A DNA stretch of 64,000 nt from Acidihalobacter sp. (lineage in GTDB: Bacteria > Pseudomonadota > Gammaproteobacteria > DSM-5130 > Acidihalobacteraceae): contig JALUXU010000024.1 of assembly GCA_027013225.1 (NCBI GenBank), positions 1-64,000 on the forward strand, given 5' to 3'. The position numbers were made by a program, and so were the translations under genes. Under the pieces are notes generated by a model. The model saw only the letters and a list, made by a program, of their open reading frames with translations, did not search any database and was not told the DNA's origin. This document shows positions 1 through 64,000 of this stretch, in pieces; position 1 is the stretch's first letter, and every line of letters begins with the position of its first letter.

Positions 1-641
1 TCCTGAAGACACACCAAGGCGAGCCCCAGCAGATCCTGGAGGTGGTGTGCGACATGTCCGGCGCCTTTCTCAGTGGCATCGCCGAGCAACTGCCCAAGGC
101 CCAGGTGACCGTGGACTGGTTCCATATTGTGCAGGCGTTCACGCGCGCACTCGACGATGAGAGGAAACAGGAAAGTCGTGTTGTGCCATTATCTAAACAT
201 ACGCGCTGGGCCGTGTTGAAGAAGGCCGTTGCCGATCATCTCACCACCAATCAGTTCAAGGCATTGAGTGAGTTGCTTGTGCAAGGCTTTGACACGGCAA
301 TCGCCTGGCGAATCAAAGAACGCCTGAAATGGATCCGTGAGGCCCCGACGCTATGCGCTGCACGTTGGCGGATCACCCGCTTCATCAACCATGCGACCGA
401 GCTGGTGGGTGACAGTACGCTACGGGAGCCGGTTCGCAAGGCCCTGCAGACATTGGCTAACCATGCCGAACGGGTCATCAGGCGCTGGACATCAACCTTT
501 ACCAATGCACGCATGGGGGGCCTCAACAGCCTCTTCCACGCAGCCAGGGCAAGAGCCCGTGGCTACCGCAATACAGAAACCTTCATCACCATGATTTACA
601 TGATCGCCAACCCGGCAGGTGCCTTGCTCAAATCCATATGA
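1..641 (+). mobile_element. ISL3-family transposase, C-terminal part (5' end outside window)
   Basis: The reading frame is open from the window edge to the stop at 639-641, so this is the 3' part of a larger gene. The motif VCDMSGAF followed by VTVDWFHIVQAF and a basic stretch matches the DDE core of ISL3-family transposases: the two aspartates are catalytic residues, and WFH is typical. The C-terminal part (ARARGYRNTETF, then a hydrophobic end) also fits the family end. The left end of the IS lies outside the window, so terminal repeats cannot be paired here. The right end should lie between 642 and about 760. Confidence 0.85.
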
Positions 642-703
642 AACGTCGAGGAGCCTAATAATCAAGGTCCAAAGAGGCATTCTTGTTTATATGCCCGACC
701 ACG

Positions 704-731
704 GCTAATGGGATGAGTCCGTACCATTAGC
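704..731. other. Inverted repeat (8-bp stem) between the IS and ppk2
   Basis: GCTAATGG at 704-711 is exactly complementary to CCATTAGC at 724-731, with a 12-base loop. It lies just past the transposase stop and 74 bases before ppk2. It has no T-run. It may belong to the right end of the ISL3 element or be a transcript end. The sequence does not decide between these. Confidence 0.35.
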
Positions 732-804
732 AGTAATTCTTACTATACATATCAAATATATGGTAATAAAATGGATTATAAATGCTTATTACTGGTGCCA
801 GCCC

Positions 805-1731
805 ATGTCAAAAGATGCCAGATTCTCCATGCCCAGCCCTTTTAAGAAACGGGAAGATCAGGTTTTAGCCTCTTCTTCGGTGGTGGATAAACTGCCCAAG
901 AGAAAAATCTTCTCTGACGCCAATTATCCTTACGAGAAAAAGATGAGCCGGCGTGAATATGAAGCCCTGAAGACCGACCTGCAGATCGAAATGTTGAAAA
1001 TGCAGGGTTGGGTCAAGGAAACCGGTCAGCGCATCGTCATCCTGTTCGAGGGCCGGGATGCCGCAGGCAAGGGCGGCACCATCAAACGCATGATGGAACA
1101 CATGAACCCGCGCGGCGCGCGCGTGGTGGCGCTGGAAAAACCCAGCGATGAAGAACAGGGGCAATGGTATTTTCAACGTTATATCAAACATCTTCCCAGC
1201 AAGGGTGAAATCGTGCTGTTCGATCGTTCCTGGTACAACCGCGCCGGGGTTGAACGGGTCATGAAGTTCTGTCAGTCCGGGGAATACCTTGAATTTATGC
1301 GCCAGGCACCGGAAGTGGAACGCATGCTGGTGCGTAGCGGTATCATCCTGTTCAAACTCTGGTTCTCGGTCAGCCGTAATGAACAGTTCCGCCGCTTCCA
1401 GCAGCGCCGGCATGATCCCTTGAAGCAATGGAAGCTGAGTCCGGTCGATCTGGCATCACTGGACAAATGGAATGACTATACCGAAGCCAAGGAAGCCATG
1501 TTTTTTTATACCGATACGGCCGATGCGCCCTGGACGGTGATCAAATCCGATTGTAAGAAGCGCGCGAGAATCAACGCCATGCGTTTCGTGCTGAACAATC
1601 TCGACTATCCCAACAAAGATCTGAAGGTCGCCATACCGCCCGATCCGCTGATCGTCGGTTCAGCGGCCCATATTTACGAGCAAGGCGAACACCTGCTTCG
1701 CGACACCCCCTTTAACGACAATGAGAAATAA
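805..1731 (+). CDS. ppk2: Polyphosphate kinase 2 family protein (PPK2)
   Basis: PPK2 enzymes transfer phosphate between inorganic polyphosphate and nucleotides in the cytoplasm. The 308-residue product shows the family P-loop GRDAAGKG (about residues 83-90), Walker B FDRSWYNRAGVE (about 139-150) and the basic lid RNEQFRRFQQRRHDP. An open frame begins at 760, but the first 15 residues look unlike the family and have no ribosome site. ATG 805 is chosen, and ATG 829 is also possible. The stop overlaps the next small gene, so the two are probably co-transcribed. Whether it acts on ADP, GDP or AMP cannot be told by eye. Confidence 0.9.
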   Translation: MSKDARFSMPSPFKKREDQVLASSSVVDKLPKRKIFSDANYPYEKKMSRREYEALKTDLQIEMLKMQGWVKETGQRIVILFEGRDAAGKGGTIKRMMEHMNPRGARVVALEKPSDEEQGQWYFQRYIKHLPSKGEIVLFDRSWYNRAGVERVMKFCQSGEYLEFMRQAPEVERMLVRSGIILFKLWFSVSRNEQFRRFQQRRHDPLKQWKLSPVDLASLDKWNDYTEAKEAMFFYTDTADAPWTVIKSDCKKRARINAMRFVLNNLDYPNKDLKVAIPPDPLIVGSAAHIYEQGEHLLRDTPFNDNEK

Positions 1732-1732
1732 T

Positions 1733-1948
1733 ATGCTCCACACGCAGCACGCCGAGGAAATCACCCTGCGTTTCCGGGAAATGGTCGAACAATCCGGTGA
1801 TATTCTTTCACCCAGCCACTATGATGAATTGTCGCTGCTCATTGAGGCCGGCATCGACGCTGCGCTGGTGGACTATATGGAACGTATGGCGGAAAAAATG
1901 GAGGCGCTGGCCACAGACATTCGTAAAGGTGCGGAGTTCTTCGACTAA
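1733..1948 (+). CDS. Small hypothetical protein downstream of ppk2
   Basis: A 71-residue, acidic and helical-looking protein with no recognised domain, no signal peptide and no membrane segment. ATG 1733 begins two bases after the ppk2 stop. An earlier ATG at 1721 would overlap ppk2 by 11 bases. The purine-rich end of ppk2 (AATGAGAAATAA) could serve as the ribosome site, so translation is probably coupled. The many Met/Glu/Ala residues in the second half (MERMAEKMEALATDI) suggest one long amphipathic helix. It may be a partner or regulator of PPK2, but that is inferred only from position. Confidence 0.6.
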   Translation: MLHTQHAEEITLRFREMVEQSGDILSPSHYDELSLLIEAGIDAALVDYMERMAEKMEALATDIRKGAEFFD

Positions 1949-2416
1949 CCTCTCCGATTATGCCGGTCTCGGCCTGCCTGGACGAAGACCCGGCGTTTGT
2001 CATTAGGGGCAGACCACTATTTCAAGATAAATTCCGTCAACTCCAGAGGAAAGCCCAGGCTGCGCCTGCTTGGTTTATCTAACGTGCCTTTTGTGCATCA
2101 TCCAGATCCAGCGCGGCAATAACCGGCAGGCGAGCTTTAAGACCGTTACCGTAGTTCACCGCTGATTGTCAGCGGTGGAATATCTAGCCCCATCAGCTGT
2201 CGCTGGTGAAAGGGCGCCACCATTAAGCAATAACAACCAACCGGCAAGAAAAAACGACTCGAATAATGAGCTCGGGGACAAGAACGGTGCGGAATGAACG
2301 CTTACGTTTCAATTTTTTGAAACGAATATTTGTGAAGTTATATGTCGCCATTAGTTCTTGATACTTTTGCAAACCTGCGCCAAATGCGGCGAATGGCTGC
2401 CAGTGGAGGACATGCC
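1949..2416. other. Intergenic region with two short hairpins
   Basis: No convincing gene was found in these 468 bases. Two perfect hairpins are visible. One is CACCGCTGA/TCAGCGGTG at 2157-2177 with a 3-base loop. The other is CGTTTCAA-TTTT-TTGAAACG at 2305-2324. Neither is followed by a clean T-run. The region separates the ppk2 pair from the convergent yajL gene, so one of them may mark a transcript end. A short minus-strand frame at 2223-2420 is not supported by codon use or a ribosome site. Confidence 0.5.
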
Positions 2417-2947
2417 TCAAGGCCGTTGCAGCGCAGCTTCGACTTGTTCGCGGTTGGTGTGGTCGGTCAGGTGTTCGACCAGTGCGAGGGCGAAGTCCAT
2501 AGCGGTGCCAGGGCCGCGGGAGGTGAGCACGGGACCGTCGATTTCAATCACGTTGCCGCTCGAACCGGGTAGTACGCCGGGATAGGCCGTGAAACGCCGG
2601 GTTTTGAGTAGGCCGGCGCGATCGAGCACTTTGGGCGCCGCGCAGATGGCCGCCGCTTCACCGCCTTCGGCCAGGGTGCGTTTCAGCAGCGCCACGATAC
2701 GGTCGTCGTCGCGCAGATGATTGGCGCCGGCGGTGCCGCCAGGGAGCACGACCATGTCGTAATGCGTTTCAAGCACTTCGTCCAGTGCAGCGTCGGGCAG
2801 GATCACGGTGCGGCGGGCGCAGCGCACGGGCCCGGGTTGCAAGCCTGCTACGGTGACGTCGATGCCGCCGCGGCGGAGTATGTCGATCAGGGTGACAGCT
2901 TCGAGTTCCTCGCTGCCTTCTGCGATGGGGATGAGTACTTTGGCCAT
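2417..2947 (-). CDS. yajL: DJ-1/PfpI family protein (YajL-like)
   Basis: This 176-residue protein is a full-length single-domain member of the DJ-1/ThiJ/PfpI family. Family members act in the cytoplasm as glutathione-independent glyoxalases, deglycases or oxidative-stress chaperones. The conserved nucleophile is Cys102 in AAICAAP, and the acidic partner lies in EGSEELE (residues 10-16). A good ribosome site, GAGAGGAA, precedes the ATG at 2947. The first 61 bases lie inside the 3' end of yibQ in another frame, so it is probably translated from the ctpA-yibQ-yajL message. The true substrate is uncertain for this family. Confidence 0.88.
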   Translation of the reverse strand: MAKVLIPIAEGSEELEAVTLIDILRRGGIDVTVAGLQPGPVRCARRTVILPDAALDEVLETHYDMVVLPGGTAGANHLRDDDRIVALLKRTLAEGGEAAAICAAPKVLDRAGLLKTRRFTAYPGVLPGSSGNVIEIDGPVLTSRGPGTAMDFALALVEHLTDHTNREQVEAALQRP

Positions 2948-3702
2948 GTCGGGTTCCTCTCTTGGCGGGCGATGATCCCACTAGCGGATATAAGGCGGAT
3001 ACCTCGCGTTTTCAAGCGCGGGATGATTGTCTCCAGCACTTTCAGCGTGGTGGCATAGGGGTGGCCGATGGCGATGGCGGTGCCGTGGCGTTCGGCCTGA
3101 TGGATCAGGCGTTTTAGCTGGGCGCGAACGAAGGTGGCGTTGTTCGGTGTGGCATCGAGGAAGACGTTGCGCCGGGCCGAGGGCAGACCGGCGCGCCGCG
3201 CTTCTGCAAGCGCTACGGAACGCGCGCTGGTGCGGCTGTCGATGAAATACAGGCCGCCGATGCGGGCGATGTCGTGCATCAGCCAGGCCATATCTCCGGG
3301 ATGTTGGGTGAGCAGGCTACCCATGTGGTTATTGATGCCGGCCACGGGCGGCAGGGAGGCTAGGTCGGCGCGCAAGGTCTCGGCAAAATCGGCCCGGCTC
3401 ATCGCCAGGGTGAGTCCGCCGGGTCCCAGCCGCTGGCCGTTCATGGCCTGCATGGGAAGATGCAGCATGATCTCCTTGCCGCGCTCGCGGGCTTCAAGGG
3501 CCTGCGCCCTGCCATAGGGCGTTTGGGGTAAAAAGGCAAGGGTGACCGCACCCGGAAGGGAAACAGCCCGATCGCCGCCGGCTTTTTCATAGCCGAGGTC
3601 GTCGATGATGATGGCAATGTCTGCCGCGCGGGTTTGAACGGCGCTCAGGGATAGCAGCAAGGCGATGAACCCTGCAGCCAGATAGTGTGGAACGCGTTCC
3701 AT
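2887..3702 (-). CDS. yibQ: Divergent polysaccharide deacetylase family protein (YibQ)
   Basis: A 271-residue secreted protein with an N-terminal signal peptide (about residues 1-26, ending TRA-AD). The NodB-like fold follows, with the metal-site Asp pair in IIIDDLG (Asp34-Asp35) and a conserved NNHMGSLLT segment. YibQ proteins are periplasmic and usually lie next to CtpA or EnvC, as here, which suggests a role in envelope or peptidoglycan maintenance. Its start overlaps the ctpA stop as TGATG. Its 3' end reads through the start of yajL for 61 bases, and the last 20 or so residues (rich in Ser, Lys and Pro) probably have no conserved role. Confidence 0.87.
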   Translation of the reverse strand: MERVPHYLAAGFIALLLSLSAVQTRAADIAIIIDDLGYEKAGGDRAVSLPGAVTLAFLPQTPYGRAQALEARERGKEIMLHLPMQAMNGQRLGPGGLTLAMSRADFAETLRADLASLPPVAGINNHMGSLLTQHPGDMAWLMHDIARIGGLYFIDSRTSARSVALAEARRAGLPSARRNVFLDATPNNATFVRAQLKRLIHQAERHGTAIAIGHPYATTLKVLETIIPRLKTRGIRLISASGIIARQERNPTWPKYSSPSQKAARNSKLSP

Positions 3703-5033
3703 CAGCCGGCGGTTGCGGGAGGCCGCGCCAGGGCCAGACTCTTGAGGACGGTCAACGCTTCATAGAGCTGGAAATCTTTGTGCGCCAGGGCGAGTTCGTC
3801 ATTCTTGCCGCCGCTGTGCGGAAGTTTCGCGGCTCCAGGATTTTTCAGGTGTCCGGAAAGATCGGCTTCGCGGAAAGAGTCGATGCGAGGGTTGGCCGCG
3901 GCCTTTACCTGCAAGGGTTCGACGGTGATGTCCGGGCGGATACCTTCAGCCTGTATGGAGTGACCATTGGGCGTGTAGTAAAGCGCGGTGGTCAACTTGA
4001 TGGCTGTGTCTTGCGAGAGCGGAAGAACCGTTTGTACCGAGCCTTTGCCGAAAGTGCGCGTGCCTACTACGAGGGCGCGATGATTGTCCTTGAGCGCGCC
4101 GGCCACGATTTCGGCGGCAGAGGCCGTCCCTCCGTTGACCAGCGCCACGATGGGCGCGCCGCTCAAGGCATCGCCCGGTAGGGCTTCAAAACGGTGACTG
4201 GAGTCCGGTATGCGTCCCTTGATGTAAACGATCAATCCGCGACTCAGAAAAGTATTGGAAACGCTTACGGCGGCATTGAGTAGTCCTCCGGGGTTATTGC
4301 GAAGGTCGAGTACCAGCCCGCGCAGCGGGGCCTTGTTGGTCTTTTTCAGTTTTGCCAGCGCCTTGCGTAAATCGGCGGAGGTAGCGGATTGGAAGCTGGC
4401 GATGCGCACATAACCATAGCCAGGTTCCAGCAGGCGGCTTTTGACGCTATCGACGCGGATGATCTCGCGCTTGAGGGTGAATCGCAGCGGGGTGGGATGG
4501 CCGGGGCGGATGATTTCGAGTTCGATGGAGGTGCCCGGCGCACCGCGCATGCGCTTGACGGCCTGGTCGAGCTTCATGCCCTCCACCGATTCGCCGTTGA
4601 TGCGAACGATGACGTCTCCCGAGTGTATGCCGGCTCGTTGTGCCGGCGTGCCGTCGATGGGCGAGACGACCTTAATGAATCTCTTGTCGGGAGCGACGAC
4701 GATACCGAGGCCGCCGAATCGACCGCTGGTGTTGATCTTCAGTTGTTTGTACTGCGTGGCGTCAAGATAGGCGGAATGCGGATCGAGGCCGGTCAGCATG
4801 CCATTGATCGCGTTTTGCAGGAGCCGTTTGTCGCTCACCGGTTCGACGTAATCCTGTTTGATCTTTTGCATTACTTCGACGAAGGTGTGCAGCTCGGCAA
4901 GTGGCAGCGTATTCTTTGCGCCCGCTTTGGCGGAGGAGTCGGCGTGTGCCTCGGGAAGCCACGGCGCGGCCAGAACAAGAGCGAAAAACAGCAGAGGGAT
5001 GCGATAAACAAATGCAAGTTTCATGGATGGCAT
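3702..5033 (-). CDS. ctpA: Carboxy-terminal processing protease (S41 family)
   Basis: A periplasmic serine protease of 443 residues. A signal peptide covers about residues 1-31, and a PDZ domain lies near 102-187. The catalytic Ser305 is in NGGTASAAEI and the general-base Lys330 in RTFGKGSVQ, so the Ser-Lys dyad is intact. It processes or degrades periplasmic proteins by their C-termini. ATG 5033 is chosen because AGG lies eight bases upstream; ATG 5024 is the alternative. An open frame continues further upstream, but it runs back past the start of the divergent engB gene at 5102. It overlaps yibQ by one base. Confidence 0.93.
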   Translation of the reverse strand: MPSMKLAFVYRIPLLFFALVLAAPWLPEAHADSSAKAGAKNTLPLAELHTFVEVMQKIKQDYVEPVSDKRLLQNAINGMLTGLDPHSAYLDATQYKQLKINTSGRFGGLGIVVAPDKRFIKVVSPIDGTPAQRAGIHSGDVIVRINGESVEGMKLDQAVKRMRGAPGTSIELEIIRPGHPTPLRFTLKREIIRVDSVKSRLLEPGYGYVRIASFQSATSADLRKALAKLKKTNKAPLRGLVLDLRNNPGGLLNAAVSVSNTFLSRGLIVYIKGRIPDSSHRFEALPGDALSGAPIVALVNGGTASAAEIVAGALKDNHRALVVGTRTFGKGSVQTVLPLSQDTAIKLTTALYYTPNGHSIQAEGIRPDITVEPLQVKAAANPRIDSFREADLSGHLKNPGAAKLPHSGGKNDELALAHKDFQLYEALTVLKSLALARPPATAG

Positions 5034-5101
5034 TCTAGCAGCCTGATCATCCGGCCGGCACATGGTAATCTGACTCCGAAAAGTAGAATGAGCCAAATCC
5101 A

Positions 5102-5728
5102 ATGCACCGTTTGTATCAAAATACCTGTTTTCTGACCAGCGCGACATCTCTCAAAGACATGCCGGAGGATGCCGGCCGCGAAGTCGCGTTCGCCGGACGA
5201 TCGAATGCCGGCAAGTCCAGTGCGCTGAACCGCCTTTGCCACCAGAAAAGCCTTGCCCGAACCAGCAAGACGCCAGGGCGCACCCAGCAGATCAATTTCT
5301 TTCGGGTGACGGAAGATCGCCACCTCGTCGATTTGCCCGGCTATGGCTTCGCTCGGGTGCCGGGCGGCTTGCAGCGTGAATGGGGGACATTCGTCGCCCG
5401 TTATCTGCAACATCGGCGTAGTCTTGCGGGACTGATCGTGCTCATGGATATCCGTCGGCCGCTCACCGCCTTGGATGAGCAATTGCTGCAGGTGTGCCGA
5501 GAAAGCGGCATCGCGGCGCACGTTCTGCTCACCAAGGCGGACAAGCTCAGCCGCAGCAAGGCCGGGGAGGTGTTACAAAGCATGCGCAAGCAACTGGCCA
5601 GAGAGGGCTACGACAGGGTGAGCATGCAGCGATTTTCGGCCACCAGTGGCGAAGGGCTGGAGGAGGCTCAGGCCCGCCTGGACGAGTGGCTGTTCCCTGA
5701 AGGGCTGCCGTTTCGGGAGCGGACCTGA
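5102..5728 (+). CDS. engB: Ribosome biogenesis GTPase EngB/YihA
   Basis: A TrmE-Era-EngA family GTPase needed for 50S ribosomal subunit assembly. All nucleotide motifs are visible in the 208 residues: G1 GRSNAGKSS (about 32-40), G2 region TPGRTQQI, G3 DLPGYG and G4 TKAD. The length is normal for the family. It is divergent from ctpA, with a shared 68-base promoter region, and convergent with thrB, whose stop lies four bases beyond its own. No terminator hairpin fits between the two stops. Confidence 0.95.
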   Translation: MHRLYQNTCFLTSATSLKDMPEDAGREVAFAGRSNAGKSSALNRLCHQKSLARTSKTPGRTQQINFFRVTEDRHLVDLPGYGFARVPGGLQREWGTFVARYLQHRRSLAGLIVLMDIRRPLTALDEQLLQVCRESGIAAHVLLTKADKLSRSKAGEVLQSMRKQLAREGYDRVSMQRFSATSGEGLEEAQARLDEWLFPEGLPFRERT

Positions 5729-5732
5729 TTCT

Positions 5733-6683
5733 TCATACCCAATGCCGGTGCAACCGGACTTCCTCGCCGATGCGTGCCTCGAGAATGCGTTTAAAGGTTT
5801 CTGGATCTTTGACATGCACGATTTGTGCGGGCCGGGGGAAATAGGCGTCCCGCAACCTTGACAGCCAAAAGCGCAAGGCGGCGGCGCGCAGCATCACCGG
5901 CCATGCGCCGCGCTCGATGGAAGTCAGCGGCCGCGCGGCGTGATAGGCGCGCAATAACGCCATGGCGCGATCGAAATCAAGCGATCCGTCCTCACGGCTG
6001 CACCAGTCATTGACGGTCACGGCGAGGTCATAGAGCAGCGCATCGTTGCAGGCGTAATAAAAATCGAGGATGCCACTCAGCTGCCCGTCTTTCCACAACA
6101 CATTGTCGCGGAAAAGATCGGCGTGAATGACGCCGCGCGGCAGGTCGGCGAAACGAAATAATCCTTGAAAGCGTAATTCGTTTTGAAGTAGCGCGGCGTC
6201 CTGTTTGCTTAAGTGGGGCATGAGCTTTTCCCCCATTTCCCGCCACCAGCGGGGGCCGCGGTCATTGTCACGTCGGCCGGGGAAGTTTTCGGCGGCCAGA
6301 TGCAGGCGGGCGAGGGATTCGCCGATGGTCGCGCAGGCGGCTTCATCGGGTTGCAGATCGCTGCTGCCTTCGAGGCGCTGCACCAGGGCGGCGGGCCGGC
6401 CGTTGAGGGTTTTTAACATTGTTCCATTACGGTCGGGGATCGGATGCGCGCAGGGAATATCGTGCTCATTCAGCCATGCCATGAGGTCGATAAAATACGG
6501 CATGGCTTCGGCTTCGTGCTGTTCGAACAGCGTCAGGACATAACGGCCGCGTGCGGTGCTGACGAAAAAATTGGTGTTTTCGATGCCGGATTCGATGCCT
6601 TCGAATTCGGTCACCGGCCCCAGATCGTAATCGTTGAGAAATGTATCTAGTTCGGTGCGGCTGACGGGTGTGAAAACAGACAT
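5733..6683 (-). CDS. thrB: Homoserine kinase, type II (APH fold)
   Basis: A 316-residue ThrB of the aminoglycoside-phosphotransferase fold, which phosphorylates L-homoserine on the route to threonine. The N-terminal lobe begins MSVFTPVSRTELDTFL, as in the proteobacterial type II enzymes. The catalytic loop is HADLFRDNVLW, with metal-binding LDFYYACND following. The length matches the family. It lies downstream of the LOG gene (33 bases) on the minus strand and may share its message. Confidence 0.93.
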   Translation of the reverse strand: MSVFTPVSRTELDTFLNDYDLGPVTEFEGIESGIENTNFFVSTARGRYVLTLFEQHEAEAMPYFIDLMAWLNEHDIPCAHPIPDRNGTMLKTLNGRPAALVQRLEGSSDLQPDEAACATIGESLARLHLAAENFPGRRDNDRGPRWWREMGEKLMPHLSKQDAALLQNELRFQGLFRFADLPRGVIHADLFRDNVLWKDGQLSGILDFYYACNDALLYDLAVTVNDWCSREDGSLDFDRAMALLRAYHAARPLTSIERGAWPVMLRAAALRFWLSRLRDAYFPRPAQIVHVKDPETFKRILEARIGEEVRLHRHWV

Positions 6684-6716
6684 GGCGTTATTTGTCTTTA
6701 TTAAAGGGTGTGTTGT

Positions 6717-7439
6717 TCAAAGGTCGAGCAACTTTTCGCGCTCTTCCGCGGAGGGTTCAAAGTCGCGGGATTCATAGTAATCGAAAATCGCGTCGACGAC
6801 TTCTGCGGCGGTGTCGACCAACTGCATCATTTCGAGATCTTTGGCATCGATGGTGCCTTCTTTGACGAGTACTTCGCGAAACCAGTCCAACAGGCCGTTC
6901 CAGAAAGGCGTGTGCACCAGGATGATGGGGATTCTTCGGGTCTTGCCCGTTTGCACCAGCGTAAGTATTTCGGCCAGTTCGTCCAGGGTGCCAAAGCCTC
7001 CCGGTAATACAACATAAGCCGAGGCGTATTTTACGAACATCACCTTGCGGGAAAAGAAGTGGCGAAAGCCTAGCGAAATGTCCTGATAGCGGTTAGCGCC
7101 TTGCTCGTGGGGCAATTGGATGTTAAGGCCGATGGAAAGGGATTTGCCGGCGTATGCGCCCTTGTTCGCGGCTTCCATGATGCCGGGGCCGCCGCCGCTG
7201 ACAACGGCAAATCCAGAGTCCGAAAGTTGTTTGGCGATGTCCTCGGCGAGGGCGTAGATCGGACTGTTCGCCGGCGTGCGGGCCGAACCGAAGAGGCTGA
7301 CGGAAGGGGCGATGCGGGCAAGACGCTCGAAACCTTCGACGAATTCCGCCATGATCTGGAAAATCTTCCAGCTCTCGCGGGTCAGGGTGCTGTCGTCCAG
7401 GGGCAAAAGCGCAGGGTGATTTTTAGGTGCAGGATTCAT
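6717..7439 (-). CDS. LOG family protein (TIGR00730; nucleotide 5'-monophosphate phosphoribohydrolase-like)
   Basis: A 240-residue Rossmann-like protein with both LOG motifs: GGGPGIMEAANKGA and PGGFGTLDE. Family members cleave the N-glycosidic bond of nucleoside 5'-monophosphates; in plants and some bacteria they release free cytokinins. In most bacteria the substrate is unknown, so a cytokinin role should not be assumed. It is divergent from the glycogen gene string that begins near 7.7 kb and lies just upstream of thrB. Confidence 0.88.
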   Translation of the reverse strand: MNPAPKNHPALLPLDDSTLTRESWKIFQIMAEFVEGFERLARIAPSVSLFGSARTPANSPIYALAEDIAKQLSDSGFAVVSGGGPGIMEAANKGAYAGKSLSIGLNIQLPHEQGANRYQDISLGFRHFFSRKVMFVKYASAYVVLPGGFGTLDELAEILTLVQTGKTRRIPIILVHTPFWNGLLDWFREVLVKEGTIDAKDLEMMQLVDTAAEVVDAIFDYYESRDFEPSAEEREKLLDL

Positions 7440-7465
7440 ATGCGTGCATGCTGTCAGGAGCGCGT

Positions 7466-7481
7466 ATTATTCCAGAATAAT
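7466..7481. promoter_or_regulatory. 16-bp palindrome in the divergent LOG/glycogen promoter region
   Basis: ATTATTC-CA-GAATAAT is a perfect dyad in the gap between two divergent transcription units. Such a short AT-rich dyad is a reasonable operator candidate. No regulator family can be assigned by eye. Confidence 0.35.
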
Positions 7482-7515
7482 GCCCTTGGTGGGCTGAGCA
7501 GGGTGCTGGTTTGTG

Positions 7516-7542
7516 AAGACTCTACTGTGAAAATGGTATATT
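7516..7542 (+). promoter_or_regulatory. Possible extended -10 promoter for the glycogen string
   Basis: TGGTATATT at 7534-7542 resembles an extended -10 element (TGn before TATATT). It lies about 160 bases before the chosen GH57-like start. No -35 hexamer is well placed. The first gene of the string has no other obvious promoter. Confidence 0.3.
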
Positions 7543-7704
7543 AAAGACAGTTTTGATGCCATTTTCATGAGAGAGCAGCTCACGCTCAATTAAGCTCGAA
7601 AACGATCCCTGATCCTTGCGCACCTCGCTGCGATTCCATGCAATTTGCAGGCTCAAGAGGATCTGGGGCTTCCAATATGGCGCCGCCCGCCGGAGACTTT
7701 TACC

Positions 7705-9240
7705 TTGGCCGATATTTTTCATGCGATATTTCTGGAGTTCTACCAGCCGCCCGGGCGGCTGCGCGATTTGATGGGGGCGGACCCTTCTCAGTTGCGCAGA
7801 ATTCTTCTGGCCTGTGAGCGGCTGGCCCGCCACGCACACAAATACTCGGATGTGGCGCGTTTGCAAGTGGCCTTTTCGCCGGTTTTGCTCGAGCAAATGC
7901 AAGATCCCGCCGTGATCGATGCATTTCGCAAGGAAGTGGATATTCCCACGCTGCTTGCTTCTATAGGCGAAAGCCGCGCGATCGAACTTGTTGGCAGCGG
8001 TTATCGGCATTCCGTGCTGGCATTGATTCCCGATCAAGACCGGCGAGCGCAATTGCAACGTGAACGAGATGTGTTGATGCGCACCTTCGGCCGCGCGCCG
8101 CGTGGTTATCGGCCGCCTGCGGACATTTTTACACCGGCGCTCATTTCGCTGTTGCGGGAGGCGGGGTTCGAGTATCTGATGTTGCCGGCCGATCAATTAG
8201 TGGATGCGACCGGTGGCGCGCCCGATCCCTGGCGTGCCTATCGTCTGTGCGCCGACGAAACCTGTCTCCCGGTCGTGCCTTTGGACAATGGCTTTTCGAG
8301 GGCTCAGGCCGAAGGACTCGAGGCCCCGTGGTTTGCAGATGCAGTGCGTGACGGGGTGGCGCTTGCCATGCCGTCCGCTAATGATTCTTACCTGCTCGCT
8401 ACCGGCTCGCCAGGGGATGAGGGCTGGTTTCTGAATGAAAACGACGCAGCAGGGTTCTTCGGCCGCTTCTTTTCGCCTTGCATGGAATTCTGCGAGGTTG
8501 GGCGTTATCCATTACAGCCTGTTTTCCTGTCTGCCTACTTGCGCTCTTTTCCGCCCGACATGGAGATATCACTAGCGCGACCCCAAGCGGCAGCGGAGTT
8601 GCTCGAGGCCGATCCTGCCTTGCAAACTATTCACGCCAGACTGGAAAAGCTCGCCCACTCCCTTGCCAAGGCGCAGTCGGCCGCCAACTCATCTTTCTGG
8701 GAAAAAGCGCGAGAATCCCTCTTACGGGCGGAAGACGGCGCCTTGCTGCTGGGCAATGTAACCGCACGCGCACAGGCCGCGCGTTTCCTCGACGAGGCAG
8801 AGGCATTTCTGGCCTCGCTCGAAGCGCCTGAAGACAAGGCTCTCTCAAGGAAAGGCGGAGCAGCTCAATCGGCGGCCGCAAAGGGAAGAAGAAAACCAAA
8901 AAAGACGTCCACTGCCCGCAAAACCACGCGCCAAGGTCAGTTATCGACCGCTTCAAAGGCAACGGAGGGTGCCGCCAAGCGGTCAAAAAGCAATGAAACA
9001 AAGGCGCCAGCTGTGGAGCAATCCGTGAAAAGCGCTGACAAGAAAGCCACGCGCGCCGCCCCAGTTTCTCCCGCTGGCGAAGAGAAAAAGCCCGCGGTGC
9101 GATCCCGCAAGGCCAAGCCGGCACGCGCCATGACGGCTGCCGGCGGATCACAATCCGCTACCAAGGCCAAATCCGTTTCCGCAAAGAAAACACCGCCAAC
9201 TTCAACGCAGGGAACAAAGCCTTCACGAAAAGAGTCATAG
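7705..9240 (+). CDS. GH57-like protein with long Lys/Ala-rich tail
   Basis: The first ~330 residues resemble the N-terminal half of glycoside hydrolase family 57. FHAIFLEFYQPPG matches the first strand, usually with a catalytic-pocket His-Gln-Pro. IELVGSGYRHSVL and GYRPPADIF match later motifs. From about residue 370 the protein changes to a long, low-complexity tail rich in Lys, Ala, Ser and Thr, much like histone H1 or PhaP/KAP-type tails. No ATG fits. The frame is open from 7594 with TTG codons at 7645 and 7705. I chose 7705 because GGAG lies nine bases before it and the fold starts there. It heads a glycogen gene string, and catalytic activity is unproven. Confidence 0.7.
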   Translation: MADIFHAIFLEFYQPPGRLRDLMGADPSQLRRILLACERLARHAHKYSDVARLQVAFSPVLLEQMQDPAVIDAFRKEVDIPTLLASIGESRAIELVGSGYRHSVLALIPDQDRRAQLQRERDVLMRTFGRAPRGYRPPADIFTPALISLLREAGFEYLMLPADQLVDATGGAPDPWRAYRLCADETCLPVVPLDNGFSRAQAEGLEAPWFADAVRDGVALAMPSANDSYLLATGSPGDEGWFLNENDAAGFFGRFFSPCMEFCEVGRYPLQPVFLSAYLRSFPPDMEISLARPQAAAELLEADPALQTIHARLEKLAHSLAKAQSAANSSFWEKARESLLRAEDGALLLGNVTARAQAARFLDEAEAFLASLEAPEDKALSRKGGAAQSAAAKGRRKPKKTSTARKTTRQGQLSTASKATEGAAKRSKSNETKAPAVEQSVKSADKKATRAAPVSPAGEEKKPAVRSRKAKPARAMTAAGGSQSATKAKSVSAKKTPPTSTQGTKPSRKES

Positions 9241-9261
9241 GAAGGCAATCAACCGCTCATT

Positions 9262-10290
9262 ATGAAAGAAGACACTGATACCATGAGAGGCATGCTGGAT
9301 AATATGAGCGAAGACGCCGGGCAGATGATGGGGCAGGAAGAACTCCAGCGTGTCGCCAAAGAATTGTCAGCCCGACCATTGCCCCAGTCGAGGGGGACAT
9401 GGCTGCAAGTCTTGCCGGTTGATCCCAGAACCTTGTATGCGTATTGGCATATTGACAGGCGCGATTGGCACGAGGGGCGTGATTCTTTGGGTTCAAACGC
9501 TGACCAGGCCGTGTTGGCGCTGAAATTCCGTGATAGCACGGGGACGGCAGCTTTCGATGTCATACTCGAAGAGCGATGTGGTAAACGCTACATCACTCTA
9601 TGGCACTCCGGTCGGGATTATCGCGTAGAACTCGGCTTTGCCGGCAAGCGGACATTCCAGGTCCTGGCTGCTTGCGAGAATGTCAGCACGCCTGGCGTCG
9701 AATCGACGCCGGAAGATGAGCATTTCCAGCTTGCCCCGGTGCTCGAATCCGCCCCCTCTGTGGCCGCCAGAGAATCTGCTTCTGCCTGGTTTGAGGAAGC
9801 CGCGCTGGAGAAGCTCGCGCCGCGCACTGAAGAGGAGGAAGTGGTGGATTTCCCCCTGTCCATGCACCGTGCACCGATTCGGGATGCGTTGACGTTTCTC
9901 GATCTCTCGGGAGGCGCTGCCTCTGAAATCTCGGCGCCAACAGCATCAGAAGGCAACGAAACACCCTCGCTTTGCAGGCCAGAGGCGAATGTCCCATCAG
10001 AAAATTTCCCGCAGATCGATGTGGACCAACTTGCCTTGTACAGTCATAACGCACGGCGATTCAGACAAGACGCAAACCGAGTGGATGAACTGCCGCCTCT
10101 TCCCGGAACTTTCCCAACATCGGCAATAGTCAATAACATACAGCCCATACCGATGCCGAGCGGAAACACTGCGGCTGCGTCCCCTCTGGCCGCAGGGAAA
10201 GAGCGCGCTTGTTTTTCCGCGCGTCTTGTAGACTTTTCTTCGAGCAGTGACAATTCTTCTGCTTGGCCGCATCGACGCATGTTGCGCTGA
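9262..10290 (+). CDS. DUF4912 domain-containing protein
   Basis: A 342-residue protein whose residues ~45-140 resemble DUF4912. The region TLYAYWHIDRRDW carries the aromatic Y-W-H signature, and ITLWHSGRDYRVELGF follows. The rest is acidic, Ser/Pro-rich and probably disordered. DUF4912 proteins often sit beside GH57 branching enzymes and glycogen synthase, as here, and may bind glucan or help scaffold the enzymes. That role is inferred. Start is ATG 9262, 21 bases after the previous stop; ATG 9283 is also possible. Its 3' end lies 26 bases before the branching-enzyme start. Confidence 0.75.
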   Translation: MKEDTDTMRGMLDNMSEDAGQMMGQEELQRVAKELSARPLPQSRGTWLQVLPVDPRTLYAYWHIDRRDWHEGRDSLGSNADQAVLALKFRDSTGTAAFDVILEERCGKRYITLWHSGRDYRVELGFAGKRTFQVLAACENVSTPGVESTPEDEHFQLAPVLESAPSVAARESASAWFEEAALEKLAPRTEEEEVVDFPLSMHRAPIRDALTFLDLSGGAASEISAPTASEGNETPSLCRPEANVPSENFPQIDVDQLALYSHNARRFRQDANRVDELPPLPGTFPTSAIVNNIQPIPMPSGNTAAASPLAAGKERACFSARLVDFSSSSDNSSAWPHRRMLR

Positions 10291-10316
10291 ACCTGGCCGG
10301 GAAATTGAGCAAAGGC

Positions 10317-11924
10317 ATGGAAAGCCAAAGATCCTTTTCCGCCATCGTGTTGCATGCGCATTTGCCCTATGTCAGGCATCCCGAACACCGGCGATTTAAT
10401 GAAGAGCTGTGGCTGTTCGAGGCGATCACCGAAACCTATCTGCCGCTGATCTCCATGCTGGAGAGGCTCGCCGAGGATGGCCTGCGCCACTGCCTGACGC
10501 TTTCGCTTTCTCCGACCCTGCTTACCATGCTCGAGGATCCCTTGCTCAAGGCCCGTTACCAAGAGCATTTGCAGCGATTGGGGGCGCTTGCGCGCGAGGA
10601 ATCACGGCGCTTACGAAAGGAAGCAGGCTTCGGGCCGGTGGCGCACTTTTATCGCGAGCGCATCGAGGCGATCCGCAAGCAATGGGAAGCGCATAACGGC
10701 GATTTGATCAGTGCCTTTTCGACCTTGCGCGCCCAAGGCGTGGCAGAGCTGATCACTTCCGCGGCGACCCATGCCTATCTGCCGTTGCTGCGCGCCGATC
10801 CAGCTTCGATTCGCGCCCAGCTTCAGTTGGGCGCACTGACTTTCAGGCGTTTTTTCGGCGTTCCAGCCGAAGGCGTGTGGCTGCCGGAATGCGGTTATTT
10901 TCCTGGCCTCGAAGATGAAATCGCCCGTGCAGGGTTTCGTTATTTCTTTGTCGACAGCCACGGCATTGAACAGGCGACTCCAAGACCTCGTGATGGGGTG
11001 ACGGCGCCGTTGGTGTGTGAGAATGGCGTTGCCGTCTTCGGCCGGGATCCTTTGAGTTCGCGTCTCGTCTGGAGTCGGGAGGAAGGATATCCTGGCGATC
11101 CGCTGTATCGCGATTTCTATCGTGACATCGGTTTTGAGCGCCCTCTCGATGCACTGCACCCTTTCCTGCTGGACGGTCAAAGCCGCATTCACACGGGGCT
11201 CAAGTATCACCGCATCACCGGCCCAGCTGACGACAAGCTGCCTTACCAGCCGGAAATCGCAGCCCGACGGGCTGAGCTGCACGCCGAAGATTTTCTTGCC
11301 CGCATCGCCCATGCCGCCCGTGAGGGGAAGGCGCGTGGCGACGGCTCGCCTTCGATCAGGGTGTCTTTGTACGATGCCGAATTGTTCGGCCACTGGTGGT
11401 TCGAAGGCCCGCTCTGGCTGGAAGCCGTGATTCGCCGCCAGATGCTGGAGCGCAAGGAGCCGGCGCTGGTGACGCCCTCGGTCTATCTGCAAGGTGTACG
11501 GCGTTTACAATGCGCAACACCGGCGGCTTCCAGTTGGGGAGATGGCGGGTACAATGCGTTTTGGCTCAATCCGGACACTGACTGGATGTATCCTCTACTC
11601 CATCAAGCAGGGCGGCAGATGCAAACGCTGGCCAAACGATTCGGCCAAGAGAAGCCGGATTCGCTGGCGGGGCGTGCCCTTCGCCAGGCGGGACGCTCCC
11701 TGTTGCTGGCGCAAGCTTCGGACTGGGCGTTTCTGCAAAGAACCGGGACGGCAGGGAGCTATGCCGATCGGCAGGTGCGGGCGCACCTGCAGCGCTTCGA
11801 TTATCTGCGCGCGTGCCTTGAAGATCAGGCGCTGGACGAACGCCGCCTGCAAGCGCTGGAGACGATGGATCACATTTTCCCGGAGTTCGATCCCGCGATC
11901 TTTGCGGAGCCGTCGCTTGCCTGA
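10317..11924 (+). CDS. 1,4-alpha-glucan branching enzyme, GH57 family (DUF1957 C-terminus)
   Basis: A cytoplasmic glucan branching enzyme of 535 residues, making alpha-1,6 branches in glycogen. The GH57 start AIVLHAHLPYVRHPE, the nucleophile region GVWLPECGY and the acid region SLYDAELFGHWWFEGP are all present and unbroken, followed by the helical DUF1957-type domain. ATG 10317 is chosen because an earlier frame at 10263 would overlap DUF4912 and adds residues unlike the family. It lies directly upstream of glgA, so the branching and elongating enzymes are made together. Confidence 0.9.
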   Translation: MESQRSFSAIVLHAHLPYVRHPEHRRFNEELWLFEAITETYLPLISMLERLAEDGLRHCLTLSLSPTLLTMLEDPLLKARYQEHLQRLGALAREESRRLRKEAGFGPVAHFYRERIEAIRKQWEAHNGDLISAFSTLRAQGVAELITSAATHAYLPLLRADPASIRAQLQLGALTFRRFFGVPAEGVWLPECGYFPGLEDEIARAGFRYFFVDSHGIEQATPRPRDGVTAPLVCENGVAVFGRDPLSSRLVWSREEGYPGDPLYRDFYRDIGFERPLDALHPFLLDGQSRIHTGLKYHRITGPADDKLPYQPEIAARRAELHAEDFLARIAHAAREGKARGDGSPSIRVSLYDAELFGHWWFEGPLWLEAVIRRQMLERKEPALVTPSVYLQGVRRLQCATPAASSWGDGGYNAFWLNPDTDWMYPLLHQAGRQMQTLAKRFGQEKPDSLAGRALRQAGRSLLLAQASDWAFLQRTGTAGSYADRQVRAHLQRFDYLRACLEDQALDERRLQALETMDHIFPEFDPAIFAEPSLA

Positions 11925-12022
11925 TTCAGGTGGATTGCCAGCGCCCCTCTATGCATGCTTTATCGCTGAGCGGATGAAACACACGGGTTAGGATCCCGGC
12001 GGTACCAAGGAGAAAGTTCAAG

Positions 12023-13486
12023 ATGTATATCGCAATGGTGGCATCAGAATGTGCGCCGGTAGCCAAGGTGGGTGGCCTGGCGGACGTCATCCATGGCCTG
12101 TCGCGCGAGTTGCAGCGGCGCGGCGAAGCGGTGGAGGTGTTTTTGCCCATGTACGATTGCATGAGCTACGACCGCATCGAAGGCCTGGAGCAATGCTGGG
12201 CCGATTTGTGGGTGCCCTATTACAGCGATGGCATTTTCTGCGATGTGTTTCGCGGTCGGGTGGACGGCATAAATGCCTGCTTCATCAAGCCGCGCTCGCG
12301 GGAAAATTTCTTCGACCGGGGCGCGTATTACGGCCAGGAAGACGATCCGGCCCGTTTCGCTTTTTATTCCCGCGCGGCGCTCGAATTCATGTACAAGAGC
12401 GGGCGCCGCCCGGATGTCATTCATTGCCACGATTGGCAAACGGGCCTTGTGCCGGTGGCGTTGTTCGAAATCTATCAGGCGCTCGGCATGGAGCGTACGC
12501 GCGTATGCTATACCCTCCACAATGTCCATCATCAAGGAATCACCGGCCCGCATATCCTGCATCAAAGCGGGCTGGGCATGCACTTGATGAGTCCTGAGAA
12601 ATTGGGTGACAACGAGCATCCGGGGGCGGTGAATCTGATGAAAGGAGGCATCGTCTATTCCAATTTCGTTACCACTGTCTCGCCGAGTTATGCTGACGAA
12701 ATCCGCTGGACACCGCTGGGCCATGGTCTGCAGTCTACGCTTAACACCCACGCGGCCAAGTTCGGCGGGGTATTGAACGGCGTCGACTACGGCACCTGGA
12801 ATCCGGAGATCGACCCGCAGTTGCCGTATCACTATACGCCAGCGGATCTTGCCGGTAAGTTCCGCGACCAGCAGGCGCTGCGCCAGCGCCTGTGGCTACA
12901 AAATCGGTTCAAACCCGTGGTTGCTGTCGTCAGCCGCCTCGATGCGCAAAAAGGGATCCATCTGATCAGTCATGCGCTGTTCTTCGCCCTGGCCAACCGC
13001 GCTCAGTTCGTGTTGCTGGGATCGGCTTCGGATGCCTCCATAGATGCGCATTTCCGCGCCCTCAAGGCACGTTTTAACGATCATCCGGATTGCCACCTGG
13101 AGCTTGGGTACGACGAAGAATTGTCGCATCTGATCTATGCCGGCGCGGACATGCTGGTCATTCCCAGCGCCTTCGAGCCTTGTGGTCTGACCCAGATCAT
13201 CGCCATGAAATACGGTACCGTTCCAGTCGTGCGCGCAACCGGTGGGCTGGCCGACACCGTGTTTGATGCCAATTACAGCGACAAGCCTTTCGAGCAGCGC
13301 ACCGGTTTTACTTTCAATGACTTCGATGAGGCCGGCCTCGAAAGTGCCCTGGGACGGGCCATCGGACTGTGGTACGACTATCCGCGCTATTTTTCCCAGT
13401 TGATGCGAAACAGCATGCACCAGGATTATTCATGGAAGCAGCCGGCTGACCATTATCTGAACATTTACCGCCATATTCTTTCCTAA
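12023..13486 (+). CDS. glgA: Glycogen synthase
   Basis: A GT5 glycogen synthase of 487 residues that elongates glycogen from a nucleotide-glucose donor. KVGGLADV (residues 15-22) is the donor-binding motif, and PSAFEPCGLTQIIAMKYGT carries the conserved Glu of the C-terminal Rossmann domain. A strong ribosome site, AAGGAGA, precedes ATG 12023. Its TAA shares one base with the next ATG (TAATG), so the P-type ATPase is translationally coupled to it, which is unusual for a metal or cation pump. Confidence 0.95.
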   Translation: MYIAMVASECAPVAKVGGLADVIHGLSRELQRRGEAVEVFLPMYDCMSYDRIEGLEQCWADLWVPYYSDGIFCDVFRGRVDGINACFIKPRSRENFFDRGAYYGQEDDPARFAFYSRAALEFMYKSGRRPDVIHCHDWQTGLVPVALFEIYQALGMERTRVCYTLHNVHHQGITGPHILHQSGLGMHLMSPEKLGDNEHPGAVNLMKGGIVYSNFVTTVSPSYADEIRWTPLGHGLQSTLNTHAAKFGGVLNGVDYGTWNPEIDPQLPYHYTPADLAGKFRDQQALRQRLWLQNRFKPVVAVVSRLDAQKGIHLISHALFFALANRAQFVLLGSASDASIDAHFRALKARFNDHPDCHLELGYDEELSHLIYAGADMLVIPSAFEPCGLTQIIAMKYGTVPVVRATGGLADTVFDANYSDKPFEQRTGFTFNDFDEAGLESALGRAIGLWYDYPRYFSQLMRNSMHQDYSWKQPADHYLNIYRHILS

Positions 13487-15777
13487 TGGCAACCCAATCC
13501 GGAAAAATCTCTGTGTCCGTACCCCCGCCGTGGGCGGCGGGCATCGAAGGATTGAATGCCGAACAGGCCGCCAAAGCCCGCACCCGAGGTGAAGTCAATG
13601 TGGCGCCAATGCAGACCAGCCGCAGCCTGGCCAGCATTGTGTATGCAAACGTATTCACCCGTTTCAATGCGATACTCACGGTGTTGCTAGGGTTCATACT
13701 CGCGCTCGGCTCGCCGGCTGATGCCTTGTTTGGCGTCGTGTTGGTCGTCAATACAGCCATAGGCATCATTCAAGAATGGCGCGCCAAGCGCACCCTCGAC
13801 CGTCTGTCCATCGTCGTGGTTTCCAAAGCGACGGTCATTCGTGACGGTCTTCTGGAAAAGATTGCCGCAAAGGACATTGTTAAGGGTGATGTCATCATCG
13901 TCGCCACCGGCGAACAAATCCCCACCGATGGCGAGGTGCTGGCCAGCGATGGTCTGGAGGTGGACGAATCTCTATTGACCGGTGAATCCGTGCCAGTGCA
14001 AAAAAACGTTGGTGCAAAGCTGCTCTCCGGAACTGTCGTCACTGCCGGCCAAGGCGCTTACCGAGCCACCCGGGTCGGTGAACAGGCATGGGCTGCGCGA
14101 GTGGCCAAGGAAGCGCGCACCTTCAAATTGAGCCGCTCGGAACTGCAGGCAGGCATCGATCGGATTTTGCAAGTCATCGGCTGGATCCTGGGGCCGGTCG
14201 CGGTGGTGCTGTTTATATCGCAGAGAGCGGTCTCGGGCACCTTTGCCGATGCAACGGTGGCCACGATTTCGGGCCTGGTGGGAATGATCCCCCAGGGACT
14301 GGTATTGCTCACCAGCGTAGCGTTCGCCGTAAGCGTCATTCGCTTGGGTCGGCGTAAGGCGTTGGTGCAGGAATTGCCCGCAGTGGAGGTGCTTGCGCGG
14401 GTCGATGCGCTGTGTTTCGACAAGACGGGCACCTTGACTACCGGCGAGCTGGTGCTGGAAAAAGTCGATGCGCTCGATGCCGGCCCGCTTGCCGAACAGG
14501 CGATCGGGGCATTCGTGCGTGCCTTCGGGCAAACCGAGGATCCCATGCTGAAGGCAATTGCAAAAGCCATTCCCGATCCGGGTTGGCAGATCGAGAAAAC
14601 CATCCCGTTTTCTCCCCAACGGCGATGGAGCGCGGCGTCTTTCGCCAAAAAAGGCGCATGGGTACTGGGTGCTCCGGAGGTGATCCTTCAGGCGGCTGGC
14701 AATCCGACGGCATGGGGCGAACGTGTCCATTCGCTGGCCAAGGCGGGTTACCGCGTCTTGCTGTTGGCGAAAACGAAAGACTTGGCGGATGATGTAGTTG
14801 GCAGGGGGCATCTGCAAGCCCAACCCTGCGCCCTCGTCTTGTTGACCGAGTCCTTGCGCGACGATGCCGCCCAGACCATCGCGTTTTTCCGCGAACAGGG
14901 CGTGGCGTTAAAGGTGATTTCGGGCGACAACCCATTGACCGTCGCTGCGGTGGCCCGAGCGGCGGGCATAGCCGGCGCCGATGCGCCCGTTGATGGCGGG
15001 GTTTTGCCGGACGATGAAGCCAAGCTCGCTTCTATGGTGGAGTCGCACGCGGTTTTTGGCCGCATTGGACCGCAACAGAAAAAGGCCATGGTCGTTGCCT
15101 TGCAAGAGCGCGGACACACGGTGGCCATGCTCGGAGATGGCGTCAACGACGTGCTGGCCATCAAACAGGCCGATCTCGGCTTGACGGTGGGAAGTGCTGC
15201 ACCGGCTTGCAAAGCGGTGGCCAAGATCGTACTCACCGATGGGCGTTTTGGCGTGCTGCCGCGCGTCGTTTCGGAGGGGCGCCGGGTGCTCGCCAACATC
15301 GAGCGCGTGGCGGTGTTGTTTCTCACTAAAACCACCTATGCGACCCTCATCAGCCTGGTAGTGGGCGTATTGTTCTGGCCGTTCCCGCTGCTTCCGCGGC
15401 AATTCAGCCTGATCGATGCCTTCACTATCGGCGTACCGGCTTTCTTATTGTCATTAGGACCCGCGCGCCAGCGATTCCGGCCGGGTTTTCTGCACCGCGC
15501 CCTGATTTTTTCGGTTCCGGCAGGTTGTCTCATCGCTCTTTGCGCATTGCTTGCGCTTGCATTTACCCGTGCCGGCCTGACGCTGGAGGAACAACGCAGT
15601 CTCGCCACGGCAATCATTTCCGTGCTGGGACTGATAGTGTTGATGCTCGTTTCCCGTCCGCTTCTTTCCTGGCGAGGCTGGTTGCCACTCTCCATGGCGG
15701 CGGTGATAGCAGCCGCGTTCGCTTGGCCGGTTTCTCGCACATTTCTCAATCTTTCCATTCCCTCATTGTTCCCGTAA
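13486..15777 (+). CDS. P-type cation ATPase, CtpE-like
   Basis: A 763-residue HAD-type P-ATPase. It shows the actuator loop TGES, the phosphorylation site DKTGTLT (Asp near residue 311) and the hinge GDGVND. Membrane segments flank these domains. The M4 motif reads MIPQGLVLLTS, where many P2 pumps have PEGL, and the sequence after it (RLGRRKALVQELPAVE) is like mycobacterial CtpE, a Ca2+ transporter. There is no N-terminal metal-binding CXXC domain, which argues against Cu or Cd. The ion is therefore unknown, with Ca2+ or another alkaline-earth ion the best guess. It overlaps glgA by one base. Confidence 0.82.
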   Translation: MATQSGKISVSVPPPWAAGIEGLNAEQAAKARTRGEVNVAPMQTSRSLASIVYANVFTRFNAILTVLLGFILALGSPADALFGVVLVVNTAIGIIQEWRAKRTLDRLSIVVVSKATVIRDGLLEKIAAKDIVKGDVIIVATGEQIPTDGEVLASDGLEVDESLLTGESVPVQKNVGAKLLSGTVVTAGQGAYRATRVGEQAWAARVAKEARTFKLSRSELQAGIDRILQVIGWILGPVAVVLFISQRAVSGTFADATVATISGLVGMIPQGLVLLTSVAFAVSVIRLGRRKALVQELPAVEVLARVDALCFDKTGTLTTGELVLEKVDALDAGPLAEQAIGAFVRAFGQTEDPMLKAIAKAIPDPGWQIEKTIPFSPQRRWSAASFAKKGAWVLGAPEVILQAAGNPTAWGERVHSLAKAGYRVLLLAKTKDLADDVVGRGHLQAQPCALVLLTESLRDDAAQTIAFFREQGVALKVISGDNPLTVAAVARAAGIAGADAPVDGGVLPDDEAKLASMVESHAVFGRIGPQQKKAMVVALQERGHTVAMLGDGVNDVLAIKQADLGLTVGSAAPACKAVAKIVLTDGRFGVLPRVVSEGRRVLANIERVAVLFLTKTTYATLISLVVGVLFWPFPLLPRQFSLIDAFTIGVPAFLLSLGPARQRFRPGFLHRALIFSVPAGCLIALCALLALAFTRAGLTLEEQRSLATAIISVLGLIVLMLVSRPLLSWRGWLPLSMAAVIAAAFAWPVSRTFLNLSIPSLFP

Positions 15778-15786
15778 ACAGATTGC

Positions 15787-17241
15787 ATGGACGAAATCGA
15801 ATCTTTCAGCCTCGACCCCGCTCCCGGAGAATGGGATGCCTTGCGCGAAAAAGGGCATCGCATGCTCGATGACATGTTTGACTATCTCGAACATCTACGC
15901 GAGCGTCCAGTGTGGCAGCCGCCGCCTACCGAGGTGTGCGCGCACTTCGCTGAGCCCTTGCCCGAATCAGGTGCGGAGCTAGAAGCCCTGCACGCTCGTT
16001 TTATGCAGGAAATCGTGCCCTATGCGGTAGGCAACGCACATCCGGCTTTCATGGGCTGGGTACACGGCGGTGGAACGCCTGTTGGCATGCTGGCCGAGAT
16101 GCTGGCCGCCGGACTCAACGCCAACCTGGGCGGGCGCAACCAGATGCCGGTCGAGGTGGAGCGGCAGATCGTACGCTGGATGCGGGCGCTGTTCTGTTTC
16201 CCGCAATCGGCCAATGGCGTATTCGTATCCGGCACCTCGACCGCGAATTTCGTCGCCTTGTTGGTCGCGCGCACCGCGCGCCTGGGCTGTGCGGTGCGCC
16301 GTCAGGGATTGGCCGGTCGCCGATTGCTGGCCTATGCCTCGGCGGGAGCGCATTCCAGCCTCGCGCGGGCGATGGATATGGCCGGTCTTGGCGGCGAGGC
16401 ATTGAGACGGATTCCGCTGGATAGCGAAGGCCGCATGAACGTGACCGCTTTGCATGCCGCGATTCGTGCTGATCGCGACTCTGGAGGCGAGCCTTTTTTC
16501 ATCGCCGCGACCGCCGGAAGCGTGGACACCGGCGCCATTGACCCCTTGCCAGAGATAGCCGCGATCGCCCGCAGCGAAGCGCTTTGGTTTCACGTCGATG
16601 GAGCCTTCGGTGCTCTGGCCAGGCTTTCGCCGTCCCTGGCAGCAAAGCTGGGGGGCATCGAACAGGCCGACTCGATCGCCTGTGATTTCCACAAGTGGCT
16701 GCATGTCCCCTACGACGCCGGCTTCGCCTTGCTGCGCGATGGCGATCAACAACTGGCCACCTTCAGTAACGAAGCGGACTATCTGGGGCGAGAAACGCGG
16801 GGGCTTGCCGGAGGTTCGCCATGGCCCTGCGATCTCGGCCCGGAATTGTCACGCGGTTTTCGGGCACTCAAAACCTGGTTTACGCTCAAAGCTTACGGCA
16901 CCGAGCGCCTCGCCCGCGTTATTGAAGGATGTTGCCGTCTGGCGTGTTATCTTGCCCAGCGGATCGAAGACGAAGACGAACTCGAATTACTGGCGCCGGT
17001 TGCGCTGAACATTGTCTGTTTCCGCTATCGCGCCGGCGAGGCGGCGGATGACATCAATCGCGACATAGTCATTGCCTTGCATGAAGCAGGTGTGGCGGCG
17101 CCATCCACGACCCGTCTGAACGGCAGGCTGGCGATTCGTTGCGCCATCGTCAATCACCGTACCAACCAGGGCGATATAGACACTCTGCTGGAAGGCGTGC
17201 TGGCGCAAGGGAGAAAATTGTCTGGAGACGCGCATGAATGA
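15787..17241 (+). CDS. PLP-dependent group II decarboxylase
   Basis: A 484-residue pyridoxal-phosphate enzyme of the aromatic/glutamate decarboxylase fold. HVDGAFGALA supplies the PLP-pyridine Asp, and DFHKWLHVPYD contains the Schiff-base Lys. The N-terminal motif HPAFMGWVHGGGTPVGMLAEML is typical of the aromatic-amino-acid group. The true substrate (Tyr, Phe, Trp, Asp or Glu) cannot be told. It starts nine bases after the ATPase, and its last eight bases overlap the ATP-grasp gene, so the two are very probably made together and work on the same product. Confidence 0.85.
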   Translation: MDEIESFSLDPAPGEWDALREKGHRMLDDMFDYLEHLRERPVWQPPPTEVCAHFAEPLPESGAELEALHARFMQEIVPYAVGNAHPAFMGWVHGGGTPVGMLAEMLAAGLNANLGGRNQMPVEVERQIVRWMRALFCFPQSANGVFVSGTSTANFVALLVARTARLGCAVRRQGLAGRRLLAYASAGAHSSLARAMDMAGLGGEALRRIPLDSEGRMNVTALHAAIRADRDSGGEPFFIAATAGSVDTGAIDPLPEIAAIARSEALWFHVDGAFGALARLSPSLAAKLGGIEQADSIACDFHKWLHVPYDAGFALLRDGDQQLATFSNEADYLGRETRGLAGGSPWPCDLGPELSRGFRALKTWFTLKAYGTERLARVIEGCCRLACYLAQRIEDEDELELLAPVALNIVCFRYRAGEAADDINRDIVIALHEAGVAAPSTTRLNGRLAIRCAIVNHRTNQGDIDTLLEGVLAQGRKLSGDAHE

Positions 17242-18442
17242 TGAAAGCGAAAGGGGGTATCTGGGCCTGGCGGCATTGATGCGGCTGAATTTCGAAGGAC
17301 AAAGCTTGCAATCTATCGCCGAGGAACTCATTCGCCGCGCGAAAGCCGACCCTGGAAACGCCGCCTCCATGCTGGATCTCGCCATCGCGCTGGAGCTCAA
17401 TTTGCAACCCGAGCTTGCGCGCGCAGCCCAGGCCGAGGCATTGAAGACCCAGGCTCTGTACCACTTGCCGGCGGCGGGCGATACCAGCCTGCGTCTGCTC
17501 GCGCTGATGGCTCCGGGCGACATCTCCACCAATGCGCCGTTGGATCTGCTGCTGGAAGACAGCGATGTGTCGCTGGATCTTTTGTACGTCGGCGCGGGCG
17601 TGGCGCCAGCGAAGGAATTGCCCGATCACGACGTGATGTTCGTCGCCATGGGCGAGTCGGAGGCCACCCGCCCGCTGCTGCAGCAGCTTGAACCGGTGGT
17701 GGCCGCGTGGCCGCGTCCGGTGATCAACCCGCCGCGCAAAATCCTGCAAACTTCCCGCGACGAAGCCTATGCGCGTCTGCACCCACTGCCCAAAGTGGCG
17801 ATGCCGGCCGTCAAACGCATCGAGCGCGCCGCTCTGGAACAGGTATTATGCGGCAAGGCGGCGATCGAGGGCCTCTCCATTCCAGCCTTCCCCTTCATCA
17901 TTCGACCGCTGGATTCGCATGCAGGCCATGATCTGGAGAGAATCGGTTCGAGCGCCGATTTGCGCGCTTATCTGGACAAGGTAAAAAAGGGTTGTTTTTT
18001 CGTTTCGCCCTTTGTCGATTACAAAAGCCCCGACGGACTGTATCGCAAGTACCGCTTGGCGCTCATCGACGGAACCCCGTTTGCGGTTCACATGGCCATT
18101 TCTTCGCACTGGATGATCCACTATCTCAATGCTGGCATGCGTGAAAGCAAAGAAAAACGCGCCGAAGAAGCCCGTTTCATGGAAAACTTCCATGCCGATT
18201 TCGCCATCCGCCATCATCTCGCTCTTTCCGGCATTCATGAAGCACTGGCGCTGGATTATCTGGTCATCGACTGCGCCGAGACGCCTTCAGGCGAGCTGTT
18301 GGTGTTCGAAGTGGACACGGGCGGGGTGGTGCATGCCCTCGATCCGCCCGATATTTTTCCTTATAAACGGCCGGCAATGGAAAGGATCTTCGCGGCTTTT
18401 CGCGAGTTGTTATCCCAGCGCGCTCGTTCAGCGAAAGGGTAG
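17234..18442 (+). CDS. ATP-grasp domain protein with N-terminal helical repeat region
   Basis: A 402-residue protein. Residues ~15-75 form a helical, TPR-like region (IAEELIRRAKADPGNAASMLDLAIAL). Residues ~185-400 look like a RimK-type ATP-grasp fold: FIIRPLDSHAGHDLERI, SPFVDYKSPDGLYRKYRLALIDG, and a C-terminal GELLVFEVDTGGVVH that would carry metal ligands. ATP-grasp ligases join an acid to an amine or thiol using ATP. Overlap with the decarboxylase suggests that the amine it makes is the ligase substrate. The product is unknown. It closes the 10.7-kb gene string. Confidence 0.65.
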   Translation: MNDESERGYLGLAALMRLNFEGQSLQSIAEELIRRAKADPGNAASMLDLAIALELNLQPELARAAQAEALKTQALYHLPAAGDTSLRLLALMAPGDISTNAPLDLLLEDSDVSLDLLYVGAGVAPAKELPDHDVMFVAMGESEATRPLLQQLEPVVAAWPRPVINPPRKILQTSRDEAYARLHPLPKVAMPAVKRIERAALEQVLCGKAAIEGLSIPAFPFIIRPLDSHAGHDLERIGSSADLRAYLDKVKKGCFFVSPFVDYKSPDGLYRKYRLALIDGTPFAVHMAISSHWMIHYLNAGMRESKEKRAEEARFMENFHADFAIRHHLALSGIHEALALDYLVIDCAETPSGELLVFEVDTGGVVHALDPPDIFPYKRPAMERIFAAFRELLSQRARSAKG

Positions 18443-18577
18443 ACGTCTTCCTTCGCCCAAAATCAATCACATTGCTTATAGCGTTATTTTTCGCTGGATT
18501 GCCGGCGGTAATCCCCCCGAAAATTAGCGGCGCTCAAAAGTAGAATTTTCCCGCAATCTACACGCAGGAGATTCTGC

Positions 18578-18724
18578 ATGAAAAAGTCACGTTATTCCGA
18601 TAGCCAGGAGTCTGGCGATCCTCAAACAGGCCGAGAATGGTGTAGCCCGTTCCAGAGCGCTGTCGCGAACATGGCATGAGCAGCGCCACCTTTTACAAAT
18701 GGCGCGCAAAGTATGGTGGCAGGG
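18578..18724 (+). pseudogene. IS3-family transposase OrfA remnant (frameshifted)
   Basis: Read across three frames, these bases encode MKKSRYSDSQ, then AILKQAENGVA, then CREHGMSSATFYKWRAKYGG, which is the helix-turn-helix start of IS3-family OrfA (IS407-like group). Two frame changes and the loss of everything after about residue 45 make it a pseudogene. GCAGGAG lies a few bases before the ATG. No OrfB is present. It lies in the 293-base gap between the ATP-grasp gene and the convergent GGDEF-EAL gene. Confidence 0.75.
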
Positions 18725-18735
18725 CCGCAACTTTC

Positions 18736-21327
18736 TTACTGATCTTGCTTTTGTGCGCGGTAACGGTCGATCTGGTCGATCAGGGCGGCAAGATCCATAT
18801 CCAATAATCGGCCGCTTTCACGCAGTTCGTCGATTTCTTTTTGGGTGATGGCGCCGCCGCGTGTTCGCCATTTGAGCGCCAGGTTGAGCGCCAGCTCATG
18901 CAAGTGATCGTGGTGCGCTGTCAGCTTGACGTATTCCGGCAGAAAGCTGTAGCGTTTTCCATGGTTTCGTAACCACCGGCCAAGCGTGCAGTGGGTGGCG
19001 TCCAGACATTCGGAAATGGCAGGTAAATCCTGATGCGAAGAAGCGGAGGCAAGCGAGTCTAGAAGAAGCTGGAGATGGTGACGGTGTGATGTTCTGGCCA
19101 ACAGCAAAGCGAGATCGTTATGGGTGAGGTGGCTTTCTCTCCATCTCGCCCATTCGGCAGGGGGCTGCCAGCGGGCTTGCCACTCGGCCAGTTCGCTTGC
19201 GGGCATGGGCGGGGAGATAAGAAAACCCTGGCCCTGTTGGCAGCCTAACTGGAGCAGGAGCTCGCCTTGCTCCAATGTCTCGATTCCTTCCGCCACCACC
19301 TCCATGCCGATCAGTTGAGCCGATACGAGGGCGCCGGAAACAATCGCCAATGCGCGTGGCGCGTTGAGCAGTTTTTGCACAAACCGCTTGTCCAGTTTCA
19401 ACTGGCTGGCAGGGAGTTCCTGTAGATAGGTCAGGGAGGCGTTGCCGGTGCCGAAATCGTCGAGGGCAATGCCGAGACCACGCTCGCGGCAGGCTTCAAG
19501 AACTTCCCGCGTGCGTTCCAAATCGTTGAGCGCGGCACGTTCGGTCACTTCGAGCTCGATCCAGTGCGCCGTATGGGGGTGGTTTGCAAGCAGTTCATCG
19601 ATGTCGTCGATGAATTCTTCATCCAGAATATGTTCCGCTCCTATATTGACGGCAATGCTGAGCGCATTGCCCTGAGCATGCCATTTTTCCACTTGTCGCG
19701 CCGCATTGAAGAGCGCGGCTCTACCCAAGCGGCGACTGAGATGGCGAGACTCCTCGATGGCAGTAATGAATTCGGCCGGGGTTTTGAGTAGTTCGCCGTC
19801 CCGCCAGCGGGCCAGGGCTTCTACGCCGAAAAGATGGCCGCGGGCCAGATCGAGCTTGGGTTGATAATGGAACTCGATCTGCCCTGAATCGAGCGCGCGC
19901 GCCAGGCGGTTTTGCAGCGTCATGATCTGGCGCCTTTGTTGCTCGGCGGCATGTTCGAACAGGCGGTACGTATGGCGGCCCGCGTCTTTTGCCTGATACA
20001 TCGCCATGTCGGCATGCCTTAGCAATTCCTGGGAGTCCGCGTCGTCCAGAGGGTAGATCGTCAATCCAATGCTGGCGCCGACCAGCAGGTTCTTGTCTTC
20101 TATGCGGATAGGGCGTCCAAGGCATTCGAGAAGACGTTTGACGGTGAGTTCGGCATTTGTAATATCATTCAGATCGGTGAGCACGAGGCCGAACTCATCT
20201 CCGCCCAACCTCGCGAGGGTGTCGCTATGGCGCAAAAGAGTTTTGATTCGCTTTGCCACCGCCATCAATACCTGATCTCCTGCCGCGTGGCCGAAATGAT
20301 CGTTGATGTTCTTGAAGCCATCGAGATCAATGATGCCGATGGCCATGAGTTGTTGCCGCCGCTGGCTTTGATGCATGCCGTGCTGCAGGCGGTCCATGAA
20401 CAAGCGGCGATTGGGCAGATTGGTCAATGGATCGCGCAGTTGGCTGTCGCGCAAGTCGAGCACGCGTTCAGCCAATTCGGCGAAGGCATGAAAAAGCGCG
20501 GAATCAATCCGGCTCAGATAGCGGTTGCTGGAAACATGGATGACCCCTATGCCGCGCAAGCCTTTTGGATTGCCGAAAGGGACGATGATGGCGGCAGCAT
20601 CCGCCTGGCCTCTTGTCCACCAGCCGGGCGGTTGGCCGGTGGAGCCCGAGACAATAACGGGCTGGTCGCTGTCAATGGCTGCCCACAAAGGATCCTGTGA
20701 TTCATAAGGCACGGAGATGTCCTTCCAAATCCTCTCATCGCCTGCGCCGAACAAGGGGCGTATGGGTGTTTTCGTGTTCTCTACGAAGGTGAACCAAATG
20801 GCGGCAACGCCTTCTATTTGTTCCGCCAACTCCTGGCACAGGCGGGAAAAAACAGCTTCCGGATCGGGCTTGGTACCCAAATCCATCGCGGCCGACAGCA
20901 GAGAAAGGGCGATCCGCTGTTGGTTTTGGTTCGTATTTTGGCGGGATTCAAGCAAGCAAAGGATTCTAGAGATCAGATTGCATCTGAGCCAATCACGCAG
21001 AACTTCTCTTGCCGGAGGATCGGGGAGCAGATCGAGAAGCCGCGTTTGCGCCCGGTCATACAAGTCGAATATCTGCCGAATAGAGCGCGAATCCGTAGCG
21101 GCGGGAAGAATCGTGGTGCCAGCGGTTCCCGTCTCAAGGGCCGCTTTGAGGCGAAAGACGATTTCGCTCAGCAGGCTGTCATTTTCCTTCTCGGCGTCGC
21201 GTGCGAGATTATCCAATTGCTGAAGAAAGGCTGGGTCGTTGCCGAAGCGGCGAATCACTTCGTTGTTTTGTTCCAGTGAAGGGCAAAAGCCTTGTAAATA
21301 AATGGAATCAATGGAGGATGATGTCAT
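18736..21327 (-). CDS. GAF-GGDEF-EAL protein with C-terminal CZB zinc-sensor domain
   Basis: A cytoplasmic c-di-GMP enzyme of 863 residues. The order is a helical N-terminus, a GAF-like region (~150-290), GGDEF with intact RLGGDEFGL, EAL with intact VEALARW and a DDFGTG loop, then a C-terminal CZB domain (~745-830) with its DATHCTLGRWLRNHG signature. CZB domains bind zinc through one Cys and three His, so zinc or hypochlorite may control c-di-GMP turnover here. Both catalytic motifs look active. ATG 21327 is chosen over an upstream TTG at 21363. No transmembrane segment is seen. Confidence 0.9.
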   Translation of the reverse strand: MTSSSIDSIYLQGFCPSLEQNNEVIRRFGNDPAFLQQLDNLARDAEKENDSLLSEIVFRLKAALETGTAGTTILPAATDSRSIRQIFDLYDRAQTRLLDLLPDPPAREVLRDWLRCNLISRILCLLESRQNTNQNQQRIALSLLSAAMDLGTKPDPEAVFSRLCQELAEQIEGVAAIWFTFVENTKTPIRPLFGAGDERIWKDISVPYESQDPLWAAIDSDQPVIVSGSTGQPPGWWTRGQADAAAIIVPFGNPKGLRGIGVIHVSSNRYLSRIDSALFHAFAELAERVLDLRDSQLRDPLTNLPNRRLFMDRLQHGMHQSQRRQQLMAIGIIDLDGFKNINDHFGHAAGDQVLMAVAKRIKTLLRHSDTLARLGGDEFGLVLTDLNDITNAELTVKRLLECLGRPIRIEDKNLLVGASIGLTIYPLDDADSQELLRHADMAMYQAKDAGRHTYRLFEHAAEQQRRQIMTLQNRLARALDSGQIEFHYQPKLDLARGHLFGVEALARWRDGELLKTPAEFITAIEESRHLSRRLGRAALFNAARQVEKWHAQGNALSIAVNIGAEHILDEEFIDDIDELLANHPHTAHWIELEVTERAALNDLERTREVLEACRERGLGIALDDFGTGNASLTYLQELPASQLKLDKRFVQKLLNAPRALAIVSGALVSAQLIGMEVVAEGIETLEQGELLLQLGCQQGQGFLISPPMPASELAEWQARWQPPAEWARWRESHLTHNDLALLLARTSHRHHLQLLLDSLASASSHQDLPAISECLDATHCTLGRWLRNHGKRYSFLPEYVKLTAHHDHLHELALNLALKWRTRGGAITQKEIDELRESGRLLDMDLAALIDQIDRYRAQKQDQ

Positions 21328-21499
21328 CTGCGTTTGTCCGGGGATATCGCATTGATCGGCCAATAAAAATTTTTTAATAATTAGAAGCTAACCGGTAGCT
21401 TAACAGAATCCACGGTCTGTAAATAGGCGGCAAAAAGGCTTTCGATTTTTTTGGGCGTCATGCGCTATGCTCTCGTTTCTTTATTGTTTGGAGATTCAC

Positions 21500-23326
21500 A
21501 TGCACGAAGTTCTCGCTCTCACGCCTCAGATGATGGTGGTGCTTGGCCTGTTGGCTTTCACAGTGTTTTTGTTCGTTTCCGAGATCGTGAGGGTGGACGT
21601 GGCCGCAGTAATCGTCATGGTCATTCTGGGTTTGCTGACGCTGGTGCCTGGCCTTGAGAAGATCGTGGATGCCCGCCGCTTGTTCGAGGGATTTTCGAGT
21701 AACGCGGTAATGTCCATCGTCGCGGTGATGATTATTGGCGCGGGGTTGGACAAGACCGGCATGATGGGGCGGCTTGCGGCCTGGATTCTGCGTGTCGGGG
21801 GAAAGACCGAGACGCGATTGATCCCCATGATTTCGGGTACCGTGGGCATCATTTCCAGTTTTATGCAGAATGTCGGCGCGGCGGCGCTGTTTTTGCCTGT
21901 GGTGTCGCGTGTCTCGGCGCGCTCCGGCGTGCCCATGTCCCGCCTGCTGATGCCCATGGGCTACTGCGCCATTCTGGGCGGCACGGTTACGCTGGTGGGT
22001 TCCAGCCCCCTTATTCTGCTCAACGACCTGCTGCCCAAGGGGGTTGAGCACTTCAAGCTGTTCGATGTGACCCCGATCGGCCTGGCGCTGATCGCTACGG
22101 GCATTCTCTATTTCGTATTGGCGGGGCGTTACGTGTTGCCAACGGGAGGCGGCGAGAGCGCTGGCACCGAGGATTTGCGAGAGTATCTGCGCGAACTCTA
22201 TGGTCTGGATCTTGAACTACGCGAGGCGCGCCTTCTGGAAAGAAGCGACCTGGTGGGGCAGCGCGTGGGCAAGATCGAGGCGCGCGAAGGGGTACATATC
22301 ATCGGTGCCGTTGTCGATGGCTTGCCGGTGGTGGCGCCATCACGCGACACTGTACTTGGCGCCGGAGAGCGCATCGCGGTGGCTGCGGACGAGAAGCAGC
22401 TTGAAGCGTGGTTGAGCACCCATCATTTGCAGGCCATGGCCGAATTCGAGGTGTTCGGCGAACTGCTCGCTCCGACCCGCGCGGGCATCGCCGAGGTGGC
22501 CATCCCGCCGCGATCACATCTGATTGGCCGGACGATCGGTGAGATCGCCATGCGCAAGACCTATGGGCTTGCGGTTTTGGCGGTCCATCGCGGCGGCAAA
22601 ACCTTGCGTGACAACTTGCGGGATCTGACGCTCGCTGCCGGCGACACGCTGGTGTGCCATTGCACATGGGCTTCGTTGGCCCGGGTTGGGCGTGACCGGG
22701 ATTTCGCCCTTGTCACCACCGAATTTCCGCACGAGGAGGAACGCCCGCACAAGACCCTGTCTGCGCTGTTTTTTTTCCTTCTCGCCATAGGTCTGGTGTT
22801 GTTTTCTCCATTGCGGTTGTCGGTATCGCTGATGGTCGGCGCGATAGGCATGGTCATTACCGGCGTTCTGCATATGGACGAGGCGTATCGCGCGGTGGAC
22901 TGGAAGACGGTGTTTTTGCTCGCGGCCCTGATTCCGCTGGGTATGGCCATGGAGCAGACCGGCACCGCTGCCTGGGTGGCGGCCCACACATTGGATCTTC
23001 TGCATGGCGTGCCGCTGTGGGGCATCGAGGCAGTGGTGGCGATTCTGGCGACCCTTTTCAGCCTGGTGATGTCGAACGTGGGCGCTACGGTGTTGTTGGT
23101 GCCTCTGGCGGTGAGCATGGCTGTGGAGGTAGGGGGGGATCCTCGCCTGTTCGCGCTGATCGTCGGGCTTGCCACCTCTAATTCCTTCATCATTCCCACC
23201 CATCAGGTCAATGCGCTGATCATGGGGCCAGGCGGCTATCGGGTGAAGGATTATCTCAAGGCGGGCGGCGTCATGACCGTGCTGTTTCTGGTGGTCATGC
23301 TGGTGATGCTGAATGTGCTCTATTGA
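21500..23326 (+). CDS. SLC13 family permease with two RCK_C/TrkA-C domains
   Basis: A 608-residue inner-membrane transporter of the divalent anion:sodium symporter / ArsB-NhaD superfamily. Membrane halves of about 180 and 200 residues flank two cytosolic TrkA-C domains (about residues 220-310 and 320-400). SLC13 proteins with this plan carry sulfate, dicarboxylates or related anions. NVGAAALFLPV and SNVGATVLLVPL are the paired substrate-loop motifs. GGAG lies six to ten bases before ATG 21500, which fixes the start. For an autotroph, sulfate or another oxyanion is likely, but the substrate is inferred. Confidence 0.85.
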   Translation: MHEVLALTPQMMVVLGLLAFTVFLFVSEIVRVDVAAVIVMVILGLLTLVPGLEKIVDARRLFEGFSSNAVMSIVAVMIIGAGLDKTGMMGRLAAWILRVGGKTETRLIPMISGTVGIISSFMQNVGAAALFLPVVSRVSARSGVPMSRLLMPMGYCAILGGTVTLVGSSPLILLNDLLPKGVEHFKLFDVTPIGLALIATGILYFVLAGRYVLPTGGGESAGTEDLREYLRELYGLDLELREARLLERSDLVGQRVGKIEAREGVHIIGAVVDGLPVVAPSRDTVLGAGERIAVAADEKQLEAWLSTHHLQAMAEFEVFGELLAPTRAGIAEVAIPPRSHLIGRTIGEIAMRKTYGLAVLAVHRGGKTLRDNLRDLTLAAGDTLVCHCTWASLARVGRDRDFALVTTEFPHEEERPHKTLSALFFFLLAIGLVLFSPLRLSVSLMVGAIGMVITGVLHMDEAYRAVDWKTVFLLAALIPLGMAMEQTGTAAWVAAHTLDLLHGVPLWGIEAVVAILATLFSLVMSNVGATVLLVPLAVSMAVEVGGDPRLFALIVGLATSNSFIIPTHQVNALIMGPGGYRVKDYLKAGGVMTVLFLVVMLVMLNVLY

Positions 23327-23446
23327 GGCTATAACAGTAATGGCTGGCGTCCACCGCCCCGGCATCGTTAAAATGAGTGAATTGGCCGGACTGCCCTTGC
23401 AGTCATGCCGCGTCGGTTTTACAACCAATCCATGAGGAGAATGCTT

Positions 23447-24337
23447 ATGTCGAAGAAACACCCTGTCATCGCAGTCACTGGTTCGTCCGGCGCCGGCACG
23501 TCCACCGTCAAGCGCGCTTTCGAACATATTTTCCTGCGCGAAAACATCAAGCCGGTCGTCATCGAGGGCGACAGTTATCACCGCTACAACCGCGTGGAAA
23601 TGAAGCAGGCCATGCAGCGCGCTGCCGAACAGGGCAATAATCATTTCAGCCATTTCGGCCCCGAGGCCAATCTGTTCGACAAGCTGGAGGAAACCTTCCG
23701 CGTTTATGGCGAAACGGGCACTGGCAAGAAACGTTATTACCTGCACAGCGATGAAGAAGCCGCCGAACACAATACGCGGCTCGGCACTTCACTGAAAGCC
23801 GGAGAATTCACGCCGTGGGAAGACATTCCTCCGGGCACCGATCTGCTTTTTTATGAAGGATTGCACGGTGGTGTGGCAACCGATGATGTCGATGTGGCGG
23901 CGCAAACGGATTTGCTGATCGGCGTGGTACCGATCGTCAATCTGGAATGGATTCAGAAGATTCATCGCGACAAGGCCGAGCGCGGCTATGCGCCGGAGGC
24001 CACGGTCCAAACCATTTTGCGTCGTATGCCCGATTATGTGCGCTACATCACACCTCAATTCTCGAGAACGGACATCAACTTCCAGCGCGTGCCACTGGTC
24101 GATACTTCCAATCCGTTCATTGCTCGCGACATTCCGACGCCTGACGAAAGTCTGGTCATTATCCGTTTCAAGGATCCGGCCAAGTTCGACGTGGATTTCT
24201 CTTATCTTTTGTCTATGATCAAGGATTCCTTCATGTCGCGGCGCAACGATCTGGTCGTACCCGGCGGCAAGATGGGTTTCGCGATGGAAATCATCCTTAC
24301 GCCTATTATTCACCGCATATTGGCTGAGCGGGGCTGA
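23447..24337 (+). CDS. prk: Phosphoribulokinase
   Basis: The committed enzyme that regenerates RuBP for the Calvin cycle, using ATP and ribulose 5-phosphate. The P-loop GSSGAGTST (about residues 12-20), the EGDSYHRYNR substrate region and the FYEGLHGG motif are typical of the ~290-residue proteobacterial type. GGAGA precedes ATG 23447, which gives 296 residues. It stands alone: no RuBisCO or other cbb genes are in the window. This is the main evidence for an autotrophic lifestyle. Confidence 0.95.
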   Translation: MSKKHPVIAVTGSSGAGTSTVKRAFEHIFLRENIKPVVIEGDSYHRYNRVEMKQAMQRAAEQGNNHFSHFGPEANLFDKLEETFRVYGETGTGKKRYYLHSDEEAAEHNTRLGTSLKAGEFTPWEDIPPGTDLLFYEGLHGGVATDDVDVAAQTDLLIGVVPIVNLEWIQKIHRDKAERGYAPEATVQTILRRMPDYVRYITPQFSRTDINFQRVPLVDTSNPFIARDIPTPDESLVIIRFKDPAKFDVDFSYLLSMIKDSFMSRRNDLVVPGGKMGFAMEIILTPIIHRILAERG

Positions 24338-24381
24338 AATGTCGGGCGTAACGGCGGCGACCTTTGGCCTGTGAAGCCAAG

Positions 24382-24822
24382 ATGACCGCGAAATCTCCCC
24401 TTGGGCGTTTTTTGGATCGTTATGCCGGCCGCACCTTGATCGTGCATTCCGGTTTCCCGCCGCAGTGGCTGGAAGAGCTGCTCAAGCAGCCGGGTGGAGG
24501 AGGGCATTTTCGCGTTGATACGCGTCAGATCGCCAGCGGCCGGCAAACGCCGGTGGAATGGCTGCTTCAGCGGCATGTCTTGCCGCTGAATCTGCCCCAT
24601 CCCTTGGTGATCAAGGTCAGTCGGCAAGCGATTTATATGCGCCATCTGACCCGCGCCGGCGAGGTGGTGCATCCGAGTGAAATCTACTGGTTCGTGGAGG
24701 AGATCGAAGACCGCCATCATGCGCGATTGCTGATCGAAGGTGCGAATCTTGCTGCCGAGCGAGGTCTCGATCCAGCCGAGAACGAGGCGAAAGCGTTTCT
24801 TGATTCACTCGGTGGACTTTGA
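24382..24822 (+). CDS. Hypothetical protein downstream of prk
   Basis: A 146-residue soluble protein that I do not recognise. It has no signal peptide, membrane segment or clear metal motif. It is rich in Arg, His and Leu, with a conserved-looking stretch around SRQAIYMRHLTRAGEVVHPSE. ATG 24382 is chosen; an in-frame TTG at 24364 would add six residues. It begins 44 bases after prk on the same strand and may be co-transcribed. Codon use resembles that of its neighbours, so it is probably a real gene. Confidence 0.6.
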   Translation: MTAKSPLGRFLDRYAGRTLIVHSGFPPQWLEELLKQPGGGGHFRVDTRQIASGRQTPVEWLLQRHVLPLNLPHPLVIKVSRQAIYMRHLTRAGEVVHPSEIYWFVEEIEDRHHARLLIEGANLAAERGLDPAENEAKAFLDSLGGL

Positions 24823-24958
24823 GCTGCGGGATTTTTGCTTTTACTCTCAAGACTGAAAGCCTAGGGCTGCACTCAGGATTTGCGTGCGCGGGCTTTTTGA
24901 CAGCGATCTGCGATGCAGCGCGGGGCTCGATATGCGCCGCATTGCAAGGAGGCACTTT

Positions 24959-26224
24959 ATGTCAGGGGTTGATCTGTCCGTCCTGACCATGGCGATTGTC
25001 ATGGCGATCGGCGTGCTTGCGTTTTTGTTTAGTGAAAAAACCGGCATTTCCTATGTGCCGATCCTGATATTGCTCGGAATCGTGGCCGGTCCGGTGCTAA
25101 ACATGATCCAGCGCGATGAGGCGCATCAGATGTTCGATTATGCACGCGTGTTCGGACTGGTCGTGATCCTCTTTGCCGAAGGCCATAATCTTAAATGGCC
25201 TTTGTTGAAGAAACATTTCGCCACCATCGGCATACTGGATACGCTGGGTCTTTTGATCACGGTCGCTGTCGCCACAGTCGCGTTTTCCTGGCTGTTTCAT
25301 GCCCCTTGGGCCGTGGGATTTCTATTCGGGGCGATCATCGCCGCCACCGATCCGGCGACCTTGATCCCCTTATTCAAGCAATACACCGTGCCGGAGGACA
25401 TGCGGGCGGTGCTGGTAAGCGAATCTATATTCAACGATCCGCTGGGTATCGTGTTGACCATGCTGGCGATTGCCCTGCTGGTGCCCCAAGCGGGAGGCGG
25501 CCTGCTGGCGTGGATTACGCCGCATACAGGGCTGATGCCGGCTGCGGCGATCTATTTTTTTTATCAGGTGTTGATTTCGGCGGCGCTCGGAGTGGCGCTC
25601 GGCTTGATCGGTTATCGCCTCATCCATGTCTTTCATTTGGAATCTTTTGCTGAAATGTACGCCTTTGCCTTGGCGTTTGGAGGATTCGCCTTGGGTGAAT
25701 GGGTGCAAGCCTCGGGTTATCTTGTGGCCACCGTCATCGCTCTGGTGTTTGGTAATCATGAGCTGTTTTTCCCCCGCCAGGATCATATCCAACGCGCGTC
25801 CCCTGTCATTGAAAGGGAACATCACTTCAATGAATCGCTGGCTTATCTGGCTACCGTGGTGATTTTTATTCTGCTGGGCGCCGGTATTGACCTCGCCAAT
25901 CTTTGGTCTTCTTTCGGACTCGGCGTCGCGATCGCCCTGATCGTGGTTTTCGTAGCCCGTCCCTTGGCCATCCTGAGTCTTGTTGTTGTGCGCCGATGGT
26001 CATGGCGAGAATCGCTTTTCATTGCCTTTGAAGGGCCTCGTGGTGTGGTTCCGGCGGCTCTGGCCGGCATGCCCCTGGCGCTTGGCCTGAGTCTGCATGA
26101 GCCGAAACTTATTCATTGGGGGGAAACAATTCTGGCCGTAACCGTCATCACCGTTCTCGTTTCGGTGATTCTGGAAACGCTTTGGATCGGTTTTCTCAAG
26201 CGCCATTTTCTCGGTCGTAGTTGA
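24959..26224 (+). CDS. Sodium/proton antiporter, CPA1/NhaP type
   Basis: A 421-residue polytopic inner-membrane protein with about twelve hydrophobic segments. The motif AATDPATLIPLF, followed by SESIFNDPLGIVL, is the Asp pair typical of the CPA1 NhaP/NHE group, where Na+ or K+ is exchanged for H+. A strong AAGGAGG precedes ATG 24959, so the 25 upstream in-frame residues are excluded. It supports pH or salt homeostasis. Its stop is seven bases before tatD. A second antiporter, NhaA, lies at 44 kb. Confidence 0.9.
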   Translation: MSGVDLSVLTMAIVMAIGVLAFLFSEKTGISYVPILILLGIVAGPVLNMIQRDEAHQMFDYARVFGLVVILFAEGHNLKWPLLKKHFATIGILDTLGLLITVAVATVAFSWLFHAPWAVGFLFGAIIAATDPATLIPLFKQYTVPEDMRAVLVSESIFNDPLGIVLTMLAIALLVPQAGGGLLAWITPHTGLMPAAAIYFFYQVLISAALGVALGLIGYRLIHVFHLESFAEMYAFALAFGGFALGEWVQASGYLVATVIALVFGNHELFFPRQDHIQRASPVIEREHHFNESLAYLATVVIFILLGAGIDLANLWSSFGLGVAIALIVVFVARPLAILSLVVVRRWSWRESLFIAFEGPRGVVPAALAGMPLALGLSLHEPKLIHWGETILAVTVITVLVSVILETLWIGFLKRHFLGRS

Positions 26225-26231
26225 AGGCCTC

Positions 26232-27011
26232 ATGCCTGAGCTCGTCGATTCTCACTGCCACCTTGATGAGCCGGTTTTCGACGCCGATCGCGAGCAGGTA
26301 CTTGCAAGAGCGCGGGCGGCTGGAGTCAAAGAGATCATCGTTCCTGGCTACCAAGAGCGCTATTGGCCGCGCCTGCGAAAAGTAACTGCGGCATATGAAG
26401 GGCTGTATCCCGCGTATGGGCTGCACCCTTGGTATCTTGATGAGAGGGTCAGCGATGAATTGGCATCCTTGCGGCTTTGGTTGCAGCGTGAACCTTGCGT
26501 GGCGGTGGGTGAGTGCGGGCTGGATTTTTATGTAAAAAAGGTGCCTTCAGAACTACAGATAGAGAGTTTTGTGGCTCAATTGAAGTTGGCGCGCGAGTTC
26601 GATTTGCCGGTGATCGTACATGCGCGCAAGTCACTTGACATCGTCATAAAATACTTGCGCCGGCAACCCGGGCTGAGGGGGGTGGTACATGCCTTCTCCG
26701 GCAGTCTGCAACAAGCCGAGCACTTGTTCGGGCTGGGCTTCAGACTGGGCCTGGGCGGGACACTGACTTTTTTGCGTGCAAAGCGCCTGCGGCAAGTGGC
26801 CGCGGCCATGCCCCTGGAGGCGCTGCTTTTGGAAACAGACGCGCCGTTTCAGCCCGGCAACGCACATCGTGGCGAACGCAATGAACCCGCATACATAAAA
26901 GAAGTCTCGATCGCGCTTGCCGAAATCCGTGGGGAAAGTGCCGAGGACATCGGCTGTGCTGCCGCCAGCAACGCCCGCAAACTGTTCGGCCTGTCGAGCG
27001 CGCCGGAGTAA
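26232..27011 (+). CDS. TatD family metal-dependent hydrolase/DNase
   Basis: A 259-residue TIM-barrel metal hydrolase. SHCHLD (residues 6-11), GECGLDFY, VIVHAR, VHAFSG and ETDAP supply the family's metal ligands. TatD proteins are 3'-5' exonucleases that act on damaged DNA; a YchF/YcfH-like member could instead have a metabolic or quality-control role. It begins seven bases after the antiporter stop with GAAGG as ribosome site, and tcdA follows seven bases after its own stop, so the three are one operon. Confidence 0.88.
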   Translation: MPELVDSHCHLDEPVFDADREQVLARARAAGVKEIIVPGYQERYWPRLRKVTAAYEGLYPAYGLHPWYLDERVSDELASLRLWLQREPCVAVGECGLDFYVKKVPSELQIESFVAQLKLAREFDLPVIVHARKSLDIVIKYLRRQPGLRGVVHAFSGSLQQAEHLFGLGFRLGLGGTLTFLRAKRLRQVAAAMPLEALLLETDAPFQPGNAHRGERNEPAYIKEVSIALAEIRGESAEDIGCAAASNARKLFGLSSAPE

Positions 27012-27018
27012 GAACACC

Positions 27019-27771
27019 ATGTCAGAGCAAACAAATATTCCACCCGCGCATGAGCGCACTGCCATACTGCTGGGGAACGACGGACTGGCTCGCCTTCAAG
27101 ATGCGCACGTGCTTATCGCCGGCTTGGGCGGCGTGGGCGGCGCGGCCGCCGAGGCGCTGGCTCGCGCCGGCGTGGGAGGGGTGACTCTGCTCGATCATGA
27201 TGTGGTATCCCCTTCCAATCTGAATCGGCAAGTCGTCGCCTTGCATTCCACGCTCGGACGGCCAAAGACGCAAGTGCTGGGCGAGCGCCTGCGTGATATC
27301 AATCCGCAGCTGGAACTTCGTCTTGAAAGAGAATTTTTGCGCCCTGAAAATGCGCCCGAACTGCTGGCAGAACCTTTCGATTACGTGTTGGACTGTATTG
27401 ATTCCATAGCCTGCAAAGCTGCTTTGGTGCTCGCCGCGCAGAATGCGGGCCGGCCAATCATTTCCAGCATGGGCGCGGGCGGGCGTCTGGATCCGAGCCG
27501 CGTCAAGATTGCCACCCTCAATCAGACCTCCCGTTGTGGCTTGGCGCGGGAAATGCGCAAGACCCTGAAACGCCTTCGCGGACGCCTCGATTACCCAGTC
27601 GTTTATTCGGATGAGGAAGCCATCAAAGGACTCCCCCATCAGCCCGTGGGAGGGGACGTGCCGGGCCGGCCGCGGGCGGTCAACGGCACCATCAGTTACA
27701 TGCCGGCCATCTTTGGCCTTACCCTCGCCGCTTATGTTGTGCGATCGTTGTTGGCGAACTCCAAAGAGTGA
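27019..27771 (+). CDS. tcdA: tRNA threonylcarbamoyladenosine dehydratase
   Basis: A 250-residue E1-like (ThiF/MoeB fold) enzyme. TcdA uses ATP to turn t6A into the cyclic ct6A at position 37 of ANN-decoding tRNAs. The Rossmann motif GLGGVGGAAAE, the LDHDVVSPSNLNRQ adenylation site and the conserved VYSDEEA (family VYS.E) are visible. The start, ATG 27019, lies seven bases after the tatD stop. Length and motifs are normal. Confidence 0.92.
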   Translation: MSEQTNIPPAHERTAILLGNDGLARLQDAHVLIAGLGGVGGAAAEALARAGVGGVTLLDHDVVSPSNLNRQVVALHSTLGRPKTQVLGERLRDINPQLELRLEREFLRPENAPELLAEPFDYVLDCIDSIACKAALVLAAQNAGRPIISSMGAGGRLDPSRVKIATLNQTSRCGLAREMRKTLKRLRGRLDYPVVYSDEEAIKGLPHQPVGGDVPGRPRAVNGTISYMPAIFGLTLAAYVVRSLLANSKE

Positions 27772-27868
27772 TCTAAAACCGCCGTTTGAATACGGTCGCG
27801 GTTTGCTCTAAGCTACACACCCTCCAGCCGCCCGATGCTGCACTGCAAACAGAAAAAGCCGAACCGAA

Positions 27869-28369
27869 ATGGAAAATAGTTTGATCATCGCCGGAGTGGA
27901 TGGTTCTCAGAACTCTCTTCTGGCCGCTGGCGTGGCGGCGCGTATGAGCACGCTGATCGGCGCCCGCTTGGGCTTGGTCCATGTCCTTGACGAACCGGTG
28001 CTCGGTTATTGGGGCGGGCTTCATGATCGTATGCTTGAGGATATCCGCGCAGAGGCGGAGAAAACGCTCGCGGATGTCGCCGGTCGGGTGCTGGAAACGT
28101 GTGGCACGATGCCTGAAATCCTGATCGAAAGCGGTTTGCCAGAAGACGCTTTCAAACGCGTGATGGAGCGCGAAGCCGGAGTGATCATGGTTATCGTCGG
28201 CCGACATGGCCTTGCAGAGGAAAAGCGCGCACGGCCGCTGACCTCGCAACTCGGCCATGTGGCCGCCTTTCTGGCGGCGAATCTCTCCGTTCCCGTAACG
28301 TGTGTCCCACCAGATATTCATGCCTCGCAAATCTGCGAGGCTATAGAAAGGCTGCGCGCGAAGGGATGA
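27869..28369 (+). CDS. Universal stress protein, UspA family
   Basis: A 166-residue single Usp domain. IIAGVDGSQNSL is the first strand and Asp, and VIVGRHGLAEE is close to the ATP-binding GxxGxGLL-type site, but with a shorter, altered loop, so nucleotide binding is uncertain. Usp proteins accumulate under stress and starvation. It is followed at six bases by the TSUP permease, so it may act with that transporter. Confidence 0.85.
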   Translation: MENSLIIAGVDGSQNSLLAAGVAARMSTLIGARLGLVHVLDEPVLGYWGGLHDRMLEDIRAEAEKTLADVAGRVLETCGTMPEILIESGLPEDAFKRVMEREAGVIMVIVGRHGLAEEKRARPLTSQLGHVAAFLAANLSVPVTCVPPDIHASQICEAIERLRAKG

Positions 28370-28374
28370 GTGCG

Positions 28375-29301
28375 ATGAATATTTTCGACATTTTTCTGCC
28401 CATCGCCCATATGGACATCAATATTTTGCTGATCATCGCTTTTGGCGGTGTCGTTGGCTTCCTTTCCGGGCTGGTGGGTGTGGGCGGCGGTTTTCTGATC
28501 ACCCCTTTGTTGATTTTCGTGGGCGTGCCCCCACTCGTTGCGGTGGCCACCGGATCGGCGCAGATCGTCGGCACTTCGGCCAGCGGCAGCTACGCCCATT
28601 GGCGACTCGGGAATGTGGATATGCGCATGGCGTTCATGTTGCTGGTGGGGAGTTGGTCAGGGGGCGCGGTGGGCGTGCATGTCGCCCAGATACTCGAAGC
28701 CGGCGGTCATTTCGGCACCATAGTCACTTTTTTGTATGTCGGCCTGCTTGGCGTAGTGGGCGCCAGCATGTTGCTTGAATCCTTGAGTGCCTTGCGTGGC
28801 ACCAAGAAGGCGAAGACGACGCCTGCCAGCAAAAACAACGATGATGGCTGGATGAACAAGCTACCCTTGCAGATGGACTTTCCTGTTTCGGGTTTACGCC
28901 TTTCTCTGCTGGTGCCGGTAGTTATCGGTTTCGGGGTGGGCATCCTTACCTCTCTGATGGGCGTTGGCGGCGGATTCATTATGGTGCCGGTGATGATCTA
29001 TCTGTTGCGCATGCCGACCAAGGTGGTGGTTGGAACCTCCTTGTTTCAATTGTTGTTCACCACTGCCGAAGTAAGCATTCTGCAGGCCGGCGTCAATCAT
29101 GCGGTTGATCCCTTTCTGGCGCTCGTGCTCGTACTCGGTTCGGCGCTTGGCACTCAATGGGGCACCAAACTCGGTGCCAAACTGCCCGGCGAACAATTGC
29201 GCCTGATTTTGGCCCTGGTCGTGGTGGCGGTGGCCGTCAAGATGTTGTTCGGCATCCTGATCAGGCCTGAAGACGTCTATAGCCTGGCGCTTGCCCGATG
29301 A
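28375..29301 (+). CDS. TauE/SafE (TSUP) family sulfite/organosulfonate exporter-like permease
   Basis: A 308-residue polytopic protein with two homologous halves, each carrying the family motif GVGGGF (GLVGVGGGFLITPL and SLMGVGGGFIMVPV). TSUP members export sulfite, sulfoacetate or related anions. AGGG lies nine bases before ATG 28375; an in-frame ATG at 28366 overlaps the uspA stop but has no spaced ribosome site. The stop overlaps the next gene by four bases (ATGA). A sulfur substrate is likely in a sulfur-oxidising autotroph, but this is inferred. Confidence 0.87.
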   Translation: MNIFDIFLPIAHMDINILLIIAFGGVVGFLSGLVGVGGGFLITPLLIFVGVPPLVAVATGSAQIVGTSASGSYAHWRLGNVDMRMAFMLLVGSWSGGAVGVHVAQILEAGGHFGTIVTFLYVGLLGVVGASMLLESLSALRGTKKAKTTPASKNNDDGWMNKLPLQMDFPVSGLRLSLLVPVVIGFGVGILTSLMGVGGGFIMVPVMIYLLRMPTKVVVGTSLFQLLFTTAEVSILQAGVNHAVDPFLALVLVLGSALGTQWGTKLGAKLPGEQLRLILALVVVAVAVKMLFGILIRPEDVYSLALAR

Positions 29302-30071
29302 TGAACTCACTCGCGAAAAGACTTTTACTGGCCACGCTGGCCATGCTCGCGCCTTCGCTTGTTTGGGCGCAAAGTTCTTCCGGCGAGTTGGTCAGCGACA
29401 TGAGCAGCCATCATGTGGCGATTTCGGCGCGCTACGTCGGTGGCTCGATCATATTGTTTGGAGCGATGTCCATCCCCGGTCAGATTATCGTCAAGGTGCG
29501 GTCTCCCGACCAATCCCTGGCTTTGCAGAAAAAAGGCCGCACAGGTCCCTTCTGGCTGGCTCAGGAAAAGTACACGGTGTCAGCAATACCCGGCCTTTAT
29601 TACCTCTTGTCATCGGCTCCGATAGATTCGCTTTTGCCAAAAGCCATGCGCGAAGCGCAAGGGCTTGATCTCGGCGATGCGTTAAAAGGGATAAAGGTCA
29701 TGCCAACGCCACGCGAAGCGAGCGCTAGGCGGACGGTCTTCGAGCAGGTGCTCCGACTCCTGAAAGCCCGGCACAATTACAACGTTGACCCCAAAGCCGT
29801 GGAGATCATTGGCCAACGCCTGTACGTGACGACTATCCGCTTGCCGTCGCAATTGCCCTTGGGTAAATATGCAGTCACTATCTATCTGGTCAAAGATGGC
29901 AAGGTATTGGCGACCCAGAATACCGAGATAGATGTAAATGAAGTCGGTCTGGAGCAATGGTTGTTCAATGCGGCCAATCAGAGCTCGTGGTACTTTGGGC
30001 TGGTTTTTACTGCCAGCATGATGTTGTTGGGTCTGTTTCTTGGCGTGGTGCTAGGCCGCAAAAAGACTTGA
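29298..30071 (+). CDS. Alph_Pro_TM / TIGR02186 family membrane-anchored protein
   Basis: A 257-residue protein with a signal peptide (1-24, ending VWAQ), a beta-rich periplasmic domain of about 200 residues and a C-terminal membrane helix (about 232-252) before the basic end RKKT. This layout and the position directly after a TSUP permease fit TIGR02186. The family usually sits beside such exporters and may be a periplasmic accessory. The biochemical role is unknown. It overlaps the TSUP gene by four bases; ATG 29301 is a second start choice. Confidence 0.75.
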   Translation: MMNSLAKRLLLATLAMLAPSLVWAQSSSGELVSDMSSHHVAISARYVGGSIILFGAMSIPGQIIVKVRSPDQSLALQKKGRTGPFWLAQEKYTVSAIPGLYYLLSSAPIDSLLPKAMREAQGLDLGDALKGIKVMPTPREASARRTVFEQVLRLLKARHNYNVDPKAVEIIGQRLYVTTIRLPSQLPLGKYAVTIYLVKDGKVLATQNTEIDVNEVGLEQWLFNAANQSSWYFGLVFTASMMLLGLFLGVVLGRKKT

Positions 30072-30225
30072 GCCGGGCGAGACCGCGGAGTGCCCGGCCT
30101 GGGCGAGCCAGGTTTTAGCGTTTCGGGCCTATCAGGAGACGACATTCCCGCCCTTCAGCGGGTTTGCCCCCTTTTCTCCCTGGCAGCCAGTCAGCAGTTG
30201 GCCTCTTGTGGCGAGAATATCAGCA

Positions 30226-30936
30226 ATGCGATTGATTCCGGCGCTTGCCCTGGATGCAATTTATCCACAGGTATGCCCGCTATGTGATGCTCCACTCGAA
30301 GCCGGACAGGGTTTATGTGCCGCTTGCGCGGCCCAATTGCCCTGGATTTCTCATGCTTGTAGGCAGTGCGGGCGCACACTCGAAGCCGGTTCCGATGTGC
30401 TTTGCGGACGATGCCTGCGCCGGCCGCCGGCCTATAACGGCGTTTTTGCTCCTTTGGCTTACAAGGAGCCTGTCGATCGCCTCATCGCCGAGTTCAAGTT
30501 CCGCGGTCGCCTGAGCCATGCGCTTATGTTGTCCAAGCTGATGATAGAAGCCGCCGATGCCAGCCAGCGGGCGCTTCCCAGGCTGTTCCTTCCTGTGCCG
30601 CTGCATTCTCGGCGTCTGCGGGAGCGAGGCTATAATCAGGCGCATGAGCTGGCGCGATTGCTGGGTCGCCATTACAGCATAAAAGTCGATCCTTACTCCT
30701 TGAAAAGGGCGCGAAACACCGAAGCGCAGATGCGTTTGCCTGCCAGGCAGCGATTGCGGAACGTCCGTGGCGCTTTTGCATTGCGAAGTTCCAGGCAGTT
30801 TCCGGAATCGGTCGCCATCGTTGACGATGTAATGACGACCGGGGCGACGGTCAATGAGATTGCCATGTTGTTGCGCCGCGCCGGCGTAACGCGGATCGAA
30901 GTCTGGGCGCTGGCAAGAGCTGGTACTGCCAGTTAG
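30226..30936 (+). CDS. comF: ComF family phosphoribosyltransferase-like protein
   Basis: A 236-residue protein with an N-terminal zinc-finger-like set of Cys pairs (CPLCDAP, CAACAAQL, CRQCGR, CGRCLRR) and a type I phosphoribosyltransferase domain whose PRPP loop reads VAIVDDVMTTGATV. ComF helps bring transforming DNA into the cytoplasm in naturally competent bacteria; its exact reaction is unknown. ATG 30226 is chosen over GTG 30208. A possible hairpin (GCCGGGC/GCCCGGC, 30072-30098) separates it from the previous gene. Confidence 0.9.
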   Translation: MRLIPALALDAIYPQVCPLCDAPLEAGQGLCAACAAQLPWISHACRQCGRTLEAGSDVLCGRCLRRPPAYNGVFAPLAYKEPVDRLIAEFKFRGRLSHALMLSKLMIEAADASQRALPRLFLPVPLHSRRLRERGYNQAHELARLLGRHYSIKVDPYSLKRARNTEAQMRLPARQRLRNVRGAFALRSSRQFPESVAIVDDVMTTGATVNEIAMLLRRAGVTRIEVWALARAGTAS

Positions 30937-31017
30937 GCTGAATGTTTCCCTCCAGGGGAGGCTAATGCTTCAGCGACTCTGCCCTCGCATCATTTGAGTT
31001 TGGCGGACATGATGAGT

Positions 31018-31704
31018 TCACCATGGAATCGTGGAGCCATCAATGTCGATGAAACGGCCATTGTCCTCCGCCTTTGCATGGGCGATGTGTTCGCGCATGC
31101 AGCGCACGCTTTCTGTGACTTCTATTTGGGCATTCGCGCCGCCCATATCCGTGCGCACCCACCCGGGATGAAGGATCAGCACCTTGAATTCCGATCGCAA
31201 ATCCAGCGACAGGCTTTTTAGGGCCGCATTCAAGGCCGCCTTGGATGAACGATAGATGTAGCTGCTGCCTGAATGGTTGTCGGCGATGCTGCCCATTTTG
31301 CTGCCCAGATTAGCGATCACTCGTCCCTGGCCGGCGCGCAAGTGTTCGATGAACGCTTGCGCCATGAGAAGCGGTGCGATGCTGTTGACTCTGAATGTTT
31401 CCAGCCAGGGTTCGGGATGCAGTTGCCCGAAGGCCTGTGCCGAGGGGCCGTACACGCCGGCATTGTTGATCAGTAGATCCAGCGCTTCTCCTTGCAGTTT
31501 TTCGGCCAGCGCGGCGATCTGATCCACCTCGGCGACATCCAGACTGTGAATATGTGTATTTTCGCCGGCCAGGACATTGAGTTGCGTGGCTTTTTCCGGG
31601 TGACGGCAAGCCGCATGCACGCGCCAGCCCGCAGCAGAATACTGGCGGACGAATTCCAGACCAATACCCCGATTGGCCCCGGTGACTAGGACGGTGGATG
31701 GCAT
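31018..31704 (-). CDS. Short-chain dehydrogenase/reductase
   Basis: A 228-residue SDR. The dinucleotide motif is TGANRGIG (residues ~8-15), the NNAG motif follows, and the catalytic Ser and Tyr-x-x-x-Lys are seen in NLGSKMGS and YIYRSSKAALN. The end HPGWVRTDMGG is typical of classical SDRs. AGGAG sits nine bases before ATG 31704, which rules out an in-frame start at 31737. The substrate is unknown. It stands alone on the minus strand between comF and the amidotransferase. Confidence 0.88.
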   Translation of the reverse strand: MPSTVLVTGANRGIGLEFVRQYSAAGWRVHAACRHPEKATQLNVLAGENTHIHSLDVAEVDQIAALAEKLQGEALDLLINNAGVYGPSAQAFGQLHPEPWLETFRVNSIAPLLMAQAFIEHLRAGQGRVIANLGSKMGSIADNHSGSSYIYRSSKAALNAALKSLSLDLRSEFKVLILHPGWVRTDMGGANAQIEVTESVRCMREHIAHAKAEDNGRFIDIDGSTIPW

Positions 31705-31809
31705 AGACGTTGACTCCTGATACGGTGGTTTATTCAAGAATATGTCATTTCATTTCACATTCAAAGCCAGAGCAGGAAAACGCACCTCTGCAGGAAACGC
31801 GGATTGAAA

Positions 31810-31983
31810 ATGACGCGGCATTCGTTGATGCCAGCGTTTCTATGGCTGACAACGGCCGTAGGTTCTGTGTCCTGTGTCATTCTTCTCGAACATTTCGGCT
31901 GGATGAGCTTAGTAACGTTCTGTATCTTTGTGGATATGGCGGGTTTTTACATGCGCCAGCATGCCTTTGTCTTTTCAACATGA
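31810..31983 (+). CDS. Possible 57-residue two-helix membrane protein
   Basis: An open frame from ATG 31810 to TGA 31981-31983 encodes 57 residues with two hydrophobic stretches (about 8-26 and 32-47) and a basic N-terminus. This is a plausible small membrane protein. It ends 21 bases before the GATase1 gene on the same strand. Its ribosome site is weak and the family is unknown, so it could be a chance frame. Confidence 0.35.
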   Translation: MTRHSLMPAFLWLTTAVGSVSCVILLEHFGWMSLVTFCIFVDMAGFYMRQHAFVFST

Positions 31984-32004
31984 GCGCGGAGACGAAAAAG
32001 CGTT

Positions 32005-32736
32005 ATGCCAAATAACCCATTGATTGGATTAACCACTTCCGGACGCGGAAAAGATGGGAGATTCAAGCTGCCAAGCGAGTATGTAGAGGCGGTGCGGCGC
32101 GCGGGTGGCGTTCCCGTGCTTGTTCCACCGGCGGCTCCGTCAGCCGATTTCTGGCTGGATCGATTCAATGGCATGATTTTTACCGGCGGCGGTGATTTCG
32201 ACCCGGCGCGCTATGGCGGCCAGTCCCATGCGGCGATTGCCGGTGTGGATGCGGAGCGCGATGCGTTCGAGTTCGATCTCATCTCCAAAGTGCTGTCAAG
32301 ACGCATGCCTGTGCTCGCCATCTGTCGTGGCATGCAGATTTTGAATGTCGCACTGGGCGGCGATCTGCATGCGCATCTGGCCGACAGGTCAGGCGCCAGG
32401 ATTCAGCATATCGCCGAACCTTTGAACCCTTGCCGGCACAGCGTGGATATTTCTCCTCGATCATGCCTGCATTCATATATTGCAGCCGATCGTATCGAGG
32501 TGGCGTCCAGGCACCATCAGGGAATCGATCGCTTGGGCAAAGGGCTACTGGCCGTCGCTTGGGCGGAAGATGGTTTGGTCGAGGCGGTAGAGCTTGAAAA
32601 TTATCCCTCGCTGATTGCGGTGCAGTGGCATCCCGAATTGACCGCGGCGAAGGATCCCGTCGGCCAGCGTCTGTTCGATGCCTTCGTCAGGATGGCTTCA
32701 GCATGGCCTCGCGCGAATAGTGCCTCCGGCTGTTGA
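32005..32736 (+). CDS. Class I glutamine amidotransferase, gamma-glutamyl hydrolase (peptidase C26, PuuD-like)
   Basis: A 243-residue class I GATase of the PuuD group. The nucleophile Cys lies in AICRGMQILN, and the His-Glu pair in QWHPE. An FTGGGDFDPARYG segment forms the oxyanion/substrate strand. PuuD-type enzymes hydrolyse gamma-glutamyl-GABA in putrescine breakdown. No puu genes are nearby, so the substrate could be another gamma-glutamyl amide. Confidence 0.87.
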   Translation: MPNNPLIGLTTSGRGKDGRFKLPSEYVEAVRRAGGVPVLVPPAAPSADFWLDRFNGMIFTGGGDFDPARYGGQSHAAIAGVDAERDAFEFDLISKVLSRRMPVLAICRGMQILNVALGGDLHAHLADRSGARIQHIAEPLNPCRHSVDISPRSCLHSYIAADRIEVASRHHQGIDRLGKGLLAVAWAEDGLVEAVELENYPSLIAVQWHPELTAAKDPVGQRLFDAFVRMASAWPRANSASGC

Positions 32737-32905
32737 TGAGCTGACAAGGCGCCACTTATAAATAGCCTCATTTCATTGGATCGCCGCTTCGGGTAGCTCG
32801 CCAAACCCTGCATCCGCGCAATTCCCATCCACGGAGATTGGATGCCTTAATCCCTTATTTTGGGGGATTGCCTCATGGAATTTCCACCTGATTCATGGGA
32901 ATGAA

Positions 32906-34935
<2,030 letters not shown>

Positions 34936-34989
34936 TCAGGTGAACCTAGCGAAACTGCGACTAATTTGCAAGAGCAGGCATCTCAGGGG

Positions 34990-35151
34990 CAGGACCGTGT
35001 CATCTAACCGTGGCGGAGCAGGTGTCTGCCCGGAAAAACACCGTGAATACATCCCTGTAGGCTCGACGGCGGCCTTTTTGCCGCCTACGTTTTCCGAGCA
35101 GACGCCCGCTCTGCTTTTCAACGGCTTACGAATTTAGATGACAGGGCCCTG
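34990..35151 (+). mobile_element. 162-bp MITE-like element, copy A
   Basis: A non-coding 162-bp element bounded by imperfect 18-bp terminal inverted repeats (16 of 18 match: CAGGACCGTGTCATCTAA and its partner TTAGATGACAGGGCCCTG). Inside, a 23-base arm around GTGTCTGCC pairs with one near the right end, so the whole element can fold as a long hairpin. Both sides carry ATCTCAGGGG (34980-34989 and 35152-35161), a perfect 10-bp target duplication. It lies between thiC's leader and the 3' end of clcA. It codes for no transposase. Confidence 0.9.
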
Positions 35152-35253
35152 ATCTCAGGGGGCGATGTCGCGCATTCCCTCGGATGGTCTTCCTTGGGAA
35201 GCGATGATCGCATCAAAGAATGTGCCGTCAATGGCTGGGATGAAGCATTGGGG

Positions 35254-37014
35254 CTATGCCTTGTGCCGCATGTCAGCGGAAATTCTGGCTCCTTCGAGGC
35301 TGTGGGTCACCAGTTCGTTTTCATAAATGATACCCACCAAACGTGGATTGGCTTCGCTTTCCAATACAGGGATGTGATCCAGATCAAAGCGTTCAGCCAT
35401 GTGCAGGGCATGATGCAGGGTATGGCCTTGATAAAGTACTTGCGCGTTTTGGCGTAGAAATTCAGCGCATGGCGTTTGCGGGTCCGCTCCGGTTTCCAGC
35501 AGGGTATCAATTAGTACCAAGGTAATATAACCGTGATAGTGATGATCGATATCGGTCGCGAACGCTTCCATTTGTCCGGTCTCGATAAGCGTTTTGCGGG
35601 CTTCGAGCAGCGGCGTCTGGGGGCTGATACGAGCGAAATCCCGATGGGCGATTTCGCCCACGATATGCTGTTGCATGGGGATGCTTTCGCGACCCTGGCC
35701 TATATCGAAACCGCGGCCCTGAAGCTGCAGGTCGAAAAGCGAGGTTGAGCCGATCAGGCGGGCGGCGACAAGGTTGGCCATCACCACGCCAGTCATCACG
35801 AAGCTGATGATTTCGTAATTTCCGGTGACTTCCATCACGAACAGAATGATTGACAAGGGGCCGCCGATCGCCGCACTGGCCATAGAACCCATGCCGACCA
35901 GGGCATAGAGCGGCACATCATTGGTGCCGTAAGGAAACAACGCATGAACCAGATAACCCATGCTCCCGCCGAGCGTGGCACCGAGATACATCGATGGGCT
36001 GAGGATGCCACCGGGCATGCCTGAGCCGAGCGAAAATCCCGTGGCGACGAACTTCGTCACGAATACGCCCAACAGGATCAGCAAGGGCACCCCTCCCAAT
36101 ACGGTCAGATAGAGCTCGTGGGTGCTGGATCCGAGTATTTGCGGGAAAGCCAGCGCCAGCAGGCCGGTGAGTGCGCCCGCTAGAGCAAGGCGAACGGTCA
36201 AGGGCAGGGAGTGGATGCGTTGGTCTTTCTGAACGAACAGAATGAATTTGATGAAGCCGGCTGCCGCAAGTCCGCTGAGAATGCCGAGCAAGGTGAAAAA
36301 GGCGTATTCCGCCGGAAACAGCGTCGGTTTCCAGGGGATGCTAAATAGAACTTGTCTGCCGAACAGCTCACGCGAAACCATGAACGCGGTGACGGCGGAC
36401 ACGGTGATGGGGGCGAAAAGCTGGAGGGAAAAGAAGCGCAGCAGTACTTCGAGCGCGAACACGATGCCGGCGATCGGGGCTTGAAAGGCGGCGGAAATGG
36501 CTGCTGCCACGCCGCAGGCAATCGCCACGTGAGCATAGGGGCGCTTAAGATAGGGCAGTCGCTCCAATCCGTGTCCGATCGTGGCGCCCATTTGCACCAT
36601 GGGCCCGTATTGGCCGACGGAATTGCCAAAAGCGATGGCAATGAAGCTGGCCAGATAGGAGCCCAAGCCATGGCGAAGGTTAAGCGCGCCCTCTTTGACA
36701 TGCACGGCGAGAATGACATCGGCGGGCGTCATGAGGTGGCTGCGGGTAAGATGGCGAATGATAAAGGCCGCCAACACGCCGCCGATAATGGGCATGGCCA
36801 TGATTCCCAGCCAACGCCAGGAAGGCGGGGTGTCGAGCGGAGCGGCGAATAACCAGGGTTTTATGTGAAAGTAGGCCCACATGAAACCAGAAGCCAGCCC
36901 CCCCGTAAGCGCACCGATCAGCCCGGCGAGAAGAATGACCAGAAAAACATCGAAAATCACTTGCGCCCGCAGGCGGTCGAGCAGAAGGATTTTCGGGGCG
37001 CGGTGATCCGTCAT
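35254..37014 (-). CDS. clcA: ClC-family chloride channel/transporter with CBS domains; gate Glu replaced
   Basis: A 586-residue polytopic ClC protein with a C-terminal pair of CBS domains (about 460-580). The third family motif is present as GGILSP. The second motif, normally G(K/R)EGP with the gating Glu, here reads GQYGP (residues 134-138): Tyr136 replaces Glu. The first motif GSGIP is not recognisable (HLMTP is in its place). Loss of the gating Glu usually turns exchangers into passive conductors. The start, ATG 37014, is chosen because a longer frame runs into mobile element B. Confidence 0.8.
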   Translation of the reverse strand: MTDHRAPKILLLDRLRAQVIFDVFLVILLAGLIGALTGGLASGFMWAYFHIKPWLFAAPLDTPPSWRWLGIMAMPIIGGVLAAFIIRHLTRSHLMTPADVILAVHVKEGALNLRHGLGSYLASFIAIAFGNSVGQYGPMVQMGATIGHGLERLPYLKRPYAHVAIACGVAAAISAAFQAPIAGIVFALEVLLRFFSLQLFAPITVSAVTAFMVSRELFGRQVLFSIPWKPTLFPAEYAFFTLLGILSGLAAAGFIKFILFVQKDQRIHSLPLTVRLALAGALTGLLALAFPQILGSSTHELYLTVLGGVPLLILLGVFVTKFVATGFSLGSGMPGGILSPSMYLGATLGGSMGYLVHALFPYGTNDVPLYALVGMGSMASAAIGGPLSIILFVMEVTGNYEIISFVMTGVVMANLVAARLIGSTSLFDLQLQGRGFDIGQGRESIPMQQHIVGEIAHRDFARISPQTPLLEARKTLIETGQMEAFATDIDHHYHGYITLVLIDTLLETGADPQTPCAEFLRQNAQVLYQGHTLHHALHMAERFDLDHIPVLESEANPRLVGIIYENELVTHSLEGARISADMRHKA

Positions 37015-37098
37015 CAGGCGGCCTTGGGTTTGCGATAAGAATACGTTCGGATTGTAAGGCTTCCAGCCCCGAATGACACATCCGTGTGATGCTTTCAG

Positions 37099-37370
37099 CA
37101 GGACCACGTCATCTAGACATGATGTTTTGACCTGCCCTCCTCAATGTGGCTCTGCTTAAGGGTGTATACCCATCCTCAACGGTAACCCACGATCGTTGAG
37201 GATGGGCAGGTCAAAACATCATGTCTAACCGTGGCGGAGCGGGTGTCTGCCCGGAAAAAGCTGTGAATACATCCCTGTAGGCTCGACGGCGGCCTTTTTG
37301 CCGCCGACATTTTCCGAGCAGACGCCCGCTCACTTTTCAACGGCTTGCGAATTTAGATGACAGGGCCCTG
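37099..37370 (+). mobile_element. MITE-like element, copy B, carrying a nested 110-bp insertion
   Basis: The same family as copy A. Without the insert it is 160 bp. Exact 10-bp duplications ATGCTTTCAG flank it at 37089-37098 and 37371-37380. The right duplication includes the stop codon of the minus-strand ABC gene (37377-37379), so the element landed at the very end of that gene and the stop was kept. It also lies upstream of clcA. Nine bases past the left inverted repeat core, a second element has inserted at TA. Confidence 0.88.
37116..37225 (+). mobile_element. 110-bp TA-flanked palindromic element inside copy B
   Basis: The insert begins GACATGATGTTTTGACC and ends with its complement, with 28 of 29 bases matching (one base missing on the left). 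It is flanked on both sides by TA (37114-37115 and 37226-37227). Its inner part holds a second hairpin of 13 bp (CCCATCCTCAACG and its complement). The TA target and terminal repeats resemble IS630/Tc1-type MITEs. No coding frame fits. As the outer repeat is cut by it, it is the younger insertion. Confidence 0.85.
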
Positions 37371-37376
37371 ATGCTT

Positions 37377-38327
37377 TCAGGCGCGCAGTTGTCGGCCGGT
37401 CAATTCCAGAAACAGGTCTTCGAGGGTGCGTTCGCGGATTCGCAAACCCTGCAGTGAGACGCCGGCCCGAAGCAATGTGTTAATGGCGTTATCTATATCG
37501 CTGGTTTCGATTTCAAAGCTCTCTTCCGTGCGGCGGGCGGTCAGGGGGATGTCAGTTCGTCCGGCGGGCAAGGCGGACAAAGGCAATTCCAGCACCACGT
37601 CGTGAAAATGACGCGCAAGCAGATCCGCCGGTGTTCCTTTTGCGATGATGTCACCGTGATCCATGATGGCGATTTCGTCGCACAAGGCGTACGCCTCTTC
37701 CATGTAATGCGTGCTCAGCACCAGAGTCTTGCCCTCGCGCTCGATATCTTCGACCAATGCCCAAAAATTGCGCCGCGCCTGCGGATCCAGGCCGGTGGTG
37801 GGTTCATCGAGAAAAATGATCTCAGGGTCGTTGACCAAGGCGATCGCGAGTAACATGCGTTGCCGCTGTCCTCCAGACAGACGGCGATTGTCGCGATCCA
37901 GGTATTCTTGTAGAGCGCAGCGTTCGATCAGTTCATCGAGCGGGCGGGTGCGTGGATACAGGCTGGCAAAGAGTTTCAAGGTTTCGCGCACGGTGATGAA
38001 CTCTGGGAGCGCGGTGGTTTGAAACATGATGCCCACTGAGTAGCGAAATGCGTTGTCCCGCTGTTTGCCTCGAAACCGGATCTCTCCTTCGCTGGGTGGA
38101 GTGACGCCTTCCAGCATTTCCAGGGTGGTCGTTTTGCTGGCGCCATTCGGTCCGAGCAAGCCAAGGCAACTGCCCGGCGGGATGCCAAGGTCTATGCCGT
38201 TGACGGCACGGACTTCACCAAAGACTTTGGTTAACCGGCGGGCTTCGAGCAGGGCTGGGTCGCTGGATCGGGCTCGCCACAGGCTCGAACCTGTGGCGTT
38301 ATTGTCTGCCTGCAAGGGCCTTTTCAC
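37377..38327 (-). CDS. ABC transporter ATP-binding protein (ABC-2/CcmA type), altered Walker A
   Basis: A 316-residue ATPase subunit of drug/polysaccharide-type ABC-2 exporters. The signature LSGGQRQRM and Walker B IIFLDEPTTGLDP are normal. The Walker A reads GPNGASKTT (residues 59-67): Ser64 replaces the near-invariant Gly before the Lys, from one base change. A C-terminal ~90-residue domain follows. The start is GTG 38327. No ABC-2 permease follows; downstream are element B and clcA, so the partner may be lost or elsewhere. It overlaps the methyltransferase by four bases. Confidence 0.85.
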   Translation of the reverse strand: MKRPLQADNNATGSSLWRARSSDPALLEARRLTKVFGEVRAVNGIDLGIPPGSCLGLLGPNGASKTTTLEMLEGVTPPSEGEIRFRGKQRDNAFRYSVGIMFQTTALPEFITVRETLKLFASLYPRTRPLDELIERCALQEYLDRDNRRLSGGQRQRMLLAIALVNDPEIIFLDEPTTGLDPQARRNFWALVEDIEREGKTLVLSTHYMEEAYALCDEIAIMDHGDIIAKGTPADLLARHFHDVVLELPLSALPAGRTDIPLTARRTEESFEIETSDIDNAINTLLRAGVSLQGLRIRERTLEDLFLELTGRQLRA

Positions 38328-39352
38328 GCCGCCTTTGTACCTGTGATCACCGCATCACGCCCTTCGGCGATGAGGTAAATGGCAGGTTCCAACCCGACGT
38401 TCTGAAATTGTTCCGCCACCTCTTCGGGCCGTAAGAAATGATTCCCCTGGACATGTTCGCTCAAATTCTGGAAGGCCATGCCGCGGAGAGCGGGATTTCG
38501 TAATTCGCTGCGGCTTGCCGGCCAATTGGGTTCCCAGATCACGGCAACGCCGCCGGGTGCCAAGTGTTCTTGCAGGACTCTGAACACGTTTTCTTTTTCA
38601 TTCCAGACATGATGAAGGGAGCGGTTCATGGCGATGAGATCGGCCGGTTCCTCAATATGAAAATGATGGATGTCGCCCACGGCGAAGTGAAGCCGTTTCT
38701 CCAAGCCTTCTTGTGCGGCGAGACGCGTGGCTTGTTGGATGTTTTCATCGAAATCGTCCAGGCCAATTCCATGAATTTGAGGGCAGCGCCGGGCAAGCGC
38801 GCGCAGATACCATCCGTTGCCACAACCGAGGTCGACTGCCAGGCCGCCATGTTTGTTGACCGTCTCAAAGGCGGGTACTTTGTCGAGAATCTCCTTGTCG
38901 AGCAGCGGGCCGAATTGATGTTCGAGCATGGGGCCGAACCAGGGAAGAATGGTGGGGCGCTCGCCCAAAACCCGTTCGCCCGGCCGTTCCCCGCCAGGCA
39001 TCAGTTCGGCGGCGCGATCCGCCATATGAGCCGAGAGTACGGTTTGTACGGCGAATGGCATCAGCGTGCCGGGTTCATCGGCAAGGAAAGCGCGGCCTAG
39101 CGGGCTTAGCTGGAATTCGTCGGGAGCGGTTTCGTCGATCAGCTCGAACGCATACGCGGCGTCGCACCAGCGACGCACATAGGCGCTGTCCATGCCGGTC
39201 GAGGCGGCCAGGCGTTCGACACTGGCGGGGCCTTCGTCATTGAGCGCAGCGAACAATCCGTTGGCTATGCCGATAAATGCAATGTCGAGACTGAGAGCGC
39301 CCTGAGCTCGGCGCATGATTTCCTTGCGCAATTCAGTAAGATGAGCGGTCAT
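38324..39352 (-). CDS. Class I SAM-dependent methyltransferase with N-terminal winged helix
   Basis: A 342-residue O-methyltransferase-like protein. Residues ~1-90 look like a winged-helix dimerisation domain. The SAM site is VDLGCGNGWYLRALA, and the acidic loop is GIGLDDFDEN. Similar proteins methylate small molecules such as quinones, phenols or mycofactocin-like products. GGGAGGA lies about 11 bases before ATG 39352; a longer frame from 39373 would code over that site. Its stop overlaps the ABC ATPase start by four bases, so it may modify what that pump exports. Confidence 0.82.
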   Translation of the reverse strand: MTAHLTELRKEIMRRAQGALSLDIAFIGIANGLFAALNDEGPASVERLAASTGMDSAYVRRWCDAAYAFELIDETAPDEFQLSPLGRAFLADEPGTLMPFAVQTVLSAHMADRAAELMPGGERPGERVLGERPTILPWFGPMLEHQFGPLLDKEILDKVPAFETVNKHGGLAVDLGCGNGWYLRALARRCPQIHGIGLDDFDENIQQATRLAAQEGLEKRLHFAVGDIHHFHIEEPADLIAMNRSLHHVWNEKENVFRVLQEHLAPGGVAVIWEPNWPASRSELRNPALRGMAFQNLSEHVQGNHFLRPEEVAEQFQNVGLEPAIYLIAEGRDAVITGTKAA

Positions 39353-39517
39353 TACAGGACATCCTCCCGTCATGGAACAAGAGCGGCTGAAAATATACGT
39401 TAGCCGGTGATGGCGCCCTCGCGCAGTCAGCGCGTGGGTCCGGCGTGGGATTTTAGCGGATAAAAGCCGGAGGCGCGAATCGGGTGTGCCCAGGTAGAAG
39501 TGGGCGATCAGACCTGT

Positions 39518-40003
39518 TCATTGCTCTTTTGTCTCATTGTCAGGCTTTTGCCTCAAAGCAAGGCCGGAGCGTCCCAACAATTCGCCAAGCTGTCGCCTAG
39601 CCGTAACCCGGATAGAGTCGCGGCTCAGTCGGCGCTCATTCCATAACAGCGATTTTTCGAGCGCCTCGTCACCGAAAAGCCGGTTCATCGTTTCAGGCGC
39701 GTAGGCCTGTTGACGAGACACTCTGAGTACCCGCCCCAAGTTAATACCGCGGCCATCTTCGAGCAAGAGCATGTGGGGAAACAGGCGTTGAGAAGGGTCG
39801 GGCTTGGGAAACTCGATCACATCCAGAAGTTCGAATGCCTTGCCGGAATACTGCGCGCAAAGGTGCAAGTCATCGAGGCGCAATTCAACCACATAGATTG
39901 GTTCACCGATCGCGGCGCGCAGATTTTCGATTTGCCGGTCGTATTCGGCGGATGGCCACAATGCCGGTAATTCTTCGGGAATGCGTAAATAGCTGTCAGG
40001 CAT
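39518..40003 (-). CDS. Hypothetical protein, 161 residues
   Basis: A soluble, acidic-to-basic protein I do not recognise. It starts MPDSYLRIPEEL and ends with a basic, probably disordered tail. No signal peptide, membrane helix, Cys pair or catalytic motif stands out. The middle (FPHMLLLEDGRGINLGRVLRVS) looks like a beta-rich core. It stands alone in a gap between two minus- and plus-strand genes, and its codon use matches the neighbours, so a real gene is likely. Confidence 0.6.
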   Translation of the reverse strand: MPDSYLRIPEELPALWPSAEYDRQIENLRAAIGEPIYVVELRLDDLHLCAQYSGKAFELLDVIEFPKPDPSQRLFPHMLLLEDGRGINLGRVLRVSRQQAYAPETMNRLFGDEALEKSLLWNERRLSRDSIRVTARRQLGELLGRSGLALRQKPDNETKEQ

Positions 40004-40135
40004 GCACGGAACTCCAGACCGTGGGCAAGGCGCGCCTGCTTAGTATACAGATTGAATCAGGCCGGCTCTTGGAAAACGCGCATATCGGCTACAAATAGAG
40101 GAAAATAAGCATTTGTTTATCAGCGAGGAATCTTG

Positions 40136-41155
40136 ATGCCTTATACCGTAAAAATCATGCCGAGTGGTCATCAAATGGAGGTCGATGACGATGAAACCGT
40201 TCTCGAAGCAGCGTTGAGGCAAGGGATCGCCTTGCCTTACGGCTGCCGCAATGGGGGTTGCGGCAGTTGCATGGGCACCCTTGTCGAGGGCGAAGTGGAT
40301 TACGGTCCCATGCGCCCGCGTGCCTTGAGTGAGGCTGACGAGGCGGAAGGAAAGGCGTTGTTTTGTCAGGCTTATCCGATTTCCGATCTGGTCATCGAGG
40401 TGCCGGAAATCGGCGCGGCGAAGGATATCGTGATCAAGACTTTGCCAGCCCGCGTGGTTGAACTCAAACGGTTGAATCACGATGTGATGGAAATGCGGCT
40501 CAAGTTGCCGGCCAGCGAGCGCCTTCAGTTTCTTGCGGGCCAGTACATCGATATCCTTCTGAAAGACGGTCGCCGCCGCAGTTTTTCCCTAGCCAATCCG
40601 CCGCATCGGGATGAAACCCTGGAATTGCATATCCGTCATGTGCCCGGAGGTTTTTTTACCACTCAGGTATTCGAAAGCATGAAGCCTAAGGCGCTGGTGC
40701 GGATCGAGGGTCCTTTGGGGAGCTTTTTCCTGCGCGAGGATTCCGATCGCCCGATCCTGATGATGGCGGGCGGAACCGGTTTTGCGCCCTTTCAGGCGAT
40801 GTTTGAACACGTTTTTGCCGAAAACCTGGATCGCCCCATCCACTTATTCTGGGGAGCGCGACGGCCAGAGGATCTATATCACGATGCGAAAGTAAGAAGG
40901 TGGTGTGAAGAGCACGCCAATTTTAGCTATACCGCCGTGCTTTCCGAAGCCGAGGAGGATGTGGACTGGAAAGGCGAGCGCGGTTGGGTGCATGAATCGC
41001 TGCTCAGAGCCTATCCGGATCTTGGCGCATACGATGTCTATATGGCGGGTCCGCCTGCCATGATCGAGGCGGCCAAAAAAGCGTTCGCCGAACATGGCTT
41101 GGCGCCCGATCGCTTGTTTTTCGACAGTTTCGAGTATGCCGACGATTCGCAATGA
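40136..41155 (+). CDS. Ferredoxin-NAD(P)H oxidoreductase with N-terminal 2Fe-2S domain (CDP-glucoseen reductase-like)
   Basis: A 339-residue electron-transfer flavoprotein. The N-terminal plant-type ferredoxin binds 2Fe-2S through CRNGGCGSC plus a later Cys (ALFCQAYP). The FAD domain has RRSFSLANPP, and the NAD(P)H domain has GGTGFAPFQAM and a C-terminal YMAGPPAMIEAAK. The order matches CDP-6-deoxy-delta-3,4-glucoseen reductase/AscD and phenol-hydroxylase reductases. The acceptor is unknown. GAGG precedes ATG 40136. No sugar genes lie nearby, so a deoxysugar role is not supported. Confidence 0.87.
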   Translation: MPYTVKIMPSGHQMEVDDDETVLEAALRQGIALPYGCRNGGCGSCMGTLVEGEVDYGPMRPRALSEADEAEGKALFCQAYPISDLVIEVPEIGAAKDIVIKTLPARVVELKRLNHDVMEMRLKLPASERLQFLAGQYIDILLKDGRRRSFSLANPPHRDETLELHIRHVPGGFFTTQVFESMKPKALVRIEGPLGSFFLREDSDRPILMMAGGTGFAPFQAMFEHVFAENLDRPIHLFWGARRPEDLYHDAKVRRWCEEHANFSYTAVLSEAEEDVDWKGERGWVHESLLRAYPDLGAYDVYMAGPPAMIEAAKKAFAEHGLAPDRLFFDSFEYADDSQ

Positions 41156-41170
41156 GGCGAATCATTCGGG

Positions 41171-42994
41171 CTACTCTATTCTAGGAGCGATCGGTGCATA
41201 GGCGAAGATGCCATAGGGTTGGGCATGGTTGATAAGCAGCTCGGCCTGCCACAGGCTTTCGCCAAGGACGGGCGTTGCGGAAGGAAGCAGCGCGCTGCCC
41301 AGTTTGGCCAGCCTAGGTAACGCCAGCTGTCCCAGGGGGCGCCCCGAGGCGGGAGGATTGAGATAGCCCACTCGATAGGTGCCGGGTTTCAATTTAGCCA
41401 GTTTGGCAGCATCGGCAAGAGCCTCCGGCATGCCGCCCAGGCCATCTACCAGACCCAGCTTTTTCGCATCCACGCCGCTCCAGGCGCGCCCTTGAGCGGC
41501 CTGCTCTGCTTGGGAAAGGCTCATGTGACGTGATTTCGCCACGAGTTCGATAAAGCGGTGATAGATGTGTCCGACAACAGCCTGCAGCGCTTGCTGCACA
41601 TTCGGCGACAGCGGAGCGACAGGGGACAGAGCACCGGCATTGGGCGTGGTGCCAACACCCGAGTAATTGATCCCGAGTTTTTTTAGGGTGCCGGCGAAGT
41701 TCGGCACCAGTGCGAAAACGCCGATGTCGCCCGCCAGGGTGGTGGGGCGCGCATAGATGCGTTCGGCGGCGGTGGAAAGCCAATAGGCACCGGAAGCGCC
41801 CAGGGTACCCATGGCCACCACTACGGGTTTTCCGGACTCGCGCAGGCGCAGGATGGCATCGCGTATGTCATTGGCCGCGTCCACGCTTCCGCCAGGGCTG
41901 TTGACTTGCAAGACCACGGCCTTGACTGAGGCGTTCTTGCGTAGGCGGTTTATCTGGCGAACCGTTGCCGCGGCGGCGACAACGCCGGGTTCGGGAGAAT
42001 CACCGGGCATCAGCACCCCGTCTATGGGCACCACGGCAATTTCGGCCGCCGCGCGCACGGGTTTGGTGGTGGCTTTCAGGTAGGTGATTACGCCCACCGT
42101 GGAAAGCGACTCGGCAGGTTGTCCCAGCGCCTTGGCAACTGCTTTTTTGAAGTCGTACTCGTTGCCGATGCGCGTGATCAGATGGCGTTGCAAGGCGAGC
42201 TGTGCGCCATTCCCTTGAGTGGCGGCGAGCAGTTGCGGCAAGTTGTCGGCATAGGCGGCGATTTGCGTATCGGGCACACTGCGCCCCTTGGCGGCGGCTT
42301 GCAGGTAAGTCTGCCACCAGGTTTGCAGCCAAGCTTTGTTTTCGGTTTGTGCCGCCGGCGACATATCAGTGCGAGTGAGAGGTTCGACGGCGGATTTGTA
42401 TTTGCCTTCACGGAAGGCGTAGATGGTGACGCCGAGCTTGTTCAGCAGATTTTTGAAGTACAGGTGATGGACAGAGAAACCATCGATCAATACGATGCCG
42501 AGCCGAGGCATGTAGATGTGATTGGCCTGAGAGGCAAGCAGGTAGGCACCTTGGCTATAGCTGGGGGCAAAAGCATAGATTGGCTTGCCGCTGGCGCGAA
42601 ACCGTTGCAGCGCCTGGGCGACCGTGTTGAGCTGGGTGATGCTGCCGCCACGGAAGTCGGTGAGATTAAGGGCAAGCAAGCGGATACGTGGATCGGCGGC
42701 GGCGCGGTCGATGGCGGTCACAAGATGGCGCACGAGCACGTTGGGGCGCGAGGCGCCGATGAGTTCGTCCATCAGTTTCAGCTCCCAGGACTGGCTGCGG
42801 GTATACACCAGATGACCTTGAGGCATGATCGCCAGCGCGGCTTTTTCCGGTATCGAGGGCATAGGCGCATGCCTGACGAAGAGTGCCAGCGCGATGGCCG
42901 CGAGCACAGCCAGTGTGATCAGATTGAGTAAAGCAACGCGTAGCCAATGAAGAATACGGCCGAGCCAGATGAAAGGAGCGAGCAGCCAGCGCAT
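41171..42994 (-). CDS. sppA: Signal peptide peptidase SppA, 67K type
   Basis: A 607-residue two-domain S49 protease that degrades cleaved signal peptides in the inner membrane. A membrane anchor occupies about residues 12-42. The N-terminal domain gives the catalytic Lys in FREGKYKSAVEPLTR, and the C-terminal domain the Ser in GTLGASGAYWLS, as in E. coli SppA. The C-terminal Gly-Val-Asp region SGVDAKKLGLVDGLG is normal. It follows the redoxin gene by 29 bases on the same strand. Confidence 0.93.
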   Translation of the reverse strand: MRWLLAPFIWLGRILHWLRVALLNLITLAVLAAIALALFVRHAPMPSIPEKAALAIMPQGHLVYTRSQSWELKLMDELIGASRPNVLVRHLVTAIDRAAADPRIRLLALNLTDFRGGSITQLNTVAQALQRFRASGKPIYAFAPSYSQGAYLLASQANHIYMPRLGIVLIDGFSVHHLYFKNLLNKLGVTIYAFREGKYKSAVEPLTRTDMSPAAQTENKAWLQTWWQTYLQAAAKGRSVPDTQIAAYADNLPQLLAATQGNGAQLALQRHLITRIGNEYDFKKAVAKALGQPAESLSTVGVITYLKATTKPVRAAAEIAVVPIDGVLMPGDSPEPGVVAAAATVRQINRLRKNASVKAVVLQVNSPGGSVDAANDIRDAILRLRESGKPVVVAMGTLGASGAYWLSTAAERIYARPTTLAGDIGVFALVPNFAGTLKKLGINYSGVGTTPNAGALSPVAPLSPNVQQALQAVVGHIYHRFIELVAKSRHMSLSQAEQAAQGRAWSGVDAKKLGLVDGLGGMPEALADAAKLAKLKPGTYRVGYLNPPASGRPLGQLALPRLAKLGSALLPSATPVLGESLWQAELLINHAQPYGIFAYAPIAPRIE

Positions 42995-43023
42995 GGGTAA
43001 GTTCCAGATGACTAGTGGGTCTA

Positions 43024-43602
43024 TTAGCCGAAGTAATCAGGCTCGTTGCCGGGTTTCCATTTGATATTGCATCCCATGCTCGGGCGTTGCTCGGCAGGCG
43101 CGGGACGGCCAGCGAGCAGGGCGTCGGTGGCGGCGCGAAGGCTTGCTCCGGTGACGGGAATATCGCTGCCGGGGCGGCTATCGTCAAACTGGCCACGGTA
43201 ATACAGTTTGTGGTCGGCATCGAACAAAAACAGATCCGGTGTGCATGCCGCCTTGTAGGCTTTTGCTGTTTCCTGCGTCTCGTCGAGCAGATAGGGGAAG
43301 GGGTAACGGAAACGGCGGGCATCGTCGCGCATTCCCTGAGGGCCGTCTTCGGGATAGGCTTGAATATCGTTCGCCTGAATGGCAACGATTGCCAGGTTTT
43401 TGTTCATGTACTCCCGGGCATAGCGTGAGAATTCGTGGCGGATCAGCTGCACATAAGGACAATGCACGCTCAGAAAAGCCACCAGAAGCGGTTTGCCTGC
43501 GAAGTCGGACAGAGAAACCGTTTTCTGGCTGATTACGTCCGGCAGGCTGAAGTCCGGTGAGGGCGTACCCAGTTCGAGCATGGTGGATTCAGTTTTCGCC
43601 AT
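43024..43602 (-). CDS. Thioredoxin-family/peroxiredoxin-like protein
   Basis: A 192-residue AhpC/TSA-fold protein with FLSVHCPYVQLI in place of a CXXC, so only one Cys is left in the active-site position. ACTPDLFLFD and the Cys-containing end SMGCNIKWKPGNEPDYFG match a widespread, poorly studied redoxin group. It may be a one-Cys peroxiredoxin or sensor. AGGAGA lies nine bases before ATG 43602. It is separated from nhaA by only three bases and from sppA by 29. Confidence 0.85.
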   Translation of the reverse strand: MAKTESTMLELGTPSPDFSLPDVISQKTVSLSDFAGKPLLVAFLSVHCPYVQLIRHEFSRYAREYMNKNLAIVAIQANDIQAYPEDGPQGMRDDARRFRYPFPYLLDETQETAKAYKAACTPDLFLFDADHKLYYRGQFDDSRPGSDIPVTGASLRAATDALLAGRPAPAEQRPSMGCNIKWKPGNEPDYFG

Positions 43603-43605
43603 GGG

Positions 43606-44988
43606 TCAAATCTCCTGGTCAATGGTTTTCCGGGGTGTGGGCACGGCGAACCGCAGCCACAAGTAACCGCCGATGCCGGCGGCCAAAGAGGCGAATAGTA
43701 TGCCGTATTTGGCGAAATTGAGCGCATGTTCATTGCCGGCGAAGGCGAGTTCCGAGATGAATATAGACATGGTGAATCCAATGCCGGCGAGCAGGCCGAC
43801 GCCGACAATGTGACGGAAATCGGTTCCGGCAGGCAAATGGCCTATGCCCAGACGCACGGCCAGCCAGGTGAAGCCGAGCACTCCTATGAGCTTGCCCAGC
43901 ACCAGGCCGACCCCTACGCCGAGGGTGATGGGCGAATGAATGGCTTCGACGAGTGGCCCTATTCCCAGTGGAATGCCAGCGTTGGCAAGGGCGAAGATCG
44001 GCATGATCAAGAGGCCAACCGGAAGATGCAGGCCATGTTCCAGACGCTGTAGCGGCGTGGCGGCGTGGCGCGCATTCGATTCCACGGCTTCGAGAATGGA
44101 GAACTGGGTTTCGTTGGCGAGAATGTTGCGATCGTCCCGGTGAGCTTCGTCGAAACGCTTCATCAGCTCGCGGATCTTGCGCGAAAAGAGCAGCGGATCG
44201 TATTCAGGCTTGGAAGGAATGGTCAGCGCCATCAGGATGCCAGCGATGGTGGCATGGATGCCGGATTGCAGCATGGCCAGCCATAGAAGGGTGCCGACGA
44301 TGAAATAAGGCAGGGGGTGGCGAATGCCACCCAGGTTGAACATGATCATCAGAGCGAACAAACCGCCTGCTGCCACCAGCATGGTCAAATTTACCGAGGA
44401 GGTATAGAAAAAAGCGATCACTGCCACTGCGCCGAGATCGTCGACGATGGCCAGCGCCACCAAAAAGGCCATCAGGCCGGAGGGAATGCGCCTTCCGAGG
44501 ATGACCAGGGCGCTGACTGCAAATGCGATATCGGTGGCCATGGGAATGCCCCATCCCTTGGCTTGCGGCCCGCTGCCGGCGAGGCCCAGATAGAGCAATG
44601 CCGGCACCACCATGCCGCCGATGGCAGCGATGGCGGGCATCATCGCCTGGCGAAAGTCGGAGAGCTCTCCCACCAGCAGTTCACGTTTGATTTCCAGGCC
44701 GACGAGAAAGAAGAACAAGGTCATCAGTCCATCATTTATCCAGTGATGCAGGCTGAGCTTTAGGGACCAGTCGCCAATGGCAAAACCCATTTTCAGGTGC
44801 AACAGATGTTGATAGGCGCCGCCGAGCGGAGAATTTGCAATGATCAGGGCGACCACGGCGGCGCCTAGCAACATGATGCCGCCTGTGGTCTGGTGGTGAA
44901 TAAAAGCCTCGAAAGGGGTCAGGATGCGATCGAAGGTTTTTTCCAGGGGCATATGGATACGCCCGTCGGAACCGTCGTTGTTGTTCAT
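43606..44988 (-). CDS. nhaA: Na+/H+ antiporter NhaA
   Basis: A 460-residue inner-membrane antiporter. The Asp pair of the ion site is in AIVDDLGAVAVIAFFYT, and the N-terminal ATDIAFAVSALVILG and GIGFTMSIFI are family motifs. About eleven membrane segments are visible. ATG 44988 is chosen; 44952 is a possible start, since no ribosome site is clear. Its 5' gap holds mobile element C, which separates it from the divergent typA gene. Confidence 0.93.
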   Translation of the reverse strand: MNNNDGSDGRIHMPLEKTFDRILTPFEAFIHHQTTGGIMLLGAAVVALIIANSPLGGAYQHLLHLKMGFAIGDWSLKLSLHHWINDGLMTLFFFLVGLEIKRELLVGELSDFRQAMMPAIAAIGGMVVPALLYLGLAGSGPQAKGWGIPMATDIAFAVSALVILGRRIPSGLMAFLVALAIVDDLGAVAVIAFFYTSSVNLTMLVAAGGLFALMIMFNLGGIRHPLPYFIVGTLLWLAMLQSGIHATIAGILMALTIPSKPEYDPLLFSRKIRELMKRFDEAHRDDRNILANETQFSILEAVESNARHAATPLQRLEHGLHLPVGLLIMPIFALANAGIPLGIGPLVEAIHSPITLGVGVGLVLGKLIGVLGFTWLAVRLGIGHLPAGTDFRHIVGVGLLAGIGFTMSIFISELAFAGNEHALNFAKYGILFASLAAGIGGYLWLRFAVPTPRKTIDQEI

Positions 44989-45091
44989 ATTGATTTTTGA
45001 TCCGGGATAAATAGCGGGTAAGACACAAAGCGACAAGTAGAGAATGTAACTATATACGGAATTCCGCTATCAAGGGCATGCCCTCACTTGC

Positions 45092-45253
45092 CAGGATCAC
45101 GTCATCTAACCGTGGCGGAGCGGGTGTCTGCCCGGAAAAACGCCGTGAATACATCCCTGTAGGCTCGACGGTGGCCTCCTTGCCGCCTGCGTTTTCCGAG
45201 CAGACACCCGCTCCACTTTTCAACGGCTTACGAATTTAGATGACAGGGCACTG
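45092..45253 (+). mobile_element. 162-bp MITE-like element, copy C
   Basis: Same family as A. The ends start CAGGATCACGTCATCTAA and close TTAGATGACAGGGCACTG. The duplication is CCTCACTTGC on the left (45082-45091) and CCTCATTTGC on the right (45254-45263), nine of ten bases alike, so this copy is probably older or has one mutation. It sits in the divergent gap between nhaA and typA, 74 bases before the typA start, and may affect both promoters. Confidence 0.88.
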
Positions 45254-45327
45254 CCTCATTTGCTTGCAGAATGCGTTGCCGGCGTTTTCCGGCTACAATC
45301 ACGCGCCCGAAGAGTAACGAGAACCCC

Positions 45328-47157
45328 ATGACACATACCGATCATATCCGTAATATCGCCATCATCGCCCACGTCGACCACGGTAAAACCACCTTGGTGG
45401 ACAAGCTGCTCCAGCAATCCGGCACCTTCGATGCCCGCGCCCAGATGGACGAGCGGGTGATGGATTCCAATGAGCTGGAGAAGGAGCGCGGCATTACCAT
45501 TCTGGCCAAGAACACAGCCATCGAGTGGAATGGCTACCACATCAACATCGTCGACACCCCTGGCCATGCCGATTTCGGCGGCGAGGTCGAACGGGTCATG
45601 TCAATGGTCGATTCCGCGTTGTTGCTGGTCGATGCGGTGGACGGACCCATGCCGCAGACACGTTTCGTGACCCAGAAGGCTCTAGAGCACGGGCTGAGAC
45701 CCATTGTGGTGGTCAACAAAATCGATCGCCCCGGGGCGCGTGCCCACTGGGTGGTGGATCAGACTTTCGATTTGTTTGATCGTCTGGGCGCGAGTGACGA
45801 GCAACTCGACTTTCCGGTGATCTATGCCTCGGCCTTGAATGGTTACGCCGGTCGCGAGGCCGAGTTGCGCGGGGGCGATATGACCCCCTTGTTCGAAGCG
45901 ATCGTCGAGCATGTGCCGCCGCCCGATGTCGATCTGGAGGGGCCTTTCCAGCTGCAGGTCAGTTCACTGGATTACAACAGCTATGTCGGCGTCATCGGGA
46001 TCGGCCGCATCAAGCGCGGCAAGGTGAAAACCAACTCGGCGATAACGATCGTAGACCCTGAAGGTAAACGCCGGCAGGGGCGGGTGTTGCAAGTATTGGG
46101 GTTTCACGGGCTGGAGCGGGTCGAGGTGCCTGAAGCGAGCGCCGGCGACATTATCGCCTTTACCGGCATCGACCCGCTGAACATCTCCGATACCTTGTGC
46201 GATCCGTCCTGCGTCGAGGCCTTGCCGCCGTTGACCGTGGACGAGCCTACCGTCAGCATGACTTTTCAGGTCAATACTTCTCCGTTTGCCGGCAAGGATG
46301 GTAAATACGTCACCAGCCGCCAGATACGTGAACGCCTTGAGCGGGAGCTGGTGCATAACGTGGCCTTGCGGGTCGATGAAACCGATGATCCCGACAAGTT
46401 CAAGGTTTCAGGCCGCGGCGAACTGCATCTGTCGGTCTTGATCGAAAACATGCGCCGCGAAGGCTATGAGCTGGGCGTGTCGCGGCCCGAGGTCATCATC
46501 CGTGAAATCGACGGCGAGCTGCAGGAGCCTTATGAGCAGCTGACCGTCGATGTCGAGGAAGTCCACCAGGGCGCCGTCATGCAAAGGCTCGGCGAGCGGG
46601 GTGGCGAACTCAAAGACATGGTGCCGGATGGCAAGGGGCGAGTGAGGCTGGATTACATCATGCCGGCGCGCGGATTGATCGGTTTTCGCACCGAGTTCCT
46701 TACCGCCACCCAAGGCACTGGCTTGCTATACAGCGTATTCGATCACTATGGCCCGCTCAAGCGGGCCGAATACGGCCAGCGAAAAAATGGCGTGCTGATT
46801 GCCAACGGTCCCGGCAAGGCGCTTGCCTACGCCTTATTCAACCTCCAAGAGCGCGGGCGCTTGTTCATCGGCCCGGGCGAAGAGGTCTATGAGGGCATGA
46901 TCATCGGGCTGCATTCGCGCGATAATGATCTGGTGGTCAATCCCCTTAAGGCCAAGCAGCTTACCAACATCCGCGCCGCCGGATCTGATGAAAACATTCT
47001 TCTCACCCCGCCGATCCGGATGACGCTGGAACAAGCGCTTGAGTTCATCGATGACGACGAGTTGGTGGAAGTGACCCCCCATCATGTGCGTCTTCGCAAG
47101 AAACTGCTGCTTGAGCATGAGCGTAAACGGGCCAGCCGGGCTAGCGCATCGGCCTGA
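45328..47157 (+). CDS. typA: Translational GTPase TypA/BipA
   Basis: A 609-residue elongation-factor-like GTPase that acts on ribosome assembly and stress adaptation. G1 AHVDHGKT, G2 RGITI, G3 [13 protein letters not shown]4 NKID and G5 region SALNG are all present. The C-terminal domain includes [20 protein letters not shown]. Length is normal. An earlier in-frame start at 45271 is not supported. A 26-base hairpin lies between its stop and tmcA. Confidence 0.95.
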
Positions 47158-47173
47158 TGCTACCGGCTTTATA

Positions 47174-47199
47174 GGAGTCGCCATCTTCTTGGCGGCTCC
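47174..47199 (+). other. Hairpin between typA and tmcA
   Basis: GGAGTCGCC at 47174-47182 pairs with GGCGGCTCC at 47191-47199, with one G-U pair and an eight-base loop. No T-run follows. It may slow or end some transcripts between the two genes, or shield the tmcA ribosome site. Confidence 0.4.
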
Positions 47200-47219
47200 C
47201 AATTGACGGCGTTCTTACG

Positions 47220-49304
47220 ATGACCCCGGACGCATTTTTTCGCGGTTTGCGCGATCAGGCTTTGCGCGCTCGCCAACGCCGCGTGATCGTCTTGCATGGC
47301 GATGCAGCCTGGCGCCGCCGTCTGCTCGCCGATTTGCCAGCCAGGCTTGGCGTGTCAGAAGGCGTGTGGCTGGGCGATGCGCCCGCAGGATGGCGCGAAT
47401 ATACCGGTGGGGCTGGCGGCTTGATCGGACGCGAATGTGATCTCGCCGGTTTCGAGTTTGCAACGGCGGCGGATGCCGACCGTTTCGGCGCTCTGAGCGG
47501 GAGCCTGCGCGCGGGTGGCTTGCTTTTTTTGTTAGAGCCTACCGACAAAACAGCGAATGAGAGCCGTTTTCTGGCGCGCTGGCAGCGGGTACTTAATACA
47601 TCGCCAGATGCGCTCAGGCTTTTTCAGCATCGACCCTGGCCGCCTTTGCCTTCTACTCCCATTACTGGAAACCCGCCGGCGATGGATGGATGGGGATGCT
47701 TGACCTCTGATCAGCGCGCGGCGATGGAGGCTGTTTTGCGGGTGGCCACCGGTCATCGTCGGCGGCCGGTGGTGCTCACTGCCGATCGCGGGCGGGGGAA
47801 ATCCGCGGCATTCGGTTTGGCTGCAGCGCGTTTGCTGCATGAACGCGCCGCCCGCGTTTGTATATGCGGGCCCAGCTTGGCGGCCACGCAATCGGTATTT
47901 GCAGCGACAGTCGCCCGCCTGCCACAGGCGCATAAAGAACACGGCAGAGTGCAATGGAGGGAAGGAGAGCTGCGATTTGTGGCGCCCGATGAACTGGCGC
48001 GTGTGGAAATACAAGCCGACCTTGTGCTCGTCGATGAAGCGGCGGCGCTGCCTGTGGACTTGCTCAGGCGGTTGTTGAATCGCTATGCGCGGATTGCGTT
48101 TGCCACCACGGTGCATGGCTATGAAGGCAGTGGTCAGGCGTTCAGCTTGCGTTTTTCAAGAGAGCTCGACAGGCTGGCGCCGGGCTGGCGGGAGGTCGCG
48201 CTCGAAGAACCTGTGCGTTGGGCGAGCGGCGATATGCTGGAAGAGATCACCAGCCGTCTGCTACTGCTCGATGTCGAACCGGCGAGTACGCCTGGATTGG
48301 GCAATACCCCGGTCGATGCGGCGCGTTTTGAACCTCTGGATCGCACGCGCTTGGCGGAGGACGATGCTTCCTTGCGCGAAGTGTTCGGCTTGTTGTCGGC
48401 GGCGCATTACCGCACCCGTCCACGTGATTGGGTGCAGTGGCTCGATGACGAAGCCATGGCGCTTTGGGGCGTGCGCATCGCCGGGAAGATAATGGCCGTG
48501 GCCGTCACCGTCGAGGAAGGCGGATTACAGGCCGATCTGGCCGAGGCGATCCTGCGCGGCCAGCGGCGTGCGCACGGCCATCTTTTGCCTCAGGTCATGA
48601 TTGCCCATCTGGGCTTGCACGAAGCGCAAGCCCAGATGGGTTGGCGGATTGTCCGCATTGCGGTGCATCCTCGGTTTCAGCACCAAGGCTTGGGTACTTG
48701 GCTGCTGTCGCAGCTGCGCGAGACGGCAAAAGCGGCCGGACTCGATTGGCTGGGCGCGAGCTTCGGCGCCACGGGGGCGCTGTTGCGCTTTTGGCAAAAC
48801 GCAGGCTATTCAACGGTTCGCTTGGGTTTCACCCGAGAGGCAACCAGCGGAGCGCATGCGGCGTTGGTTTTGCGCGGTCTATCAAAGGCGGGCAGGGGGT
48901 TGCAAAAGACCGCCTCATACCGCTTTGCAGAGGGTTTTCCTGGCTGGTTGCTCGACCCGCTGCGGCGGCTCGATCCTTTTGTGGCGCTGGAATGCATGGC
49001 AGGATTGAAGAGAAGCGCCCCGAGCCCGCGAGTTCTGCAGGAAGCGCGGCGTTTTGCCGCTGGCGAATGCAGCTTTGAGGATGCGCAACCGTGGTTGCGG
49101 GCGCTCTGCCTTTCCAGTCTGGGAGATGTTTGGCGGCGGAGAAATCTTAGCGCGGACGAAGCGCAACTCATGGTGCTCAAACTGGCCGAGGGGCGGCGCT
49201 GGGCTGAAGTCGCGCGGGAAACGGGACTGGCCGGGCGTGCGCCGATCATTGACACGCTGCGCTTTGGGGTAGAGAGACTGCTGTTGGCCGAACAGGAAGC
49301 CTAA
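47220..49304 (+). CDS. tmcA: tRNA(Met) cytidine acetyltransferase TmcA
   Basis: A 694-residue enzyme that acetylates C34 of the elongator tRNA-Met (ac4C) with ATP and acetyl-CoA. It has an N-terminal DUF1726-like region, a helicase-like ATPase with Walker A DRGRGKSAAFG and Walker B LVDEAAALPV, a GNAT acetyltransferase domain with RIAVHPRFQHQGLG, and a C-terminal tRNA-binding region. The start lies 62 bases after typA. It is convergent with coq7, whose stop is 26 bases away. Confidence 0.95.
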   Translation: MTPDAFFRGLRDQALRARQRRVIVLHGDAAWRRRLLADLPARLGVSEGVWLGDAPAGWREYTGGAGGLIGRECDLAGFEFATAADADRFGALSGSLRAGGLLFLLEPTDKTANESRFLARWQRVLNTSPDALRLFQHRPWPPLPSTPITGNPPAMDGWGCLTSDQRAAMEAVLRVATGHRRRPVVLTADRGRGKSAAFGLAAARLLHERAARVCICGPSLAATQSVFAATVARLPQAHKEHGRVQWREGELRFVAPDELARVEIQADLVLVDEAAALPVDLLRRLLNRYARIAFATTVHGYEGSGQAFSLRFSRELDRLAPGWREVALEEPVRWASGDMLEEITSRLLLLDVEPASTPGLGNTPVDAARFEPLDRTRLAEDDASLREVFGLLSAAHYRTRPRDWVQWLDDEAMALWGVRIAGKIMAVAVTVEEGGLQADLAEAILRGQRRAHGHLLPQVMIAHLGLHEAQAQMGWRIVRIAVHPRFQHQGLGTWLLSQLRETAKAAGLDWLGASFGATGALLRFWQNAGYSTVRLGFTREATSGAHAALVLRGLSKAGRGLQKTASYRFAEGFPGWLLDPLRRLDPFVALECMAGLKRSAPSPRVLQEARRFAAGECSFEDAQPWLRALCLSSLGDVWRRRNLSADEAQLMVLKLAEGRRWAEVARETGLAGRAPIIDTLRFGVERLLLAEQEA

Positions 49305-49330
49305 TCTGTCGCGCTCCGCGGCAGACGAGC

Positions 49331-49969
49331 TCAGATTTTGGCGGCGGTCGTGGTCATTACCCGGGAGACCAGATGCATGAGTTTGCGTGCCGGCCAGGGC
49401 AAGCGGGCGCCCCCGAGTTCTCTGGCCTTGTAGGCATGATGGGCTTCATCCTCACGCATTTGTTCCAGAACGGCGCGGCTTTTTTTGTCCGCCTTGGGCA
49501 GTTTCTCGATGTGTTCGCTGAGATGATGTATCACCTGTTGTTCGGTTTCGTCGATGAAGCCCAAGCTCCAGCGGTCGCCAAGAATTCCGGCGAAAGCACC
49601 GATGCCATAGCTCCCCCAGTACCAGAACGGCCCGAGCAGGCTTTTGTGCGTGCCAAGCGCCTCGAGCCGCGCCTCTGTCCATAACAGGTGGTCATTTTCC
49701 TCCATCGCCGATAATTCCATCTGGGCGCGGGTGACGGGATCACGCGCGGTCAGCGCCTGACCGCGGTACAGTCCCTGGGCCGAGACCTCGCCGGCATGGT
49801 CCACGCGCAGCAGATCGCCCGCGTGCTTGCGTTCTTCTTCGCTGAGATCGGCTTCTTCGCAGCAGCTGGCGGGGTCCACGCGGCAGGTGGCGTGTGGCTT
49901 GCCGTAGAGGGTGCGCAAGGAATGGTCGATTTCGTCGATGAAATGGTCGAGGGGAGAGAGTTTGCGCAT
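49331..49969 (-). CDS. coq7: 2-polyprenyl-3-methyl-6-methoxy-1,4-benzoquinone monooxygenase (Coq7/UbiF-type)
   Basis: A 212-residue di-iron hydroxylase of ubiquinone biosynthesis. The ferritin-like iron ligands show as ExxH pairs in DHAGEVSAQ, MEENDHLLW and REDEAHHAYK. Membrane-facing helices and the Cys-rich start fit the family. ATG 49969 gives the normal length. A longer frame to 50158 would add 63 residues, but it is encoded by mobile element D and can be dismissed. Element D ends 57 bases upstream of the start, so it lies in or next to its promoter. Confidence 0.93.
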   Translation of the reverse strand: MRKLSPLDHFIDEIDHSLRTLYGKPHATCRVDPASCCEEADLSEEERKHAGDLLRVDHAGEVSAQGLYRGQALTARDPVTRAQMELSAMEENDHLLWTEARLEALGTHKSLLGPFWYWGSYGIGAFAGILGDRWSLGFIDETEQQVIHHLSEHIEKLPKADKKSRAVLEQMREDEAHHAYKARELGGARLPWPARKLMHLVSRVMTTTAAKI

Positions 49970-50026
49970 GGCGATATCCTGCTGAGTTCGGCGTTTACGG
50001 TAAAAAGTTTCAGGGTCGAGCGTCGC

Positions 50027-50188
50027 CAGGACCACGTCATCTAACCGTGACGGAGCGGGTGTCTGCCCGGAAAAACGCGGTAAATACATCCCTGTAGGCT
50101 CGACGGCGGCCTCCTTGCCGCCTGCGTTTTCCGAGCAGACGCCCGCTCCACTTTTCAACGGCTTGCGAATTTAGATGACAGGGCCCTG
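50027..50188 (+). mobile_element. 162-bp MITE-like element, copy D
   Basis: Same family as A, with ends CAGGACCACGTCATCTAA and TTAGATGACAGGGCCCTG. The target duplication CGAGCGTCGC is exact (50017-50026 and 50189-50198). It sits between coq7 and the glcF-like gene, with its left end 57 bases from the coq7 start. It creates a false longer coq7 frame. Confidence 0.9.
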
Positions 50189-50234
50189 CGAGCGTCGCCT
50201 TTTTCCTTGAAAGAAGCAAGCGGTTGTGCAGATG

Positions 50235-51503
50235 CTAAAACGCGGATGAAGTTTGATCAAGCTGGCGCGCCAGCAATGTGAGCGGATGCAATACTTCGGT
50301 GTTCATTCCCCGTTCGCCCAGACCCTGGGCGAGATGCAGCGTGCACCCGATGTTGGTGGTAACCAAAAAATCGGGATTCAGCGAGGCGATCGCGTCGAGT
50401 TTGGGAGTTCTGAGACTCTTTGCCATCTGCGGGTGATCAAGCATGTAGCTGCCGGCAGCGCCGCAGCAGCGATCGTTTCCTGGCAAATCGATGAGGGTCA
50501 GATCGGGGATGCGGCTCAAGAGTTTGGCAGGGGCCTCGGGCGAATGCAGCACTCTGAGCTGAGTGCAGGGCGTATGCATTACAGCGCGTCGGGAAAGGGC
50601 GCTAAAAGAGAGCGATTCCGCCCACTTTGCCGCGGCGAGAAAGGTGCTGATTTCCTGGGCGCGATGACCGAAGGATGCGGCCTGGTCGCCTAGCAGTTGA
50701 TCGTATTCGCTCAAGGTCACGGCGCAGGCGCTGGAAGTGGCGAGTATCGGGATGTTTTGATCGAAAGCGGCCAGATTGGCGCTCGCCAGTTTTTTGGCCT
50801 GGCTGCGCTCGCCGGCATGCAAATGCAAGGCGCCGCAGCATGTTTGGCGAGAGGGGGTGATTACCCGATAACCCAGTGCCTCGAGAATTCGGCGGGCGGA
50901 TATCAGCGTTTCACGATCAAAAACCTCTCCCGCGCAGCCGGTAAACAGATAAACGGCCTTGCCGGAGGTTTCTTCGCGCGCCGATTGATCAAACACCAAG
51001 GGCAGGCGAGGCTCATGTCTGCCGAGATCGAAAGGACGTCGCCACGCCATGGGCAGCCAGGGTTGCAGGCGTTTTTTCACTTCGGGACGCTGCAAAATAT
51101 GCAAACCTGCGTAAATCAATCGCCGCAAGTCACGACGTTCTGCATAGGCATTCATGGCACGTTCGCGCCAGGGATCGCGCACGCCCCGCCGATGCAGTTC
51201 CGCGCGGGCGGCATCTATCAGCCGACCATAAGGAACCTCCGCCGGGCATGCGTCCTCGCACGCCCTGCAGACAAGGCAGTTGCCAAGATGATGTTGTAAG
51301 GCCCCGTCGGGAGCCAGTTCCCCCTTGGCCAGCGCCTGGATCAAGGAGACCCGCCCGCGAGGCGATTCGGCTTCATTGTGCGTGATTCCATAGGTAGGGC
51401 AATGCGGCAGGCATAAGCCGCAGAGCACGCACTGGTCGGTGGCCGCGAACTCGGCGTCAGGCGCGGTTTCGGCTGGCGGTTCAGGAGGGTCTTGCAAGGT
51501 CAT
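50235..51503 (-). CDS. (Fe-S)-binding oxidoreductase subunit, GlcF-like
   Basis: A 422-residue protein with two 4Fe-4S sites, CVLCGLCLPHCP and CLVCRACEDACP (residues ~25-85), followed by two CCG domains (for example QTCCGALH and DRCCGAAG). This layout is that of GlcF, the Fe-S subunit of glycolate oxidase, and of LutA-like partners. No GlcD or GlcE genes are near, so glycolate as substrate is only inferred. In an autotroph it could serve photorespiration-like salvage. The start, ATG 51503, has weak support; ATG 51548 is possible. Confidence 0.85.
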   Translation of the reverse strand: MTLQDPPEPPAETAPDAEFAATDQCVLCGLCLPHCPTYGITHNEAESPRGRVSLIQALAKGELAPDGALQHHLGNCLVCRACEDACPAEVPYGRLIDAARAELHRRGVRDPWRERAMNAYAERRDLRRLIYAGLHILQRPEVKKRLQPWLPMAWRRPFDLGRHEPRLPLVFDQSAREETSGKAVYLFTGCAGEVFDRETLISARRILEALGYRVITPSRQTCCGALHLHAGERSQAKKLASANLAAFDQNIPILATSSACAVTLSEYDQLLGDQAASFGHRAQEISTFLAAAKWAESLSFSALSRRAVMHTPCTQLRVLHSPEAPAKLLSRIPDLTLIDLPGNDRCCGAAGSYMLDHPQMAKSLRTPKLDAIASLNPDFLVTTNIGCTLHLAQGLGERGMNTEVLHPLTLLARQLDQTSSAF

Positions 51504-51582
51504 TCTCTTATGGTAACGATTCGCGGCCTTATCTTGTAAGCTATTCATGCAGGTTGAATCCAAAAATCCGCGAGACCATCGT

Positions 51583-51891
51583 ATGCCCTATTATCAACGC
51601 CACGCTTTTTTCTGTACCAATCAACGCGAAGGAAAAGCCTGTTGCCAGGATCATGACGCCGCCGCGATGCGTGCTTACGCCAAGGAGCGCATCAAGGCGC
51701 TAAAAATTTCCGGGGCCGGCAAGGTAAGAGTCAATTCGGCCGGCTGCCTCGGGCGTTGCGACGAAGGTCCCACCGTGGTCGTTTATCCTGAAGGGATTTG
51801 GTATCGCTATGCGTGCCGAGAAGACATCGACGAGATCATCGAATCGCATCTGCTGCGGGGGAAGGTTGTTGAACGGCTGCGCTTGAAGTGA
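51583..51891 (+). CDS. Small thioredoxin-like 2Fe-2S ferredoxin
   Basis: A 102-residue protein of the (2Fe-2S) ferredoxin/NuoE-like fold. Cluster ligands are Cys11, Cys20 or 21, Cys55 and Cys59 (FFCTNQREGKACC and AGCLGRCDEGP). VVVYPEGIWYR is the usual next strand. Such ferredoxins pass electrons to unknown partners. The start at 51583 is chosen; a frame from 51547 adds 12 residues. It is divergent from the glcF-like gene, with an 80-base gap. Confidence 0.85.
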   Translation: MPYYQRHAFFCTNQREGKACCQDHDAAAMRAYAKERIKALKISGAGKVRVNSAGCLGRCDEGPTVVVYPEGIWYRYACREDIDEIIESHLLRGKVVERLRLK

Positions 51892-51907
51892 AGGGAAAAC
51901 TGCGCGG

Positions 51908-52423
51908 ATGAAAAGCCACACGCAGCTTACCCAAGAGGAACGATAGCCGATTCATGCGCTTATGAGAGCAGATCAGCCGATGGCTGGCAGACACCCGCTC
52001 CGCCACGGTTAGATGACGTGGTGCTGCGATGGCTGGCACGGGAGAAACAGCGCCATGTCAGTCGCGAGTGGATCTGCCAGTAACTCCTCCGGGACGCGTG
52101 TGCCGACGGACAACGGCAAGGAATTTGCGCATCATGAGGCCATCACCCACGCGCTCTCAGCCGGGTTCTACTTCGCTCATCTCCGTGCCTCCTGGGCACG
52201 GTGGCTGAGTGAGAATACGAACGGGCTGGTGCGGCAGTACTTCCCCAAGGCCAGAGGCTTCTCCACCATCACCGATTCAGATGTGCGCATGGTTGTGGAC
52301 AGGCTCAACAAACGCTCCAGAAAATGCCTAGGCATGCAAACACCCAATCAGGTGTTTTTTTGGATTCAACCCACCCCTTGCACTAGCGAGTCGAATCCGC
52401 CAGCCAATAAAAATGGTTTGAAT
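51908..52423 (+). pseudogene. IS30-family transposase remnant
   Basis: The relic begins MKSHTQLTQEER, then a TAG stop where the family has Tyr, then ALMRADQ, like the IS30 N-terminus. After an internal loss it reads WLAREKQRHVSREWI. Then comes the C-terminal core TDNGKEFAHHE with SENTNGLVRQYFPK and RPRKCLG-type KRSRKCLGMQTPNQVFF. An extra T breaks the final residues. It holds a mobile element relic (copy E) at 51988-52026. It lies just upstream of the cytochrome operon promoter. Confidence 0.85.
51988..52026 (-). mobile_element. 39-bp deletion relic of the MITE-like element, copy E
   Basis: Read on the minus strand it gives the left end of the element, CAGCACCACGTCATCTAA and the next ~20 bases. 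The rest is gone, apparently by recombination between two CAG triplets. Exact 10-bp duplications CGATGGCTGG remain on both sides (51978-51987 and 52027-52036). It entered the IS30 relic after that gene had lost an internal part. Confidence 0.8.
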
Positions 52424-52468
52424 TAATCAATACATTAACAATCGGTAATATATTGATTTATCTGTTTT

Positions 52469-52482
52469 TTGATCTAGATCAA
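52469..52482 (+). promoter_or_regulatory. FNR/Anr-type binding site
   Basis: TTGAT-CTAG-ATCAA is an exact match to the FNR/Anr consensus (TTGAT-N4-ATCAA). It lies in the only promoter region of the cytochrome b operon, whose first start is at 52595. This predicts control by oxygen through an FNR-like regulator. Confidence 0.75.
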
Positions 52483-52491
52483 GTTTCGGGC

Positions 52492-52521
52492 TTGTGTCTG
52501 GAAATAGAAGGAGCGTATAAA
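52492..52521 (+). promoter_or_regulatory. Possible promoter of the cytochrome b operon
   Basis: TTGTGT at 52492-52497 and TATAAA at 52516-52521 are separated by 18 bases. If used, transcription would start near 52528, at the foot of the leader hairpin, and the FNR centre would be near -52, which is not one of the usual FNR positions. A different -10 would be needed for -41.5. Confidence 0.4.
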
Positions 52522-52526
52522 ACGAA

Positions 52527-52562
52527 GTATGGATATGTAAAAGAGGGTTTACATATCCATAC
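52527..52562 (+). other. Perfect 15-bp hairpin in the leader of the cytochrome operon
   Basis: GTATGGATATGTAAA at 52527-52541 pairs exactly with 52548-52562, with a six-base loop (AGAGGG). Five T bases follow at 52565-52569. It lies 33 bases before the first start codon. It could stabilise the 5' end, act as an attenuator, or bind a protein. Confidence 0.65.
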
Positions 52563-52594
52563 CGTTTTTCAACCAGCGAGTGGAGGAAGTTGTC

Positions 52595-52810
52595 ATGGGA
52601 CTTGAATCCTTATCATTGATGCACGCGCCGTCGGCGCCTTACGTCAGCTTCGGCATTTTTTATTGGTCCTGGCCCAATATCGCCATGTGGGCGGCGGTCA
52701 TCGTTATTTTCATCATCGGCGCGTATGCGCGCATACCCGAGTGGATGGAAATGGATGTCGAAGAACGGTTTCGCTACGATCAAGAAAAGCAAAAGAAAAG
52801 GGAGGAGTGA
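52595..52810 (+). CDS. Small membrane subunit next to cytochrome b
   Basis: A 71-residue protein with one membrane helix (about residues 24-44, AMWAAVIVIFIIGAYA) and a charged tail rich in Glu, Lys and Arg. I do not recognise the family. GGAGGAA precedes ATG 52595. It is the first gene of the three-gene operon, and the next start is two bases after its stop, so it is probably a small subunit or assembly partner of the complex. Confidence 0.7.
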   Translation: MGLESLSLMHAPSAPYVSFGIFYWSWPNIAMWAAVIVIFIIGAYARIPEWMEMDVEERFRYDQEKQKKREE

Positions 52811-52812
52811 TC

Positions 52813-53415
52813 ATGAATATAGATAGATTCTTGCAAGAGACGATCCGCAAGCACATGACGCTGGAGGATGCCTTGCCGACGAAGATGCCGGAGTACGTCA
52901 ATTCCTTCGGCTATTTCTTCGGCACCGCCACCTTGTCGTCGCTGGCGGTGATTTTCATTTCCGGCATCATCCTGGCTTTCTGGGGGCCGGACTGGTGGCA
53001 TTTCACCAGCGTGGGGCATTTCACCAACTCCGTGCATTTCTGGGCGGTCGAAGTGTTTTACGTGTCGGTGACGCTGCACTTCACTTTCAAATTTTTCAAG
53101 GCCGCCTGGCGCGACGGCCGCTGGCGCACCTGGATCAACGGCTGGCTGATTTGGGGCATCTCGATCTTTTCGGGCATTTCCGGCACCTTGCTGCAGGCTA
53201 ACTGGGATTCACAGTGGAATGCGCAGCAGGGCAAGGATGCGTTCAACGCCTTGGGACTTTCGTTTATGAACTGGATGAATTACACCACGGTGCTGACATT
53301 GCATGTGGTGTTTTTCGCATTCTTGATCGCAGTGCTGGTGGTGGCCCATTTGACCTTTGTGCGTAACGAAAGCCCCGTGCGTCCGATCGTCAACGAAGGT
53401 AAAGACGAGAAATAG
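52813..53415 (+). CDS. Cytochrome b, N-terminal (b6-type) dihaem protein
   Basis: A 200-residue four-helix cytochrome b domain. Haem ligands are His75 and His89 (13 residues between) and His164 and His179 (14 between). The 13/14 spacing is that of cytochrome b6, not of mitochondrial-type cytochrome b (13/13). The C-terminal half of cytochrome b is not fused. It should take part in quinol or menaquinol oxidation. GGAGG precedes ATG 52813. No Rieske protein or cytochrome c gene lies in the window. Confidence 0.85.
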   Translation: MNIDRFLQETIRKHMTLEDALPTKMPEYVNSFGYFFGTATLSSLAVIFISGIILAFWGPDWWHFTSVGHFTNSVHFWAVEVFYVSVTLHFTFKFFKAAWRDGRWRTWINGWLIWGISIFSGISGTLLQANWDSQWNAQQGKDAFNALGLSFMNWMNYTTVLTLHVVFFAFLIAVLVVAHLTFVRNESPVRPIVNEGKDEK

Positions 53416-53427
53416 GAGGATAGAGTC

Positions 53428-54414
53428 ATGAGCATCGCATCTGATAAAAACCTGAAAGGGATTCCGATGAAGCCCTACGACATGGTGCGTGAAGGCCTGA
53501 TCGTTTTCACCGCCATCACGGTCATCGTACTTTTCCTGGCCGCCTTCTGGGGTTTCCCTGGAAAGAATTACCGGCCTTTGACGATCAAGGAGGTCGCTAC
53601 CAAGGCTCCAGTGGCTTTCCTTAAACGAACCCTGTCATATTTCGACGGCAGCAGTGGTCTGCAGACTTACGGCCCGCCGTACACTCATGACTACCAGAAT
53701 GCCCAAAGCATCGGGCCTTTCTGTCCGGCCTGCTGGCTGGGGGTGATATTCCCGCTCAATGCCAAGGTGGATCTGGTGATGCAACCCCTGCAGCAGATTG
53801 CGGATCTGAATCCGGCGGTGGCGGCGGCCCTCAAGACTTATCAGCAGGCCAGCCCCAAGCAGCAGGCGGCCTGGGACAAGGCGTATGGCACCGCGCTGGG
53901 CAAGGCCAAGGTAGAGAACGGGCAGGTGGTGTTGCCGGCAACGGGCGATTATGGTCCGGTGCCCGTGTTGATGAACGGCATGCTTACATTTGCCCGCGCG
54001 GGTTTGCTTGAGGCGGCGTTGACTTTCAATACCAATCCGTCCATGGCGCCCTACGAAACCGACTACACCCGCGCATTGTTCTATCTCGGAGGAAATATCA
54101 TGGGTACGGTGGCGGATCATTTCGGCGAGGACGGCGGCACCTGGGGCATGTCGCATATAGCAGGCCCGTATCCGGCGGCGTGGTGGCTGTGGCCATATAC
54201 CTTCCTCTATCAGGTGCCGGCCATAGGCAATCTGAATCAGGCGGATCTGGTGGCTTTCGTCATCTGGGCAGGGTCATTGATCGTGATCATGTTGATACCG
54301 TTCATCCCGGGTCTGCGGCGGATTCCCTATGTGATTCCGGTGTACAAGATCATCTGGCGGGATTGGTATGAGAAATATCCTTCGGGCGATCCCAGCAAGT
54401 CGGCGAACAAATAA
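53428..54414 (+). CDS. Two-helix membrane protein with a CPAC motif, cytochrome b partner
   Basis: A 328-residue protein. One membrane helix lies near residues 23-42 and a second near 268-295, with a ~210-residue domain between. Near its start is GPFCPACWLG (Cys99, Cys102), a CXXC without the His needed for haem c. The C-terminus PGLRRIPYVIPVYKIIWRDWY resembles subunit IV-type ends, but it is not a normal cytochrome b C-terminal half. A strong AGGAGG precedes its start. The CPAC may bind metal or form a redox disulfide. It is the third gene of the operon, closed by the terminator at 54436. Confidence 0.7.
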   Translation: MSIASDKNLKGIPMKPYDMVREGLIVFTAITVIVLFLAAFWGFPGKNYRPLTIKEVATKAPVAFLKRTLSYFDGSSGLQTYGPPYTHDYQNAQSIGPFCPACWLGVIFPLNAKVDLVMQPLQQIADLNPAVAAALKTYQQASPKQQAAWDKAYGTALGKAKVENGQVVLPATGDYGPVPVLMNGMLTFARAGLLEAALTFNTNPSMAPYETDYTRALFYLGGNIMGTVADHFGEDGGTWGMSHIAGPYPAAWWLWPYTFLYQVPAIGNLNQADLVAFVIWAGSLIVIMLIPFIPGLRRIPYVIPVYKIIWRDWYEKYPSGDPSKSANK

Positions 54415-54435
54415 GCTAAAGAAGGGCTTATCCAT

Positions 54436-54474
54436 AAAAAACGGCGCGGGGTTGAGCCTCGCGCCGTTTTTTTT
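54436..54474 (+). terminator. Rho-independent terminator
   Basis: AAAAAACGGCGCG at 54436-54448 pairs with its complement at 54460-54472, with a short GC-containing loop, then eight T bases end at 54474. It closes the cytochrome operon 22 bases after its stop and may also stop the convergent minus-strand operon. Confidence 0.9.
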
Positions 54475-54514
54475 GCGCCCGCGCATGCCGATTTAGCGAA
54501 GATGAGACTTCGGG

Positions 54515-55705
54515 TCAGGTGTTCGGCAGATCGCGGCCCATGCCGGATTTCATTTTTCTGGCCGGCAGGTACCAGCTCAGTCCATCGATCAGCATGGCCG
54601 CGCCGGCGCCGATCATGAGCCAGTCGCTCCAGGCATAGGGGCCGCCCCCGAGCGTTTTGTGCATGGCCAGGCCAAGGCCGATGAAGCTCACGCCGGTGCG
54701 AATCCAGGAAAGGCCGGTGCGGGCACGGGCATAGATGGTGCGCTGGATGGCGCCAAGGGTTCTTTGCGCGGCCATCATGTTGCGTTCACGCGCCAGGTAG
54801 GTGCGCTCCTTGCTGGCGGGAACGGGGGGCACATAGGAACAAAACGGCGGAATGGCGGCGGCGAGACGGGCGTGCGGGGTGTCGGCCGCCGCGTGCTCCA
54901 TCGGCCTTTCCGGCAGTTGATAATGCGCGGTGAAGCGGGTGGTGCGCTCCGTGATGTCTTCCAGCCCGCCTGCGCAGCTCAAATCCATGCGCGAACGGCG
55001 CACCTTGAGGTAGTCGATGAGGCCGATGCCAGCCAGAGCCAGTCCGGCGACGAGGATGGCGGCATGATGCGGCGCGAGGATATTGTCGTTGAGGCGGGTT
55101 AGGGCATTGGAGAAAGCGACCATGGCCAAGCCCCAGCGGAGCAGTTTGAGAGAGGTTCGCGCACGCGCGTGGCCGGTACGGTGGCAGGCGAGCTTGGTGC
55201 GCCACAGGGCCATGATGTTGCGCCAGTAGGCAAGTTCGGTACGTTCTATGCCGATGAGTTTTTCCGGGATGTCGTGCAGATAGTCGAGGATGAACCAGCG
55301 AACGTCTTCGCGCAGCGCGACCCGGTATTCGATTGCGGCATTGGGCAGGTGCCGCCGCACTTGCTCGCGCATCGCTTCGTTGCCGGGATCGGCGGCGGCG
55401 ATGATGACGGTATGGCCTTGTTGCATGACGGGAAACCACAGGCTCTGCCTGATGGCTTTGGCATCCAAGCCGGCGAACAGATGAGGCGGTACGGGGATGC
55501 GCTCGTCGTACTGGATGAATCGGCAGTCGTAATGTTTCGCCAGAACGTTAAGCAATGCGCAACGGTCGATGCCCAATTCCCGCAGTAAGATGCGCTCCAC
55601 TTCGACGCCGCGCGCTTGCGCGCTGGCTTCGGCGGCTGCGAGTTGCTCGGCGCTCAACCGCCCTGTTTCGATGAGCAGGGCGTAGGGAGAGTTTTCAATC
55701 GTCAT
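54515..55705 (-). CDS. MshEN/GspE_N-like domain fused to two DUF202 modules
   Basis: A 396-residue protein. Residues 1-145 look like the GspE_N/MshEN domain (LLIETGRLSAEQLAAAEASAQ, then CRFIQYDE), a fold that can bind c-di-GMP, although the usual Arg-Leu-Gly start is not clear. Two DUF202 modules follow. In each, Arg-Thr (or Arg-Asn, Arg-Trp) pairs recur every seven residues: Arg155, 162, 169, 176, 183, 190 and Arg301, 308, 315, 322, 329, 336. Each is followed by two membrane helices. It overlaps the next gene upstream by 11 bases. An extra 43-residue frame upstream is not supported. Confidence 0.75.
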   Translation of the reverse strand: MTIENSPYALLIETGRLSAEQLAAAEASAQARGVEVERILLRELGIDRCALLNVLAKHYDCRFIQYDERIPVPPHLFAGLDAKAIRQSLWFPVMQQGHTVIIAAADPGNEAMREQVRRHLPNAAIEYRVALREDVRWFILDYLHDIPEKLIGIERTELAYWRNIMALWRTKLACHRTGHARARTSLKLLRWGLAMVAFSNALTRLNDNILAPHHAAILVAGLALAGIGLIDYLKVRRSRMDLSCAGGLEDITERTTRFTAHYQLPERPMEHAAADTPHARLAAAIPPFCSYVPPVPASKERTYLARERNMMAAQRTLGAIQRTIYARARTGLSWIRTGVSFIGLGLAMHKTLGGGPYAWSDWLMIGAGAAMLIDGLSWYLPARKMKSGMGRDLPNT

Positions 55706-57239
55706 GGCAGTGTTGAACCTGCTTCCAGGCACTCTTGGGTTGGCCGTAATCCGGTTCGGCAATGTCGAAATCGCCGCTGCAATAGGGGAAGCGGCGCTTG
55801 AGCCGTTCTGCGCCCACATACCAGTGGAGGCCATCGGCGATCAAGTACAGGCCGATGCCCATGAGGGCGAAATCGAATATCGACCAGCCTATGTCGAAGG
55901 GGCCGAAGAAATTGAAATAAACGAGCAGGCCGGCGCCGACGGAAAGGATGCTGAAGCCGGTGCGGATCAACGCCATGCCGGTGCGCCCGCGCGCCAGCAC
56001 GGTGCGAAGGCGTGACATGGCGTTGCGCTTGTCGGCGAGCGTGGTGCGCTCCAGCGCGAGCCCCGTGGTGGCCCACACGCCTGGTTTGGCCTCAGGCGCA
56101 TAGGCTTCGGCCAGCGGGTCTTGCCCGGCGGCATACAGACAGCGGGAGGGAAAAATCTTGTCCCAAAGCCCTTTGCGGCCGTGAGCCTTGGCGACTACCT
56201 GACGGGCGCCATGGCCGGCTCCGCGCCCGGGCCAGTACCAATAAAAACCCTCGAGCAGCATGATTGCGCCGATGATGATCAGGCTCCAGTCGAATGCCGT
56301 CCACGGGCCGGGCGGGAACTTGCGGATGAAGCCGATGCCGATACCGGCGAAGACCACGCCGCTGCGGGCGAACGCCAGGCCGGTGCGGGCTTTGGCCATC
56401 AAGGTGCGAAGATAGGCAAGTAGGGTGCGTTCTTCGGCCATGGTGGTGCGATCGTTGGCCAGAAATCGGCGCCTTTCCACCGGTGAGAGCGCATCCCATG
56501 CTTCACGCAACGCCTCGGCGCTCTTTACCACCCGGCTGCGGGAAAAACGCATCGCACCGCCGGGCTCGCTCACCTGCAGGGCGGTATAGCCGGAAGGTAT
56601 TTCATAGGGGGGATAAGGCTTGATCGTATCGGCCACGCGCCGCGAAGGCAGATACCAGACCAGACCGTCGATCAGGGCGGCGATGCCGAGGAACAGCAAG
56701 ATGGCGTCAAAAATCAGGAAGTCGCCGTCGAGGCCGAAAAAGCGCAGGAAGGCGACCGCGATGCCCACGAAGGCTATGCCGGTGCGGGCCAGCGCTAGAC
56801 CGGTGCGGCTGCGCGCGAACTGGGTGCGCTGGGCGGCATAATCCGTGCGCAATACCGCGAGATAGGTGCGCACCAGCGCCAAGGGGGTGCGCCCGCCCGA
56901 GATGGGGAATTCCGGGTTCAGGTCGGCGCTGTTTTCGATCAGCCGCACCACATCCGCGCAGGTGGCCAGACGCAGTTCCAGGTGGGTGACGCCGAGCGCG
57001 GCGCGGATGCGTTCGAGCAGATCCTGATCGTCCGGGGCGCAGACCACCACCACCGCCGTGTCGCGTTCCCGGGACAAAGGCAGCCAGCGTTCGGCGCGTA
57101 GCCGGTCGATATCGAGGTGTCTCAACAGGGCGCGCGGCGCGGTCAGTTTTTCATCGTATTCCACGGTCTGTCCGGCATGGGTTTGCGCCAGACGCTCGAG
57201 CTCGGCCTGTTTGGTCAATGCGACGGTGGCTGTGTCCAT
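55695..57239 (-). CDS. Triple DUF202 membrane protein with N-terminal partial GspE_N-like domain
   Basis: A 514-residue protein. Residues ~20-105 match the second half of the GspE_N-like domain of its neighbour (YDEKLTAPRALLRHLD). Three DUF202 modules follow, with Arg heptads at 124/131/138/145/152, 264/271/278/285/292 and 398/405/412/419/426, nearly all Arg-Thr. Each module ends in two membrane helices with a D/E-G-x-x-W-Y motif. The DNA shows the repeat as GGTGCG every 21 bases. DUF202 forms the channel of eukaryotic VTC polyphosphate synthase, so anion binding is possible. Its stop overlaps the next start. Confidence 0.75.
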   Translation of the reverse strand: MDTATVALTKQAELERLAQTHAGQTVEYDEKLTAPRALLRHLDIDRLRAERWLPLSRERDTAVVVVCAPDDQDLLERIRAALGVTHLELRLATCADVVRLIENSADLNPEFPISGGRTPLALVRTYLAVLRTDYAAQRTQFARSRTGLALARTGIAFVGIAVAFLRFFGLDGDFLIFDAILLFLGIAALIDGLVWYLPSRRVADTIKPYPPYEIPSGYTALQVSEPGGAMRFSRSRVVKSAEALREAWDALSPVERRRFLANDRTTMAEERTLLAYLRTLMAKARTGLAFARSGVVFAGIGIGFIRKFPPGPWTAFDWSLIIIGAIMLLEGFYWYWPGRGAGHGARQVVAKAHGRKGLWDKIFPSRCLYAAGQDPLAEAYAPEAKPGVWATTGLALERTTLADKRNAMSRLRTVLARGRTGMALIRTGFSILSVGAGLLVYFNFFGPFDIGWSIFDFALMGIGLYLIADGLHWYVGAERLKRRFPYCSGDFDIAEPDYGQPKSAWKQVQHCHDD

Positions 57240-57271
57240 AACTTAAATCATGAATGGCATCGAAAAGCGGA

Positions 57272-58048
57272 TCATTTTTGATCTAAAAAGCGAATTCCTT
57301 CCAGGGCCTGATACAGGTCGCGCGCGTCGTAATCGGCGTGGGTATCGTTATAGTCTTTGCGTCCCTGGTCGGTCCAGACGAGAATGGTGTGCAGCCCCGC
57401 CTGTTTTGCGCCGTAGATGTCGCGGTACATGTCGTTGCCGACGTAAATGGTTTCTTCGGGGCGGACGTCGAGGCGGGCGCAGGTTTGCAGGAAAAGCCGC
57501 GCATCGGGCTTGCGGTAGCCAAAGTCTCCGGAAATCGTGCGAACGGGAAAATACTTGCGAATCTTGGTGATGCGCATTTCCGGCAAGGCGAAATCTCGCT
57601 GTGCGTCGGAGACGATACCGAGGCGGAAATCGTCCACGATGCTTTGCAACAGCCCCTTGGCGCCGGGATAACGTTCGATCAGTCTGCGCGACAGGGCACG
57701 GTGCAGCTTGACCAGCTCCCTGGCCAGGCGCTCGCGCCGCTTGGCGACCTCGTTCTGTTTTTTCTCGCCTTCCTGCGCGAAGGCTTCTGGCCGAAAATGG
57801 CGGCTCCCGTGACTGAGAATATCCCTCCACAGGGCGCGGGCATCCATTTCTGGGTAGGCCTCGCCGGAGACGCGTTTTTGCTTTTTCATGAGGTCGAAAT
57901 AACGCTCCTGCAATTCCGCTCCATCGAGGTTGATGCGGTGATAGCTCAGGTAGCGGGCGATGTGCCGGTATATTTCGGGCAGGGTTTCGTCGGTTTCTAT
58001 GTGGATCAGCGTGCCATAGAGGTCAAACAGGACGGCGCGAATGCTCAT
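57272..58048 (-). CDS. HAD-superfamily hydrolase
   Basis: A 258-residue HAD with motif I DLYGTL, motif II Ser in GIVSDAQ, Lys in GYRKPD and motif IV GNDMYRDIYGA. The second Asp of motif I (normally DxD) is Tyr, as in haloacid dehalogenases, so it may be a dehalogenase or an atypical phosphatase. The cap includes a long charged helix (EGEKKQNEVAKRRERLARELV). It lies three bases after the APH-fold gene and 32 bases before the DUF202 gene, and shares the operon. Confidence 0.82.
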   Translation of the reverse strand: MSIRAVLFDLYGTLIHIETDETLPEIYRHIARYLSYHRINLDGAELQERYFDLMKKQKRVSGEAYPEMDARALWRDILSHGSRHFRPEAFAQEGEKKQNEVAKRRERLARELVKLHRALSRRLIERYPGAKGLLQSIVDDFRLGIVSDAQRDFALPEMRITKIRKYFPVRTISGDFGYRKPDARLFLQTCARLDVRPEETIYVGNDMYRDIYGAKQAGLHTILVWTDQGRKDYNDTHADYDARDLYQALEGIRFLDQK

Positions 58049-58051
58049 GGT

Positions 58052-59020
58052 TCATTTCCTCATGCATTGGACGGCTTCATGCACCAGTGCGCGGGCATAG
58101 CCGTGGTCGAGATAGCTGTTGCGGGCGATCCGTAGCAGGCCGATGGCCATATAGAAAGGCAACCTTTGGGTGATGGCATGAAAGGCGTCGTGGTGATCGG
58201 GGAAATGCCGGCTGTATTCCCACAAGAAATGCCCAATGCGAGGCTCGGCGTGGCCGCCATGACCGAGATGCAGCATGGCGCAGTGTTTGAGTTCCGCGGC
58301 GACGATTCCAAGGTCATAGACCCGGTCGGCATACCGCGAGCGTTCGAGATCGACGGCGATGAGATGATGTTCACTTGTGAGGATGAAGTTCGCGGGCGTA
58401 GCGTCGCCATGCAGACGCACCGTATTGTCGGAATGCATCAGCGGGTCTTCGGCCCAGCGCCCGCGCGCGGCATACAGTGTATCAATCTGCTCCTGGCGGA
58501 TACGCCCGCGTCGCCACAGGCGGGCGATGATCTTGTCGAAATAGGGGAATTCCGCATAAAAATCCACCCGCGCGGAAGTGGCGGTGTGATTGTGCAAGCG
58601 CGAGAGGAAGTAGGCGAGGTCAGACAGACTATGCATCAGCCCGGATGAGTCTCCGGTGGCGGCGAAGCGTTCCCATATCCGGTACATGGGTTCGCCATCG
58701 ACGAAATCCTCGAATATTACATTGGCGAATTCGAAATTCTTTCCAAGGGGGCGCACGACACGGTGGCGGCCATGGCAGAAGCCGGCCGCCTCGAGGCGCT
58801 TCAATGTCTCGTATTCGGCCCGCGCCGCATGAGGGTGCGTAAAATACTTGCCGAGAACGCGGCGATCGTGTCGCCGATCTGCATAGATGTAGACATTGGG
58901 TGCCAGCGCAAACACTCTGAACCCCCGCCGGGGCCTGAAGCCGAATTTGCGGGGAAAAAGGCGGTCATGCAGATAGCCATAGACCGGATCGCTGGCAGGT
59001 AGGTGGCCAAGATAGCGCAA
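58052..59020 (-). CDS. APH-fold phosphotransferase (kinase-like)
   Basis: A 322-residue aminoglycoside-phosphotransferase-like kinase. The catalytic loop is LHGDATPANFIL, and the metal Asp lies in AVDLERSRYADRVYDLG. The N-terminal Lys for ATP is probably in VLGKYFTHP. Substrate is unknown. It is the first gene of the four-gene operon, so phosphorylated small molecules or lipids made here could be the substrate or signal for the DUF202 proteins. Start at 59020; the ribosome site is GGAGGT, about ten bases upstream. Confidence 0.75.
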   Translation of the reverse strand: MRYLGHLPASDPVYGYLHDRLFPRKFGFRPRRGFRVFALAPNVYIYADRRHDRRVLGKYFTHPHAARAEYETLKRLEAAGFCHGRHRVVRPLGKNFEFANVIFEDFVDGEPMYRIWERFAATGDSSGLMHSLSDLAYFLSRLHNHTATSARVDFYAEFPYFDKIIARLWRRGRIRQEQIDTLYAARGRWAEDPLMHSDNTVRLHGDATPANFILTSEHHLIAVDLERSRYADRVYDLGIVAAELKHCAMLHLGHGGHAEPRIGHFLWEYSRHFPDHHDAFHAITQRLPFYMAIGLLRIARNSYLDHGYARALVHEAVQCMRK

Positions 59021-59195
59021 GGAGGTGACCTCCGGAGAGATGGGGGATGAATCGCGACGCGCGCGGGCGGCAGCGCTGTCACAAAAGTGTCATGTTAGCA
59101 GATCCTGATGGATCGATCAGGTTGATTTTCCCCTGAATTCGGCTTTCTGGGGCAATGCTTGATGATCCCCGGCGCATGGCGCAGTACACTAGGAG

Positions 59196-59227
59196 CCTGT
59201 CGGACTTGGGACACCCAGCTCGACAGG
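59196..59227. other. Cruciform-like inverted repeat in the divergent promoter gap
   Basis: CCTGTCG at 59196-59202 pairs with CGACAGG at 59221-59227, and TGGG-ACA-CCCA lies between them. It sits in the 234-base gap between the kinase operon and the small-peptide/xpaC/telA operon. A second dyad, CCTGAT with ATCAGG, lies just upstream. Role unknown: an operator or a remnant of an IS end are both possible. Confidence 0.35.
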
Positions 59228-59254
59228 GAGCTGTTCCATCATTGAGACAAGGCT

Positions 59255-59395
59255 ATGCCTGAGACGAATCGCGACCCCGAAAAAATGATCGATAAGGTTT
59301 CCACCCGCTCATTGGGAAACCGTTTCTTGCCAAAGCTCTTCGGCTGGTTGTTCCTTGGCTATGCTCTGGGATGGGCTATCTGGGTGAGCTGGTGA
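59255..59395 (+). CDS. 46-residue single-helix membrane peptide coupled to xpaC
   Basis: A short frame of 46 residues: a charged N-terminus (PETNRDPEKMID), then one hydrophobic helix (about 29-46, rich in Trp, Leu and Gly). Its TGA overlaps the next ATG by one base (TGATG at 59393-59397), so the two are translationally coupled. The low number of rare codons and that coupling support a real gene. I do not recognise the family. Confidence 0.6.
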   Translation: MPETNRDPEKMIDKVSTRSLGNRFLPKLFGWLFLGYALGWAIWVSW

Positions 59396-60231
59396 TGTTA
59401 CGTGCCTTGCAACAAAGACTGCTCAGGCTGCGGCGCGCCTGGCGGCGCCGCAGCGGCGCCTTGCTGCTGGGTTTTTTTCTCGTGCCTTTGTTTGCTTCTT
59501 TGTCGGTATCTCTGTTTACGGGGCATTACCGCCTGTTTTTGCTCAAGCTGGCCGCTTTCGCAATCTGGAGTGCTGCGGCCATGCTGATCAGCAAAGGCAT
59601 TCGCGAGGAGATGGATTATGAAGACGCCCTTCTTGCCAAGGCGCCCCTCTGGCCTTTGAAAGGAGTGGGCGCTTTGCTTTTGGGAAGCGGCGTGTTTTAT
59701 TTGGGATGGGTGGTGTCTGAAGAGTCATTGTGGCGCAGTCTGTTCGTCGGCGCGCTGGCTACGATCGGAGCGATGCTCAATTACGGTTTGGATCCCCGAC
59801 GGGACAAACTTCCGGATTTAGAGGATGTCGATCCGCGTCATTTCCTCAAAAGCCTGGAGCAGGCGCGCGAAAGCTTGGCCGTGATCCGCGATCGCAACCG
59901 CCGCATTCATGATTCCTTGCTGCACAAGCGCATCGATCGCGCTGCTCGGCGAGCGGAGGAAATTCTGGAGGTGCTGGCTCAGAACCCGCGAAAATTTCGG
60001 GAAGCACGCAAGTTTCTGGTCGTCTATATCGATGGCTTATCGCGCGTGACCGAAGGGTATCTGGCGGTTGAGGAGGAATGGGTCGATCCGGCAATGCGCG
60101 ATCGGCTCTATCGCCTGATGGCCGAAGTGGACCAGCGTTTCTATAAGGAACTGGAACGGCTACGCGCCGGCGATCGCTTCGATCTGGATGTGCAGATCGA
60201 GGCGCTCAAGCAGCAACTCAAGGAACGATGA
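59395..60231 (+). CDS. XpaC-like membrane protein (5-bromo-4-chloroindolyl phosphate hydrolysis family)
   Basis: A 278-residue protein with four hydrophobic segments in the first ~135 residues, then a long charged coiled-coil-like domain rich in Arg and Glu (DRNRRIHDSLLHKRIDRAARRAEEIL). XpaC family proteins are commonly found next to TelA, as here. Their reaction is unknown. ATG 59395 is chosen over 59371 because it is coupled to the upstream small gene. The telA start is 12 bases after its stop. Confidence 0.75.
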   Translation: MLRALQQRLLRLRRAWRRRSGALLLGFFLVPLFASLSVSLFTGHYRLFLLKLAAFAIWSAAAMLISKGIREEMDYEDALLAKAPLWPLKGVGALLLGSGVFYLGWVVSEESLWRSLFVGALATIGAMLNYGLDPRRDKLPDLEDVDPRHFLKSLEQARESLAVIRDRNRRIHDSLLHKRIDRAARRAEEILEVLAQNPRKFREARKFLVVYIDGLSRVTEGYLAVEEEWVDPAMRDRLYRLMAEVDQRFYKELERLRAGDRFDLDVQIEALKQQLKER

Positions 60232-60243
60232 GGTGAATGTGGC

Positions 60244-61428
60244 ATGAAAGATAAAGATGTGGCGGGTATCGAGCCGGCGGCGGCAGGCATGGACAAAGTG
60301 ACCATTCCCGACGCCTTGCGGGCGGAAATGGAAAAAAAATCCAGCGGAGAAGAAGCCGCTTCCACGCCTCTGACGCCGGAAGAAGAGGAGCGGTTGCGCG
60401 AAGCGATGGATGAAATCGATTTTCGGGATCGCAGCTCCGTGATCCGTTTTGGTTCGGCGGCTCAGGAAAAACTGGACGAGATCTCCAATCGCATGATAGA
60501 TGGTGTCAAAAACGATGAAACCGGCGCCGCCGGCGAGTCTCTCAACCAGATGGTCGCCGCGATACGCGGCTTCGATCTCGACGCCCTCGATCCCACCCGG
60601 AAGCGGCAATGGTGGCAGAAACTGGCGCGGAAGGCGGAGCCTCTGGCGTTGTTCATTCAACGTTATGAACAGGTTCGCGATCAGATCGACCTGATCGCCA
60701 ATGAACTGGAACACCACAAGGCGCAATTGACGGCGGATGTGATCGCCCTGGACAAACTCTATGCCGCCAATCTGGACTACTTTCGCCAACTCGAACTTTA
60801 TATCCAGGCGGGAGAACAAAAGCTTGCGCAACTCGAAAACACGCTGATTCCAAAGTACGGGCGTAAAGCTTCTTCCGGTGAGATGCTGGCCGTGCAGGAA
60901 CTACGTGAAATACGCGGCTTTCGCGATGACCTGGAGCGGCGCGTACATGACTTGCGCCTTTCCCGGCAAGTGGCCATGCAGGCGCTGCCCAGCATTCGCC
61001 TGATTCAGGAAAACAACAAGTCGCTGATCAACAAGATAAGTTCGACTTTGGTCAATACCGTGCCTTTGTGGCGCAATCAGCTTGCTCAGACCGTCACCAT
61101 TTTCCGCAGCCATGAAGCCGCCAAGTCGGTCAAGGCGGCGGGCGATCTGACCAATCAGCTGTTGGAACGCAACGCCGAAGGACTGCGCGAGGCCAATCGC
61201 GAAGTGCGCGAGCAGGTCGAACGTGGCATTTTCGACATGGAAAGCATAAAAAAAGCCAATGCCACGCTCATCGCCACTCTGGAGGATTCGTTGAAGATCG
61301 CCAGCGAAGGCAAGGCAGCCCGTCGGGCGGCGCTCGGCGAGCTCGAAAAAAGCGAGGAGGCGCTCAAACAGGCGTTATTGGCGGTTTCAGAGGAAGCGAA
61401 AAGACGGGAAGGCGAGGATGCGCCCTAA
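60244..61428 (+). CDS. telA: TelA family protein (toxic anion resistance)
   Basis: A 394-residue cytoplasmic, almost all-helical protein of the TelA/KlaA family, named for tellurite resistance but of unknown mechanism. The length and the repeated coiled-coil segments fit. Residues ~275-340 hold the family's conserved IRLIQENNKSLINKI stretch. It follows the XpaC-like gene by 12 bases and probably forms a complex with it. There is no other tellurite-resistance gene nearby. Confidence 0.85.
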   Translation: MKDKDVAGIEPAAAGMDKVTIPDALRAEMEKKSSGEEAASTPLTPEEEERLREAMDEIDFRDRSSVIRFGSAAQEKLDEISNRMIDGVKNDETGAAGESLNQMVAAIRGFDLDALDPTRKRQWWQKLARKAEPLALFIQRYEQVRDQIDLIANELEHHKAQLTADVIALDKLYAANLDYFRQLELYIQAGEQKLAQLENTLIPKYGRKASSGEMLAVQELREIRGFRDDLERRVHDLRLSRQVAMQALPSIRLIQENNKSLINKISSTLVNTVPLWRNQLAQTVTIFRSHEAAKSVKAAGDLTNQLLERNAEGLREANREVREQVERGIFDMESIKKANATLIATLEDSLKIASEGKAARRAALGELEKSEEALKQALLAVSEEAKRREGEDAP

Positions 61429-61654
61429 AAAGCGGCCTTTATTCCCTTGAGAATGCCTTGAGGAGTCCTCATCGTTTATTGGTTTTTGGCTGACCAGAAA
61501 AGCAAGTGATCTTTGAAAGATTCGAACTGAATTTTTCAGAGCCGTTCGATGCGCTGCGGGTCATCCATGATCTGCGGGAAACTTCGAATGATTAATGTCG
61601 TCCGATCCCGGAAGACCTGCTCTCGTTAGCTTTCGGTCGATTTTAGGGGGAAGT

Positions 61655-62047
61655 ATGCGTGATATAGAAGACTGGATGTGGGCTGAAGCTCTGGAAATGC
61701 TCGGCCGCGCGGAACGAATGCAACGGCAATTCTTCCAGCCCAACCGCAGGGCCCGTCGGGCGGTGTGGGTGCCGCCATTGGACGTGTACGAATCAGATGA
61801 TGAGATTTTGGTGGCCATCGCTCTGCCGGGAGTAACGCCCGATTCAGTGCGGGTGCAGCATGAGGGACGTTTGCTGCTCGTCGAAGGCGTCCGCCATATA
61901 CCCGTGGCGCAGCGCAATACCGCTATCCATCGCATGGAAATCCCCCACGGCTGGTTCGAGCGAACCCTGCAACTGCCTAAGGGTTTGCACCTCGAGCACC
62001 AGGAATTCACGGGCGGCTGCCTTTATTTGAGCTTCAGGAAAGTCTAG
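61655..62047 (+). CDS. Hsp20/alpha-crystallin family small heat-shock protein
   Basis: A 130-residue ATP-independent chaperone. The alpha-crystallin core runs from about 45 to 130: PPLDVYESDDEILVAIALPGV, then RLLLVEG, FERTLQLPKG and the end LYLSFRK. The core lacks the C-terminal IxI extension, which ends the protein early and may reduce oligomer formation. GGGGGAAG lies just before ATG 61655. It is upstream of lon, so both are proteostasis genes and may respond to heat. Confidence 0.85.
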   Translation: MRDIEDWMWAEALEMLGRAERMQRQFFQPNRRARRAVWVPPLDVYESDDEILVAIALPGVTPDSVRVQHEGRLLLVEGVRHIPVAQRNTAIHRMEIPHGWFERTLQLPKGLHLEHQEFTGGCLYLSFRKV

Positions 62048-62088
62048 GGCGCCGCATCTCGCGTGGAGCCTCCCAAGGAGATCAAGGA

Positions 62089-64000
62089 ATGGATGAGCAT
62101 AAACAAATCGCTGTGGAATCTGATGCCGAGAGAGACGGGGACGACCAGAATGAAGTCGTTGTTCCTATTATTCCAGTGCGCAATATGGTGCTTTTCCCCG
62201 GCGTCGTATTGCCGATATCGATTGGACGCCCCAAGTCTGTGGCCGCCGCTCAGGAGGCCGCCAAAAATGAGCGTCCCATTGGGCTGTTGATGCAAAGAGA
62301 CCCTCAAGTGGATGAGCCCGTGCCGGAAGATTTGTACTTGGTGGGCACTGTTGCCAGTATCTTGAGGTATGTGACGGCACCGGATGGCAGCCACCACATC
62401 ATTTGTCAGGGCCAGGAGCGGTTTCGCGTCATTGAATTCGTAGATGACGAGCCTTTCCTGGCGGCGCGAATCGAGCGGCTTCAAGAACACTCCATCCAAA
62501 GCCCGGCGCTCGAGGCGCAGATGATGCATTTGAAGAAACAGGCCATGGAGGCGCTGGAGCTTCTGCCTCAAGCGCCGGCCGAACTGGGGCAAGCCTTGCA
62601 GCATATGGACTCTGCGGGGCAATTGGCGGATCTGATCGCCAACTTCATGGATATCAAGCCTGAAGAAAAGCAGAAAATCCTGGAAACGGTTGACTGGGAG
62701 GAACGCCTAGAGAAGGTTTCCCGTTATTTGGCCTATCGCCTCGATGTGCTCCGCCTGAGTAAAAAAATCGGTGATCAGGCCAGCGAGGTGATCGATAAAC
62801 GCCAGCGTGAATATGTCTTGCGCGAGCAAATGCGGGCGATTCAGAAGGAGCTGGGTGAAGACGAAGATGCCGCCGCGGAGATCCGCGAAATCGAGGAAGC
62901 CATTGCCAAGGCGGGCATGCCGGAGGAGGTGGAGCAGCAGGCGCGCAAGGAACTCAAGCGTCTGGAGCGTATGCCCGAAGGTTCTGCAGAGTACCCGATG
63001 GTGCGAACCTATCTGGAATGGCTTACTGAATTGCCCTGGTCTGTGCTTACTCCCGAATCGCTGGATATCGCCAAGGCGAGGGAAATACTCGACCAGGATC
63101 ATTATGATCTGGACAAGATAAAGCGGCGCATTTTGGAGCATCTGGCGGTACGCAAGCTCAATCCCAAAGGCAAGAGCCCGATTCTGTGTTTCGTGGGCCC
63201 GCCGGGAGTGGGCAAGACATCACTTGGGCAGAGCATCGCGCGAGCGATGGAGCGTAAGTTCGTGCGTGTCAGCTTGGGAGGCGTGCATGACGAGGCGGAG
63301 TTGCGCGGTCATCGCCGCACCTATATTGGCGCCATGCCCGGAAACATCGTTCAAGCCATACGCAAGGCCGGCAGCCGCAACCCGGTGATCATGCTTGATG
63401 AAATCGACAAGCTCGGCGCTGGCGGATTTCATGGCGATCCTGCCGCTGCCCTGCTGGAAATTCTCGACCCGGAGCAGAACGCCACCTTCCGTGACAATTA
63501 CCTTGGCGTGCCTTTCGATCTCAGTCAGGTCATGTTCATCGCCACCGCAAACAGGCTGGATACAATTCCCGGTCCTTTGCGCGATCGTATGGAAGTGATC
63601 GAACTGCCGGGTTATACCGAAGAGGAAAAGGTGCAGATCGCCCGCAGCCATTTGCTCAGGCGCCAATTGGAACAGGCCGGCCTCACGGAGGAACAATGCC
63701 GGATCGAAGACAGCGCGCTGCATGCTTTGGTGCGTTATTACACACGCGAGGCGGGGGTGCGCAATCTGGAGCGTGAAATCGGCGCGCTCTGCCGCCATGC
63801 GGCGATGAAAATTGCCGAAGGCCAGGCAGAGCGCCTTGTGATTGGAGCGGATGACTTGCCGGATATACTGGGACCTCATCGCTTCGAAAGCGAGGTGGCG
63901 CAGCGGGTGGCCACTCCGGGAGTGGCTACAGGCCTGGCCTGGACACCGGTGGGCGGCGACATTCTCTTCATCGAGGCAACGGCTTTCCCTGGACATGGAA
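62089..64000 (+). CDS. lon: ATP-dependent Lon protease, 3' end outside window
   Basis: The N-terminal domain (PIIPVRNMVLFPGVV), coiled-coil region and AAA+ module are present, with Walker A GPPGVGKTS, Walker B IMLDEIDKLG and the sensor-2 area. The window ends at about residue 637, before the Ser-Lys proteolytic domain. AAGGAG lies eight bases before ATG 62089. No frameshift is seen. It probably shares regulation with the upstream small heat-shock protein. Confidence 0.95.
   Translation, partial: MDEHKQIAVESDAERDGDDQNEVVVPIIPVRNMVLFPGVVLPISIGRPKSVAAAQEAAKNERPIGLLMQRDPQVDEPVPEDLYLVGTVASILRYVTAPDGSHHIICQGQERFRVIEFVDDEPFLAARIERLQEHSIQSPALEAQMMHLKKQAMEALELLPQAPAELGQALQHMDSAGQLADLIANFMDIKPEEKQKILETVDWEERLEKVSRYLAYRLDVLRLSKKIGDQASEVIDKRQREYVLREQMRAIQKELGEDEDAAAEIREIEEAIAKAGMPEEVEQQARKELKRLERMPEGSAEYPMVRTYLEWLTELPWSVLTPESLDIAKAREILDQDHYDLDKIKRRILEHLAVRKLNPKGKSPILCFVGPPGVGKTSLGQSIARAMERKFVRVSLGGVHDEAELRGHRRTYIGAMPGNIVQAIRKAGSRNPVIMLDEIDKLGAGGFHGDPAAALLEILDPEQNATFRDNYLGVPFDLSQVMFIATANRLDTIPGPLRDRMEVIELPGYTEEEKVQIARSHLLRRQLEQAGLTEEQCRIEDSALHALVRYYTREAGVRNLEREIGALCRHAAMKIAEGQAERLVIGADDLPDILGPHRFESEVAQRVATPGVATGLAWTPVGGDILFIEATAFPGHG

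Follow-up and report, generated by a model that had tools for sequence, protein, structure and literature searches.

A gene pair with five DUF202 modules and a six-level arginine ladder, possibly a tethered counterpart of the VTC membrane sector

The yeast VTC complex is a pentamer with a Vtc1:Vtc3:Vtc4 stoichiometry of 3:1:1, in which the polyphosphate channel is built from five TM1 helices and its lining contains basic residues at seven-residue spacing (K24/R31, K698/R705, and K622/R629) (PMC9911596). Ordinary bacterial DUF202 proteins of the YidH type (PF02656) consist of one module with three TM helices and no extra domain; the third helix is a trait of the usual members and not part of the Pfam model. 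To our knowledge, bacterial DUF202 proteins are almost uncharacterised. Deletion of E. coli yidH, a DUF202 gene, raised total iron and lowered NADPH in a screen, which is among the few phenotypes for the family (PMC4054840). A second group of described proteins comprises the MshEN/GSPII domains of MshE, PilF (GSPII-A/B), the N-domain of GspE/XpsE, and the GAF-MshEN-T2SSE ATPases. The c-di-GMP-binding MshEN motif is made of two 24-residue RLGxx(L/V/I)... stretches and exists in strict and relaxed versions (PMC5013675), and the GSPII domains of PilF without this motif do not bind c-di-GMP (PMC12002112).

The window, that is, the whole 64,000-nucleotide stretch of Acidihalobacter sp. DNA analysed here, carries two adjacent genes that join both kinds of domain. 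The coordinates and reading frames given for 54515-57239 in an earlier note on this DNA are right, and the features are as follows.

55695..57239, minus strand: gene 1 (P0001), 514 aa; truncated GSPII/MshEN domain and DUF202 modules M1, M2, and M3.
56931..57149, minus strand: C-terminal half of the GSPII/MshEN domain of P0001, aa 31-103; Pfam MshEN 7.5e-10, profile positions 10-82.
56631..56912, minus strand: M1 (P0001); Arg levels R117, 124, 131, 138, 145, and 152 (56784-56891).
56199..56492, minus strand: M2 (P0001); Arg levels R257, 264, 271, 278, 285, and 292 (56364-56471).
55788..56090, minus strand: M3 (P0001); Arg levels R398, 405, 412, 419, and 426 (55962-56048); 18 of 18 species have Thr at level 1 (aa 391).
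55695..55705, minus strand: overlap of the two genes, 11 bases; gene 2 ATG at 55705, gene 1 stop at 55697-55695.
54515..55705, minus strand: gene 2 (P0002), 396 aa from the ATG at 55705; full GSPII/MshEN domain and DUF202 modules M4 and M5.
55271..55684, minus strand: full GSPII/MshEN fold of P0002, aa 8-145; Pfam 1.6e-11; both c-di-GMP motifs lost.
54980..55264, minus strand: M4 (P0002); Arg levels R155, 162, 169, 176, 183, and 190 (55136-55243).
54533..54826, minus strand: M5 (P0002); Arg levels R301, 308, 315, 322, 329, and 336 (54698-54805).

A longer reading of gene 2 from its first ATG (439 aa) is probably overlong, because the ortholog starts match position 55705. The overlap of the two genes is also present in most of the relatives' pairs by sequence comparison, and translational coupling is probable. 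The neighbours in the window encode a glycolate-oxidase-type Fe-S protein, a cytochrome b N-terminal protein, a HAD hydrolase, and an APH-type kinase, and are ordinary and unrelated. The start of gene 1 shows a peculiarity among the orthologs. The best start is AUA, AUU, or AUC in 13 of 18 species (L054, L055, L056, L057, L058, L059, L060, L061-L064, L066, and L069), mostly about 7 bases past GGAG, GAGG, or GGGG, unlike the ATG of the window's own gene 1. In L055, L057, L058, L060, and L066, no ATG, GTG, or TTG lies upstream of the conserved EYDE region, and the codon changes there, 7 synonymous and 0 non-synonymous between L055 and L057, resemble those of coding sequence. Conserved non-AUG starts are rare, and this one suggests that the expression of gene 1 may be tightly limited.

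The Pfam profile search identified DUF202 (PF02656) in three stretches of P0001 (E 8e-14) and two stretches of P0002 (E 7e-9), with 52.2 and 36.4 bits respectively, above the curated cut-off of 23.4. The reading of five modules made earlier from the letters thus agrees with the profile, as does its exact seven-residue arginine spacing with the alignment: the five modules align without gaps over the heptads, each has exactly six levels, and Arg occupies 29 of the 30 lattice positions. Each of the 29 is conserved as Arg in every one of 18 species (the window, L054-L067, L069, L109, and L110), which are spread over at least four families in two lineages of proteobacteria. Within the same helices, 18 of the 59 other arginines and 121 of 266 other positions are invariant. 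Arginine pairs at lag 7 number 16 in P0001 (mean 4.5 and maximum 12 in 5000 shuffles) and 11 in P0002 (mean 3.7 and maximum 11, again in 5000 shuffles). Chance as the origin of the heptads is ruled out by the shuffling together with the invariance of the arginines. The observation of the earlier note is confirmed, and the case for it is stronger than the note states. The heptad consensus is R-T-x-L/M-A-x-x, so that Arg and Leu/Met alternate at the 3/4 spacing seen in the core of left-handed helical bundles. The 21-base period (GGTGCG) that had been noticed in the DNA is real, with an identity of 0.358 at lag 21 and around 0.29 at other multiples of 3; it arises from the Arg-Thr codons, since 19 of 24 such pairs are encoded by CGCACC, the complement of GGTGCG.

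In single-module DUF202 proteins the Arg-Thr heptads number 2 to 4, in line with the earlier expectation of one module and fewer heptads, and the NERT...WIRT core that YidH-type members share with the modules corresponds to heptad levels 5 and 6. The heptads are therefore a family trait. What is special to the pair is the six-level ladder, the tandem arrangement of modules, and the loss of TM3. No further multi-module DUF202 ORF was present in 200 genomes of the phylum. The genome of the window also encodes one ordinary single-module DUF202 protein of about 124 aa (G000:C58:114004-114240, L001).

The link to VTC was followed through profiles. A mixed profile of the modules and ordinary DUF202 proteins matches Vtc1 (E 9e-7) and Vtc3 (E 3e-4) among PDB sequences, which bears out the DUF202-VTC relation given in the earlier note. 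By hhalign, the modules match ordinary DUF202 (E 1e-12) and ordinary DUF202 matches Vtc1 (E 2e-7); the direct alignment of the modules with Vtc1 is weak (E 0.012, probability 3.6), and a profile of the modules only does not reach VTC in the PDB, which indicates that the link runs through ordinary DUF202. The alignment register is shared throughout and equates level 4 with K24 and level 5 with R31 of Vtc1. Homology would thus put the level 4 and level 5 arginines in a pore, and the idea of an Arg stripe on a pore-lining helix gains support from these two residues.

Each module has two hydrophobic helices, and the third TM helix of ordinary members is absent. The AF2 models show per module one unbroken helix of 50-58 residues, which holds the ladder and TM1, followed by one helix of 27-39 residues. 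Mean pLDDT is 74 for P0002 and 67 for P0001 with 12-row alignments; the single-chain pTM values are 0.49 and 0.55 respectively, and the inter-module confidence is weak. TM1 is weakly hydrophobic in M1 and M4. With two TM helices, the N and C ends of a module lie on the same side and tandem copies can lie parallel; three helices would flip every second copy. From this topology we infer that the two-TM design keeps the tandem modules parallel.

The N-terminal domains were identified by structure as well as by profile. A Foldseek search matched P0002 to MshE (5htl_B; TM 0.69 by target, E 2e-4) and P0001 to MshE 5htl and XpsE 2d27 with probability 1.00 yet an E of about 0.02. By probability, the P0001 model matched only GSPII structures in the PDB and did not match VTC. 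An MshEN-type domain had been proposed for both proteins; the full fold is present in P0002, but P0001 retains only the C-terminal half and lacks the c-di-GMP-binding N-terminal half. In the distant relative L067, both proteins carry the full MshEN domain, including the N-terminal part. The 24-residue motif, strict or relaxed, is absent from all 36 proteins of the 18 species, and the NCBIfam model of the motif gives a score of 11, below its cut-off of 38. The fold is shared with the described MshEN/GSPII domains, whereas here the motifs are lost or the domain is half deleted, and the fusion partner is a set of membrane modules instead of an ATPase. Motif loss together with the PilF precedent makes a docking role the better guess. 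Sensing of c-di-GMP, as suggested in the earlier note, is rejected at the sequence level by the loss of the motif.

We tentatively favour, at a little short of an even chance, a reading in which P0001 and P0002 form a tethered, VTC-like, pseudo-pentameric, Arg-lined conduit for an anion, most likely polyphosphate (polyP), with the GSPII domains for docking. A single copy of P0001 (modules 1-3) would assemble with a single copy of P0002 (modules 4-5) into one pseudo-fivefold ring in the inner membrane, a covalently tied counterpart of the eukaryotic VTC membrane sector. In each module, the long first helix would run from the cytosol into the membrane with its arginine stripe toward the axis, and the five stripes in register would stack six Arg rings over about 52 Å (35 residues at 1.5 Å). 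Levels 1-3 would carry the ladder into the cytosol, and at levels 4 and 5 the rings would correspond to the pore residues of VTC. The rings may act as a cationic collar and channel entrance which draws in and guides an anionic polymer. The GSPII domains would be cytosolic docking domains and not c-di-GMP sensors. The substrate, most likely polyP from cytosolic PPK1 or else another anion, would move outward or be retained at the membrane, and its synthesis may be uncoupled or coupled through docking. PPK1 is present, and acidithiobacilli are known to form polyP granules (PMC5826283); polyP as the substrate is plausible.

Compared with the VTC membrane sector (PDB 7YTJ, 8I6V, and 9UMG), both systems use DUF202-type units with TM1 basic residues seven apart, and the five units per VTC ring are matched in number by the five modules of the gene pair in every carrier species, an equality on which the earlier note is silent. 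The anion idea of that note remains plausible and gains strength from the VTC register and the count of 3+2 modules. The two systems differ in other respects: VTC has separate units of three TM helices each and about two basic levels, whereas the pair has 3+2 fused modules of two TM helices each and six Arg levels; VTC has SPX and TTM domains with a polymerase, and the pair has GSPII domains and no polymerase. Pfam found neither an SPX domain nor a Vtc4-type TTM polymerase (PF09359) in P0001 and P0002, and PF09359 is absent from all 8 of the carrier genomes searched, so that any polyP must come from a separate enzyme. The pTM of 0.49-0.55 of the AF2 chains, the missing TM3, the failure of the modules-only profile to reach VTC, the lack of a polymerase, the weakly hydrophobic TM1 of M1 and M4, and the lack of an adjoining phosphate gene count against the favoured reading. 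That the pair is the first dedicated bacterial polyP (polyanion) channel, a covalently tied VTC-like pentamer with a six-tier Arg ladder and no fused polymerase, is a more doubtful proposition.

The occurrence of the pair bears on a related reading, in which the five-module Arg-lined ring conducts or gates small anions (phosphate, sulfate, or chloride) instead of polyP and is of use to acidophiles. The pair occurs in acidophiles that oxidise sulfur and iron; its named carriers are acidophiles or organisms of acid habitats, and the membrane potential of acidophiles is often inside-positive; this setting, the Arg ladder, and the absent polymerase domain all fit such a channel. An alignment-based contig search gave 12 named loci with the pair, in Acidithiobacillus, Igneacidithiobacillus, and one Deltaproteobacteria MAG (a single-sequence query gave none). 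Four relatives also carry the pair, as do two genomes from another family. In the acidithiobacilli order (the order of G468), 16 of 31 genomes have it, and their species are partly those of the named loci. No further genome in two samples, of 369 and 399 genomes, showed it, and a plasmid search gave no match. This patchy presence within the acidithiobacilli order argues against a general acidophile need, and six stacked Arg rings exceed what a small-anion filter requires, which makes the small-anion channel an unlikely alternative. Some single-contig genomes of the carrier genus are without the pair, a patchiness that loss or gain could produce. The pair in the Deltaproteobacteria MAG (L067, 9875-12750) has about 47/42% identity and represents an old outgroup or else was transferred; L067 comes from the Sandtown sample series, as does the Acidithiobacillus MAG L060.

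The gene neighbourhoods bear on whether a pore exists at all. The Arg helices could instead form a scaffold that binds anionic lipids, RNA, or an acidic partner, with the GSPII domains recruiting a secretion- or pilus-type partner. Related GSPII domains do occur in GAF-MshEN-T2SSE ATPases, which carry the very half retained in P0001; Arg repeats are able to bind many anions, and the AF2 models show no pore. However, among 17 loci no operon partner is conserved between lineages and no conserved secretion gene stands next to the pair; no phosphate gene adjoins it either. The lack of neighbours common to the lineages points to a self-contained complex. The strict six-level register across five modules and the arginines at the 3/4-spaced core position, which is pore-lining in the VTC homologues, also speak against a non-pore scaffold, and we consider it improbable.

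The joint complex of P0001 and P0002 is itself inferred, and each protein could instead form homo-oligomers of its own, such as dimers or trimers, in which case the 3+2 count would be accidental. Against this stand the overlap of the genes and the constancy of the pair: in all carriers seen, the 18 species and the other sampled ones, the two genes are adjacent and always 3+2, with no fused or single version among them. In the module tree, built from a short alignment with rough support and one ordinary DUF202 sequence as outgroup, the copies of M1, M2, M3, and M4 group by position into one clade each, and for M5 such a clade is compatible with the tree. The five positions thus look fixed and non-equivalent, and the ordered five-module design either predates the split of the lineages or moved as a unit. 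Separate homo-oligomers are accordingly a poor prospect. A c-di-GMP-controlled anion channel, for which the MshEN fold of P0002 speaks, is hardly credible given the deleted binding half of P0001, the motif found in 0 of 36 proteins, and the failure of motif-less GSPII domains to bind (PMC12002112).

The literature searched contains no description of tandem DUF202 modules or of a function for this pair. Under the tethered VTC-like reading, the 3+2 = 5 module total and the stack of six Arg rings give firm and easily tested predictions. If such a ring is true, the pair would offer, with two genes, a prokaryotic model for the translocation of polyanions, would suggest a route for polyP across the bacterial inner membrane, and would tie in with the polyP-based metal tolerance of biomining acidophiles.
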